DNA of 64,000 bases from assembly GCA_001247695.2 (NCBI GenBank), contig LGRX02027802.1:1-64000 (forward strand). Direction: 5' to 3'. Below the pieces are notes generated by a model, which worked only from the letters and a program-made list of their open reading frames with translations, did not search any database and was not told the DNA's origin. This DNA is from Cymbomonas tetramitiformis. Lineage: Eukaryota > Chlorophyta > Pyramimonadophyceae > Pyramimonadales > Pyramimonadaceae. Each line of letters opens with the position of its first letter. Position 1 is the first letter of the stretch. This document shows positions 1 through 64,000 of this stretch, one piece after another. The translations under genes and the position numbers were made by a program.

Positions 1-396
1 GTCTGATTGTGAGTCGCGCTTTGGCCAGAGGCCGTTCATTAGCTAATGAACGGTTCCCGCAGCCAAAGTGTCTAATTGAGAGTCGCGCTTTGGCCAGAGG
101 CCGTTCATTAGCTAATGAACGGTTCCCGCAGCCAAAGTGTCTAATTGTGAGTCGCGCTTTGGCCGGAGGCCGTTCATTAGCTAATGAACGGTTCCCGCAG
201 CCAAAGTGTCTCTTGTGAGTCGCGCTTTGGCCAGAGGCCGTTCATTAGCTAATGAACGGTTCCCGCAGCCAAAGTGTCTGATTGTGAGTCGCGCTTTGGC
301 CAGAGGCCGTTCATTAGCTAATGAACGGTTCCCGCAGCCAAAGTGTCTGATTGTGAGTCGCGCTTTGGCCAGAGGCCGTTCATTAGCTAATGAACG
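1..396. repeat. Tandem array A: 69-bp units around a perfect 20-bp palindrome
   Basis: Six units with a period of 68-69 bp are visible, and the array continues off the left edge. Each carries the perfect palindrome CGTTCATTAGCTAATGAACG, starting at 33, 102, 171, 239, 308 and 377. The spacer contains a second, weaker inverted pair (CCAAAG...CTTTGG). Units are nearly identical, so amplification is recent. The palindrome holds an ATG (CTAATG) and a TAA (AGCTAA) on each strand, which is why short repetitive reading frames appear here; I do not regard them as genes. The array lies just downstream of the splice donor of the minus-strand gene that starts at 1132, so it probably sits in that gene's intron. 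Confidence 0.95.
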
Positions 397-415
397 AGTT
401 CAAAAATAAACATAC

Positions 416-1132
416 CTGCTTCTTGCCCAAAAAGTATTTGAAGTCGAACTTGTCCTCAGATCGAAAGCTGTTTTTTAGCAAGTCCTTCACGAAGAATTCC
501 TTTCTATCTTTTTGCGACATACTGAAAATATTTTCGCGAAAAGACTGAATATCTGCGGATGAGAAAGATAGACAGCAGTGCGACTTGCAATTGCACTTAA
601 TTGTTTCTGCCATTGATATACTGTCAGCCTGCAAACGTCGCTGCTTAATACTAATTACGCCCGTATATTGTTTCTTGCGTATGTCGGATTCGTACGGTTT
701 GCGCACGACAATCTGCTTGTTTACTTCACCATTTAAACAAACAAGAGGGTCTTCATTCCTCAAGTCCAAACTTGTCTCTGAAAATTCTGTATCAAGTCTG
801 CTTTTTATCTCTTGTAAGTCAATTTCGCGCAAAGCGCGTGACCCGGAAACGCGTGAAGAATTAGAGCTAACTTCCGATCTACACGTCAAAGGCGCGTTCC
901 AAAGAACCAATTGCGTATTCGCGCTCGGGGCTGTGCTTGGAATTGGCTCATGATTGAAAAAGTCAGCCCCTATTTCCATAGAATCTTCAATAACTATTCT
1001 CGGGCACGGTTTGCAGATAATCTCGCAACCTTCATCGAAAGGAATAGAAAACATATTTTCGTCAAAATTAGCCGTCATTAGCTTATGAAGCCGTTTTTTA
1101 CGTTCTAAAAATGATATAGACTTGCGAGTCAA
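416..1132 (-). CDS. Hypothetical protein, first exon (239 codons), mobile-element-like
   Basis: The reading frame opens with ATG at 1132 and runs 239 codons to an AAGCAG|GTATGT splice donor at 415/416. Reading on would add only ten residues and stop inside the first palindrome of array A, so the exon very likely ends at the donor. Downstream exons would lie to the left, beyond the array or the window edge. The protein is basic, with no membrane segment. Near residues 180-187 is a cluster of Cys and His (C180, C182, H185, C186, C187), followed by a helical stretch rich in Arg, Lys, Phe and Ser. Such compact Cys/His clusters occur in leader regions of transposase-type proteins, but I do not recognise the family. 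It is divergent to the small ORF at 1403. Confidence 0.45.
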
Positions 1133-1402
1133 CCGAGAATTTCTATCTTACTGAATCGATCGATCCTCGATTTCAGCGCAAATGACACCAGGATATCTTA
1201 AAATCATATCCTTGATCTGAACAGACCGAATCAGGAAGCGACAGCGAATGTCATTTTTGATTAAAATTGACATCGATATTTGACATGTCATTTTTAGCCG
1301 CCAGAAATGACTTTTAATATTCTGCTAAAGTTACATCACTTTTTCAAAGTTCTTTCACACACACCCCTTTCACAGTTGACAGCCAATTTCTCTCATTTCG
1401 CA

Positions 1403-1708
1403 ATGGCGACAGCCGAAACATTCCAAGCATTGAGGGCTCAACATATTTTTCAGCTCTATCTTGGTAACAAGTGGAGCATTGTTAGAACCCTTGAAGCCGA
1501 CGATCCTCCAGACAGTTTGCAAATAGTGATTCACTCTGATGACCCTGCCGAGCAGAATGAAGAAATAATTTTTAGTTTTCCTCAGTTTACCTCTTCGACT
1601 GTACTCGGGGGTAGCCTCCTTCCTGAGAAACGCGTAGCGTACAGTATCATTGAGAACGAGACTCCAATTCTGTATTTCGTCGCTTACAGAAACAAAAGCT
1701 TACTGTGA
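1403..1708 (+). CDS. Small hypothetical protein (101 aa)
   Basis: An open frame from ATG 1403 to TGA 1708; the frame is open upstream to about 1307 but the first 32 codons there lack an ATG close to a plausible start context. The product is acidic in the middle (runs of Asp and Glu around residues 35-55), has no signal peptide or transmembrane segment, and ends in a hydrophobic/basic tail. No family recognised. It lies between the divergent minus-strand exon and palindrome array B and may belong to the same mobile locus. It could also be a chance frame. Confidence 0.3.
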   Translation: MATAETFQALRAQHIFQLYLGNKWSIVRTLEADDPPDSLQIVIHSDDPAEQNEEIIFSFPQFTSSTVLGGSLLPEKRVAYSIIENETPILYFVAYRNKSLL

Positions 1709-1975
1709 TCGAATTAGACAGCGCAAACTTTGAGGAAACCTTAAGCCTTCCAAAGCACACAAATCGGCTTTTGGCTTTTCAAAGTTTGAAAACTAGGCAG
1801 CAGAAGAAAATAAAAGCAGAGAATTCTATCTAGCGAGCTATGTAAACCAGGCGTGGAAAGCGTCGATTACAGCTCCTTTCTGGCAAAGCAGGAGGCCAGC
1901 GGCAGTGATCGATGACCTCGGACTTGCTGGCGAGATACCTGTTGTAGAGGCTTCGGTACGTCCCTTTCATGCCCT

Positions 1976-2545
1976 GCGCCTGGACCGGGGCGGAAAGCGT
2001 TCATTAGCTAATGAACGCTTTCGGCCCCGAAACGCGCGCCCTGCGCCTGGACCGGGGCGGAAAGCGTTCATTAGCTAATGAACGCTTTCGGCCTCGAAAC
2101 GCGCGCCCTGCGCCCTGACCGGGGCGGAAAGCGTTCATTAGCTAATGAACGCTTTCGGCCTCGAAACGCGCGCCCTGCGCCTGGACCGGGGCGGAAAGCG
2201 TTCATTAGCTAATGAACGCTTTCGGCCCGAAACGCGCGCCCTGAGCCTGGACCGGGGCGAAAGGCGTTCATTAGCTAATGAACGCCTCGAACCGCGCGCC
2301 CTGAGCCCTGACCGGGGCGGAAGGCGTTCATTAGCTAATGAACGCCTTCCGCCTCGAACCGCGCGCCCTGAGCCCTGACCGGGGCGGAAGGCGTTCATTA
2401 GCTAATGAACAGTTTCCGCCTCGAACCGCGCGCCCTGAGCCCTGACCGGGACGGAAGGCGTTCATTAGCTAATGAACGCCTTCCGCCTCAAACCGCGCGC
2501 CCTGAGCCCTGACCGGAGCGGAAGGCGTTCATTAGCTAATGAACA
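1976..2545. repeat. Tandem array B: 67-bp units around the same 20-bp palindrome
   Basis: Nine palindromes start at 1998, 2065, 2132, 2199, 2265, 2325, 2392, 2459 and 2526. The core is the same CGTTCATTAGCTAATGAACG as in array A, but the spacer is GC-rich and unrelated. In units 1-4 the arms next to the core read GGAAAG/CTTTC; in units 6 and 8 they read GGAAGG/CCTTCC, so both sides changed together and the palindrome persists. Unit 6 forms a perfect 38-bp palindrome. Units 7 and 9 have a changed right arm (GAACAGTTTC). Unit 9 contains the ATG of the following gene. Confidence 0.95.
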
Positions 2546-5515
2546 GTTTCGTCTTGTCCCAGGCTGCCAGGAGAACGGATGTGCAGCGTGCTGCCGAACG
2601 CGCCCTTCAAGGACCTAGTGGCTCCAGAGCTTTTACTGGAGCGGGCGCCAATGTGGATATGTCTCAAGTGGCCACCCCATCTGAGGCAAGGAAGGCAGCC
2701 GAGGTGGCTGCACATGGGTGGCATGCTAAGCTAACAGTGGAGCATGCAGCAAAGATGGATTATGAGGAGAAAGCAAAGCTGTGCAGGCAAATCGAGATGG
2801 AGCACCGGTGGCCGAACCCGATGGATTTCGACGAGGCCGCGGAGAAAGGGAGTGTGTTTCGTCTCCCCATTGAATGCCTGTACCACGCGACGGGGTACGA
2901 GGCCTGCCGGGATCAAGAGAGGGGCTGGGTGAACGAGATCAAGTCCAGCAGGAAGGAGAACCCGTGGGCCCCTTTCAATGCGGGTCTTGTTGCGATCGAC
3001 GATGTCAAAACCCGTGCCGAATTCTCCCTGAAAAAAGCTCTCAGGGGAGAATACAGAGGCAAGGTTTTTGGGCACCAGCACTGTTATCAAGCCACCGACG
3101 AGTGTCACGAGGAAATCCCGTTGGAGATAGCCTTCGCGTTCTTCGAGAGCAAGATCTACATCGGTCTCACGCCTGACATGATTCGGTTCTTAGGCGAGAT
3201 GCAGAACCAAATCGACCAGAAGACGAAAGGCAAAGACAACACTCAGTTCATGCAAGGGCTTCGTTCGACCCTTTTCGAAAAGCATGGGGTCGTGTACAAG
3301 GTTTACCGAGAAGCGTTGATCTCCGAGTTCGTCGCCGGTGTCCCCGAGGACACCGAAGAGGGTACCCCTTATCAACCTGGGTATTACGAGGTCGGAGGGC
3401 TGGTGCAAAAAATGGCGGAGTTCGAATCAGAGCATGGATTTGCAGTCCCGGATATCGAGAAATATCCCAAGGGATTCCAGTACATCGAGAATGTGGAGAC
3501 GTCTGAGCGCGAGGGAGACCTTGAGACCCTCCCTGAGGTAGAGGTGACGGTGAAGACGCTGGAGGATGACATCAACGCTCACCTCGATCGGGTCACAAGT
3601 TGGTACCACGTAATGTCTCACTTGAACCAGTCGACGGAGACGCATGTGAAGGAAGTAGCGATGTCCAAGCATTCTGTGTTCGGCGGCGTGCAAATCAACC
3701 ACTACTTCATGCACTGGACAATTGCCAATTTCCGGCCGCAGACGTGGGACCTCTGCGTTAGCATCATGGAGGCTTACATAAGATTTGACCTGAAGGGCAT
3801 GCAAAACCCTTTGGCTTCGAAGACCAAAAAGCGCAAGGCCTCATCTTCGCCCGCTAAGGGACCCGCCAAGAAAGCTGGCAAAAAGGGCACCTCCAACCGA
3901 CAGGTAAATTACTTTTTACTTTTGCTTCAAACAGTGTTTACCCCCCCAAAGCATCCTTTTCTATATTTTAAGACATGCTAAAAATGTTTTTTTTACTTGC
4001 AGATGGAAGACGAGGTGCAACGAGGAGGCGGGGACCACGGAGCGGGCTCGTCTAAAGGGGCAGGCATTTTGGTGGAAGAAGCTCAGTTTCTCCACAATGC
4101 CAAATCCATGGGTATGACGTTCTGGATTAACTTGGGCGGCTTGGCGGGGGAGGCGGAGTTCGACAAGGTGGACACGTATCTGCGCCTGATTATTCAGAAG
4201 GAGTTGTCAGTAAAAGAGGGGGGCCTGATGATAAGCCAGTTCAAGAAGGAACGCATGGTGCAGAAGCACTTGGTGTCCGCGGCGGGATTGCAAACCTGGG
4301 ACGCATTCAAGGCCGAGTTCACCCCCTACTGGAGCTCCCAAGAGAAAATCGAGTCGTTGATCGGCTGCTTACCTTCAACTCAGGGGGGAGCGCGCCGGGG
4401 GGGATCTGGGGAAGTTCCGCACGCGAGCTTGAATTACGTCGAGAACGCGCGGGCGAATCTCAAAGAAGCGCAGGCGCCACGCGCGGGGCACATCCTAGGC
4501 TTGCAACAGGTCGAGGTGAAAGTCGACATCAAACTCTATCGGGAGGCGCGGACCGAGGGGCCGGAGCTTAAGGTTCCAGGAGAGGCAGGCCTTGAGGACG
4601 ACGAGCCCACACATGAGACGAACGTGCCGATGTTCCCTCGTTGGAAGATCGTCAAGGGCAGCATGAGCGATATGAAGGACGTCCCGAGGCTGCCCTTCAC
4701 GGGGACGATCATCGACTGCAATTACGCCCTTGACAAGGAGAAGACTCCCGACGCGATGACCAAGGACGAGGTGCAACCGTTCCTGGAGTCTTTCAACGCC
4801 AAGACCACCGCCCCGGCATGGACAATCGCTATCTTTTGCGGTTTCGTCCAACAAAACGATTTCCTGGAGGTGATTGACAATTACTGCTCCGGCCGCGCGG
4901 AGCGGTTCTTCTGGCACAAGCAGAACGTGAACATGAACCCCAACAGGACCGTGCGCTACAATGACGTTGAATGTGGCGTCCTGGGGTACCATGTAAAGAG
5001 CGATGCCCAGGGGGAGTCTTCTAAAAAGCCGGAGTGGATGTTCAACTTTGATACTGGAGAAGGTGAACGTGTGAGCCGCGCGTCACTTTTGCGCGGCTTC
5101 CCGGTTGTGCACCAGATGTTCAAACGCGACAACAAAGCCGTGAATAACCATCAGAAACCCCAAGCTCTGTTGATCGATGGAGCTGATCCAGTGCCACATG
5201 CTCGGTGACAATCCGGGCAAGATGGATGAGAACGGCCATCCACTCAACTGGATTCTCGACGCTTGCTGCGGCGTCGGCTCGACGTCCATGGCCGCCATGA
5301 GGTGTGGTATGAACGCGATCGGCTTCGACCACGACCAGTTCATGGTCAGCTCTGCGCAGCAACGGCTGATCAATTTCGACAACGAGCCCGATCAGGACGC
5401 CGAGACGAAGCCAAAACAGAAGAGCGAACCGACGGCGAAGGGCAAGGAAGCGGCCACTGCCGAATCTGAGGAAGATGAGAATGATGAAGATGAGGAAGAA
5501 GAGAATGATGAATAA
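2539..5515 (+). CDS. Beta-class DNA methyltransferase-like protein with a long unrecognised N-terminus; frameshifted near the 3' end
   Basis: Exon 1 is 2539-3903. An intron of 99 nt (3904-4002, CAG|GTAAAT...TTGCAG) has phase 0, and exon 2 begins ATGGAAGAC. Residues 1 to about 430 are unrecognised and globular, followed by a Lys/Ala/Ser-rich linker. From about 4,640 the frame looks like a permuted (beta-class) N4/N6 methyltransferase: D-C-N-Y where the family has D-P-P-Y, then a W-x-K-Q-N...R-T-V-R-Y block, then NHQKP, a variant of the H-x-T-Q-K-P motif. The S-adenosylmethionine loop (DACCGVGSTSMAAMR...IGFDHD) follows, but in the next frame (5177-5515). The shift lies at about 5,175-5,180, and one surplus base would explain it. 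The C-terminus is acidic and ends in Glu/Asp runs. The start codon lies in the last palindrome of array B. Activity is doubtful because of the altered catalytic motif. The family assignment is by motif order only. Confidence 0.7.
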
Positions 5516-5539
5516 AATAGTAGGATTTGTCGACCGCCC

Positions 5540-5558
5540 TGACTGATAGTATCAGTCA
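5540..5558. terminator. Short hairpin after the methyltransferase-like gene
   Basis: TGACTGATA-G-TATCAGTCA is a perfect 9-bp inverted repeat with a 1-bp centre, 25 bp after the stop codon. It may be a 3'-UTR structure or a palindromic remnant. A transcription-termination role is not established in nuclear genes. Confidence 0.3.
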
Positions 5559-5913
5559 TGCCTCGACGGTATAGGGTGAAAAGTACTCTACTCGTAAACA
5601 TTTGAATAAAGAATGATACATGTATGCATATTTCGGTGTTTTCATTGTACGCATACTGCACTTTTCTACCGTGTTGCCTTTATGTATCCCTATTTCGCGC
5701 ATAAATATCACTAAACCCTGATTTTTTTGAAATATATATAAATCCAAAAATGACATATGATAATATCATTTTCATCGAATAGTGTGTTATGTACGCATGG
5801 ACGGATACATGTGTACTGCATATGTACTATCACCGTACGTTTCTGGTACATTGGGACCTTATCAGTACCCAAATAATGTACCTTGCATGTACCCAAACGT
5901 AATGGATGGGTAC

Positions 5914-6079
5914 GTATGTTATTTCTGCACCCAACTTTGGCTTCATTCTTGTACTTTTGTGTACTTGCTCGCGGCGGATGCTGGGTACAATTAGGGTATA
6001 CATGAACCATCCCGTTACTAAAATCCGCCGCGAGCAAGTACAAGAATGAAGCCAAAGTTGGGTGCAGAAATAACATATG
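5914..6079. repeat. Foldback: two ~55-bp inverted arms around a ~45-bp loop
   Basis: The left arm (5914-5978) and right arm (6024-6079) are near-perfect reverse complements. The left arm has an extra 10-bp TTTTGTGTAC beside GTAC. The inner end of the right arm (CCGCCGCGAGCAAGTACAA) recurs at about 8,163-8,180, linking this block to the GTAC-rich array further right. The sequence from 5,560 to 5,913 is AT-rich with scattered GTAC words and shows no gene. Confidence 0.8.
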
Positions 6080-6886
6080 TACTCAGGCTTGGTATATGCA
6101 AGTGCATGCGAGTACAATTTACACTTTTCCCGACAGCTTCAGGTACAACCCAGGCGCACGTGTACCCAAGCGAACATCACCAAAACGCAAAAAAAGTCAC
6201 CAAACCCCCCAAAAACAAGTTGGCCTCATTTTAAAGCGCACGACGAGCGCAAAAAATAATCGAGTGCACGACGAGCCCGAAAAACATTTTAGTTGCACGA
6301 AAAATGGGCAAACGTGTTGCACCAAAAAAAAAGGAACAGAGAAAGAAAATCGTACCTCAATTAGGATGACCGCCCGAGTAGAGCGGTGGGGTGGAATAAT
6401 CGATGACGATCGCGATCGATACGTACGTGACCTGCGTGCCTGCGATCCCCAACCCGCGAGCGCGAGCGTCATGCGGTGGATTATTCCATCTCCAATCGTC
6501 CGATGGCATCGCATGGCATGGCACACGTTTCGCAGAATTCGTCATCGTCATCGTTATCGTCGATCGTGCTCGCGTGACGAGGACGTGCTGTGACTTCTCA
6601 CGCCCCCCAACGCGCAACGGGAAGTCAAGGTGTCCACTGTAGGCATTTTTGCAGAATACTGTAAAAGTTCAAACTCACCGGTACAGCCGTCAACGCTTCA
6701 CATTTCACCGTCCAGCAGTGTGCAGCAGCGTGTGGTGGCCTCGCCAGCGGGTTGCATGTTATGATATTTCTCATTCTTGCTCGCTGCAATATGTCACAGG
6801 TTTGTAGTGCATGTTTTTTATATGTATATGTATTATTTTGTGTGTGCTTAGCGCGCTCATCCTTGGCATGCGCGGAACTTTGACTT
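6080..6886. other. No gene seen; GTAC words, A-rich tract, CGATCG-rich block
   Basis: About 800 bp with no convincing reading frame. It contains an A-rich stretch near 6,180-6,340 and a block rich in CGATCG and CGTCATCG words at 6,390-6,590. Two GGAATAATC/GATTATTCC words in opposite orientation suggest another decayed foldback. Confidence 0.5.
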
Positions 6887-6955
6887 GGAGTGAACGGGAA
6901 GATTCCCGCGAGTCCTTTGCACTCGAAATAGTTGGTTCAAATCCAACTCACTCCA
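6887..6955 (+). tRNA. tRNA-like sequence with a shortened D-arm
   Basis: A 7-bp acceptor stem (GGAGTGA/TCACTCC) with discriminator A, a perfect 5-bp T-stem (GTTGG/CCAAC) around TTCAAAT, a 5-nt variable loop and a perfect 5-bp anticodon stem (CGAGT/ACTCG) with the 7-nt loop CCTTTGC can be drawn. By position the anticodon would be TTT, but position 33 is C instead of T. The D-arm is only GGGA-AGAT-TCCC and lacks the GG pair. A TTTT run follows at about 6,963. It could be a decayed nuclear tRNA, an organelle-derived copy or the head of a SINE. Not clearly functional. Confidence 0.45.
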
Positions 6956-7659
6956 CCTCTCCTTTTCAGTTTCCCTCGTTAATTTCGTTTTTCACTTATA
7001 TTATCTTTCATCTTTACTAAACGTTACTTGGTTGTTTTTGTTTTTCAGATCGCTGAAAATATTCGAGTGGTGAAATCAATTTTTCCACCATCATCTCGCG
7101 TTTACATTCGCGCTTCTTTGAGGTTCCTAGGTTGCTATTTATGTTTTGCACAAGGGAATCTTTGTTGCGTTTTCCGCTTTTTACTAAGTGTTGGTTCTTT
7201 GCTTTACTTTTCAGATCGGCTGTTTTGGAGAAACCCTAAATGGAGAAAATCGACCGCCTCGAGTACTTCATGAGCTTCAAGCTTCCCTTCGAGCGTGCTA
7301 GGTTGATAGATTGTTTACAATCGTAGTGTTGGAACTAGGTAGTGTTGGAACTAGAAATCGCACGAATAGAACGTTATTTTGCGTATTGGTAGGATAGAGA
7401 TGAGTAGTCCCAATTGTATCCCATCGTGCCTAGCTAGCTACACTATCGTATTAATATGATTGTATTAAACATGCTCGAGTGTTCCATGCGTATGCGTGAT
7501 GTGCTAGCCTTCGCATAGCATATGCATTGTGAACACACTTTATGTAAGTAGCACACATTTTCGCAATCCTCTTGTGATATTGTGCATATAGATAGGCCTC
7601 GTACACGCGCACCAGAGCTGTACCCACCATTGCGTGCATGTGTACCCTTTTCGAGTACA
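6956..7659. other. No gene seen
   Basis: T-rich sequence with two TTTTCAG|ATCG acceptor-like words (about 7,040 and 7,210) and a 28-codon frame at about 7,240-7,326. Nothing else supports a gene. It may be the body of a retroposed element that starts with the tRNA-like head. Confidence 0.4.
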
Positions 7660-8330
7660 CATGCACCTATAGCGTACTAATGCATACGTACGTACATATT
7701 GGGTACATATGTATGGGAGGCTCATACACGCTTGGTACATGTGTACTAATAATGCACCGATATACACGTGCATATGGGGTACGTATGCACCAGTCATGTT
7801 AGTATCAATAAGTACATATGCACCTGGCTTACGTACATATGTACCTGACCTGCGTACACGCATACCCGGCATGTACCTGATGCGTGGGTACATGTCGGGT
7901 ACGTGCGCACCAGGCATGTTTATATCAATAAGTACATATGTACCTGGCCTAAGTACATATGTACCCACCATGTACCCCGGGTGTCCCAACGGTAACATCC
8001 AACGGTAACATCCAACGGTAACATCCAACGGTAACCTGAGTACATATGCGGTACACATGTACCCGTACATGCGTACACGCCGGGTACATGCGCAGGCGGC
8101 AAAACACGGACGCATGCACCCAGCATGTACCCCGTCGTGGGTACATGCCGGGTACATATGCCGCGCCGCGAGCAAGTACAAGTGTACCCAGCATGTACCA
8201 GACCCCGTTTTTTATTGTTTTCGTACACGTTGGGTACACGCTGGGTACACGTTGGGTGCACGCTGGGTACACGCTGGGTACACGTTGGGTACACGTCCCC
8301 GGTACATGCCGGGTACATATGCACTAGCTA
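7660..8330. repeat. Degenerate GTAC / TGGGTACA array
   Basis: Dozens of irregular repeats of GTACATATGTACC, GGTACATG and TGGGTACACG words run in both orientations. Two ordered sub-arrays stand out: a 13-bp CCAACGGTAACAT motif repeated about four times at 7,993-8,037, and a 12-bp TGGGTACACG(C/T)T motif repeated about six times at 8,228-8,300. The array ends exactly where the minus-strand gag-like frame stops, so it may be the 3' region of that element. Reading frames inside it are repeat artefacts. Confidence 0.8.
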
Positions 8331-10328
8331 GGGTTTCCAAAATTTGTAGGGAGTCCTCGTCGGTCGTCGGTGTCGTAGCCGGTGAGGTCAACCGGCGCGA
8401 TGGCGGTGTGGTTGACAGTCTGAACGAACCCAGGGAACTCACCGTCCGTCGTGGCAGTCACCCGCGCCGATTGAAGCGGCACGGGCTTCACATCCTCCTC
8501 CTGCGAGACAGGTATAGCAGGGGCCGGCACGGCGGATGCCGATGCCGCCGCACCACCTGCCGGAACCTGCTCCTCCGGCATGTTCCCCGCTGCCGCGGGG
8601 CCGCACACCAGAGCCGATGCATGCGGCTCGAGAACCGCCCGTGGTGGGAAGGATGCGTGGGTGTAGTGCACCTTGCAGTTTGCCGCGGCATGGACCTCCG
8701 CGGCGAGATCGTCCAGCCGCTGATGAATGTCGTCACCTGCGGGCTCGTCAGCAGGCTGCTGCGGCTCTACCGTGAAGCCGTAGGCGGACACGTCGATCCC
8801 GCCCACCGCACCCGCACAGAGTACCGCAGGCGGCCCGTACGTAGATGCCGCAGTGGCAAACGCCTCAGCCCCATCATCCGCCGCCTGCTGGAACAGGGCA
8901 CACATGGCCAATGCACGCACCCCCTCCGCGTCCTCCTCGTCGATGGGAATGCAGAATGCCGCGGCCGAGTGCGGGGGATGCTGACGCCCGCCCAACGGAC
9001 AGTCGCGGTAGAAGTGGTACTGCTCACCTTTTCCCGCCTTCTTGCACCTCCCGCAAAAGGGCTTCGCCTTCTGGTCGTCACGGTCGAAACCGACCGCAGG
9101 CAACGGGTGCGTGCCGACACGGAATCCCCGCTGCGTACCGCGCTGCTGCTGCTGCCGCTGCTGCTGCGGCTGCTGCCGCTGCTGCTGCGTCCGCACCGCG
9201 TTGCTGCCGTAGCAAGTCCTGAAGCTCGTTGATCTTGTTGAGAAGGGCGCCGTACTCGGTGCTGGAGAGCTGCGCAGAGATGCCGCTCTTGCCCGAGACT
9301 GCCTTCCCCGCCCCCGTCTGCGCCCAAGCCTGATAAATCTCCACCACAAGGGAGCGGAGAGACGCCAAGGCAGGGGAGAAGTCCTGCCGCGATTGACCGG
9401 CCCCTGGCCGAGAGAGTCTCCCAAAAAGAGGGTTTGGCCGAAGATCGGCCGAAAGAATTTTGACCCTTAAGTATGCAAAAAGATGTCAAAACAAGAAAAA
9501 ACAAATGTTTTCTCGAAAACTGGCCGAAAGGTCTCCGGAGAGGACTTCTGCCCTGCGCCAAGGAGACATGCGCGAGATCGGCCGCGAGAGGATACCGCAC
9601 CTTGACCGCGGTGTAAAACACCGGGTCCAGCCGGTTGTACAGGGAGAGCTTCCTGGTCTCCTCGGTGGGTGTCCAGTCCGTAGCTTTGTTATCCCGCACC
9701 AGACGCTGTTCCCGAGCCAAGATGGGCTGCGGGTCAGTGTCTGCGGGATAACGCAACGCGGCGTGCTCCTCCTGGTGCGACTCACGTAGCGCCACCGGTA
9801 CACAGCCCTTGATGATGTCCACCAGGGCTCGCCGTCCATCACGGTCAGACGAGGCGTCGGTGCCAGTCAACCAGACGTAGGCGTTGCTGTGCTTCTCGAT
9901 AACCAGAGCCAGAACGTCGAAGAGCAAGCCGTTGACCTTGGTCACCACACGAGCCAGAGGGTCGTCGAGGTCAAAGGATGTCAGCTCCAGTCCAGCCGAA
10001 TGAAACTCCGTACGCAGCTGCACCACCAGCTCGGAGAGGAGGCCAACGTCGTCCGTACCGCGGAAGTGGTGCTTCTTGTCCCCAAGGACATCCTCGGCCC
10101 ATTGGCGGTGTAGACGCGCCTTGTAGATGTCGTCAACCAGCGCTTGCTTTGCTCCTGTAAGTACTTCCTGGTCGCCACGTCTGCATCCTCGTTGGAAGTC
10201 GGAGCGGGGGTCGGAACAGTTGGCGTACGCACCGTCGGACTGTTCCGAATCCCGTCTAATAGCCTCAGTGAGGCGTCAATGTCACTGTCCCTGTCCAGGG
10301 ACTTCTTCGCTCGGGTCAACATACCCAT
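8325..10328 (-). pseudogene. Gag-like retroelement gene, frameshifted
   Basis: Read on the minus strand, protein-like sequence begins near ATG 10328 and continues in three different frames. There is an N-terminal segment (10,328-10,170), a middle segment (about 10,150-9,560) with Asp/Leu-rich helical sequence, and a segment at 9,368-9,180 leading into (CTG)n-type codons at about 9,125-9,200. The last frame (about 9,180-8,325) has a CCHC-type zinc knuckle, C-G-R-C...H-x4-C, at about 9,058-9,000. At least two frameshifts, or one shift and an unrecognised intron, separate the pieces. No reverse transcriptase, integrase or protease is visible nearby, so this is a gag-only remnant or non-autonomous element. 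Long frames on the opposite strand are GC-codon shadows. Confidence 0.6.
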
Positions 10329-10570
10329 ACTCTGAAAAGCCAGAGGGGAGGTGGTACGCAGTCGCGCGGTTGGGTGTGGTAGCGGAAAAATGGTAATGGT
10401 CAGCAGCGGAGAGGAGCTAAGAGAGTGGAGCGGCGAGGGGCACTCGAAGATGTCGTCGAAGTCGAAGGTGTCGCGAACACCAGCCTAGAAAACAGTAACC
10501 AGCAGGGCCAGTGCCGGTGCAAAACTGGATCCGAACATTGCTAAGACTAGTCCGTAACGAGGCGCGGTCC

Positions 10571-11655
10571 CCATGTGGCTACTATCCCATGGTCCTTGTG
10601 GAAGGACCATAATCGATTATGGTCCTCCCACAAGGACCAATGTTGCAAGAATTTAATTGGGCATTGGTTCGGATCTAGAAGGCGCGCCCAATGATTTTTA
10701 GTATCAATGGGACATATATTAATTACTTCGATGCTTGGTCCGGCCTGGATCCACCCAATATATCCATGGCGTTCGCATTTGCGACAAGCACCCTCAACTT
10801 TTTCAGATTGCATTTTTTTGAAAATTCAAAAGGCACAAAAAGATACGATATCTTCAATAATTTTTTGGGAATAGTATGTGCAGGCTACACCTGCGTCCAT
10901 GCGATCATATCGATCTTATACACATGTCCCCATCATATTTGGGTCATACGTCATGTTGGAGTGCATATATTGGCCATCTCTAATGCTTATTAACAACCGT
11001 ACACCTTTTTAGTCGGTTTTTTTAGCCGGAATGGGATAATCGGTGCAAACATGACCCATTATCCACGATGCCCGCTAGAGTGCATTCACAGTGTGGTAGG
11101 AGCGTATGGTGCTTGAACTTTTGAAGTATATCCATAAAATGATTTTTTGAAAGCTTAACATAAGCCATGTGGGCAAGTATGTGAGCGATGTGCACTCGTT
11201 AGCTTGACGCGAAGTGAAAATTAGAAGTGCAAAAATCACAAAATCCTTATTTCACTCGGGAGTGATCACCCGCCACGGTAAACGAGAGCTCAGATGGCGA
11301 CTAGAGTGTGGACTATCCAACTAAGTTTTCATATTTGGTCATAAACTCAAGGTGTGCGACCATGAGCGGCCAACACCGCGCACCATGCAACCACTAGGAC
11401 GCTTAAAGACCATGGTCCTTGTGGGAGGACCATCTTTTTTTCGACGATTTCGATAAAAAACATATCAAAAGCGCACCCTTTAAGCACGCCCCTCTAGCAC
11501 ACGCGTGGACGATCCTGTAGGGGAAATTATTCAATTGACTCATAAATATGATGCCAAAAGCACGTATACGCCTCAAAGATCCATGTGGCACTCACAATAG
11601 TCATCGCGCGTTGGTCCTTATGGGAGGACCATGAATTTGGATAGTAGCCACATGG
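10571..11655. mobile_element. ~1.1-kb non-autonomous TIR element
   Basis: Perfect 17-bp terminal inverted repeats CCATGTGGCTACTATCC (10571-10587) and its complement (11639-11655) bound the block. Just inside each end, and again at about 11,410-11,432, sits a GGTCCTTGTGGGAGGACC-like foldback word. The interior is AT-rich and non-coding. No target duplication could be recognised at the ends. Confidence 0.65.
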
Positions 11656-12060
11656 CCGCCATTCCCAGCTGCTTACCGCAAACAATTCATACCATAAATC
11701 CTAGTCGCACCCAAACGCGCCCGCGCGCACCACCTCTCCAAGCGGCCGTTTAGCCAATCATGGCCAAATCAGCAAGTGGAATAAAAGCGTGGATGGGGCC
11801 ACGACCTATTGGAATATCCTAGTTCACTAGATATCAGAAACTCCCGAAGTGTGTGGATAAACTCATAAGATAAATAAACCCTAAGCTAGATATACCCGGA
11901 ACGGTCTCGGACGGTTTCGGAGTCTAGCCTACCTGTGACACAGCGTGTGTCACAACACGAACCTATAGATCAGTCAGCAGTCCAGTGTTGGTCCTAGGAG
12001 TCTGTCATAGGGGCCTGACCGGGACTCCCTGTCAGGGCTGCCTATACAGATTTCAACAGT

Positions 12061-12416
12061 TGTGTCACATAACTCTGGTTATGTGACAGACCGGACCGAA
12101 GGGCCCGGGTCAATGCAGACTGCTGTACCAACAATATAAGGTAGGGAACTCTGTAGACTTCTGCTCCGACACTTGATATGTTTTCGGGAAGGGTATCATC
12201 CCGCCCGCCCACCTCATTGGCATTAATTTATGCTCATTTCATTCTGATATTGCTTAGCGGGTCCCTTATGCCCGCATTGCTATTTGCACTAATAATTCTT
12301 GGTTATTAGTGCTCTCCGATACCCTATCCGTGACGACATGCATCTTGCTTTACAGGTGTGATTATTGGGTAGCTTGGGTAGCTAGGGGGGTCCGTAGGGT
12401 AGGTGTGTCACATAAC
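12061..12416. mobile_element. ~360-bp interspersed repeat, copy 1
   Basis: It starts with a perfect hairpin (TGTCACATAAC-TCTG-GTTATGTGACA) and ends with TGTGTCACATAAC, so the inner GGTTATGTGACA and the right end are inverted. A diverged second copy lies at 17,706-18,082 in the same orientation with the same ends and internal landmarks (CTCCGAC, GGGTATCAT, GCATCTTGCTT, GTGATTATTGGGTAGCT). No coding capacity. It could be a solo LTR or a MITE. Confidence 0.75.
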
Positions 12417-13399
12417 CACCAACATAAGCGCTTATATCGCGACATATAAAGCGCTTATAGCACAGTTCGGGACACTACCGATGCCGAATCTTGCCATTTC
12501 GCCCTGCGCTCGCCATCTGGCACACGTTTGAAAAACAGCAGATTGTTGACAGAACCTACTGTCATGTCATCGACAGTTGTACATCACATTCATGACCTAA
12601 TCAAACTGGAATTTTCGATGACGACGATGACTCGAAATTTTCGTGAGACACTGTGTATAAAACTATTTTCGATCTGACGGTTCAATTACACGTACACAGT
12701 CATCGGACGCAAATGCATCGGTGTTGGGAAGTTCGAAACTGTTTCTTAATCACTTTCGGCTTATGTTTCAACTCAAAATACACCGCTGCGGCGGACCTGG
12801 GTCAGCAGCCGCGGTGTATTTTTTATCACATAGCATTGCACTGCATACCATACAGCATATCACAATTGCATATATGCATACATACTACACTTGCAAACGC
12901 ATGTCTACCTTCGCGAGATCATCTTCGGCTCATTTGCGCGAAGTTGATCACGGGAGGGGTAGCCATCCGCACAACCCACCGCACGAACACACGTGATCAT
13001 AAACGTGTGTTCACGCGCCCTGTATCACGCATAGTATGCAAGGGTGTTTCTAGTCTCCCAGGTTTGTTCATGTCGCTTGAGCGGATGAACAGTACTTGGG
13101 AGCTACGCGACTTCCCTTGATGGCCGCGTCAAGGAATGGTACATATACTTTCCTTGACGCGACCATAGTACCGTGCTTGCTTAACGTCCGTTAAGCACGC
13201 ATAGTACAAGGCATACGATACGTTTCATATAGGTTTCATATACATAAAACGTTTGGCTGCTGATTTCAGCGCTCTCCGCAAACCCAAACCCAAAGGCATT
13301 CCGTACCCAAACCCATGCATCAAAATGAGAGCGCATGCGCACAGCACTTGCCCACAGGGCATACATATACCATATATATATCACATATAAAGAGTACCT
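12417..13399. other. No gene seen; several hairpins
   Basis: The interval contains inverted words at about 12,425-12,468 (AAGCGCTTAT), 12,777-12,825 (AAATACACCGC), 13,122-13,165 (GCGTCAAGGAA/TTCCTTGACGC) and 13,168-13,200 (GCTTAACG-TCCGTTAAGC). No convincing coding sequence. Confidence 0.5.
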
Positions 13400-13522
13400 A
13401 CGGTGCGCTTTTTAAGCATCAGGTTGATTTTACCTTGTTTCTGGCCCCGCGGCATCATCCGCTTAAGCGCCCATCCCCGCAGTCCTACGTGTCAGGTGCG
13501 AATGGGGAAAAAAGCGCACCGT
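13400..13522. repeat. 123-bp foldback / MITE-like element
   Basis: ACGGTGCGCTTTTT at 13400-13413 and its complement at 13,509-13,522 bound a short non-coding interior. No clear target duplication. The following 13,680-13,935 is filled with CTACTGTCA words in both orientations and holds no gene. Confidence 0.5.
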
Positions 13523-14139
13523 ACGTCGACTCGGAAGGTCCTAATTGGTCGGTACCATATCCTGCTTCATCCTTCGGATGCGCTGTCATGGTCGCAAAAG
13601 CGCAAACACGACGTTTTCCGGGTAATTCGCCTTTACCATGTAAACCACACTGTTAAAAGCGAACAGCTCGATTTACTGTGACGTGACGGTCAAATGACAC
13701 TCCGTACATTTATACGAAATTTCCTTCTAAAATATGGAATGAATGTGCTGTAAGTTGGCTCTGTTGTCACCTACTGTGTCACTGTTGCGCCTACTGTCAA
13801 TTGAGTGTCAGTTACTACTGAGCCCTCTCCTACTGTCGATTTCGAAGAGGCCTACAGTACTGATGACAGTAATACAGAGTAACTAGGCCTACTGACATAC
13901 CTACTGTTGCCACCTACTGTCACAGTAGGCACTGACATCACTGGTCACAACGTCACAACCATAACCAGCTCACAACAAAGTGCAGATGCATTGCCCTCTC
14001 GCCTGTGACGATTCCAACGGCTATCGCACAAATATTGAAGACGAACAGTTCCGGCCCTGGCGTGGGTTCATCTTATATCCTACTTGTATCTGCAGTTCAC
14101 ATTCTGGCGAATTTCTGGCGTGATATACCAGGGAACAAG

Positions 14140-16722
14140 ATGTCCGCAGCAACCAGTCTAAAACAGCAAGCCTCAAGTCAGATTTCACGAGTTTCTGGAC
14201 ATGGGGGACAGCAAGGGAGTTCGCACTCGACGGCACAGCCTTCAGAAAGTGAATCGAGTGTCTGCTACCACCTTGAGCTGTGTGATGAGTGCACCGCGGC
14301 TAAAGTCCTCTCTCGAAGTGCTCTAGCTAAAGTGAAATCCATTGTTACCAGTGTTCACGATCCTTCGCTTTCAATTGGTCGAGCTCTTGATGCCACGGTA
14401 TCTTTTGGTGACTCTTTGTTCGCAGTGAAGACTCGTGAGACAGATGAAGTATCCATAAACAAACGAGTGAGCAAGCTTCACTGCAAGATCGAACGCCGAG
14501 GTGTTGGAACTAACAGAATCGCAAGTAACAACGAGGAGGCTGAATACGTACTTGTGGACTACAGCACTTTTGGTACCTTTGTGGGAGGCGAACAAGTACG
14601 TCAAGAAGTCAAGCTGTGCGACAAAGACGTTATTGTGATCCTCCCGAGTATGAACGATGCTGATGATCCAGACCTGGCGTTCCGTTTCATGGTAGAAAAA
14701 CTATCAGTTGAGCCAGATGACGACGAGACTATCCAGCTTAGTGCTCCAAGGCGCGAAATGAACACGCACGAGATGTACATACAGCAGGAACAGCAAATAG
14801 CAGTCTTGCGCCAAGAGCTAGAGACGGAGAAAAACAAGCGGCACCAACTAGAACAGGAGGCAGATTCATCCATTCGAAGCGCACCTTGTCAAGAAGGTAT
14901 GTATGTACCTCTACTTTGGAACATGTTTGCGAACTGATAGGATACGACGCATGTGATAATCTTATTTTCCCCTGGAGAGTGTAGTTGCTTGCATAACGAT
15001 CCAGTGTTTTCAGCTTACCTCTTATGTCTTTATCTTTTATTCACGAATGATGAAGGCCTGTGTTGGCTGCCACTGCAACCAAGACTGCGTGCGGAAGTTG
15101 GGTCTCATGATTATGCGGTTTACTCGTGTACAACACAAGGATTTCCTTTTAAGATTCTTCCCTGGCTTATTTGTGACCCGAACTAACTAAAGATTGCCTT
15201 CGTTACAGACGACTTAGGAGGAATGCTCGATAGTTTGAGCCTGGCAGGTCACTTCTTCCACATTTCTCTTCGTTTGTGCTTGTCAGCGGCATGAACAAAT
15301 CTGCTGGAAACTTTATTCCGCACTGTTTACTTGTGAAGCATCCTCGTTATTGCTTTAGCTGAAGTATCGTGAATTATTGCCATACCACCCAAAACACCAT
15401 AACAATTTGTCAATCGTCGTAGAATATCTTGGCGTGCCCCATGCCTTAGCAGGTATGTTTATTCCATATTTGATACTAGGCGTTACCAACTTCCTGGAAC
15501 CTTGTTGATCGTTCAGCCTTGTGTGAAGCGTCGAAGCGGCCAAGCCTCCGGCGTTCAGCGGGGAATATTCATATCTGGATAACAAAATCGGCACTGTCCC
15601 TCACAGCAGTATCCTTTCTTGTTCCCATCCCTCCAGCGTGTAATTTATTTTCAAGCTGGAAAACGGCACGCTAATCAGACGATTTTGGGATGCTCACCCA
15701 CGTATCCTGGCACCTAGCCCAACGAATTGAGAGTGCAGGACGAAACTACTTAAGGGTAGTGGGATTGGATGGGGACGGGGTGTGTAGGTCGTGGTGGTCA
15801 TCTTGCTGACGTCACAAACGTTGAAAGTTGCGGGTCATCTGCTTCGGCTAGTGCAGCAGAAGGTGAATTGCGCAGCGATAAGATCAGCTTTAAGCTTGGG
15901 AAAGCGAAAGCCAAGGTCACGAAAAGCAAGCCCTTGAAGAGTGTGGACCCGCCCACAGAGAAAAACATGCCAGCAGTTGATTCAAGCGTCCGCGAGGAGT
16001 GCAAAGGGGCCAAACCGATCGAAGTGGTCGAGCATCCAGAATCCGGTCAAGCAGCTAGGCAAGCGAGCGAAGGCAGCCTCTGCAGGTTCAGTCCCCAGTG
16101 TTTGCGCTTCGTGATTGCAGACACGAGCATTTTCCTCAACCCCGCTGAATATGACGCGCTAAAGCAAGCGATGAGAGATGGGAGCTCCGAGTCTGCACGA
16201 CAGTCAGAACAGTGTGGAGTGGTTGTCGTGCTCGTGCTGGCTATGGACGTGGTACGAGAGTTGGATGGCCTCAAGAATCGAAATGACCAGGTGCGGCTAC
16301 TGTGCTCAAATTCCTGCTTTCTTCAGGCTTTTGCCTTTTGCTCACTGCAGTGGACTGGATGGCATACTGTCCAGGTGGGTTTCGGTGCGCGGCAAGTGTT
16401 GCGATGGCTCCATCAACTCTTGGCCGAGCAGTCGCCCTTCATTCGCCTTCAAACACCGGAGGAGCGGATGCCCTCTGAGTATGTGACCTGGGGCCTCGCC
16501 AACGGCACCCCTGCGAATCAGGCGTATCCAACAGGTTCAGGGGATGATGCGATTCTATCATGTGCGTTGTATTTTGCACACCACGTATCGCCTGGGAAAA
16601 CAGCATTCCTATCCGGCGATCGGGCTCAGGTTATCAAGGCGAAGCTTCTCGGACTGCATCCTGCCGACACTGCGCAAGGCTTCCTCCGAGGGTATGCTAC
16701 CCTAGAACATTTTTCTTGTTAG
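14140..16722 (+). CDS. PARALLEL SPINDLE 1-like protein: FHA domain plus PIN nuclease domain
   Basis: Proposed exons: 14140-14896, 15209-15247, 15788-16290 and 16375-16722; all junctions are GT-AG and phases agree. An ATG at 14005 is also in frame. Exon 1 has an FHA domain (S-I-G-R, V-S-K-L-H-C-K-I, D-Y-S-T-F-G-T-F); the usual Asn before Gly-Thr is Phe, so phosphothreonine binding may be weakened. A coiled coil follows. Exons 3-4 carry a PIN domain with acidic residues in A-D-T-S, E-L-D-G-L-K, G-S-G-D-D-A-I-L and S-G-D-R-A. FHA followed by PINc is the layout of Arabidopsis PS1, which controls meiosis II spindle orientation. The 84-nt intron 16291-16374 keeps the frame if retained. The 3' end is uncertain: a GTATGC donor at 16692 could join to sequence continuing to 16,962. 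Confidence 0.75.
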
Positions 16723-16962
16723 CGATCATACTTGGCAAGTGAAAGGTTCCTATCCTCTGAGTTGTGCGTTAATGCTGTACCTGGATCTCGCCTGGAGAAA
16801 GTGATTTGGTTTGGGAAACGTCAGGTGGAAGCTGTTGCAGAAAAGCGTCGCACAAGACAATGGACTTCAGGCACTGAAACAGGCGCAGTGGCGGAGCGCG
16901 TAGAACTACATAAGTGCATCTATAGACATAGTTGTGTGGAGCCATCTTTGCAACTGCCCTGA

Positions 16963-17705
16963 AACAATTTAGATAGCAACTCCTACAGTGAGCTTTGTTT
17001 TATACTCGTGGGCAATTAGACGAGGACAATTAGACTCAAAGCTTTTTACGTGCTTTGGATACAACAGATATGATCCGCCGTAGGGGATTTTGGGAGAAAG
17101 AAAAAGAAAATAATGTGACTCTTCCTGTTGGAAGCGTGATATTTGGAGGTGCATTATGCCTGCCCCTAGTCATCATTAGTTCATGGATTTTGGGAGCTGT
17201 CACAATAATCTAGTTGTATTTGAAAGGTATATCGTTGGCTGGGATTTTCGTTTGGACAAGATAATCCATCGCCATTTTAGCCAGCCTCGCCACTGGGTCC
17301 TATATTGGTACCGCAATATAAGGTGATCACAAGGAATTGAGCAATGATAGGTTGGGGGAAAATTAGTCAAAACTCCTTTGGAACGATGTGTTTATACTAA
17401 GGCGTCACTCCATATGATTGTTGAGCATCTCGTTCGTCCCCAAAAGCCTGTATTGCTCGTGCATTGAATACCAACTGTGGTTGGCCGGCTGCCTCTGCAC
17501 TATTGTGTAATATAAATCAGCATCATAACCAACGCTTAAGCATCATGTTGTCTAAGTGCATTGTATAAATCATTGCCTAATGTGAAATAAACACATACAA
17601 GTGTTCTACAGAGTAAGAACAAAATCTACGTTATGTACGAAGGTACAACAACGTGTAAACGCTGGATATCATGTGTCACCGTGCAGTGAGCGGAACGAGA
17701 GGTGC
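16963..17705. other. No gene seen
   Basis: AT-rich intergenic sequence between the PS1-like gene and the second copy of the ~360-bp repeat. No reading frame, RNA gene or ordered repeat recognised. Confidence 0.5.
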
Positions 17706-18082
17706 TGTGTCATATCTCTGGTTATGTGACAGACCGGACCGAAGAGCGACCCTCCGTCAGAGATGGAGGTTCGTTGGGGAGTTTAAGGTTACGAAATCTG
17801 TAGAGTTCGGCTCCGACTGTTGATCTGTTTCTGCGGAGGGTATCATTCCCGCTCGCCCGCCTTCCCGGTGAGGATTAAAACCATAGATTATGTTATCCAA
17901 CTTTTTGCAGGGCATGCATCTTGCTTTGTTTTACTGACGGTTTTTCATTACCGTCTTCAGTTTGCACTGATAATTTGTTTATCAGTGCTTAGATGATACC
18001 TTTCCGAGACGTGCATCTTGCTTCACAGCTGTGATTATTGGGTAGCTAGGGAGAGTCTCGTAGGGTAGGTGTGTCACATAAC
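17706..18082. mobile_element. ~375-bp interspersed repeat, copy 2
   Basis: Same family and orientation as 12,061-12,416: starts TGTGTCAT...TCTCTGGTTATGTGACAGACC and ends GGTGTGTCACATAAC. Internal sequence is diverged, with small insertions near 17,740 and 17,930, so the two copies are old. Confidence 0.75.
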
Positions 18083-18795
18083 TTCCAACTAAACCAGCAC
18101 GGAGTGCTTATTCATGAAATCGTGTACGCTTGACTGGACTAAAATCCATCACTCCTAAGTCATATGGGATAGAACGCAGCACAGCACCTGTATTTCACCT
18201 ATCACGTATCTACTACCTGCATTATAAAATAGAGCTACAGAATAGTGGAATGCCTGGCACACAGATGGAAATGCAAATGGTTGATACTTGTTACATGATG
18301 TATCTGAAGCATCCAAATTACATCCGAACAAAATAATCATTTCCTCTCAGAAATTACAGCCCAGGTAATTCCACAACATTACTGGCTTAACTCATATTTA
18401 TACCCTATTATCAGCCAACCTGTGCCACTCTCCTGGAGTGTGTTTAACTCATCGAGGCACATGGACGGAAAGTTTGTCCGCAAGGTATTTGATGGTTGAG
18501 TGGATGCATCGGAAATTATTTTCCTCGAGTGCATCCGGAGAGTCGTCGCCTTCACTCGGCCCCACCTGCACCAAAGACCATACCAGTAAATGGCAGCTAG
18601 CAGTGGCTGAAAATGGAACAAAATGAATCTCCGGAGGAAAGACTTCATAGGAAACGCCTGTGGTCAAGTGTTTGCAGGAAATGCACCCAATGATTGTGAT
18701 ACTAATCATGTCGACAAGGTAGATGCAGCAAAAGTCAGCATGCCCTTCCCAGGGCCTCTTCCCAGGGTTCAAGCGTGCAGGGGGGAACACGCTAC

Positions 18796-21700
18796 CTGTC
18801 GGGCGATAAAATCTAGTGCGTTTGCCAGCTCCCTGAATGCCTCTTGTGGCGAATGCCCCACGCAGATGACACCCATGACACCACTTGCAAAACTGCGACA
18901 GAAAGTCACAACGCCCTTCGGTTAGCTTCGAGAGTGCAGGCGGGGCCACGCAGTCCACACTGCAACTTATGCCATCTTTGCAACCACATTCAAAGAGCCG
19001 ACTTCTCAATCGCGGGAAAAAAAAAACAGCCTGACACATCATTTAGATCCATGGTGAACCACAAAGCGGGAAAAAGAGGTCATACTATCTGTGCTCCTCA
19101 CCTGTCTACAAGGCTGAACGCAGTTCCCACACGCTCCTGCATATCAAAGCACACTCCTGCACACGCACACACAAAACAAAGCTCGCACTCACTACCATTG
19201 AATCGGAGCGCAGCAAGTGTTACATGCAATTCACGCAACAGGCATGGGACGTATTTGGACAGCAGCTAGCGCTTTTGCTGTCTGTGTAGCATGCTGAGAT
19301 GGCTATCCACCATTGCAGCACTGAGTATGTACCGTCGGAGCGCCGAATGTGGAATTCCAGTGATCAAACCATCTAAAGTTGCTAAAAGCAGTGCTGGAAT
19401 TCTAGCGCAAAAAGCTGAAAGGAGTGTTGGAGTTCCAGCAGTGGTGTGGGTAAAATGCTCGAGTCATCCTGCGTGCAAGGCATAAGTGCCAAGGCAAGGT
19501 TGCAAAGGGAAAGGTGGCGCAGGCCGTGCATTTAAAGGGTGTGGGCAGTACCATCCAGACGACAGCGATTAAAGAAAGCGGCGTACTGGATGGAGGCAAG
19601 GTTGGAATGGCTTATGAAATCGTTCATAACATAGAAGCGGCGCTGCCAGCCGGCGGCTCCCGGCGTGTAGGGCTCTTTCTCTTGGTCGCGCTGTGAAGAG
19701 CTGATGATCTTCAGAATCTCCTCTGTGTCGTCGGCTTCCCCGTCCACCGACTTGTCTGGCTTCTCGTCCTCTTCGATGTAGTCCCTCACCATGTATGCCC
19801 CCGTCTGCACCTCCCATGGAACGCCCACTGAGCTAGTGAGCTCAAAATGCGGAGATGCCCTGCGCATGCCCACCGACCTGTGGAGTACTAGGCACGGCCT
19901 CAGCGCCGCCTACGCACCGACCTGTGGAGTACTAGGCACGGCCTCAGCGCCGCCTACGCACCGACTTGTGGAGTACTAGGCACGGCCTCAGCACTGATAT
20001 TGGACTCCGATGGGCAACCCGGGAAGAGCCACGCCTCCTTACATCGGATTGGTTTCCGGAAGCTGATATCTACAAGCCACGTGCAGATGTGGTGACTGAG
20101 AACACAAAGGGGCAAAGAATGAAAGACGCCCGCTTTCAGTGACTCAGCACGGTGGCCCTCTCCCATTGAAATGGATCTAGCTCTGAATCAACGGTGTGTG
20201 TGAATTGGCTGGCCGCGATTTTGACCACACTCGATGCAATCGCACCTTCGGATCGAACTGGCCCTTGCAGATGAAGTCGAAGAGAGCGAACGTGGACTGT
20301 GTGGCGCAGGTGCGAAGGTTGAGGTCCACGGCCCAGAGGCGCAAGGTGCCCAACTCCTTGAGCGCCACAAAGTCGACCCCGAGGTTTCCCACAATACCAG
20401 CGCGGAAGCACGCCTGGCCGACCACCTCAGACGCCTGCGCAAGGGCGGCATGCGGCACGCTGGACTGAGGGAAGGACGCGCCGATGAAGCGGTACGCTGG
20501 GCAGAAGATCTGCTCATGCGTGGAGAGGATCTGTACTCTCCCCGTTGGTTCCACCATTAAATTCACAGACGGCGACCCTGTGACCATGGGAGGGCAGCCT
20601 TCGATGACGCCGCCGCGGCTCAGCATCGCCTGGGCATACTCTTTCCACGTGGGGTACACGGCGACCGCGGCAATGCCCAAGCGGCGGGGGAGAGTCCGGC
20701 GTAGGGCAGCCTCCACTGCCGCGACGGCTTCGCGTTGCCGAGCAAGGGGTGGGGGCGAGCGCCCGGATTGGCGTAGGCGCTCAAGCACCACATCCAGGGA
20801 GCGCACGGCAGTAATGTCAATCCAGGCATGACCACGCCCATTAGACTCGTCATCGATTTTGAGGATCCACCTCGGCGTCGCTGGGAACTCCACCACAAGC
20901 GATGCAAGTGTCGCAATTAAATCCTCTGGGGTGTCCTCATCCCTTATACGCTCGACGTGCATGTACAGCGGGTTGTTGGACATCAGGCGGCCCCCGATTG
21001 GCACCTCAGCGCCTGGCGGGACGTTCACCTGCCCAGCCATAGCATTCCACCTCAGCAACAAGTGGAGGCTCGGCGTGTGGCAATATGGCAGATTCATCAA
21101 GGAGGTGAGATTCATCCACCTCAAGGAGGTGAGACTCATCCACCTCAAGGAGGTGAGACTCATCCACCTCAAGGAGGTGAGACTCATCCACCTCAAGGAG
21201 GTGAGACTCATCCACCTCAAGGAGGTGAGATTCCCTCTGCAACTAGCTCTCTTCATCACATGACGGCACCACGCATAGGAGAGAGGGATTGGGGCATCAA
21301 GAATGGAGTGTGCCACTGGAGTCGCACTCCAAACCATTCGAGAAACTTTCCTCCGCCTCCGCTGGAGCACCGTCAATCCTCGGGCACCCGGGCATAAGAT
21401 ACGGGGATGTGGCTGAACAGCGCTCCCACTTCGTGGAAGGGGTCGGAGGCGCGGAGTCACCTCTGCCTCCTTGAAGACCTGGCGGGCGGCACTCTTATTT
21501 GCCAGCCTGGCGGCGTTCTCCGGGTGCGAGGCCAAGATCGGGACCCCAGGCCGGTCCGCCAGGAGAATCTCCTCGTGACTCACCGCCCCAGGCACCAGGT
21601 AGGCTTTGCGCCCTCTGATGATCGCCTGCGCCAGTGTCCAAGGGCCCCCAGTACGCAGATCATCAGGGGGGCGGCATCAGCGAGACCTAGGGAAGCGTGG

Positions 21701-24700
21701 CAACGGTCCTATAGCGTGTAGCTCCTTGGAAATATCCGGGTGGGAGATCCCGCGTGACTGGAGCGGACTTCCTCGCAGTGCTGATAGATGCGCTCAGTGG
21801 GCCCAACAGCGTTCGCGCCCGTCTCCAAACAACTGTCCTCCTCACGGGCATGAGAGCTCGCCTTATACCTTGATGCGATTGAGAGCATAGGGGAGTAGTA
21901 CAGCATGGTGGTGAGCGCAGGTGCCCTGGCAGCCGGTTGTGATTCTCCGGCACCACCACCCGGTATCGCCTCTCCGGCTCATCCACCCCCCCACCTGCAA
22001 CGCCATCGGACCACCACCTCAGCCACAGGCTGTTTGTTCCTGCAGCCAGGTCCCACCAAGTATCCTGACTGTTCGGGTCATTCACGACTGAGCATCAACT
22101 GAGACCTGGCAGAGCTTGACTGGACGGCGGGCCCACCTGCAGCAGCTTGTCGTAATAGCCTGAAATGTCGTCGGGAAGCGGGTACGGCGACACATACACA
22201 ATGTCGACATTTGGGTCCGCCTGTTAGTATCCACACACCTCCTCACTCGTCACCCAGCCAGTGCACCCCTGCAATCGTGCATCGGCGCACGCCTGCAACC
22301 CCTCACTTGGGTCACTGCGTGCCCGGCCCGGCCTTTGTGCAGCAACGGGCAGCTTCAGGACAAGAAAATGCAGGAACATTTTGGGAACGAGGGTGATGAG
22401 CCCATCACGGTAGGCTTAGGGGCGGAGCGGAATGTGGGGCCAGAGGGGGACTGACATACCAGGTCACAGAGGCGCGACATCTGCGAGTTCTGGCGCACTT
22501 GGAAATGGCTTGTGTTGAGGCGCAGATCCGTTGCCGCGGAGATACTGGGCAGATGGATGAGCACCCGCTCAGATTCTTGGATCTCATCCCACTCCTCCGC
22601 AAAGCGCTCCTGCCTCTGCGCAAATGCAAAGTCCCGCTCGAGCCTGGCACCCCGCAGTCCAACCAACGACTGAGCCCACGGAACCCAATGCAGCAAGCCG
22701 ATACTCAGTGCGCGTTGCTCCCAAAGAAAAAGAAGAAGACAAAACCACGCCCTTTGGGCGTATGAGCATATAATTTTCCCGGCCCTACTCTGGGCCGCGC
22801 GTTGCTCCCAACTTGGCATACGATGTGGCAAGGTTCAGGGCGCCTTAGCTCCGGGAGGGCAGGGAGGGAGTAGGAGTTGAGGGAGAGCAAGAAATGGGAA
22901 GATGGCGAAAGGCAGGGCGAGGGGTTAAAAAGAGGCCACAGCGGAGGAGGATGTCACCACATGGGGCTGGGAGGGAAGGACGCACTGCTTCCCGTTGACG
23001 GTTTGTATCCGCGCCTTCTTCTCGAGGTAGACGCGGAACCAGCGCTGAATGGGGATCACTGCGGTGGCCGCGAGTACGGCGTACTTCTTGTTCTGCCGCG
23101 TGACGTGCCCGCGCGCGTGACGCTGGATGGTGATAGCAGCCTGTGCCTTGCCGTCAGGGCCGAGGTAGCGGCGCCCGGGCTGCTGGATCAGGTTGGATAC
23201 TGCCTCAATGTTCTTCACACAACTGAGCAACTTATTTGCAGGCGCTGGCGCGCCCTGCGGGTGCTCTCGTGCCAGGTCAGCCAGCGCCTTGCCATCGATC
23301 ACCGCCAGAGGGATCGCATACTGCCAGCAACAGCACAACCTCTCAATACCAACACTGCCGCTGCAAGCATTTTGCATATAGGCAGGAATCGATGCAAGCC
23401 AGAGCCCTTCAGGCGTGCACAGGCATGCGATGCCCCAGTCGCACCCCTGAAGGTGTGTCAAGCTGCGTAACACCCAAGCAAGAAGCTGTGTACCACCCCT
23501 GAAAAGGTCTTTTAGCGGGCTCACCTTGCGGCAGATGGTTTCAATATCAAGTAGGAGATCGGTGATGCCGACCCAGAGCTCCACATACGCGCGCTTGAAG
23601 GAGCTGAACTCAGGAGTTGAGTCCAGCGTGGCGCCGCGCCGGATAAGAATCTCGTGCAAGCTGAAGTTGTCGAGCAGCTCCTCGTACTGCCGCTGTTGAG
23701 GCTTGTCAGCCTCGGTGCTCTCCGGCATCCTGGCGGCCCGCACCTCCAGTTTGTGAGAGAAAGAGGGAGGCGGTGTAAGGTCAACCAGCAAGCAGCAGAG
23801 TGTTCAGATTGTTGAGATGAAGGAAACAGGGAAAGCTGTCTGCCCGACGGCGCAGCCCCGGTCCAGCTGCCCTCACAGTACACCCTCCGAGCAGCATGGA
23901 TGAGAGGCCCAGCATACCTCGCGGCCCCTTTCTCCTCCTCTGCCGGCTCCTTCTGGTAGATGACTGTTCCGTCCGGCTTGAACAATTTCTATAAAGCACA
24001 CCCTCGCAGCCCGGTGCTCACGCATGAGCACGGGAACAGGCCAGGACCAGGGGAACCAGGGGAATGCCCCCGGCAGAGGCGCTCGCTCAACATATCGCTG
24101 CGCACGCATAGGGGGGCTCCACGTAGCGCACGCATAGGGGGGGCTCCACGTAGCGCACGCATAAGGGGGGCTCCACGTAGCGCACGCATAGGGGGGGCTC
24201 CACGTAGCGCACGCATAGGGGGGGCTCCACGTAGCGCACGCATAGGGCAGCTCCACGTAGCGGTTCCAAAAACCGACGGCTCCGCAACAGCCTCCACACA
24301 AGGTGCGCTTAAGGTCGGCCGGGCTCCAGTTCCACGGCACAGCCGCGTTGTGCAAGATGAGCACTGAGGCGCGGGCTCGCAGTGCGCTGCGCACCGGTTT
24401 GAGAAGTGGAGCCCTTGGCGGCTTCCCGGCTTTTGGCGGTGACTTTGGAGCGTCCATGGCATCCTCGAAGAAGTCGGCGCCAACGATTTGCTCCGTCGTG
24501 GCGAAGGCATCTGTGTTTGTCTGTGGAGAGCCCCTCGCAGCCCTCAGAAGTGACGATGACCCGGTTTGTGAAGCCCTTCCGGATCTCATACCAGTTTCGA
24601 GCAGAGCTGGCTACTCTTCACACCACAGGGATAGCTGCTACCCACTTAACCAAAAAAGGCACTTCCTTCCACCAACAATCAGGCTTGAGTACTGCATATA

Positions 24701-27700
24701 TATCCTTCACGCGGATCCCTCTTCCAGACCGCCCACCACTAACACGTCAAGCATTCCAGTTGACAGCAAGGCCCCAGTGCCACTCAACGGGAACCTTTCC
24801 CCACAGGGTTTGCATAAGACCTCCGAATCAGTCTCCTGGCTGTGCTCAACCCGTTGAATCTTGAATCTGAGAGGGAAAGTATACGCCAGAATACATGCAA
24901 GAGGAAGTCCCCGCCAGGAAGAAACCACAACAACTTTACATCACTCATCGTCGCCATCCAAGCAGGAATGAACATCCGCAGGGTTCAACGCCTGGATCGA
25001 CGGTTCCGGCTTTATCTATCAGCGTTACACATTCCTTAACATGTCACCCGTTTTTGTGGTTGCTGAACACAAACACTTCCATCAGGCAAACATCGCCGTT
25101 CACAACAAGCCCCGCATTCACGTGCGTCACTCCAAACACATGGCCTCAATCAGGCTTTCCTACACGCTTTTGATACGCAGAGCCCAGACCTCAGGCCCAA
25201 GCAGATGAGCAAGGTGTCTCCGCCAAAAACAAACATTGAAGGCATCACAAACGCTTTCTGCGGTATCCCTTCCGCACCATCTGATCCGAAAAGCAAGGAA
25301 AATATTACAAACCAAGTCCTGATCAATGATGTGACTCTCAGCGAGCCTATGAAGCTGGCTCGTGATATCACGCCAGAAGGCGCCAAATAAAGCGTTCTTC
25401 CAACGTGTTTGAAATAAATCCCCGACGTGGCAGATTCAGACCTATGGACAGTCTTCTATGTCTAAAATATTGAATGAAAGCAAGGCATCGTGGTATCTGC
25501 AGATATATTAGTGAAGCCCAAAAATCGCTTTGGGAAAAATTGCATGCGTGTACAAAAAGTAGAATCTGAGGCACTACGCACCCTCGTGAGCAGGTCGAGC
25601 CTGAGATTGTTAACGTTATAGCCGATGAGGTCTGTGGTGGCGATGTCTCCACGGTCGTGGGCCTCCCTAGGGGAATGCAATTCTGCACCGCCAGCCGCCA
25701 GAGGTGCACCACCGTACGCCAGGGTGGAGGTCATGTCGATGTGATTTGGCAGGAGGCCGCGATTGATTAGATTGAGCACCCCATGTTTCATGTCCTCGGG
25801 CACCAGTGGTGGGGGGTCCGCATAGGGGTCCTCGCGGATATGCTGCAGAAAGTAAGACCAGCCTCGCCTTAATCAAAACCAAGGGACAAGATATGCACTG
25901 CATAAAAGAAGAGAAGCATGGGAGGAAAAGCATGCAATAGCAGGGTGAGGCAGTAACACGGTACCATAGAATAGGATAAGGCGCGCTAATCAAGGGCAAC
26001 CAACCAACAACCCAGTGGATGAGACACGGATGTGATAGCAGGGGGCTGTGACACTTAAGCACACCGAATGCCGTGAAACACACGAATCAAAGCCTGCCAC
26101 CACCCCGCTGGATGAGAGAAGCATGCATGAACAGGGGGGGGTCGTAACCAGATACCGCAAACGGAACGGTATAAGGCACGCCAACGGAGCCAGCCCGCCA
26201 CCACCCCAGTGCACGTGAGAAGCGTGCACGCATAGGGCCAGGACAAGACGACGTAGCATACACAAGTGATCAGAAAGTGTGGAGCCCTCGGGGATCTATC
26301 CACGGCAGATCCTCCAAAGAATGAAACATGGTGGTGCTCTGGCCCAAATCAAGTTCAAAGTGGTTCAAAGGGGAAAGTAGATGCATTGGGGGCACTCCTC
26401 GCACATAAACTGAACAGCATGAGCCGACCGAGGCTATACCACCACCACCACCACCACAGTGCACAAACGTAGGATGCACGATATGGGTCAATGGGGCCGT
26501 GACAAAATACAGCTCTTAGTGAAGTGAGGAGCGCCCAAAGACAAACAACACATCGAACAAATCACAGCGAGAGCTTGCTCGCTGACCATTCACTCACGCA
26601 AGACCTTTATTCAAAATTTAATCGTGCAGGCAGGTTACATGGGAGTATATACCGGGGCACTCTGCCCTGTACGCAAAGCTCACCTTCGGGATAATTGTGC
26701 CGGCCTTAATGGTGATCGCCGAAACGGGTTTTTGCGGTTTATTCTCCGCACCCCCGTGCTTGCCGCAAGACCGTGCGTTGTCACCCTTCGAAGGAGACGG
26801 AATCCCGTGCTTCTCTGCGAGCTGTGCTCGCCCCTGTTCAAGCCCACACACAACCAGCCTTGGACACGGATGTCTCACTGGAAAGGCCAGATTCAAGCCA
26901 CGTCAGCTCGAGAAGGGAAAACCTTTTGCTGTTGCCTCGAGTATCCTGATTCGAGCAACACCAACAAAATACACAAAAAATGGAATTAAGCGCCCTGAAT
27001 CACAGGAATGCATATCTCCTAATGCCGTGCACAGATACTGTTGAGCACGTTATGTGTGAAAGCACGAGAGGTGAGCGTGTGCAGCCAGTCTAGTCTGAGA
27101 CAGTCAGAGAGTGTGCAGCCAGTCTAGTCTGAGACAGTCAGAGAGTGTGCAGCCAGTCTAGTCTGAGACAGTCAGAGAGTGTGCAGCGCAAGGACTCCCC
27201 GAAAGCGAAGAAGCGAGAAACTGCGCACCGCATGCGTTGCTGGGTTGAATGGGATGAACTTCTTTTGCTGCAGGGAAGCACTCACCCCGGCAAACCCTGG
27301 CTTCAGAATCTCCATGAAGACAAGTTGCATCACCAGGAAGCCCGGATACAGTAGGTGCAAAACGTATTCAAGCGTGAGAGAATACCTCGTGCATACCTTG
27401 AATAGTCTGAGGCAAAAACGACCGTGGGCACACGTCGAGTCATGTAAGGCAAATTCAGAGCAGCTGGCATCTTGGAAGGTTGAAAGAAAAAAAAATCCAG
27501 ACAAGCTGCGCAGTGCATGGCAATTGTCTCTGAAGAGAGTGTGCTCTAGGTGCCTTCTTCCCAGCTGGAATCGAGGTTCGCAGCATTTGGGGACAGAATA
27601 TGATGGAAAGATGAAAGGGCAATCAGGGCAGGCGCCAATTTGATACCATGCGGTTGGTATAGGGCGTTACTTGGAACCTGGACACGTCCGACCACGACTT

Positions 27701-30586
27701 TCAACATAAAAACACGAGGCACCACAAAGATAGAAGCGCCAGGCTCCACACTCCAAGCAACCAGCCCGTGCACAACAGCCGACACAGACCCACACCAGTA
27801 TATGACGGGAACGTGACAAAAGTATTCCCTCGTCGACTCCGTCCGGTCCTCAGAGCCCCTATGTATTCCCCGTGGAAACTCCCGTCTGGTCCTCAGAGCC
27901 CCTATGTATTCCCCATCGACTCCGTCTGGTCCCTAAGAGCCCCTATGTATTCCCCCCGTCGACTCAAGTCTGGTCCTCAGAGGAGAGCCCCTATGTATTC
28001 CCCGTCGACTCCGTCTGGTCCTCAGAGCCCCTATATGTATTCCCTCGTCGACTCCGTCTGGTCCTCAGAGCCCCTATGTATTCCCCCCTCGACTCCGTCC
28101 TGGTCCTCAGAGCACCTAGTATTCCCCCTCGACTCCGTCTGGTCCTAAGAGCCTTATGTATTCCCCGTCGGCTCGTCTGGTCCTCAGAGCCCTATGTAAT
28201 TCCCCCTCGACTCCGTCTGGTCCTCAGAGCACCTATGTATTCCCCCTCGACTCCGTCTGGTCCTAAGAGCCTGTCCTTGTTCCCCCTCGACTCCGTCTGG
28301 TCGCAGAGCCCCTATGTATTCCCCGTTGACTCCGTCTGGTCCTCAGAGAGGCCCTATGCATTCCCACGTCGACTCCGTCCGGTCCTCAGAGCCCCTATGT
28401 ATTCCCCCGACTCCGTCTGGTCTCAGAGCCCTATGTATTCCGCTCGACTCCGTGGTCCTCAGAGCCCTATGTATTTCCCCGTCGACTCCGTCTGGTTCTC
28501 AGAGCCCTATGTATTCCCTCGTCGACTCCCGTCCGGTCCTCAGAGCCCTATGTATTCCCCACGTCGACTCCGTCCGGTCCTCAGAGCCTATGTATTCCCC
28601 GTGACTCCGTCTGGTCCTCAGAGCCCTATGTATTCCCCCCTCGACTCCGTCTGGTCACCAGAGCCCCTATGTATTCCCCCGTCGACTCCGTCTGGTTCTC
28701 AGAGCCCCTATGTATTCCCCCGTCGACTACGTCTGGTCCTCAGAGCCCCTATGTATTCCCCCCTCGACTCCGTCTGATCCCAAGAGCCCTATGTATGAAA
28801 TATGAGCCAGAGCGCGTTCTGGTGACGCGCCCCCCTGCGGGCTTGTATAGTTTGCATAATGTGCTTTTAAGCAACGGCAGCACGGAGGCAATAACGTACA
28901 CTGGATGACATAAGAAATGCTGGCCAAGGCCAGCCCACCAGTACCCCAGTGGATGAAGAATTTTGTGCGGAACAGCAAAGCATCCGTCAAGTAGGGGGGT
29001 GGGCGAGGCCCGGTGCACTGCTACACATGCAGATAACACAGACACACCTGTGGCAAATCTCACTAGGTTGAGATAGCTGAAGTGACGCGCAAGTGAAACC
29101 TTAACACGCATTAAACGTCTGTGCTGCAGTATGAAAACGGATCAGGATCGACCAAGTGGCAAAAGTTCCTTCGTGCACCGCTTTATCGCGACGCAACTGT
29201 TGTCGCCACGCAATTGGCTCCCCCCACCATATTGGGGCTATGTAACAGGCTGGAAACACTTGATGACAATACGTATCCCCAATACGAGGGCCTCGGACAC
29301 TCCTACCAGATAAGGGCTCGTGGGGATGGCTCCAAGTGCCGAGCTTTCGAGCGCCACTGCCACCGCATCACTTGCGCATGAAGGGCCCAGGCTGTCTGAA
29401 AGCGGTTTCGACGCGTCGAAGCCGCTTGCAGACAGTGTCTTCAGTGTGGAAAGTTTTCTATTCGCGTTTTTGGTGTTGATCTTCGATGCGGAGAGCGTGA
29501 ACAGGAGTGAAGCACGCGAGCACAGAATTCGACACACGTTCCCAAGCGAGTTGAAATTCGGAAGATGAAAGCAGGATGTTGCAAAACAAGCGACAAAGAG
29601 CAGAAAGAAAATTGTCAACAGAAATTCCAGAGACACTGGGGCGTGGTAATACTAAAATCGCGAAAAGAAGATTTCGAAAGGCCTTACGTACCATCCTTTG
29701 ACTCACATGATCCCGCTGAAGTTTTCTCGCGCCGGGCAGTGGGCGCCTGGACGATGACGTTGAGACAGAGCCCTGGTCATCCAACTTCTCATGCTGCATA
29801 ATGACCTGAAAGCCCACATCCGTCGCAGACGGTCTCCATAAGGCTTTTCAACGGAAAAGGTTTTAAGCCTTGCTAGAGATGCATTTCAAGTATCTCTTGT
29901 AGGAGTCGCTTTCCAAAGTCTCGTGTAGGAGTCGCTTTCCAAGTGTCTCGCCGCTCAAAAAGGAGAGAGTAGTACTCGTCAAGACAAACCTCCCGGCTGA
30001 GGGGGGATATGTTAGACTGCCTGAGATGTGCCTCCAAGTGGGTGGAGGCTAGGGCATTCTGAGATAGGGAGACTGGGGTCTTCTGAGACAAACCAACGGG
30101 GGTGGGGGTTCGGGTCATCCTGGGAAAGGCATCCAGGAAGAGGCTAAACTCTCGAAGGCGACAGCCTGAAGTGAAGTGGCAATGCATTGATTGTAGCGCG
30201 TGATTCGAAAAGCTATAGCATCGCACGCTAAAAATACGATATCAGAAATAGGTTACACACTGTTTTAAGAGACCAAACTGAAGCGTTATACTTGCATGGC
30301 CTCGAACTCTTATGCGAAAAGGTCACTATCAGCCAGGCTGGCGGGACAGGGTAGCATGCGCTGTCAGTGGCAGCACCTCTGATAGCTTCTCAGCTTTGTC
30401 GCGCAAGCTGAACTCTGCATTTGATAGCACGCTGTCGAGTTGAAACTGTGTTTCTAGAGCTGCAGACTCATCCTGCTGAGCGACAGCCTCCGCCTGAGCG
30501 TTCATCCCTTTGCGGATTTCCTTCAGGTCGCCAAGGGCCTGCAGGATGATTTTCCCCACGTCCATCGCTTGGTCGTACGACGACAT
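18796..30586 (-). CDS. IQCH-like protein (IQ motif, ATP-grasp-like C-terminal region), multi-exon
   Basis: Exon blocks read right to left from ATG 30586: 30586-~30330; possibly ~29835-29695 (donor GTACGTAAG); 26833-26684; 25842-25582; 24520-~24275; 23988-23918; 23743-23525; 23320-22986; 22643-22460; 22220-22137; 21994-21869; 21614-21461; 21028-20246; 19804-19552; 18892-18796. The last exon is not found. The N-terminus resembles the IQCH opening (V-G-K-I-I-L-Q...). The exon at 23.3 kb holds an IQ motif (IQRHARGHVTR) and a degenerate second one. The exon at 21.0-20.2 kb has an ATP-grasp-like core (W-I-L-K-I-D-D-E-x-N-G-R-G). The exon at 19.8 kb contains R-R-F-Y-V-M-N-D-F-I-S-H-x-N-L-A. IQCH is a calmodulin-binding protein family of ciliated cells. 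In exon 21994-21869 a G is missing near 21,920, breaking the frame; a second G may be missing in the G-run near 21,988. These look like base errors or early decay. Confidence 0.75.
19874..19992. repeat. 44-bp tandem repeat (about 2.7 copies)
   Basis: The unit CGACCTGTGGAGTACTAGGC plus 24 more bases repeats almost exactly. It lies in the intron between the last two large IQCH-like exons. Confidence 0.85.
21091..21236. repeat. 24-bp tandem repeat (about 6 copies) in an in-frame intron
   Basis: Units of GAGGTGAGACTCATCCACCT plus CAAG. The array lies in the 432-nt intron 21029-21460 of the IQCH-like gene. Intron and repeat unit are both multiples of three with no stop on the coding strand, so retained transcripts would add repeats of the type S-L-T-S-L-R-W-M. 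Confidence 0.9.
24101..24260. repeat. 26-28-bp tandem repeat (six units)
   Basis: Units of CGCACGCATAGGGGG(G)GCTCCACGTAG. The array starts immediately after the recognisable coding part of the 24.5-kb IQCH-like exon, so the donor of that exon lies in or beside the first unit. Confidence 0.9.
27077..27186. repeat. 34-bp tandem repeat (about 3 copies)
   Basis: GTGTGCAGCCAGTCTAGTCT plus 14 bases, nearly identical copies, in an upstream intron of the IQCH-like gene. Confidence 0.9.
27838..28795. repeat. ~38-40-bp minisatellite, about 25 copies
   Basis: Unit GTCGACTCCGTCTGGTCCTC followed by AGAGCCCCTATGTATTCCCC, with many small deletions and single-base changes between copies. It sits in an IQCH-like intron. 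Long frames across it are repeat artefacts because unit length drifts. Confidence 0.95.
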
Positions 30587-30608
30587 TATGAAATTAATCG
30601 GTAATAAT

Positions 30609-30926
30609 ATGGAGCGTTATCTATTCATCCGCTGTCTTGGAACTGGCAAGTATAACGCCCTGGTCATTCTCCCGAGTCAAGAATTCGTTCGGGTCATACT
30701 CCATTTCAAAGATGACTCACTGTCGCCTGCAGGGCGAGTCAGTGGTCTTCAAACTGCTGAAAAATGTTTATTCATTCATGATGCCCCGGCCTTAACGACA
30801 AGCTTTATGCAAGTGGTTCTTGAATGTCAAAGAGGAGACATCCGGTTGAAAGGTAAAATTTCTCATCGCACAGGGCAAGCTGCCATGCTTCGCGCCAGAT
30901 ACCCCGTGTACCAATTGAAATCTTGA
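30609..30926 (+). CDS. Small hypothetical protein (105 aa)
   Basis: ATG 30609 to TGA 30926, starting only 22 bp from the divergent start codon of the IQCH-like gene. The product begins M-E-R-Y-L-F-I-R-C and has mixed composition, no repeats and no membrane segment. I do not recognise it. Head-to-head spacing this tight would need a shared promoter; alternatively the frame is fortuitous within the IQCH-like 5' region. Confidence 0.3.
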   Translation: MERYLFIRCLGTGKYNALVILPSQEFVRVILHFKDDSLSPAGRVSGLQTAEKCLFIHDAPALTTSFMQVVLECQRGDIRLKGKISHRTGQAAMLRARYPVYQLKS

Positions 30927-31798
30927 TGCAGTGAATCGTTAAGTAGAGCAGAGCTACCCTATTGCTATATCATGTGTGAATGAACGCTGTGTCCACAGAG
31001 ATTCTCCTACAAACTATCCGAACAACAATAAATCAAGCAGCGGACGTGAGCGCATAATTCGCCTTCCTTCACTTGTTGTTGTTGTATGCTGAATGCTCCG
31101 CTAACTTTCTCGAGGTTATTTTCATCATCGATCATCATTATGTTCGATGTCGAATTGTCGATTGACGATCGTTACTGTATGTCATGCGCCTCCAATCGAA
31201 TCCAGTCGAGTGTTGTGAACAGACCGAGACCGAGTGCGAGACGCGAGAGAAGCCAGTCATCACGAAATTCACGATCGGCTCTTGTAAACTTGTCCCCTGC
31301 GCCGCGCCGCGCCGACCAAACCTTGAACGGTGAAGATCGATCAGATGTGACATTGAGTGATTGAGATTCCATAGCAGAATCTACAATATCAAATGTTGAT
31401 CGCCGATTCGTTTATTAATCGACTTTTGCACGGTGCAAAAGTTGAATGACAAATTGACAATAATAATCGCAATCGACTCACGAGACGACGACTCACGACT
31501 GCGACTCTCGACTGTTTCGGTGTTTGTGTTTCCTGTCCTCACGTGAGGTGTTCCTTGAGGGGTTTCTAATCCTACTACACACGGCAGCAATAGAGTATTG
31601 GCAGGCTGAAGTGATCGGAGTCTTTCGTTTGTGATACTCTATGTAAAAGAAGGAGTAAATTCGACGGTGTTTTCTCGCTCTGGGAAAATATTGGTAGAAT
31701 TTAAACGTAGTGTTTCATACACATCATCAAATGATTATGCGCTTGGTTGTCTTGAAGGTTCCGTGACAAGCACAGTTTCGTCGGCGGCACTCCGAAAA
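30927..31798. other. Upstream region of RPA43; no gene seen
   Basis: Intergenic sequence with CGATCATCATT and GATCG words; no TATA box or ordered repeat stands out. Presumed to hold the RPA43 promoter. Confidence 0.4.
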
Positions 31799-34660
31799 AT
31801 GTCGGAAGCACTCGAAGAAATCCAAGAAGTCTGGGCAAAACTTGAACTGGAACTTCATCCAAGCAAAACTGGCAACGTCCTCGGGGGAGTTAGAGATCGA
31901 CTGAATAATATGCTAATGAGGTTCGTAGCGACTATGTTCCTGTTCCTGAAACACAGTGAAATCGGTATTGGTAACCGCTTTTAATTCTATCAGGTACAGC
32001 GAAGACTTTGGAGGTGTAGTTCTTAGTTACAGCAACGAAAAATTGACGAGCACCAAGGTGATGCCTGCAATCTTCGTCCGCGTCGTGTGTTGATTCTTCT
32101 CCTGCACATGAAGTTGAACTGAGTCGCCTGCCAAGCCTTGCAAAGCGGAAGGTGTGACCCACGCTTGACTGGAAGAGTAATGATTGAATTCGCAGGGTGC
32201 TATTCTGGAGTCTCTGCCTTATGTTCACGTCCAAGCAACTGCTGTTTTACTCTTGTTCAGCCCCACGGTTGGGCAAACGTTAGGTGGGCGAACCTGTTCA
32301 CTCTCGCGCGATTTGCGCGCTGTCTTATGCGAGCCAGAACACGGGTGTCAAAAATTGAGGAACCACTCGAGCGGCGTGCCCAAAATTCGTCGTCCACACA
32401 GCTTTGTACTTGGCGGGGATGCTGTCAAAGATGTTGCCTACGACGTTTTAGCGGGGCTGTAGGGCTTGCTGAAGCTCGAGTATTGAGAGTATGCTCCGTA
32501 TGCGAGCCCTTCTTAATGAAAGCTTACGGAGAATTATGTTCTGCGATCTGGTTCCAAGGAACAAACTTCAAGTTCAATATGCCATAGCCTATCACTTTTG
32601 CTGCCGAATTCCTGTTGTCGAAAAGCCGGTAGAGAACGAAAGAATGATCTTTCCGGCGTCCTATTCCCAGAAGGCAAAGCGAGAGCTGCAAGTATATCGC
32701 GCAAAGCGACTCTTTAGTTTCTGTATGAACCTGATTCGTCTTCTTGAGCGTTTTCGCGCCTTTCTGACCAAAATGTATTTCGGGGCCCTTGCACAGAGGG
32801 CGTCGTTAATCAAGTTTGCGGCGATCACCTGGGACTGCTGGTCATGGGGGTATTCAATGCATCTATCGCGGTGACAGATACTGAGGACTCCTTTGAATTT
32901 GATGAGTCGGTACGACTGCACGAAACCCTATAGTAGCACTGGAGTCCGCATCACTCGAAACACCAACTGCAACGCTTTCGAGCCCTCTCGAAAGTGTGTC
33001 CCAAGTGTTGATGTTTTGACACTGCCATTTGGCACACGTCATCCTTCATCATCAGCGTTCACCTTTGCAAACAGGGTAAGCCCTGGTGAAACCTATCGCG
33101 TAGCCTAGAGCAAGATTTTCAGGGCGCACCAGCGATCCTCGATAGACTGACGCCATCCACGGGGATCCCGCCTGTTTTTTCTCACGCAACGACTCTCCAA
33201 TATCCAAAAACTCGGTTGTCCGGTATAGGAGCAATCATGGAGCGGCAAAGTGGATTATCGGCACAAGATTTCTGTCGGCACCAACGTAAAATTTCGCTTG
33301 AAAGGGTACCGCCCTTCGACTTTTCAAGCCTCGAAACTTCCGATATGCGGCCCTCAGCTGACGCCGTTTGTGATAATCGTTGTCGGCCCACCTGGCGCCA
33401 CACGATCAGTTTTACGTTTCCTGCACGGAAAGTCTTGCGCGTACATGTTTTTTTCCCGGGCAGCAGACAGACTGTCCAATCGCCTCGGCTGCCCAGGTTT
33501 GGTGATGCTCCTGAGTGCGGTGACGAGCCTCTCGCGGACGGCGATCCGTGGCCTTGGTAACAATCGAAGGGGAGCCGGTTGAGTGCAGAATGCAAGAGGC
33601 AAGCATAACTATGGGCACCATCGGCACACTTATAGGGGCTCTCGGTCACGCGGGAACGGGAAACGTGCAGCACATCGAAAAGGTCGTACCCGCAGCTTAC
33701 CCTAGCCCTGCGTTCGGTCCTCGTGTGGGACTCGACACGTGGACCTTGCAGACTTGACGGAATTTCCTACCACAGATGCGCAGGCCTGTTCGACCTGACA
33801 GCTGTGCTGTTCCCTGCGTTCTCAAGCTCTTGTCTCTTGTGGGACACGTGGCTTAGGTTGATCTATCCTCAGACCGTCAACAAAAGGTGCAAATGCAGGT
33901 TTGGTCAATCGCTGTAATCGTGCGGGTGGTCACCCTTGGAACATGATTGTTTCCGGCTCCTCTTAGATTGCAGATAAACCTCGGAAGATAATTTTCGTCC
34001 ACTGCTCTCGAAGTGTACGTTGCTTTCGGAACAAAGTTTTGGCCGGTCGCTGTGCAAGTACCGGTTACCCCTTGGAGCAGGGTGAAGGGTTTCTGTGCAT
34101 GCTCTACCTTCATGCACTGCAAGGTGGAATAATGAATGGTTTTGCTGATGCTGACTTCCTCTGATTTCAGCTCAGTGCATTTGGGGATAGCATGTGCAGT
34201 GGCAAATATTTCAGCTGCAGTTCATGTTTAGAGCTGAGATATTGTTTGTCGTGTTCCTGATCATTCGCACTGAGGAACCCTGATGCACTGAGGAACCCTT
34301 GATGTATGATATTTACTGATCATGCGCACTGAGGAACCCTTGATGTATGATATTTACTGATCATGCGCACTGAGGAACCCTTGATGCATGATATTTACTG
34401 ATCATGCGCACTGATGAACCCTTGATATATGATATTTACAGGATTCTGAAAGAAAGAAACGGTTGAAAAAAGAGAAAGCATCGAAAAAGGATTCTAAGAA
34501 GGACAAATCATCCAAAAAGGAGTCCAAAAAGGAGTCTAAAAAGGAGTCCAAAAAGGAGAGAGGCGAGAAGCGAGCGCGAGACCAAGCTGATATGCCCAAC
34601 GGTACCCCCGACACTGAGGTAGTGAAAAAGAAGAGGAAGAAAGCGGAGAAAGGCAAGTAG
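31799..34660 (+). CDS. RPA43: DNA-directed RNA polymerase I subunit RPA43
   Basis: Exons: 31799-31920, 31994-32057, 32196-32283, 32797-32909, 33232-33305, 33589-33682 and 34442-34660. All junctions are GT-AG, all phases agree, and the total is 258 codons including TAG. Exons 1-2 give the Rpb7-N-like domain (L-E-L-H-P-S-K ... R-D-R-L-N-N-M-L-M-R-Y-S ... G-G-V-V-L-S-Y). Exons 3-6 give the S1/OB-type domain (F-S-P-T-V-G-Q-T-L; G-V-V-N-Q-V-C-G-D-H-L-G-L-L-V; F-N-A-S-I; V-G-T-N-V-K-F). The last exon encodes a Lys-rich tail with K-K-E-S repeats, probably nucleolar targeting. RPA43 forms the Pol I stalk (with A14 in yeast) and contacts initiation factor RRN3. Exon 5 could begin at 33229 instead (acceptor TATAG), adding one codon. 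A minisatellite abuts the last acceptor. Confidence 0.9.
34267..34441. repeat. 41-bp intronic minisatellite ending at the last RPA43 splice acceptor
   Basis: Units containing GCACTGAGGAACCC start at 34267, 34285 (short), 34326, 34367 and 34409. Each ends in TGATATTTAC; the last copy reads TGATATTTACAG, and this AG is the acceptor of the final exon. The earlier copies read TGATATTTACTG. Confidence 0.9.
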
Positions 34661-36852
34661 TCCATAAGCACCAAAGCTAGCTCAGTGCACTCAAAAGACT
34701 GGTATACAAAAACAAAAAAACAAGAGAAAGCCCGACAATGTCCTGTCGGGATATTGGAGACAACGCCAGTACACTTCTCTTTTGCTTGTGCACGACGCTG
34801 GAAAGACTATATGTCCAACAGGGAGTTTCGCGGAACACACTCAATACTTGCCGCACAACATGTGTCACCCCTTGTTTCTGCTGCCAAAAGATACACCCTG
34901 GGGTATGTATTAATGTGGACCTATCGTGAATAAGAAGTAGTCCCGGTTTATTGCTATACACCACATGAATGTCAATGTCTCCCACTGTTCATGCTAAAGC
35001 AAATGATGGCCAGCAATGGAGCACATGAGCGGGAAGCTCGTACAAATAAATTATTTTCTCATAACTCACGTTTGAAACACCTCATGTCATGTTTCGTTTC
35101 ATACTCATATGGGGGGGGAGGGGGGGGGGTTGCCGAGAACGGGAGCGGGAATTCCGTTGAGAATTATTTACAACAAAAAAGAAATCTCATATCTCAGCTC
35201 AGGTTTCATTTCACACGGGAGGGGGAGGGGGGAGGGTACTGAGAACGGGAAGGGGAATTCTGTATAGAACACATAGAATGTGAATTCCCGACGGGAATTA
35301 CTTAAATGATTTAGAGGATTTTTTTAGGGTATTCTGCAGTAAGTTTTTTTAACTAAGATTATTAGATTTTAAACAATTTCTCCAGGGTACCCTATATAGT
35401 CACCTCATATCTATAGTGCCAAATTAAATGTCAATTAACGTGCATTTTTTAATCAACCATTTTTAATGATGACGGGAACACGCAAAATTTCCGGTAGTCT
35501 CGCTTTACGTGGTGACGGGAACACGCAAAATTCCCGTTTGGCTCTTGAGTATGGCATTCCCATCGCGGGAATTTCCGGTTTCTCGGGAAAATCCCGGCGG
35601 GAATATCCATTAATGGGAGCTTCGAAAGGCCTTTCGAAAGTCGGAGCTTCCGAAACCCCAACAGAGTTCCCAAGTCAGCTGATGCGAATGCGGATGGGCT
35701 CAATCAAGAGCTAAAAAAATAGCTGGCAGCCGAGGAATGTGCATATGCAAACTACGACAGTTTGACAGTCTGTTTTCCTACTGTATATTCTAAGCAAAGA
35801 CAGCATGGGGCATGTGCTCAGCAGGAAGCTTAAAGCGTAAAATGTTGTTCTTGCTGCGCTGAGAGCTGGAAGCCACTGCGGGCGCGTTTCCAAATTTTCA
35901 CTGTGCCAACAAGCGTTCGATTGATATTTGACGGTCTGGCGCACAGTTGGGACGAATTGGTGACGTAGAGGTGTGGTCTTGATGTTCATTCACCCTCGCG
36001 CCTCGCCTCCTCGCCGGTTGTGAGTATCGTGTTCGGTTCAACAATGTGACGGAAAACGTATTTTCCAATCATCCAGGGAAAATGCATTCCTCGTTACCGG
36101 TAGCCCACAATGTATTCCTCGATAAATATTTTCCTAGGTGAATTCGACTTCTCCTATACGCGCAGCCTGAATCCCCTATGTAAAAACTTCCTCCTTCTTG
36201 TGTTACCATAGCCAGAAAATAGGATTTTTAGCAGCATGGTCGAGTCCGCTTGGCGGGGCAAATCATCCTGTGGCACTCGTGCATGTTATGTTACTGTATT
36301 TCCTCTCCGACATATTTGAACGTGTAGACCAGATGCTCGCGCCAAGTAGAAAGGGCGTCATCAATATTACCCAAGGGATGGCAACTGACGTGTATGCCCA
36401 CCTTCACGAACTCGCTAGGGGGAGATCAGTCTCGGCCGCTCCACTCCCACCCCCTACATTGTGGGCAGAAAGTATCCGCACGGATGTCTAGGGGTAGCAA
36501 GCATGCCAATTGGATCTGAATGCGATGCAACTTTATGTTTAAGAATTTTCTTATTCTTATTGCACACTCTGGGAATTATTACAAGGGTAAGCATGAAACA
36601 TTGGTTGCTCTCTGTGTCCAAAATATGTGATACCCTCCAACAATCTTTGAGAGGGGGAAATTAACATTCGTATATTGAAGCATGATACCAATGCATCACA
36701 TCATGCTATGGTGATAATGTACCTTTACAGGCCGGCACTGCTGAGTGTAATCAACGGATCGGGCTACTGAAAATTCCAGCGAGCTCTCGCACATGCGAAA
36801 TCGTACAGAATATAGTCTGGAGTGTCATGCTTTCTGACAAAGCAAGCGGCAT
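34661..36852. other. Convergent intergenic region; G-rich duplication and GGGAATTCC-type words
   Basis: It lies between the 3' ends of RPA43 (plus) and myosin (minus). Two imperfect copies of a ~70-bp block with long G runs lie at about 35,090-35,165 and 35,200-35,270; they include GAGAACGGGA. Further right (35,280-35,620) are many CGGGAA/TTCCCG words, a duplicated GACGGGAACACGCAAAATTT and a TTTCGAAAGGCCTTTCGAAA palindrome, suggesting a decayed foldback. A 97-codon frame at 36,198-36,491 is unsupported. Confidence 0.5.
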
Positions 36853-39800
36853 TAATTGATCATAACCTTATTTTGACTTGATCGCTCCAAACAGCGAAAA
36901 CGTCTTCTTCTTCTTCTTTTCCGCTTGTTCGCCTTCCGCTGCGTCTCCCTGTATAGCCCATGATATCTACTCAGCAAAAAATGTATTCACCACGCATCAT
37001 ATACCAACATAGTGTATACTCAACCACACATGCTGGCAGCCATTGGGCATTGAGACAATCATGCCATATCGACTCCAGACAAAAACCAAGCACATAAACA
37101 TAATTGGCGCTCAGCACTGTTGCTTTTGAAGAATCCACTATAACCTTGACATACCTTGGCAGCCGCCTTGGCAGCCGCTTTGGCCTCTGCTTTCTCTCGA
37201 GCTACACGCTCAGCCTCAGCCTGTATTGATACCCCTCCCATGCATCATGCTCTTACAGCTCATTTCATTTCAAAACCTAAAAAACCAGCAACGAGCTCTA
37301 GGAAAACAGTGAGATTCAGCAATGGAGACTTGCATCTGTACGAGCAGTTTCAAAAAGTTGCTACCTTTTCTGCTGCTTTCTTTGCAGCTTTTTCTGCAGC
37401 TGCCTTCTCAAGTGCTGCCTGCATACCAAAGCCATGCTGAGAAGTCTCTTGTTTTTGCAGAAACCAAGGGACAGGACAGAAAGTGAATGGGTGGAACACG
37501 GAAGCCACCCGTGAACCCATTTGAGATTTCAACCTCTCAGCCTGGGAAAGCGTTACTACCATAAGCAGCAAACGCGGTGTCAGCTAACACTATATCACCA
37601 TGACGCCACCACGTCGTGGAAACACGGATGCATATGCATGTGATCACCACCAGCGGCCTGCCTAGATTCCTTGGAGCGCAAGACACAGGAATGGTTTATT
37701 GTGATGCGACGAGCCAGAACAAAAGTCAATCCTGAAAGAATGGGCGCACCTTTGCCGCCTGCTTCTCCGCAGCCTTGCGCTCCTCCTTGGTCATCTCCTT
37801 GGCTGGTACGGGCGGTGAAGGGACGGCTGGAGCCGCATCTGGAGTGGCTTCGTAGCCTGGTTGTTGAGATGACCCAGGTGCCGGCCCGGTTTTCTCCAGC
37901 TGCTTAAGCAAAATCTTTGTATCCCTGCATGCAGCACACGTTGCACACATCTTCAGCTAAAAATCTCTGCATCTGATAGGTCCCATTGGCAGTGCTGAAC
38001 GTGCGGCATCCTGTACCGGTGTAATATCATTCATTTAAAGTTTGGCCAATGGCACAGCATGCTTCGGCACTTTAGTTCTTCACGGCTCTGCACCGATATA
38101 ACTAAGTCACGGATGGATATATGCCAGAGTCCTACACAGGGTCGGATCCGCAATCATCACCCTCACCAGTGAGGATGTCATGAACTGTGCTGCACGCGTG
38201 GCCGGGTGTGATCCGCACCTGAGCCGGTTCTTGAACTCTTTCTTCCATGAGTCAAATCTGGTTTTGAGATTTTTGAGCTCATATTCGGGGTCCATCTCTG
38301 CCTTGGCGCGGCCATCCTTCACTTCCACCACAAAGTCGCAGTCATCATCAAACACCCGTGCTCGGTGGTCAAACTCTGCTAACAGATTTGTCACCACCCG
38401 ATTTCCGGGACCATTGCTCTTCCTGCGTGCATATTCCACAGAGCACGCCCCAGGCCGTACCCTCGTCAGACGTTGCATCACCAAAAAGCCATCTATACGC
38501 ACGCCACCACACCTCGGCCTTTACCCGAGGTTTTAACGACGAAACCTCCTCTGTACTGTACTGTCGTTTTGTCTGTACTGTACTGTCTCTGTACCGCGTT
38601 CGTGACAACATGTCAATTTCCGCGTCTCTGGTTGGAGGTCCACCGTTTTTGGTCGACGACAGTACAGTACAGACAAAAAGGACGACAGTATAGAAGCAGA
38701 GTCGTGGATGTCGCCAAAATGACATTTCTCAGAATTAAGTATGGGGCAGTACAGCCGACAGTACAGACGACAGTACAGACGACAGTACAGACGACACCGA
38801 CAGTACAGACTACAGTACATACGACAGTACAGAAATATCGAAGCGCGGACACTCACGATACTCTCACGATGGCTCGATTCTGTCGTTTATACCGCGGATA
38901 ATTAAACGGATAATTTTATCGCGCGTTTGCACGCTATTTTAAGAAATAATGAGCTATTTTTAGGGGGTTCTTCGTAATAAAAAGGCGCATGGATACGGAC
39001 AATGAATATATTGTGGATATATATATTTATATTCAAAATTCTTGGTGTCCCCACGATGTCACCCTTGTTTCGCCGAAATATGTATGAAATCGATGTCTTT
39101 AAATATACAATTTGTGATGAAAATCGGTGCAGTACAGCCCATCGAACCGTGCAGTACAGTACAGAGACGGTATTTCGCTTAAACCTCCGGGCTGTACTGT
39201 ACTGTCGCGCGACTGCCACGTCGGCACAGAATTCCCCAAAATCGACAGTACAGTACAGAAAACCGACAGTACAGTACAGAGGAGGTTTCGTCGCTGAAAC
39301 ACCGGGTTAGATCACAACAAGGTTCAAGCAGGTGTGGGTATGTACCCGGCCATGCCGTTACTGCTGGGGCGGCCGTCATCGCGCTCGTCCGATACAGCGG
39401 AGCCCAACTCGCTGTCCATCTGGCTCCCAGCCTCACTGTCCACAACTCCCTCCGCATCGCCTCTCATGCTTTGTTGGACCAAAAGACTCCCTTTGCATCC
39501 AGAACTCACCGCAAACCCAGCTGCGCTCAACTGCTGGCAAGCGCACAAGCCCATAACACTAGCGCAGCTGGCGCGTGGAGTTGCAGAAGGCTTCAGCTTC
39601 AGGGACGAGAGCATAGGAGGCGCCTAGCACCTCGGGGGGGCAGCTGGCGATGACATTGGACGCTTGAGGGGCTGTATCGCATGAAAGGTCGGAGCCATGC
39701 CCCCGCTATTGGCAGGTGGGGCCTGCCCCATCGCTGCAGCCTTCGCCGTCTGAATTATGGGCAGCAGTGCCTCCATTTGCTCCCCCCATGCAGTCTCCTG

Positions 39801-42800
39801 CTCTATCAGCCGCTCCATGCACTCCCGCGCCGTTGCCTGCTCTGCCTCCAGTTGCTGCAACAGCCCATCCTCATTGCCACCATGGCCACCTGCCACCATG
39901 CACTCCTCCAACCAGGCCCACGAGTCGGAGGCGTAATCCAAAAGCACATCATCGCAAAGGGCAAGGTGAACTGAGAGCGCAGTCGACCACGATGGTTTGA
40001 CGCTTCGCCCCGAAGCCCGGCAGAAACTACAGCAAAGCATGCACGGATGGACACGCATGGAGACTAAAATCCACTGGTGGCAAATCAGAGGGGGCAACCT
40101 GGGAGAGCCTCTGATTGGCCAGATTGCACCCTCGGAGCGAACAATGAAAACAAAAAACTTCTCGACACCAAAGGCGATCCAATGTGGCGTACCCACTCAT
40201 TAATCCTATAAAGCTGAGATGCAATGGGTTTATACGGGCTACATCGCGAGCGCCACTGGTGCACCCCATCCCTGGCTGCCGAGGGCTCGCACCTCCGCCA
40301 CCACCATTTGCCAGCCGCGCCTCGGCTCTTTGCCGAGCAGCCTGGGCCGCACAAACCCCACAGGCCGGAGGCTTCGAATCATTTAGCACGCATCTCACCT
40401 CACCTCACCTCGATGATGGCACGCGCGACTGCCACAGCGTATTAGAGAGTTTCCCGCAGAATTCGGCAGCCAATTCTTTCGCTAGTCCGACGTGGCCCAT
40501 AAAATCCGTGTGTGTCGCGATAGTCCGATTTCACTGGTTCAGTTCGTGAACACTTACACTAATGTAATTTTGGTTGGGAGTAAACGGAATATTCAACGGG
40601 TACAGTCAGCTGAGCGAATTGAGTCGCTGCCGAATTGAGTTTTCATTTCGTTCGAATTTGGCCATTCTTGAACGAATTCGAGCGAATTCGAACGAGCGAA
40701 TTGAGCAAATCGGCAGCCGATCCGACGTGGACCGACGTGTCCCTGGAAAATGCGGCATCTTCTGACGTCGGACTAGCGAAAGAATTAGCTGCCGAAATTT
40801 GCGGGAAACTCACTATTGCCACGGAGCGCCACCTAGCTATTCAGATTGCATGGCTTTTCCAGAGAGCGGTCTGAAAGAAGAATAAAAAAGGAGAGCCAGG
40901 CTCTTTCAACAAGAAGCCACACAACCTGGAAAGGTCGCCTTCTTTCTTTCTTTCTGGTCTGTAAAGTCATCCTGATGTGAAGGAACTGCTGCTCAAGGGA
41001 AGCCATGCGGGTGACTGAACTGCGCCGTAGGTCATGACTTCAAAACATCCATGCTAAATGTTTGAAGTCGATCAGTGAAAGTAGCAAATGACGAATAGGA
41101 TGAATTGGGGGCGCGATGTTGGGACACGGATTGCGCGGGTGGAGCGTGCGGCACCTGCTCCTGGGCGAGCCGCTTCTTCAGCTCCTCTACCTGTGCTTGC
41201 AGGGATGACGAGCCTGGGCCGTCATCCTGGGGTCCGCGCGATGTCGCAGCTGCCACGGCAGCGCGAGCGTCCGCCACACCCGCCTTCTGCGCCTTGCGCT
41301 GCGCCATTGCTTGCTCCTGCCTCTCCATTTCCTCCTCTTGCATCCGGATCTTCTCCAGCGTCGCCCACTTCCTCCGCAGGCACCAGCGCCTCACAGCCAT
41401 CTGCACGAGCATCGTCGCCCGCTTCGTTGCCGTGAAGTCCTTGCGCGCGCAGCTCATCTTGTAGATCGCCTGGGAAATGATAATCGCGTGCCACTGGCGC
41501 TTGATCTCTGCGTACTCCCTCCTGGCCACGGAGCCGCGTCGCATGCTCTGCAATATGCCACCCAACTCCCACACCGGATCTCACACCTCCACCAATCAAG
41601 CTGCATTGCCAAAAATGTTGCAACAACACTGCATCGAGGGGTCGTAAATGAGCAATACACACGGAGGAAGAATGCCGACACCTGAGCACGGACACAGGCT
41701 GCTCGCTTCCTCAAATATTTAATTCTCGCTATCCAACAGCGGAATTCCGTCTGCGCATAACCGACCCAAAACCGTCTTCACGCGCACTCGTTTGAGCACT
41801 CGGCGAACGAGTGAGATGAGAATGGGAAAGTGGGAAAGTGGGACCGTGCAGCACCCACTGTACCAAATATATCATCCCACAGAGAATCGGCCTGGCTGTA
41901 AAGTGTAGCACGCGCTTTATTCAAGGGAACGGTGATGTCGCTGCCAACAGTACTGCTCGCATATTTATGCACATGGACAGAAATATGCAAGGACGGCCTC
42001 AAGGGCCATTAACCGTCACAACTAGCAAAGATACGGCACACGCACAGTGTTTCATGGCCCACATCTGTGTAAACCACGGCACGAGCCGCGCAAGTGGTTT
42101 GCGGGCCGATCTTGCGCTTTTCGGGCCGTCATGTCCCTGGCAAGAGGAAGCCAGCAGGAACTCAGGGGCGAGACACGGTTGCAGTGCACGTGACACCATT
42201 GTGTCCCTTTGTTGTCCTGGGTTCCCCGATGTCGAAGCCGGAGTGCGGTCAGGAGGGGCGCCCCCCGGGAGCTCGCATCATGTGCACGCAAGTATCGCCA
42301 GCGTGAATGAACCAAATCAAGGGCAGGCACCGAAGTGCTCCCCACCAAAACCAAGGCACGATACGTCGTGTGGACGCCCTGCCTTTCCTCGCAGCAAATA
42401 CACGGGGGGACGCAAATACATATGGGAAAGGCCTTAGGCCACGTTCAGGTGAACACGCAGCGATACTCCAGCTACCCATTCAGTGATTTGTGTGGAAGGC
42501 ATTGATACTCGGCGCATTGTGCATCCCTATCAAGATCTCCTGGACAGTGGAAGTTACTTGGATGTGGACTCTCCCGAACGCGGGACCACATTGGCGTGCA
42601 CACACATTCGACGCCGTCAGAACAGCAGAGCGCTGACGGGCACCTAAGCAGCCCCAGATCTGATTTAGAGCAAGAAGGGGGAAAAAGATGTCGAGGTAAA
42701 CGGAGGATAGCACGAACCTGGATGCACAATGCAGAGTTGATGGTGCGCGAGCGGAGATCCTCCATCTGACCGATCTGCCCAGCGCGCATGAACAGCTTGC

Positions 42801-45800
42801 TCTTGCCGACTTGGAACATGCTATCTTCAATGCGAAAGTGCCGCAGGATCGTCTTACATCCCTGGATAGCATCCGAGCCCTTCGGATGCACCTCGGGTGG
42901 CAGCAGGAAGGAGTACCGATCCACAAAAATTGGGTGCTCGTATCTCGTTGGGTAGCCCATGCGTGAGATGCGCACCACCTGCTCGAAACATGCCGTCCCC
43001 CCCAAAACGCACGCCCTGACCATATGTAACGGCACATGGAGCACCGCGCGCACTGCTCTTGCCGATGCGGCCCGGTGGAGTCCAGCGGATATCCTCTCAG
43101 CACTGGAGTCAACTTTTCCTTTATTACTACCCGCACCAAACAATGCACCAGGAAGGGCAAGCCGGGAAGTTGCATCAGCACAGGTAGCCAGAGAGAGAGA
43201 GTGGGGATGACGCAGAACGATGCTGAAGGCTCGAGCGAGGGAGCGAGCTGCACTGCCAAGTTCCCTCGGCAGAGCAAGTGATGCACACATGCAAAAAGAA
43301 AGGTTTCGGGGGATCAGTATAAATAACCGGTGCGCACCTCGAGCACCCCGCAGCATCTCAGCTGATTCAAGATGAGCGTTGGGTCGAACAGGTCGGGCTG
43401 CAGCTTCGAGTTGGGCTTTATGCAGCGGATGAAGTGCGGCGCAGTCGCGTTGAGCCGTTTCACCAGCATCTGCAGCTGCCCCTTGAACCTCGATGCAACA
43501 CTCTTCTGTGAGCTCTTCTTGGGCCCGGAGCTGTCCTTCGGGGCGGTCTGCTCCTGGATTAGCTCTGCAAAAGCCTTCACTAGCTCATCTGTAGAGGAGT
43601 TCATCAGATTGAGCAGGTCCGGCACCAGCATGTCCTTGTTTTTCTCCAAGAACTTATTTGTGTCGTAGTTTACAGAGCCTACGTGAGCGCCCAGTCCGTC
43701 TTCAGTACAACACTGGCTGATGCATTTCAAGGGACAGGATCCCCCAGGGGCAACACTCGCGGCCGCACCACAAATATACGACACGAAGTCACTACCATCT
43801 GCAATAAAGCTCCGTCCGACTACCTTAAACACCTGTTGATGCACACAGCTTGGGCACTGCGTAATACCAGTGCTGCATAATTTTGCTTGCACAATAACGT
43901 CAGAGCTGTGCAGCTGCTCGCTTGTGCTTGCAGGTTGGGAAGCTGCTGACTGCTTGCACAAATATCCAACCATTTCCGAGTGTAAAGCTGCGGATATCGT
44001 CCCAAGACAAAGCGGAGGGAAGCTGTTCCACAGGAGAGGGGGGTTTGTCACCGTGATGCGTATTACCTGCATAGTGATTAATGTGGAAGACCCCAGGTTT
44101 TTTGGGATCACGTCGGTAGCGCGGGTTGCTCTCGAGTCCTGTGGCAAGCTGGTCGGCAAATGTAGCATCCGTGGCTTTGGGCATGATGCACTGCTCGTCC
44201 AGCAGAGACAGTAGGCCCCTTGGTCGTGCCTCCAGAAGATCAAGGCAGATCTGTCGACGCCAGCACCGCAGCGCCTCACACTGCTGTGTGAGCTGAAGTG
44301 CGCAACTAGCATCAGGCAAATCTCAAAACCTGTTTTCCAACTGGCAGTAGACACCCCTTCGGAAGCTATCACCCCTTACGCGCAGTGCTGTGTTGGAGGC
44401 AACTACAACTAGGCATGTGCAAGTGAGCAGGACCACTAACAGGTCCGTGTTCCTTATGACAAGGTAACGTGGTCAACTGGGATGACTCTCTTGAGTGTTC
44501 GAGACGAAAACAAAGCACACCAAAGTCATATCAGTCCTTGCGACCGGAAGGTACCTGATTGTCTTCGAACTCGACTTGCGTCCAGTCGATGCCCTCGGCC
44601 GTATATTCATCTTGCTCCAGCTTGAACAAGTGCTGATTAAACAGTTGCTGGAGCCGCTCATTGGCATAGTTGATGCACAGCTGCTCGAACGAGTTATTTT
44701 GAAAGCACTCGAAGCCATAAATATCCAAGATGCTGATAGTGCACTTGGCGGGTCGTCTTCCGTCGGACAGCGAGGTGTTTACGCGGGCTACGAGCCAGTC
44801 AAACAAAGCACTATACAACGCTTTTGCCAAAGCGTCCCTTCCATCCATTGCCTGAACTCCACTCCGGCCCAAACCAAGTCATCTCAATATCATACTTTCC
44901 AGCAAATCAGGGCAAACGGCGCTGCCGGAGAGGCCGCCCTCGTCACCCCTCAGAAAATCTCCCTGGAGCTTAAACAAATATAGCTTGCTGCACACAGCGC
45001 GTGCGATGCGAGCAGCCATCGCTGCAAAGCATCGCGCTCAAGGAAGTCGAACTGATCCCTTTCGGTTGACCGTGTGGGGCCAGTCACGAACCTGCGAGTA
45101 GTTCAGAGGCTTAAGAATTGTGTCCCGCCCGGTCACCAGATTACGCTGGGTGAGCGCAAAGTCCAGGTCCGAAATTTTCACTCCTAGAAGCCTGGCCGCA
45201 GTTTCTAAGGCCTCTCCCGCCTCTACTTTGGTGGCATCCCCCTTGCTGAAGGTGATATTACCAAGCCATAAGATGGCCGCCACGGTGTTGAACACCTGTC
45301 ATCGTTTCAGCAGAATCCACTTACCCACGCGTCACAGGTCCAAGGGTACCATTGTTTGCTGCAAGTGCAAGAAAAATGAAGGAGTGATCAAGTCCAGCTT
45401 CCGGCATCTGGGCCTTATCCAGTTTGGCACGTCCTGAAAGGTCGGCAACTCGGAGACACAGGAGACCACGGGTCGTATGTGAAGCGCCCTTCCGATACGG
45501 TATTCAGGAACGACAAGCAGTGGAAAAGTTAAGAGCGCTGAAGGGCGTGGGTTCTTCGAGGCAGACAAAAACAACGTTTGAAGCTGAGCTGCTAGGATAA
45601 AAACGCGCAGGCCACGCACTTGCTTCTGTGCCGTTTCTTCGATTCCGATTTGCGTCATGGCTTGCCGCAACTCGAGGTAATCTTTCCCATCGTCCACCCC
45701 ACGAATCTCGACTGCTTCCCCTTGAGCAAGATACTTATAAAAACCAGGCTCCTCCAGCTTCATCTCGCTTCGGTCTTCGGGCGAAGCGCCGCAGCACAGC

Positions 45801-48683
45801 TACACACACGACAGGGCGGGGCAGCGGGTGCTAAATGCGATGAAAACGTCACGGACAACCCATGTACAGACTATAGACATTGGCTTGGTAGGCTTTGTAT
45901 GAGTCTTTCACTCGCATACGCGAGAGTATCCCAAATTCGTTGATGGTTTCAGATGAGTGGCTGGTCAGCGGCAAAGTCAAAAGGAACGACCTCGCAGGAG
46001 CGAAATCAGGAGCGAAAAAGGGGGCGCTATACCTGATAAAACACGTGATAGCCACGCTCACCCTTTGACTGCTGCACCACACGCGACTTCTCGAGCAGAT
46101 ATGTCTCAATGTGAGCACCCGTGATACGTCCGCTGCTGTCGAAATGGATATCGATCAGCTTACCAAAGCGGGAGGAGTTATTGTTCCGCAGCGTCTTGGC
46201 GTTTCCAAAAGCCTCAAGGATCGGATTCGTCTGGAGCACCTGATCTTCCATTCCACTTCCACCCGCAAGCGTTGCCAGGTACTGCATAGATACGCATACC
46301 AGACGAAGATAAGTGAGCTCCAAAAAAATGCAATACAGAAAAGCACGCTTTACTCGGTGTCATACGAACCATACCATAGTTGAAGCCAATTGCAAGCGGA
46401 ACTCGCAGAATGTGGGCGCATACTGATGCAAATGAGGCTCTATCGAATCAGAACACTATTACCTAAAGGCTCGCACTCCTGTGAGAGGGGCTCACAGAGC
46501 AAGGGCTATCTCTATCAAAACTAAGAGCGCATCGAAATCTCACGGCAATGGCTATCTGCCTCGAGAGCAAGCGCTCGTACTTTTGCCAAGTGGACTCACG
46601 TGGAAAGGAATCTTCACCTCGAGAACAGCGGTGCAGTTGTATGCAAGTGTGTCTCGCACGGCAGGACCAGTCTACCTCAAGACTTAGACGCCTACTGCTG
46701 TGGGTGGGATTCGAAGACTATGGCGAGCATCACCGACCTCAAGATCAGTGGCATATACGTCAGTGAGTGGGGAACTCGCAACTTTACACGCGCAAGGGAG
46801 TGAGACGGGTGGAGGCTGGAGAATACCTGCATCGCAATCTTGGTGGTCTCGGTTTTGCCGGCACCGCTCTCTCCGCTGATCACCATTGACTGATTTTTTT
46901 CATCTTTCCGCATGGCGTTGAAGGCTCTATCAGCCTGGAAGCGCGAAGGAAAGGGCCTGTTAGCGATGTGCTGAGCAGACCGAGTTTGAGCAGGTGGTCC
47001 AGGGAATACCGCGTGCTGGACGCCGTGTAGCAGCTGACGCCGTCCATATGTGAGACGTGCGTGTCTGTGTGGTGCAGAGGTCACAACCACCTCGACCGTG
47101 CGTCCGGAAACAAAATAAGCTCTCGAGTACGGGCCTGCTGCCGTGGGGCAACGACAGGAGGCAAAGGTAAGCGCTAGGATAGTCTTTTCCCAGACCACTC
47201 AGGCCCGGCAGGCAAAGCCACCGGTGGCGAGCCTCTGCAGTTGACTCGATATGCTAAGCACTCATCGCAGGAAACCCAGGCGATGGCGGTGGTAAAAAGA
47301 GGGAATACGATGACTTTGGCGTTGAGCTTAAGAAAGCAAAAGTGGAAACAGTGGCGCATGCTATCGGTCAGTCGACTTAACGTAGACGTGCCAGCAGGAA
47401 GCACGTGACGGTCGCATATTTGGATTACCACTCTTCAGAAGCACGCCGCTCCTGAGAGTCTGTTGATGGTCAGGTCTCTCCATGCTCGCATGCTTCCTGC
47501 AGTGAGTGGCCGGGCGCTTCCTGGAAGCTTCCTGGAAGCGGCGGGTTCGATAGTGCTCGGAGCCCGGCCTCGGGTATGCACGCTGAACCTTGCATGTGTG
47601 GGCCGGCCAACGGAACCCTCATTCCTGCGTATGGAGGCTCCAGGGCAGGAGATGTCGAGTAACCTTCGCACCGTTAAATACACGTGTGGGTCCACGGCAC
47701 GCCCAGTGCGGTACGCGTTAGAAATCTCTTGGTTGTATATGGAAGGCATCTTTTTGAAGGGGTTCACTGCGATCAGAACTGGGCCGGCTCGAGTGTAGAT
47801 ATCATCCTGGTAAGCGCCGCCCCAGATTCCGAAAAAACCTTTGAAACTCACCGAGATGCTCACACGGCACTGCTTGTGCACTTAACGCGCCCGACACTGT
47901 TTGAACAGCGAGGCACATGTCTCAGCATGCAGGCAAAGAAAATGATAAGGAAACGGCGCATTGCCTTGGGATGTTGGGAAACGCTGCGCTTCGTCAAGCG
48001 CTTTCTTATATCGGCAGGAATCCGGTTTTCTGGAGTGGCACCCAAAAGTCGGTGGCGCCACCTTGCTTGTATCGCCCAAAGAGAGAAGGCGCAGAAGAAT
48101 CGGTATCTACAAACGGCTAACTTATCTCCCGAAGGCCCTCTCAAAGGATTAGGTGACGGGCACGAGTTGCCGGTAGACCATACCCGGCCGTAACGTGTGC
48201 GAAGATTCTCCAAGATAGAGGGCTCGTTGAGGTAACTCAGCTGGGTGAGATCTTCCACACCCTCCAAAAGCGCTGGATTCGCAGGCATGACACTGTTCGT
48301 CGGAACTTTGGCCATCCTACCATCATCCAGCTTGACACTGTACATCCCGCACCACATCTTTAAGAAGCCTTCATCGGAAGTATTTTGAAAAGAGCAGAGG
48401 GACAACGCTCGTTGGAGAGCAGAGTTTGGGTAACTGAGTCAAGACGGACACCCCGAAAGTGCACTGGCGCGTGACATCCGCTTATGAAGGCATGCCGCAG
48501 GCAAGCTGGAATTACATACCCACAAGTGTTTGCATCCACAGTCATCAGGGCACCAGGCTGCCATAAGTCAGAGCCGTCCTCATCCACAGTCAAAATCCAT
48601 ATTCGAGAGTTTCGGCCGAGGCCTTCTAGAGCGTCTTGGCCGAACGAGCCTCCTGCACGCTCGCCTTGGAAGCCTTTCGACAT
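36853..48683 (-). CDS. Class VIII unconventional myosin heavy chain, ~20 exons
   Basis: Exons right to left: 48683-48520, ~48364-48187, ~47811-47667, 46934-46827, 46281-46033, 45799-45620, 45295-45092, 44851-44555, 44250-44067, 43678-43338, 42978-42718, 41547-41155, 39854-39631, 39468-39346, 38422-38219, 37924-37750, 37541-37509, 37418-37365, 37220-37155, ~36948-36853. The motor has the P-loop GESGAGKTE, switch [10 protein letters not shown] and switch II region DIYGFE. The block around V-M-P-A-N-P...L-S-Y-L-N-E-P-S is typical of class VIII. The neck has Arg-rich IQ-like helices (41.5 kb) and then a coiled coil. The tail block F-D-D-D...[12 protein letters not shown] matches the class VIII tail. 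Three tiny phase-0 exons encode Ala/Lys/Glu helices. Plant myosin VIII is an actin motor at plasmodesmata, endosomes and the cell plate; its algal role is unknown. The frame of the last exon is uncertain: one more base at about 36,900 would give a different C-terminus. Confidence 0.9.
38524..39306. mobile_element. 783-bp PIF/Harbinger-like MITE inside a myosin intron
   Basis: It is bounded by a TTA duplication (38521-38523 and 39307-39309), the target size of PIF/Harbinger elements. Terminal inverted repeats of about 60 bp share CGACGAAACCTCC followed by tandem CTGTACTGTA words. ACAGTACAG repeats also fill 38,750-38,835. No transposase is encoded. It occupies most of the 923-nt intron 38423-39345. 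Confidence 0.8.
40441..40816. mobile_element. ~375-bp TIR element (MITE) in a myosin intron
   Basis: Inverted arms of about 50 bp (40441-40493 and 40764-40816) share GAGTTTCCCGCA, CGGCAGC and AATTCTTTCGCTAGTCCGAC. The interior repeats GCGAATTCGA-type words and has no coding potential. Termini read TAGAG/CACTA, but no certain target duplication is seen. Confidence 0.7.
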
Positions 48684-49703
48684 GATTACCTGCGGATGGC
48701 ACGTGTTCGTAAGAGTTGCTAAAATAACCTCGGAGCCTATACAGTGTGCTGTAATAGCAATTGAGGGCGTACTGGGGTATGTACAAAACGGTCAGAAAGC
48801 CGGTAAGGTAAAGCTCGAACCAGCAGGGTTCAGGGAAAGACGTTGGCTATGGGATTGAATATTCGAGGCGAGCCTTTCTTACGTTTCACAAGTGTTTCGA
48901 CGAAGTCCACGAAGGTTGGTCACGAAAGAGGTGGAGAACCCTGCGCGTTGACACGTGCAACCCAGCTGTGAAGCGAAAGCGAAAAATGCGCGTCAGCAAC
49001 TAACATGCCTCAAGTGTCCCGAAATTATTAAGCAGCGATCAGCTATTTGAAAACAAATATGACTATACTATGTTGTCCTGGCAACGAAGATACTTGAAGC
49101 ACATATCCAGAAACTCGATTACTGAAAAGAAGGGGTCTTCCTCGGCCCCTCGTTTTATGATGCTCGTCCCTTACTGTGCAGACACGCATACAATGAATAA
49201 CACGGGAGATGAACTTGCGATAACACTACCTGTTTAGCTGGATAACTGTATATCTTTTTCCTGGCAGACTCACTTCACAACATGCTTTTCCGGCGGGAAG
49301 GTGAGCGTAAGAGTTGCAACGTTCCACAGGCGTTGGGACAAACGACCGAGAGCGGCTCCAACGTGCAATCCGAAGGGTTCGTTCAATAATTTGCTTTACG
49401 TGTGTGTGGATTCCTCTGTAAGTGTTGCGCAAAGCATTACATGGACAAACGGTGTTCTCGCAGTGCTTGAAAAGTTGGTCTGGCTGTCGCTCCAGAAAAT
49501 TGCCCAGACCACAACATTCCCGACGCGAGTCCCCGAGCGACCAGTAAGCGGAAGGGAAGCCAAAGCGAAAGCAGACATGGTTGGTCTCAACGTTCACCGG
49601 ACATCGAAGATCGATGCGATACTGTACGGCATACGCGATACGGCATACGGTGTCACGGCAGCAAGGGAAGGCCGAGTCGCTGACTCGAGACTGAGACTCG
49701 CAG
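48684..49703. other. Upstream region of the myosin gene; no gene seen
   Basis: No convincing coding sequence. It is presumed to contain the myosin promoter and 5' UTR; no canonical TATA box was recognised at a suitable distance. Confidence 0.4.
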
Positions 49704-49800
49704 TGGCATGGCATGGCATGGCTGATGGCATGGCATGGCATGGCATGGCATGGCATGGCATGGCATGGCATGGCTGATGGCTGATGGCATGGCATGGTCA
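49704..49800. repeat. (TGGCA)n microsatellite
   Basis: TGGCATGGCA-type pentanucleotide repeats interrupted by GGCTGATGG. A related, more diverged array lies at about 55,797-55,890 on the other side of the transposon nest. Confidence 0.9.
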
Positions 49801-49995
49801 TGAAGGATACAATCGTGCCGCACAGGCCGCGCGCCCCCAACAGTCGCGCCGCCCATAGCCGCGCGATGCCCCGACAGAGAGCGCACCGCAACGGCAGATT
49901 GGGGGAAAAGTTGTATCCTTCGTGTTTCACTCTTCGCCGCCTACGTGGCACCGTAGGGATTCAGTACTTTGTACCGCACCGATGCTGCCATGAAT

Positions 49996-50071
49996 AGCCA
50001 GAGTAGCTCAACGGTAGAGCGCTCGACCGGTATGCGATAGATCACGGGCGGCTCGATCCCGACCTATCTCA
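49996..50071 (+). ncRNA. tRNA-derived sequence (probable SINE head)
   Basis: An A-box-like TAGCTCAACGGTAGAGC and a B-box-like GGCTCGATCCC lie about 34 bp apart, as in a tRNA. Acceptor arms do not pair (GCCAGAG against CTATCTC) and the anticodon stem is imperfect, so this is not an intact tRNA. A TTTTT run follows at about 50,074. Confidence 0.5.
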
Positions 50072-50812
50072 TGTTTTTGGGGCTCCTGGTCTACCGGTAC
50101 AGTTTCTGTTTCCCCATGACATGACATACAGCGTCTTAGAGTTGTAATGAAACCTCACATTTGCACTCAGATGCTGCATCGGTCGGTAGATCGAATCCCC
50201 CGCCCGTCGCGTGACATCTGAGCCGCTCACGAGACCCGCCTTGCATGTTGTGAAGAGCACTTCTCACGTTCCGCCAGTGTAAAGAGCTGTTTCAGCGGTG
50301 TTAATTAATGAATAGATTAGGAACATCCGCAGCATACTAGCACCAAAATATGTTGCACACGACATACTTTGGGCGATAGGTAACTTGCCCGCTCAGATTT
50401 GGTCACTCGAAGCGGATCTTGGGGTCCTCGCTTCGAGTGGCGAGGAGCGGTCAAAGTCATCCTCGAAACGCCATTCTCTTGGCGTTCTGACCAAGGGAGT
50501 GGTTGTAGCTACTTAACACAACTAAGTGAACTTATGTAAAAAGTTTAAAACGCGCAGATGCGCTTCGTCCGCTCAACGAATCGCTGGCGGTATGAAGCAC
50601 TTCTTCCGCTCTATCTCCGCGGGATGTCGCTAGGCTGTCGAAGTACTAAACTTAATATATTGAACAATATATTGAATACAGCGTTTTAGGTCCATATTTA
50701 TTTTCACATCAAGTATAAAAGCCCAGAGACGTCATATGGCGTCTTTGACCCAGAATTCGAGTTCTTTGGTTTTCATAGCCTGATTTGTCCGCTTATTCTG
50801 AATTAGTGTATT

Positions 50813-52500
50813 TGACAGAGACGGTGAAATAAACGGTGGATATAACGGACAACGGTGGGTTATATGTGTGTTTTTACAGTCTCCACAAACTCTGTGAAGC
50901 TGGGACGAGATGCTCGGGTGGTTTCGCAGTCTAAGATGAGATAATAAAATAACTTGGGTGTTTTATTATCGGTCGGCTGGCAAGATGCAAGTGACACCAC
51001 AGGGCGAGGTGTGACACAGGAAGAGACAGTCACCCCCAGTTATGGGGGGGCGGGGGCGAAAGTCTGTCTCTCCATGACACCACCTCACCCCGAAGGCGTG
51101 AGGTGTCACGATGCAAGCTAGCCAAGGCCGGGGCTAGCATCCTACGGTTGGCCACAGAGGCAAAACCCTAAGAAACAAGCATCTTTTGAGACCCTAAGAG
51201 GTCTTTTTCAACCCAGCTAGAGTGGCTCCGCCGCGCTGGTCTCTAGATGCGTGCTCTAGGGGCTTATGCCCATGCATGTGTTGTGGGGATGACTACTCCC
51301 ACAGGCCAGCCAGCGAATCTAGCCCAAGTAATCGAGGGTGGACGGCGGCGTAGGTCTCGATGGTGGACGAAGTCGAGCGCCGCCAGGACGTCGTCATCCA
51401 ACGCCCACGCGATGCGGTGCGACGATGTGTGGTACAAACATAGCGAGTGCGGGGACGTGGACACCCCGAGGGGGGCGAAGGTGGAAAATGCGGTGTGGCT
51501 CCACTCTGCCGCACACAAGTGCGAAAACAGAGAGGAAAAGTGGTGGGATGAGGGATGCAACACCTGCAAACACCACCAGGCAATGGCCAAGGGGCACGCA
51601 GGGTGGAGGGAAGAGTGGAGGATGCTGCGGGGTGAGCTCGCAGTGGTCAAAGCTCATGTTGACGATGTGGTTGATGGACTCGATTTTGGTGTCTGGTGCA
51701 TGAGCACCACCAGACACCACCAGATCGTAGCCATGGGTAAGCTCTCGTCGTCGAATCACGTGCAGCGCGGAGGTAACTGCAGAAATGCGGGCACGCTGAC
51801 GACACGAAGCCATGGCCGCTGTAAGCTGTAAAATCTGGAGCCCAACACTTAGGGTTCCCAAGCGAAAACGTAACTTTCGCTAAAAATAACCAAATCGAAC
51901 GATGGAAAAGGCAATCTGGGGTAGATTCCCGCGGGGAAGACGGTGGTGACGTCAAAAATGTCGTGCGATAAGCCAATTTTGCTGCTGTTGAGGTGCTGCT
52001 GGCCAGAGCGTAAAGTGAAATAGATGGGGACGACGTAGTCGAGAATGAAGGTTGATGTGGTCGAGGACAAGGTGCTCGAATAATTTCCCGGTGCCAAGGG
52101 GGACGCGGGGTGAAGATGGCGGCAAAGAGGACGAAGGTGCTCAGCCGAATTTGGTGAAAAGCGGGATAGTTACCGCACAAGGTACGGGATCAAAGAATCC
52201 GAAAGCGTGAGCAAACTCGCCAGTGGTGAGGCCCATAACCTGACAGAGACGGTGAAATAAACGGTGGATATAACGGACAACGGTGGGTTATATGCGTGTT
52301 TTTACAGTCTCCACAAACTCTGTGAAGCTGGGACGAGATGCTCGGGTGGTTTCGCAGTCTAAGATGAGATAATAAAATGACTTGGGTGTTTTATTATCGG
52401 TCGGCTGGCAAGATGCAAGTGACACCACAGGGCGAGGTGTGACACAGGAAGAGACAGTCACCCCCAGTTATGGGGGGGGCGAAAGTCTGTCTCTCCATGA
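50813..52500. mobile_element. Non-autonomous LTR retrotransposon nested in the foldback element
   Basis: Direct repeats at 50813-51077 and 52241-52500 (about 260 bp, ~97% alike) are flanked by a perfect 5-bp duplication GTATT (50808-50812 and 52501-52505). The LTR begins TGACAG and ends CCATGA, not the usual CA. The 1.16-kb interior starts with a GACACC...GGTGTC hairpin. It has a plus-strand frame of about 194 codons (51247-51831) and overlapping minus-strand frames, none with recognisable gag or pol motifs. The size and lack of pol fit a TRIM/LARD-type element. Confidence 0.75.
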
Positions 52501-52600
52501 GTATTCCGCTAACTTTGACGGCTTCGAAGTATCCTACGTGGCGAATTGTCAAAATTCGGCGGCGCGCTCTTTCAGTATCCCTCAGAAGGGCATGTTTAGC

Positions 52601-52756
52601 AAAACTGTCGGACAGAATCTCCGGTCTTGCCGCGGTTTGGCCGGACAGCGCGCCAACGTGCGTCCTCCCGGTTTCCGCTAGGGGGACGGTGGCGCTGCTT
52701 GAGGGAACGCTCATTAGGTCTAATCTCAAAATGAGAAGATTCTGTCCGACAGTTTT
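52601..52756. mobile_element. 156-bp MITE inside the foldback element
   Basis: Perfect 20-bp inverted termini (AAAACTGTCGGACAGAATCT and its complement) enclose a GC-rich, non-coding centre. The TIR itself contains the small palindrome CTGTCGGACAG. Confidence 0.75.
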
Positions 52757-53432
52757 GTTGATCTTTGCATGATTAACAATATTTATTACGGACAACACCT
52801 TAGGAGTTCAATATATTAAGTTTAGTACTTCGACAACCTAGCGACATCCCGCGGAGATAGAGCGGAAGAAGTGCTTCATACCGCCAGCGATTCGTTGAGC
52901 GGATGAAGCGCATCTGCGCGTTTTAAACTTTTTACATAAGTTCACTTAGTTGTGTTAAGTAGCTACAGCCACTCCCTTGGTCAGAACGCCAAGAGAATGG
53001 CGTTTCGAGGATGACGTTTACCGCTCCTCGCCACTCGAAGCGAGGACCCCAAGATCCGCTTCGAGTGACCAAATCTGAGCGGGCAAGTTACCTATCGCCC
53101 AAAGTATGTCGTGTGCAACATATTTTGGTGCTAGTATGCTGCGGATGTTCCTAATCTATTCATTAATTAACACCGCTGAAACAGCTCTTTACACTGGCGG
53201 AACGTGAGAAGTGCTCTTCACAATATGCAAGGCGGGTCTCGTGAGCGGCTCAGATGTCACGCGACGGGCGGGGGATTCGATCTACCGACCGATGCAGCAT
53301 CTGAGTGCAAATGTGAGGTTTCATTACAAATCTAAGACGCTGTATGGCATTGTACATCGTTTTGTCTCCATATACTATTTATCTTATACAAAAATTTTCG
53401 ATGTAATCGCCGCAGTCATGATGACCCAAAAG

Positions 53433-54515
53433 CAGGGCTCGGTATCGGTTGATTTTTGAAAAATCGATAGCAACTGATAGTCCGAATTTTTGGAATCGAT
53501 CGATAGGGATACCATGCAATTTTATATCGTATGACTATGATAAAGGTCAGCCATGCATCGATCGATCGTGATAGTTTCAGAGGTTGCATCGATTGATCCT
53601 AATACTTGAGAATAAACATTTCTAACTATCGAATAGATACAAATAGTGTACCATTCATACTTCGACCGATACCGATAATTACACATATTTTACCGATAAT
53701 CCATGATAATCAAGTCTAACCGATAATAGGGTATGCAGATGCTCAATGCATGCATTCACTACTGCCTATTAATTGGCCATCATATCAAATATTAATACTA
53801 TCTACTAGGTGTTTACACCGGCCATCATGATATGCTCATTGCTCAAGTGTGCATACTGGTGCTCTACTGCAAGGCTAATATCATCTACTCGTGGGTGTTT
53901 ACACTCGCCATCATGATATGCTCAAGCGTGCATTCATTGGTGCTTTTCTGCAAGGCACCATGCATGCGCCCTACACCACTAAACAAACACTCCACACCTG
54001 CAGAGCTACCCGGTGGTGCATGGAACTGCCTACTCATTTTGAACAAGTGTGGCAGTGTCGCCTTACGCCCGATCCACCACAGACTCCAATAGGACAGAGG
54101 AACGCGGCGCATCAGGCATGGCCAAATAGCGGGCTAGCTCATCACCATCGGCGCAAGGCACCACTACCTCGGCAAACTCGTCTTCCTCATTTCCGTTCAA
54201 CAGATCAAATCCGTTGGAATTGACTGTGAGCCGTGCGCGTTGTGCTGCAGGGGGGTCCCACCGAAATTATCGATGGGAAACCGATACCTGGTCATAATTC
54301 ATCGAACGATACCGATATTTTGAATTCATCTAACCGATCGATAGGGATGATACGACCCGAAATATCGATGAATACTAATTGCTAGATTTTTCTATGTAGC
54401 GTAATCGATCGATACCGATTATGCGCGTGAGCTGATCGATCGATGATGATAGTGACCGATTTTCGGTCGATACACCGATAGATCTAACTATCGGCGTAAT
54501 CGATACCGAGCCTTG
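53433..54515. mobile_element. 1.08-kb non-autonomous hAT-type element
   Basis: Termini CAGGGCTCGGTATCG and CAAGGCTCGGTATCG (complement) are flanked by a perfect 8-bp duplication CCCAAAAG (53425-53432 and 54516-54523). Eight-bp duplications and CAGGG-type ends mark the hAT superfamily. The interior is AT-rich, full of CGATCGAT and ATACCGAT words, and non-coding. Confidence 0.85.
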
Positions 54516-55214
54516 CCCAAAAGGCTACATCGCGACCGTAAATATTCTGTCAGACTGTATCTGCACCATCAGATTCCGTATTCTGACAGGTGGGTAACTC
54601 GAAACCGACTAAATGTGCATAATGCCGTTTAATGTGCATGTACGCTTCCGGACAAAGTTGTGCTAAGGTCAACTTTTCACGGCGGTTCGATCTATCGGAA
54701 GGGTTTCTTCTCGTTCGCAGGATTCCCGCCTGCTAACGAGAGCCCTAGGGTAGGGGTTCCCGCCCGATCGTTTCCGCCTTTCAATTTGGCGCATGATGCC
54801 TGAGATTTGAAAGATTTCCTTCCGATGAATCTTTCAAACTAAAACTTTTCTCTCCGATATACTTCAAGTTTCACTCGAAAACATATCGTCAACGTTCCAC
54901 TACGGTGGGTACGTTTATCGCTCAGGGTTCGCTTTGATCCGCTGCATTATCCGCCTTGCAGTATGGCGCATCCAAAAGTGGATAAGATGTATGAAAAATA
55001 TTCCGAAAGTGTTTCTCAAAGACGCTGAAAAGTTTCGCTTAAACGAAACCCTTCTGGCCGTTTTGCGCTCAAAGAAACAGCAGATCAATCTGCTAGTTCT
55101 GAAGCGCCATCCCGGATGTGCCGCGGGGCTCGAAGCGTGTGAACCAAATGACCAAATGAAACACAGATGCACACATACAACGTTGAAAATATGTTTAAGT
55201 CGTTGTTATTACTA

Positions 55215-55624
55215 TTTCTTAGCGTTCCCTTCGGCAGGATACCGAAGGGAATGCCGTTTTGCGGATGCCGGTTCCCGCTTCCGCCACACGAAGCGGGGAA
55301 TCCGGGATCTGCTTCCAGTCACCGAATCTGTGCGGGGATGCTTCCTAGCGTTCATAATACCTTATATTAAACATTATTCGCTTCTAATATATCGCGAAGA
55401 GTTATCAATCTCTTCATTAATCTACCCTGCTGCACTAGGTTTTCACAGTGTAAAGCGCTTAAGAAGCGCGAACGGAAGCGGACAGATTCCAGAAAGATAC
55501 CGGTGCGATTTCAATAACGGTTTAGATGTCCTTCCGATGTAATCGAACGGCTGTACGGAATTTGTAAACAATGAAAAATATAATTCGCATCTGAGGATTT
55601 TCATTACACTCTTAATACGCCGTA
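55215..55624. repeat. Diverged relative of the 541-bp foldback arm
   Basis: Parallel landmarks in the same order as the right arm at 52.98-53.35 kb: ACGAAGCGG...GATC(T/C)GCTTC, CACCGAATCTG(T)GCGGG, CCTAGCG/CCTATCG, CTCTTCATTAAT, GTGTAAAG and the terminus TTCATTAC...ACGCCGTA. An old, heavily substituted family member. Confidence 0.6.
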
Positions 55625-55796
55625 CGGCAGTTTGCCAGAGTTCTCCATCATTATCTTAATCCACGAAAGCAGTCGGATCAAGAATTCGCTAAATCCAGAT
55701 CGTTTAAAGTAATTTATATTTCGGGTATTTTCGATGCATCTTGAGTCAGAAGATGGTGTATAAAATGATGTTCATTACAAACGAAAAACGCCGTAC

Positions 55797-55890
55797 ATTG
55801 CATGGCATTGGCATGGCATGGCATTGGCATGGCATGGTTGATGGCATGACATGGCATGGCATGACATGGCATTGGCATGGGATGGCAATA
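55797..55890. repeat. (TGGCAT)n-type microsatellite
   Basis: Irregular GGCATGGCATTGGCAT repeats, related in sequence to 49,704-49,800. The flanking ACGCCGTA resembles the foldback family terminus. Confidence 0.85.
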
Positions 55891-56259
55891 ATCATCCATA
55901 ACATTTCCGCTGAGAAAAGATGACCAAGATCCAAGTCATACAAGTGCCCTGCTAGGCAGGCAACTGTTTAAAAACAGATGGGGCTACTTTCTAACTCATA
56001 GCGCGCCCCGGAGGGCTCATCCAAATCAAATCGACAAGGGAAACCGCAACAAGATAAAAATACGCAAAGCGCTAAAAGGCCGTGCTAGCGGAGCATCAAC
56101 TGTAGCCGCGTCGGTGGTGTGGGGTTGAGGTTGTGGTGGTGAAACGGGGTGGCGGTGGAGGGGCGGGAAGATGGAGGTGGAGGGGGGGTACCCTCCCTAA
56201 AGAGGTGGGGGAGCAGTGTCAGGGCTCGCTATGCGAAAGTTATGTTGACGCGGCTGCTA

Positions 56260-57034
56260 CAGTGGGGGGAACCCTGAAAAAGGGGGAACCCTATATGTAC
56301 ACATTGTATTTTCATAACAAATATCATATTTAAGGATGGCGAAATCCTCCAAATATCGGCAAATATCGGCAAATATTGACGAATAATTGCGCGATACTCG
56401 TATTTTACGGACAATAAATTTAAAAATATTATATTTTTAGCATCCCCTTGCATGCGCATTGAGATCTTGAAGAAGCTCCTCAAAATAGCGCGCGATTTCA
56501 TAAAATAGCCTGCAAACGCGCGGTATATTCGATAGGACGGGTAACGGCAGAATCCTGAACAAAATCGTGAAAGAAACAGAAAACAGTGCTGAAAACATTT
56601 TGTTTTTATCGTTATTCGACGGATTTTCCCATCTTTAATATATTATAGCTACCTCAGTATTTCGAATTGGCGTCGCGGAGGCAGCGCGTATAGTGAAATA
56701 CCCCCAGATTTATACACTTGCGTCGTCAAAGATATCGTCTGGATACGCATTTGGGCGATATTGCGTATATTCCGTCGCGATTCAAAGATTTGGTTCTTAA
56801 CACTGGCTTAACACTGTGCAACATGTGTGCATATAGGGTTCCCCTGTGTTTATTTCCTAAGCCCTGTTGACATATTTTGCATGCACAATTCGGCAATTTT
56901 AATCCCCAGCATATATCAGGAACCCTTCGTGACATCGATGCCGACATTTTGCGATATCGCGCGCGCGAATGCGCTAATTATACGGTCAACGCGCGGCATA
57001 TATACAAACTGTACATATAGGGTTCCCCCCACTG
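56260..57034. mobile_element. 775-bp Tc1/mariner-like MITE
   Basis: Ends CAGTGGGGGGAACCCT...AGGGTTCCCCCCACTG, each flanked by TA (56258-56259 and 57035-57036), as expected for TA-targeting Tc1/mariner elements. The TIR continues as ATATGTACA. At the left end it is interrupted by a 17-bp duplication of the G-rich word. A third partial TIR word (CATATAGGGTTCCCC) occurs inside at about 56,830. No transposase. Confidence 0.8.
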
Positions 57035-57036
57035 TA

Positions 57037-57427
57037 TTGAACAATAACAGCCGAAAGTGCTTGCTTGAGCCCAATGCTCCTCATATACTTCCAGTGCCCT
57101 CACACATTTCATGCGTTACCACCATCGGGTTGTGAACCCGAGGGCACTGGGTGAACTACCCGCATCGGCTGGTCGATATAGCCTTTGATGCTCGCATGCT
57201 GATCATTTCATGCTAGAAGCGAAGACGCGTCTTATCAGGACACTTCGGTTCTTCAAGACTTGTCTTGCTTCGCCATCTCGATGCCATATACTTGGCCTCT
57301 CGATGACAGATGTCACTCACCTTAGGTGGATGACAGACATTATGACTGTACATGTACATATCATAGTCGACCGTACTGACAATACAGTAATCGCCCACCT
57401 GTAAGAAAACAGAAAAATCCAGGTAAG
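57037..57427. other. No gene seen; one hairpin
   Basis: AGTGCCCTC at about 57,092 and GAGGGCACT at about 57,141 form a stem with a 40-nt loop. Otherwise nothing recognised. Confidence 0.4.
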
Positions 57428-57875
57428 CCAGCTTTTCTCATCGAGTTGGGTACCCCCCCCCCGCCAGCGCCAACGGCGCCTATGAGAACGCTATGGATAG
57501 TGGACCGCGATCTCGTGAGCCAGCCAGCGAATTCCATAACCATCCACGTGGACACCTTCCCGAGCCAGCCCGTTTTCTTCCGAGAAAATGGACCCTGAGA
57601 GCCGTGCGCAGCTTAAAGAAATTAAAGCAAGATTTAGATGACGACATTATCTCTGAAACAGACTATCAGGAACTTAAACCTTTAAGACAAGTTTTGTGCA
57701 AAAAAATCATGAAAACCCATCAAATATACCATATTTGTCAATTTCCCGGCAAAGTTTTCTTAGTTTAAGAAATGCCTCTCCAGCTAGGCAGCCAACGGTC
57801 ATTTTCCTTATTTCAGGCCATCTCATAAGTCGGAAAATCCAGCCAGCTTTTCTCATCGAGTTGGGTACCCCCCTC
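57428..57875 (+). other. Direct-repeat-bounded block with a short SHOCT-like frame
   Basis: A ~30-bp direct repeat (CAGCTTTTCTCATCGAGTTG then GGTACCCCCC) occurs at 57,428 and 57,843. Between them a frame at 57,493-57,768 (91 codons) contains L-K-K-L-K-x-D-L-D-D-D-I-I-S-E-x-D-Y, which resembles the short helical SHOCT motif. The left copy carries an extra GTAAG in an otherwise shared ATCCAG/CCAGC context. No longer protein can be built. Confidence 0.35.
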
Positions 57876-59331
57876 GAAACGTTGGTCGTTTCTTAACGTC
57901 GAGTTTCCTTAAAGGTGAGTGATTACTGTACTCGTATAGACAGTTTTCACTAGCCTGCTTTGCAGGGATACCGCACTCTCAGGACTTTGTCCCCTTTGCT
58001 AGCGTAAATGTTTTATTATTATTATTATTACTCGACGACTATATGCCATTATGACATGACATGGTATGACATGTATGACACATATGTCATCGGTCATATC
58101 CCTGACAGATCTCCCCTCTTAGAAGTGTTGTGACCTCGCAATATAGGGTGCATACCTTTGTATGTGTCTTTGATGTCTTTGTTGTTGAACTGGCCAGTCT
58201 TCTTACACCGATGAGGCGTCCCTCAAGGTGTTTTAGGATATCGGGGGGAACTGAGTCCACTTTAAACCCTCACCTTAGGCATATAGCCCTACAGTTTTTA
58301 GGATGCAACCCCCCTGATTGCTTTGCGTTTCGTATTGACGCTCAGGGTATCTTCCGAGGTTTGCGTTACGGAGAGATATTGCGCTTGCCGATCGACGAAA
58401 CCCCATTGGGTACATGTTTCCACGGCCTTATATAGTGCATCCACCCCTTCCTCCCCTCCTGAAGCTGCTATGGAGGTTCATAGGCAGAATGGAGAATCTT
58501 TTCAAGGTTTGTTTTAATGCAAGCGGAGAAGGCCCTGCTTAACGAGATATTGGACTTTAAATTCTGCACCCGATCTGCCAAACTCCTTTTTTTTCGGTCC
58601 GGTACGCGCGCTCTGACGAACATTTCATAGATGGATTCGACAACGTACTAATGTGAATTCGTTTAGTCATGTGTGTCAAACCACAACTCAGGATCACAAC
58701 TCCATCTACCTCAGCATTCCGGCAGCGCAGAATGATTGGTGGCCATAAGATCCGAATGACAAACCACGGTTTGGCAAAGGCAGTATAGCAGTTTTTTATT
58801 GTCCACATATATGGTACCCGCATGTATGCGCATCTGTGCAAGGGTATGATTTGGTACAAGGCTCAGCAAGGAAGGATCAATTTCCTGCTCCTGATACAAC
58901 ATAATGATAGAACATTAAGAGCAGGGTATATTGATGATCGACATGTATTAGTATACTGTTGGCAACTGTTGGCACACGCCGTGCCATCACTGCTGGATGT
59001 GACACACCGTGTGTCACTTCCTAGGTATGTACTGTATACTCCTATAGTACAAGGGTGTCAGTCCGTAGGGCTTCGGCTTAATAGCTATTGCCAGATCGGT
59101 GGGCCGGTGCACTGGGGTTATCTCAGAATCTGTTTCTGTGTTAGCGTGCTCTCTTGCTTATGACTTGGTGTCTATGGCAGCCGAGGTCTTCGCATGGTCA
59201 GCACTCACATGCTTTCAAGGCTGAAGTAACCTTGCTCCATCTTTCTGGGGCGCCATGTTTATCTTGTCACAAACTGGAAAGCTGCATCTCAGAAACTGTC
59301 TCAGTGTTTCACTTATCTATTTTCTGGCAGT
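57876..59331. other. No gene seen; (TTA)n microsatellite
   Basis: A TTA run lies at 58,013-58,030, followed by ATGACATG-type words to about 58,095. Frames at 58,130-58,435 and elsewhere show no recognisable features. Confidence 0.4.
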
Positions 59332-59520
59332 ATTACGTGCTCGTGGGAACTTTGGAGGCACTTTTACGAAAGACAGTGTGTGCTGAAATTTTCGACTTGT
59401 ATTACGTGCTCGTGGGAACTTTTGAGACACTTTTTACGTAAGACAGTGGGTGGGCTGAATTTCGATTTGTATTACGTGCTCGTGGGATCTTTTCAGAACT
59501 TTTTACGTGAGACAGTGAGC
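59332..59520. repeat. ~70-bp tandem repeat (three copies)
   Basis: Copies of ATTACGTGCTCGTGGGAACT begin near 59,332, 59,400 and 59,472, each followed by TTTTACG...AGACAGTG. They lie upstream of the 450-codon ORF and could be part of the same element. Confidence 0.8.
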
Positions 59521-60145
59521 CTATTTTGACAGTTTTTATACCCCTCAGTTGCTTACTGCCTATTGCTATGGTACTAGAGTACAGTATTATAATTATGACG
59601 GCCCGTGGCTCGAGACAGTGTATTATTACTCTAGGGAAACTGGGGTATATGCCAGCTGTGCGACAGTTGGTCCCCCGTACCATAAGACATAGACAGTTGA
59701 CTTTTTTATTAGTTTCTGCAAGCCTACTGACGAGGACCCTGGCGAGGTCCGAAAAGCTTCTAGGCAGCCAAGCAAAAAACTCCGGTATATATATCGTTAT
59801 ATGTTTCAGCAGTATTTGTTATAAGAAAAGATTATCAGTGTTGAAAAAAGTGTAACTCGTTTGTCACCACTCTTTGCACGAGTTCTCGAGCCGGCACTCG
59901 GTCGTATTATCTTCTACACATATTATTGTGCATATCTTGAGCACATACCGTAAGTTAAAGCGAAAGTCTCAAATTAAGAACTTTTATCTTCGGCGGTTTT
60001 GGGACGAATTCCGTACTATCCCCACGACGTTGTATATCGATCCAACGGCTATTTTTATAGGTACCTGATCAAAAACTTTTTGGGATTTATTTTGGTTTGT
60101 TTTATTCGACTCTACTTTATTTCATTCATTCATATCTTTACGATT

Positions 60146-61498
60146 ATGGCACAACAACAAAATCCTACTACTCCAGTGGCGGCAGGGCTTGGCACCCCTG
60201 TGCATACAACTGCCCCTCAACAGAATCCTGCCACCCCAATGGCGGCGGCGGCGGCGGCAACTGGTGTTCCTCAGCACACAACGGGACAGTATGCTCCTGC
60301 TTCTTTTGCTGCCTACAATGCGTACAACACCCCAGTCCAATCAGCTCCTACAGCCGGCGGGTTACAGTACACACTTCCAATCTCACAACCAGCGATGCCG
60401 CAGCAGAATGCGGCGGGGTTCCAGAGCAACAATGGACCTCCAATTAATCCTCTCACGGGACAACCATATGTTTCTCGCTACAAGCGGGACTTTGAGGAAG
60501 AGAAACAACGCACCGTGGCACTGGAGACACGGCTCCAGGAGATGCAGACCTCGATGGGAGAGATGCACAACAAGCTGATTCAGGCGCAGGCTGAAACGGC
60601 AGAAGCGTTGAGAGAGGCGGCCTTCGAAAAACGTGTTGCTGAAGCGAGATTTAGTGTTACGAAGACAGACAGCGACCTGCGCAAGATGGGCGGGGCGTTA
60701 GCCGGAGCAGCTGCGACGGCCGGAAATGAGCGTGGAGGAAAGTCAGTTCACTTTGAGACTATTGCTGACTTGTCCGATGACGGTGAAAAGAAGAAGAAAA
60801 AACGCAGAAAGGGGCGCGACAAGAAACGTAAAAAAAGCCGGCGTGATGATTCTACCAGCGACAGTTCAACGAGCACTAGCGGTGGCTCCAGCGATGGGAG
60901 CAAGCAAAGAAGGGAGAAGCAGCGGCGCAAGAGAGCGAAGGGAGCGGATTTGGTGCATACCGCTCGATCCCTCAGTGGCAGTGCTGGGGGACAAGCTGGA
61001 CCAGTGAAGGGCCTTGGAAGCTCTGGTACCAGCCCTGGCCCGAAAGGAACGGCGTTCCGCGCGATGATGGCAGCGCGGGACGAAGCGTACGCTCAAGCTC
61101 TCCAGCAAGGAGCTGCCGTTGCTGATGCTCAGGCAATGGCAATGGTTGCAGCTTTTGGTGCTGCTGGACCACCAGGTGTCCGACTGGCAGGCGTTGATCT
61201 TCCCGCCCGAGTTCCACCCTCTGCGAATGACCCCACCCCAGTCCCCACAGTCCATAATCCCACCCCACCACCACCACCACCTGGAGCAGGAGAACGTCGC
61301 GGCAGAATTATTCCTATTGACGCGAAAGAAATGTCTGCTACCTACAGAACGAAGACCCTGTGGGAACCCCTCAGGATGCAGCTGGTGCGCTTCGGTGTGG
61401 TGGAACCAGAAGTGGCCTATCAAATGACAAAAGTTGAGACTCTGAGTGCTGCGGCGGATGCGCACAACGCAGGGCACCTCAACCTTCGCAAGCTCTAG
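60146..61498 (+). CDS. Intact 450-aa protein of unknown family, coiled coil with basic region
   Basis: The frame is open from 59,999; ATG 60146 is chosen because the upstream residues are hydrophobic and AT-rich and composition changes sharply at M-A-Q-Q-Q. Residues 1-110 are rich in Gln, Asn, Pro, Ala and Thr. About 118-165 form a heptad-like Glu/Gln/Ala helix. Residues about 205-235 are a Lys/Arg stretch (K-K-K-K-K-R-R-K) that could be a nuclear signal or nucleic-acid-binding patch, followed by Ser/Thr/Gly-rich and Pro-rich low-complexity parts. The C-terminal ~60 residues look folded. There is no zinc knuckle, reverse transcriptase or nuclease. It could be an ORF1/gag-type protein of an unknown element or a single-exon host gene. 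Confidence 0.6.
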   Translation: MAQQQNPTTPVAAGLGTPVHTTAPQQNPATPMAAAAAATGVPQHTTGQYAPASFAAYNAYNTPVQSAPTAGGLQYTLPISQPAMPQQNAAGFQSNNGPPINPLTGQPYVSRYKRDFEEEKQRTVALETRLQEMQTSMGEMHNKLIQAQAETAEALREAAFEKRVAEARFSVTKTDSDLRKMGGALAGAAATAGNERGGKSVHFETIADLSDDGEKKKKKRRKGRDKKRKKSRRDDSTSDSSTSTSGGSSDGSKQRREKQRRKRAKGADLVHTARSLSGSAGGQAGPVKGLGSSGTSPGPKGTAFRAMMAARDEAYAQALQQGAAVADAQAMAMVAAFGAAGPPGVRLAGVDLPARVPPSANDPTPVPTVHNPTPPPPPPGAGERRGRIIPIDAKEMSATYRTKTLWEPLRMQLVRFGVVEPEVAYQMTKVETLSAAADAHNAGHLNLRKL

Positions 61499-62832
61499 CA
61501 GGGTGGCTCCTGGCGACAACGTCTTAACCCCTAAACTGCGGAAGGAATTTCGGGGTTTTGAAAATTTGGGTTTATTTACAATATCTTTGGCGTAAGTGTC
61601 CTGACTCGACTTTTGAAACTAGTCTCGGAAAGGTCTTCTCAAGGCGAATCGCATGCAAACCTTGAAAATGCATGACATCTGATATCGATGACGTGATTGT
61701 CAACTGAAAAATGTTGATGGATGTGCACATCGTTCACAATTTAAGCCCTATTATTGACCCTAGACCTCCGGGTATAATCTTACCAAGTGCTCAACATGCG
61801 GTTAGGGCTACGTATACTATCAGGGGTTTGTAACACTATGGCATATGTGCCCTAGATGTAACTCACTTATGGCCAAGCTAAAATCGAGTGCGTGTCGGTA
61901 AATAGTAAGAACATCGTCGCAACATGGTTGCTCCCAAGTGCATGGTTGCACCCTACGTTTCTAGACGGGTTCAATACACGTGTTGAACACGTATTGGAGG
62001 CATATTGGAGGCATATATATTGAAGACGGTATGCTAATATCTGGACATTCCAATACACGTGTAACATATTGGCCAAACTATTGAACCGCGATCAGCCTGG
62101 ACACAGCGAAAATGAGTATGCTAGCATGGGCACCCAAATGGTGTCAGACTCACCCACTAGCACTTGGTATCATCTAAGGAAGGGTCTAGCGTTATGGGGA
62201 CAAGTTTTCACGGCATTTGGACGCGTATCGCAGAAGTCGGTTCTGGGGGGCTTTTTGAATTGGGGCCCCGATGTATTGAAATAAGGCAAAACGATTGGAG
62301 GGGTGTTCAATATGTCTGCAACCGCCCGCAACACACGTATTGAACATGTGTTGAACACATGTTGAAACATTCACGCATAAGGAATCGTTCAATACATGTG
62401 CAATATGTCTACAATCAGATGAATCATTCAACACGTTTGCAATATATGTGTCGAACACATATTGAAACATTCCCTCATGCAGAATATCTTTAATACATGT
62501 GCAATATGTCTACAATCAGAGTGAATTATGCAACACATGACTGCATGGGGTAACTATGCTTCTATAAACGCTTTACGCGTAAATCTCAAATGGCCTGAAA
62601 CACGTAAATTACGCGTAAATTACGTGTACCCTGTTTTAGCACGATTTTACGCGAATGACGTAAAATCTGAGATTTTACGCGATTTCGTGTCCAGCGCGAG
62701 ACTTCGTTCAGACTACAGTCAACAGTGTCACAGATTTGCTAATGAGATCAGATGCGTTGATGCGGCCGTTGTCCTTTCTTTTGGCAGCCAGGGTGTTCCG
62801 TCTCCGGGCGAGGGACAACTCTATTATTAAGT
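61499..62832. repeat. Non-coding region with inverted CACGTGTTGAACACG words
   Basis: Irregular repeats of AATACACGTGTTGAACACGT and related CAATATGTCTACAATCAG words occupy about 61,965-62,535, in both orientations. From 62,567 to 62,680 the sequence is rich in TTACGCGTAAA words. No convincing gene. Confidence 0.6.
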
Positions 62833-62956
62833 ATGACCGACATTGGTGAAGAACACCCACCATCACCATCTGCGCCTGATGATGATCATGATTAGCTTGA
62901 GGAGGAGGAGTGTGGAGGAACGGCAAGCGCAAGGCCAGCTCCCCGTGAACGCACAG

Positions 62957-63749
62957 TTTGCCATAGCCACACATTTTTCCTAGAAGGCACCCAAATTTTT
63001 TTGGTCAATTTTTCGATGAAGCACCCAAATTTTTTTGACAATTTTGAGAAGGCACCCAAATTTTGATAAAATTTTTCTTGTCCATATTTAGCTATAAGCA
63101 TGCGGGGAAGGCTCTGCGCGGAGGGTTTGAGGCTTGGAGGCGCCCAAGGCGGTGGGGCGGTGGCTAGGAGGGGCGGAGGCGCGGACGGGCGGAGGCGCGG
63201 AGTGATAGTTATGTGAAGATAACTAGAGGATGACGAGTTAATCCCCGAGTGTGGAGGGTGTGTGACGCGGTAAGATGAAATAACGCGGTGAGATGAAATA
63301 ACGCGGTGAGATGAAATAATGCGGTGAGATGAAATAACGCGGTGAGATGAAATAATGCGGTGAGATAGCATAATAAGGTATTTAGATAGCAATTTGTACC
63401 TCACTTGCTGATTGCATATTACGGTAATAATATTCCTGATTTTAGCCTTAACGTTAAGACATTCAAGACAGTAGACACCGAAAGCCACGCAAACGCAGCC
63501 GTGGCATCGACCAGCCGACCACGCGATCGACGCGAGCTCTCCATGATCTCGTCACGTCGATCGATGTGGCCACGCATGTCACCCAAATTTTCCCAGAGCC
63601 CCCCATATTTCCCAGAGACCCCCAGATTTTTCCGGACACCCCAGATTTTTCCTAAAATGCACCCAAATTTTTCAAGATTTTGAAATTTTTTTAAGCCAAA
63701 ATAAGCACCCAAATTTTGAATGAAATTTTTCAAAATGTGTGGCTGCCCC
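62957..63749. mobile_element. 793-bp Mutator-like MITE with 9-bp target duplication
   Basis: Flanked by perfect AACGCACAG (62948-62956 and 63750-63758). Ends are inverted over about 20 bp around AGCCACACATTTT. CACCCAAATTTTT words repeat at both ends. Nine-bp duplications are characteristic of Mutator-like elements. No transposase. Confidence 0.85.
63265..63368. repeat. 18-bp tandem repeat (six copies) within the Mutator-like MITE
   Basis: Units of ACGCGGTGAGATGAAATA with C/T alternation at the second position. Confidence 0.9.
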
Positions 63750-64000
63750 AACGCACAGTGAACTTGAAACCCGACTTCCTGTGGGTTTTCGTTCGAGTCG
63801 CAAAGCCGAGGCGGGATTCACTAGGCAACAAGCAGTTTTATCCTGCGGGGAAACGCGGCTCCCCTAAGGAGGAGGCGACTTGCTTGTTTTGTGATAAAAC
63901 TTTCAATGGGACGCCCGGTCGAATCTGTTGCCATATCAGTGGGACAAAGGCTGCCGGCATTGCTGCGTGCCCGGGTGTTCGCCAGCGCCAGGACGAAGAG

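What the first reader, a model, noticed from the sequence alone, without database searches (positions are those of the whole stretch)
1..2545. One perfect 20-bp palindrome shared by two minisatellites with unrelated spacers
Arrays A and B carry the identical core CGTTCATTAGCTAATGAACG in every intact unit (15 units, the last one slightly altered), yet their ~47-bp spacers share no sequence. Independent minisatellites should not keep the same core by chance. Either the palindrome is itself a mobile mini-element that was amplified with two host contexts, or it is a protein-binding or modification site held constant by selection. The linked methyltransferase-like gene makes a self-recognition system conceivable, but that link is inference.
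Basis: partly seen in the sequence, partly recalled or inferred. Interest (0 to 1): 0.8.

Follow-up and report, generated by a model that had tools for sequence, protein, structure and literature searches.

The report
Paired palindrome arrays inside a transposon
The two repeat arrays sit in the first introns of the two genes of one abundant green-algal jumping element, and both are built around the same short mirror-symmetric DNA word, which probably marks where a controlling protein binds.

Summary
In detail: the 20-mer occurs 13 times exactly and twice with one mismatch in window 1-2545, and the A and B spacers do not align. But these are not two host minisatellites. The genome (protein matches: the green alga Cymbomonas tetramitiformis) holds 9,729 exact copies, 8,819 with the two flank types seen here. 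The window carries the right 5.8 kb of a ~9 kb DNA transposon with 27-bp inverted ends and 4-bp target duplications. It has two divergent genes: a DUF7869 protein, presumably the transposase, and a DNA-methylase-like protein. Array A lies in intron 1 of the first, array B in intron 1 of the second. Two diverged families in the same genome repeat this plan (one copy of each read): arrays in both introns, other spacers, a persistent half-site TCATT(A/G)G, and family-specific bases beside it that largely match between the two arrays of an element. In family 3 array A a symmetric double change keeps the mirror symmetry. Best reading: intronic clusters of a dyad site for a dimeric, probably element-encoded, regulator of both genes. 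Binding, regulation and methylation are untested; copying between arrays is a serious rival.

The parts
1..5787 (+). right part of a ~9 kb DNA transposon (family 1); its left part is missing because the contig begins here
   Evidence: 39 other places match window 3900-6500; 38 of them end at window 5786-5792 (capped list); termini
1..401 (.). array A: 69-bp units with the 20-bp dyad core, inside intron 1 of gene 1; cut by the contig start
   Evidence: intron seen whole in L011 and L012
416..1078 (-). gene 1 exon 1 (221 codons); the presumed transposase, whose DUF7869 exon is beyond the contig start
   Evidence: ORF; DUF7869 8.7e-49 in copy L011; spliced natural copy L012 open over 663 codons
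1075..1088 (.). single core-like box TCATTAGCTTATGA overlapping the gene-1 start codon
   Evidence: 1 mismatch of 14; 0.005 expected per element outside arrays; only half kept in family 2
1403..1955 (+). gene 2 exon 1 (frameshifted in this copy; open over 185 codons in L012)
1956..2562 (+). gene 2 intron 1, GT...AG, phase 0 in L012
   Evidence: sequence; splice
1971..2551 (.). array B: 67-bp units with the same 20-bp dyad core
2563..3903 (+). gene 2 exon 2, no Pfam match
4003..5515 (+). gene 2 exon 3, DNA-methylase-like (N6/N4 type); frameshifted near 5180-5208 in this copy, open over 509 codons in 8 of 9 other copies
5761..5787 (-). right terminal inverted repeat, AACACACTATTCGATGAAAATGATATT on the minus strand

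Best explanation
The window carries the right part of a ~9 kb DNA transposon of a DUF7869 group. Two genes diverge from one short promoter region, and the first intron of each carries a cluster of the same dyad-symmetric site. Shown: the anatomy, the high copy number, and the same plan in one copy each of two diverged families, with a persistent half-site TCATT(A/G)G. Inferred: the dyad is bound by a dimeric protein, most likely encoded by the element, which uses the two clusters to control both genes together (operator or enhancer clusters; with about 12 to 21 sites per element in the full copies read, possibly also a copy-number-sensing sponge). Which protein binds is not known.
For: Both arrays lie in GT-AG introns of two genes of one element. 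Families 2 and 3 have arrays in the same introns of the same two genes although protein identity to family 1 is low (gene 1 exon 1: 73/205 and 96/206; gene 2 exon 1: 47/172 and 47/181). Cores: F1 CGTTCATTAGCTAATGAACG in both arrays; F2 TGCTCATTAGG(T or C)TAATGAG; F3 GTATCATTAGCTAATGATAC in array B and GTATCATTGGCCAATGATAC in four of five array-A units. A and B spacers do not align in F1 or F3. In F1, with units found by their spacers only, the core changes less than the rest: 7/1700 v 81/2890 sites in A, 32/1760 v 163/2728 in B. The centre of the dyad is as fixed as its arms, as expected of a DNA site rather than a hairpin loop.
Against: No binding or expression data. In array A of F1 a 20-bp window shifted to the right is as conserved as the core, and units are related by descent. 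F2 arrays A and B also share about 20 bases beside the core (8 of 500 shuffles as good), which fits copying between arrays, and their right flanks differ. Families 2 and 3 rest on one copy each. No known DNA-binding domain was found in either protein. The core-like promoter box is only half kept in F2.
Confidence: 0.5

Rival explanations
1. Concerted evolution without function: one palindromic seed was copied between the two introns by gene conversion or slippage, arrays grew around it, and spacers turned over.
For: Arrays of one element match each other better than those of other families; F2 arrays share about 20 bases beside the core; array size varies between copies.
Against: In F1 and F3 no spacer likeness is left while the core is kept; the half-site persists across deep protein divergence; the F3 array-A change is symmetric; core sites change less than other sites.
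Confidence: 0.25
2. A host factor binds the dyad (enhancer, insulator or silencing boundary) and the element has captured its site.
For: First-intron clusters on both sides of a divergent promoter; the same half-site in three families of one host.
Against: The bases beside the half-site and the dyad spacing differ between families of the same host, which a single host factor does not predict. Lone cores at host genes were not looked for.
Confidence: 0.12
3. The site acts in RNA: each unit of the intron folds into a hairpin that affects splicing or gives small RNAs.
For: Both introns of copy C25475 fold more stably than shuffles (-455 v -309 and -399 v -244 kcal/mol; 10 mononucleotide shuffles each).
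Against: The centre (AGCT, GGCC), which would be the loop, is as fixed as the arms; the F2 array-B dyad has a one-base centre. Arm covariation in F1 array B is weak.
Confidence: 0.08
4. The core is the target of the element's methylase-like protein, a self-recognition mark.
For: Gene 2 is a relative of N6/N4 DNA methylases: 9 of 10 relatives match PF01555 at E <= 0.1, best 7.1e-8, with HQKP and DACCGVGST motifs kept.
Against: The expected catalytic motif is D-x-x-Y without PP in 10 of 10 aligned relatives and in family 2 (ILDVIY). No modification data.
Confidence: 0.05

Closest known systems
DUF7869 (Pfam PF25273) proteins of green plants and plankton metagenomes
   Same: Gene 1 carries this domain (8.7e-49); relatives occur in Chara, Riccia, Adiantum and many metagenomes
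   Different: I know of no described transposon group for it; 0 papers name it. The methylase partner and the intronic arrays were seen here in Cymbomonas; other hosts were not examined for them
En/Spm (CACTA) elements with TnpA-binding repeats (recalled)
   Same: Clusters of a short repeated site, bound by an element protein in Spm
   Different: Here the clusters are internal, in introns of both genes, not next to the element ends; TIR, TSD length and transposase differ
DNA transposons that carry a TET/JBP gene in fungi (PMC12730594; search listing only)
   Same: A transposase paired with a DNA-modification-type gene
   Different: Here DUF7869 with an N6/N4-methylase-like gene
Autoregulation of Hsmar1 (PMC3687335; search listing and abstract start only)
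   Same: Element activity limited through transposase and its binding sites
   Different: There the sites are the element ends; here separate internal sites, and regulation is not shown

Membership tests
DNA transposon with terminal inverted repeats | inverted repeats at both ends | tested here: met
   27-bp repeats, near identical, in 9 of 9 copies with both ends read; homologous repeat in family 2
DNA transposon with terminal inverted repeats | target-site duplication | tested here: met
   4 bp in 8 of 9 copies; none in C18028; TTAT in the one family-2 copy with both ends
DNA transposon with terminal inverted repeats | DDE/D transposase | tested here: inconclusive
   Invariant D (VIIDGM), D (VQLDN) and E/D (HTHENID) in 9 rows, one with N in NID, but the AlphaFold model was poor and no solved relative was found
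DUF7869 (PF25273) | Pfam score above the curated cut-off | tested here: met
   166.2 bits, cut-off 26; P0001, P0007, P0009 also
N6/N4 DNA methylase (PF01555) | Pfam score above the curated cut-off and SAM-binding motif | tested here: inconclusive
   P0016 scores 22.0 bits, below 26.7; 9 of 10 relatives match at E <= 0.1, best 7.1e-8; motif DACCGVGST kept
N6/N4 DNA methylase (PF01555) | catalytic (D/N/S)PP(Y/W) motif (recalled) | tested here: not met
   D-x-x-Y without PP in 10 of 10 relatives and in family 2
Sola superfamily | transposase homologous to Sola transposases; 4-bp TSD (recalled) | tested here: inconclusive
   4-bp TSD found, but no Sola protein was at hand to compare
Independent host minisatellites | arrays at unrelated loci | tested here: not met
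   both arrays recur together in the copies read; in C39 and C111 contigs only one is reached
Introner-type mobile introns (recalled) | intron-sized elements inserted into many different host genes | tested here: not met
   in the copies read the arrays sit in introns of the element's own genes; copies elsewhere were not searched for

The most novel reading that the evidence does not exclude
A self-regulation device new for eukaryotic transposons: matched operator clusters in the first introns of both genes of a DUF7869 element, whose dyad drifts from family to family together with an element-encoded, perhaps methylase-derived, DNA-binding regulator, and which also counts element copies by titration over some ten thousand sites.
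Probability: 0.2. Interest if true: 0.88.

Novelty: new variant of a known kind. Interest (0 to 1): 0.72.

Why it matters
It turns an odd repeat into the likely control region of an abundant, recently active-looking transposon group for which I found no description. If the dyad is a self-encoded operator, three families give ready-made pairs of protein and site with shifted specificity, so that DNA recognition and transposon self-restraint in a green alga can be tested directly. It also points to DUF7869, found in plants and plankton and of unknown function, as a likely transposase domain.

Tried and rejected
Rejected: independent host minisatellites (the arrays recur together in one element); a mobile palindrome as such (8,819 of 9,729 copies have the two element flanks; the other 910 were not examined, and end units of arrays are among them); a source in viral contigs (0 hits for the 20-mer; 32 stretches matched a transposase pattern, none confirmed); mobile introns.

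Led nowhere: AlphaFold models of both proteins (mean pLDDT 47.7 and 34.1) and Foldseek with the first (no match at E <= 0.001); solved-structure search for gene 1 (0 matches) and gene 2 (best 0.075, a DpnA methylase). The third site at the gene-1 start codon looked strong in family 1 but is only half kept in family 2. Arm covariation in array B is weak (A/T 51, G/T 29, G/C 20, A/C 8, G/gap 1). A first conservation count centred on the core mixed in reversed units and is not used.

Not obtained: genome counts of the 14-mer core, the family-2 core and the TIR, because the genome search was busy in most calls. So I do not know whether there are short non-autonomous derivatives or lone cores outside elements. 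The lists are capped (40, 74 and 98 places scored of 2,278, 3,733 and 2,896 candidates) and give lower bounds.

Full report
WHAT IS THERE. The 20-mer CGTTCATTAGCTAATGAACG lies 13 times exactly and twice with one mismatch in window 1-2545; none is expected by chance. It sits in two arrays, of 69-bp and 67-bp units. The window is C18668:1-64000 of an 851.7-Mb assembly in 25,745 contigs, and the contig starts inside array A. Protein matches at up to 97% identity to CYMTET proteins point to the green alga Cymbomonas tetramitiformis. Of its genome paper, PMC10675990, I saw passages and part 2 of section 6; the element is not mentioned there.

GENOME-WIDE. The 20-mer occurs 9,729 times, its backwards control 0 times. 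With A flanks (C...G) there are 5,148, with B flanks (G...C) 3,671, together 8,819 of 9,729. The other 910 were not assigned; end units such as window 377-396 (G on the left side changed to C...A) are among them.

THE ELEMENT. DNA from window 3900-6500 matched 39 other places at 99% identity, 38 of which stop at window 5786-5792 (40 of 2,278 candidates scored). Ten copies were fetched, nine of them with both ends. The copy on C25475 is 8,984 bp long. Near-identical 27-bp terminal inverted repeats are seen in 9 of 9, and a 4-bp target duplication in 8 of 9: CAGT, CAGG, CATC, AATT, TTTA, TACA, AACT, TAAG; C18028 has none. The window holds only the right 5,787 bases.

THE GENES. Two genes diverge from window 1079-1402. 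Gene 1 (minus) has exon 1 at 416-1078. In copy L012 it goes on, after a GT-AG intron that holds array A and a second short intron, to an exon with the DUF7869 domain (8.7e-49 in L011; L012 spliced and open over 663 codons). Gene 2 (plus) has exon 1 at 1403-1955, an intron 1956-2562 that holds array B, exon 2 at 2563-3903 and exon 3 from 4003, with a methylase-like domain. The public protein CYMTET_15056 (P0001) reads across the array-A intron as spliced here. Gene 2 exon 3 is open over 509 codons in 8 of 9 copies, gene 1 exon 3 over 619 codons in 4 of 9. The window copy of gene 2 has frameshifts.

METHYLASE-LIKE PROTEIN. Nine of ten relatives match PF01555 at E <= 0.1, best 7.1e-8; the first, P0016, lies below the curated cut-off. 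HQKP and DACCGVGST motifs are kept, but the usual (D/N/S)PP(Y/W) (recalled) is D-x-x-Y in 10 of 10 and in family 2. It is a methylase relative, perhaps not an active one.

CONSERVATION WITHIN FAMILY 1. A test that found units by part of their spacers, blind to the core, gave 7 of 1,700 core sites changed against 81 of 2,890 other sites in array A (85 units) and 32 of 1,760 against 163 of 2,728 in array B (88 units). Among distinct units: 5/440 v 39/748 and 17/560 v 78/868. Exactly 79 of 85 A units and 61 of 88 B units hold the 20-mer (the script's other count of intact cores, made on the alignment, gives 80 and 60). Limits: units are related by descent, only units between two recognisable anchors were used, and in array A a window shifted a few bases to the right is as conserved as the core.

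FAMILY 2. The relative P0007 (69% identical over 43% of the gene-1 query) has 74 scored places at 97-100% identity, 66 of them without a stop inside (3,733 candidates). I read one copy, C25363:42973-50499. It has the homologous TIR AACACGCTATTCGATGAAA and target duplication TTAT. Gene 1 intron 1 holds eight cores CTCATTAGGTTAATGAG in 93-bp units; gene 2 intron 1 holds four cores CTCATTAGGCTAATGAG in 144-bp units. The introns lie at corresponding places. Identity to F1: gene 1 exon 1 73/205, exon 2 78/146, gene 2 exon 1 47/172. The two F2 arrays share about 20 more bases on the left of the core; the right flanks differ.

FAMILY 3. The methylase relative P0025 has six places at 87-100% identity (the other 92 listed are about 57%). 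I read one copy, C818. Gene 1 intron 1 holds five cores, four GTATCATTGGCCAATGATAC and one TATCATTAGCTAATGATA, in units of about 68 bp. Gene 2 intron 1 holds six TCATTAGCTAATGA cores, five of them in GTATCATTAGCTAATGATAC, in units of about 67 bp. Spacers A3 and B3 do not align with each other or with those of F1; of the other pairs only B2 with A3 is slightly better than chance (21 of 400 shuffles). Identity to F1: gene 1 exon 1 96/206, gene 2 exon 1 47/181.

READING. In one or more copies of three families the same two introns carry arrays. The half-site TCATT(A/G)G stays; the bases outside it are CGT/ACG in F1 and GTA/TAC in F3, alike in both arrays, and TGC on the left side in both F2 arrays. 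The dyad is one base longer in F2. F3 array A changed both halves alike, so symmetry itself seems to be kept. This is what a site for a dimeric protein with drifting specificity would show, and an element-encoded regulator fits best. Copying between arrays can give matching flanks, but less easily the loss of spacer likeness (F1, F3) with the half-site kept over such protein divergence. RNA hairpins are possible, but the fixed centre and the one-base centre of F2 array B speak against them. Nothing here shows binding, regulation or methylation.

PROMOTER BOX. TCATTAGCTTATGA overlaps the gene-1 start codon (window 1075-1088); 0.005 such one-mismatch sites per element are expected outside arrays, and the search outside the arrays of C25475 found this one. 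It is seen in 14 copies; of the other 3 of the 17 entries searched, C111 does not reach that far, C70b shows only the site already counted, and C39 gave no match. Family 3 has GTATCATTGTCTTATGAAG near its gene-1 start, family 2 only CTTATGAAG. I saw the box by eye before testing it.

NOVELTY. No paper of the library holds DUF7869. Two hold both Cymbomonas and transposase; of one I saw passages and a section part, of the other the listing. Listings show none evidently of this anatomy. The library lacks most subscription papers, so this is weak evidence of absence.

Noticed in passing
L012 4320-4400 (C62): A tRNA-like stretch lies beside array A inside gene 1 intron 1; a similar stretch shows in the translation of copy C25475. 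Possibly a SINE-like insertion.
   Followed up: no
C70:13416-15041 (L013, L014): A second element copy on C70 has only about 530 bases between array B and array A, so the promoter region between them seems lost.
   Followed up: no
window 5789-6394: The flank just right of the element is itself repeated: contig C111 has it at 96% identity, in inverted orientation, further along.
   Followed up: no
window 27822-28796: A long 41-bp minisatellite (24 copies), one of many tandem repeats in the window, also 49704-49802 (TGGCA) and 62346-62536 (101 bp).
   Followed up: no
C15317:33167-35467: A second partial copy (88% identical) of part of gene 2 exon 3 directly follows the element end.
   Followed up: no
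L045 3-1154: By eye, the family-3 transposase exon is very like metagenome protein P0006 (83% identical to family 1), while its gene 2 is about 57% identical to family 1: the two genes may evolve at different rates or have recombined.
   Followed up: no
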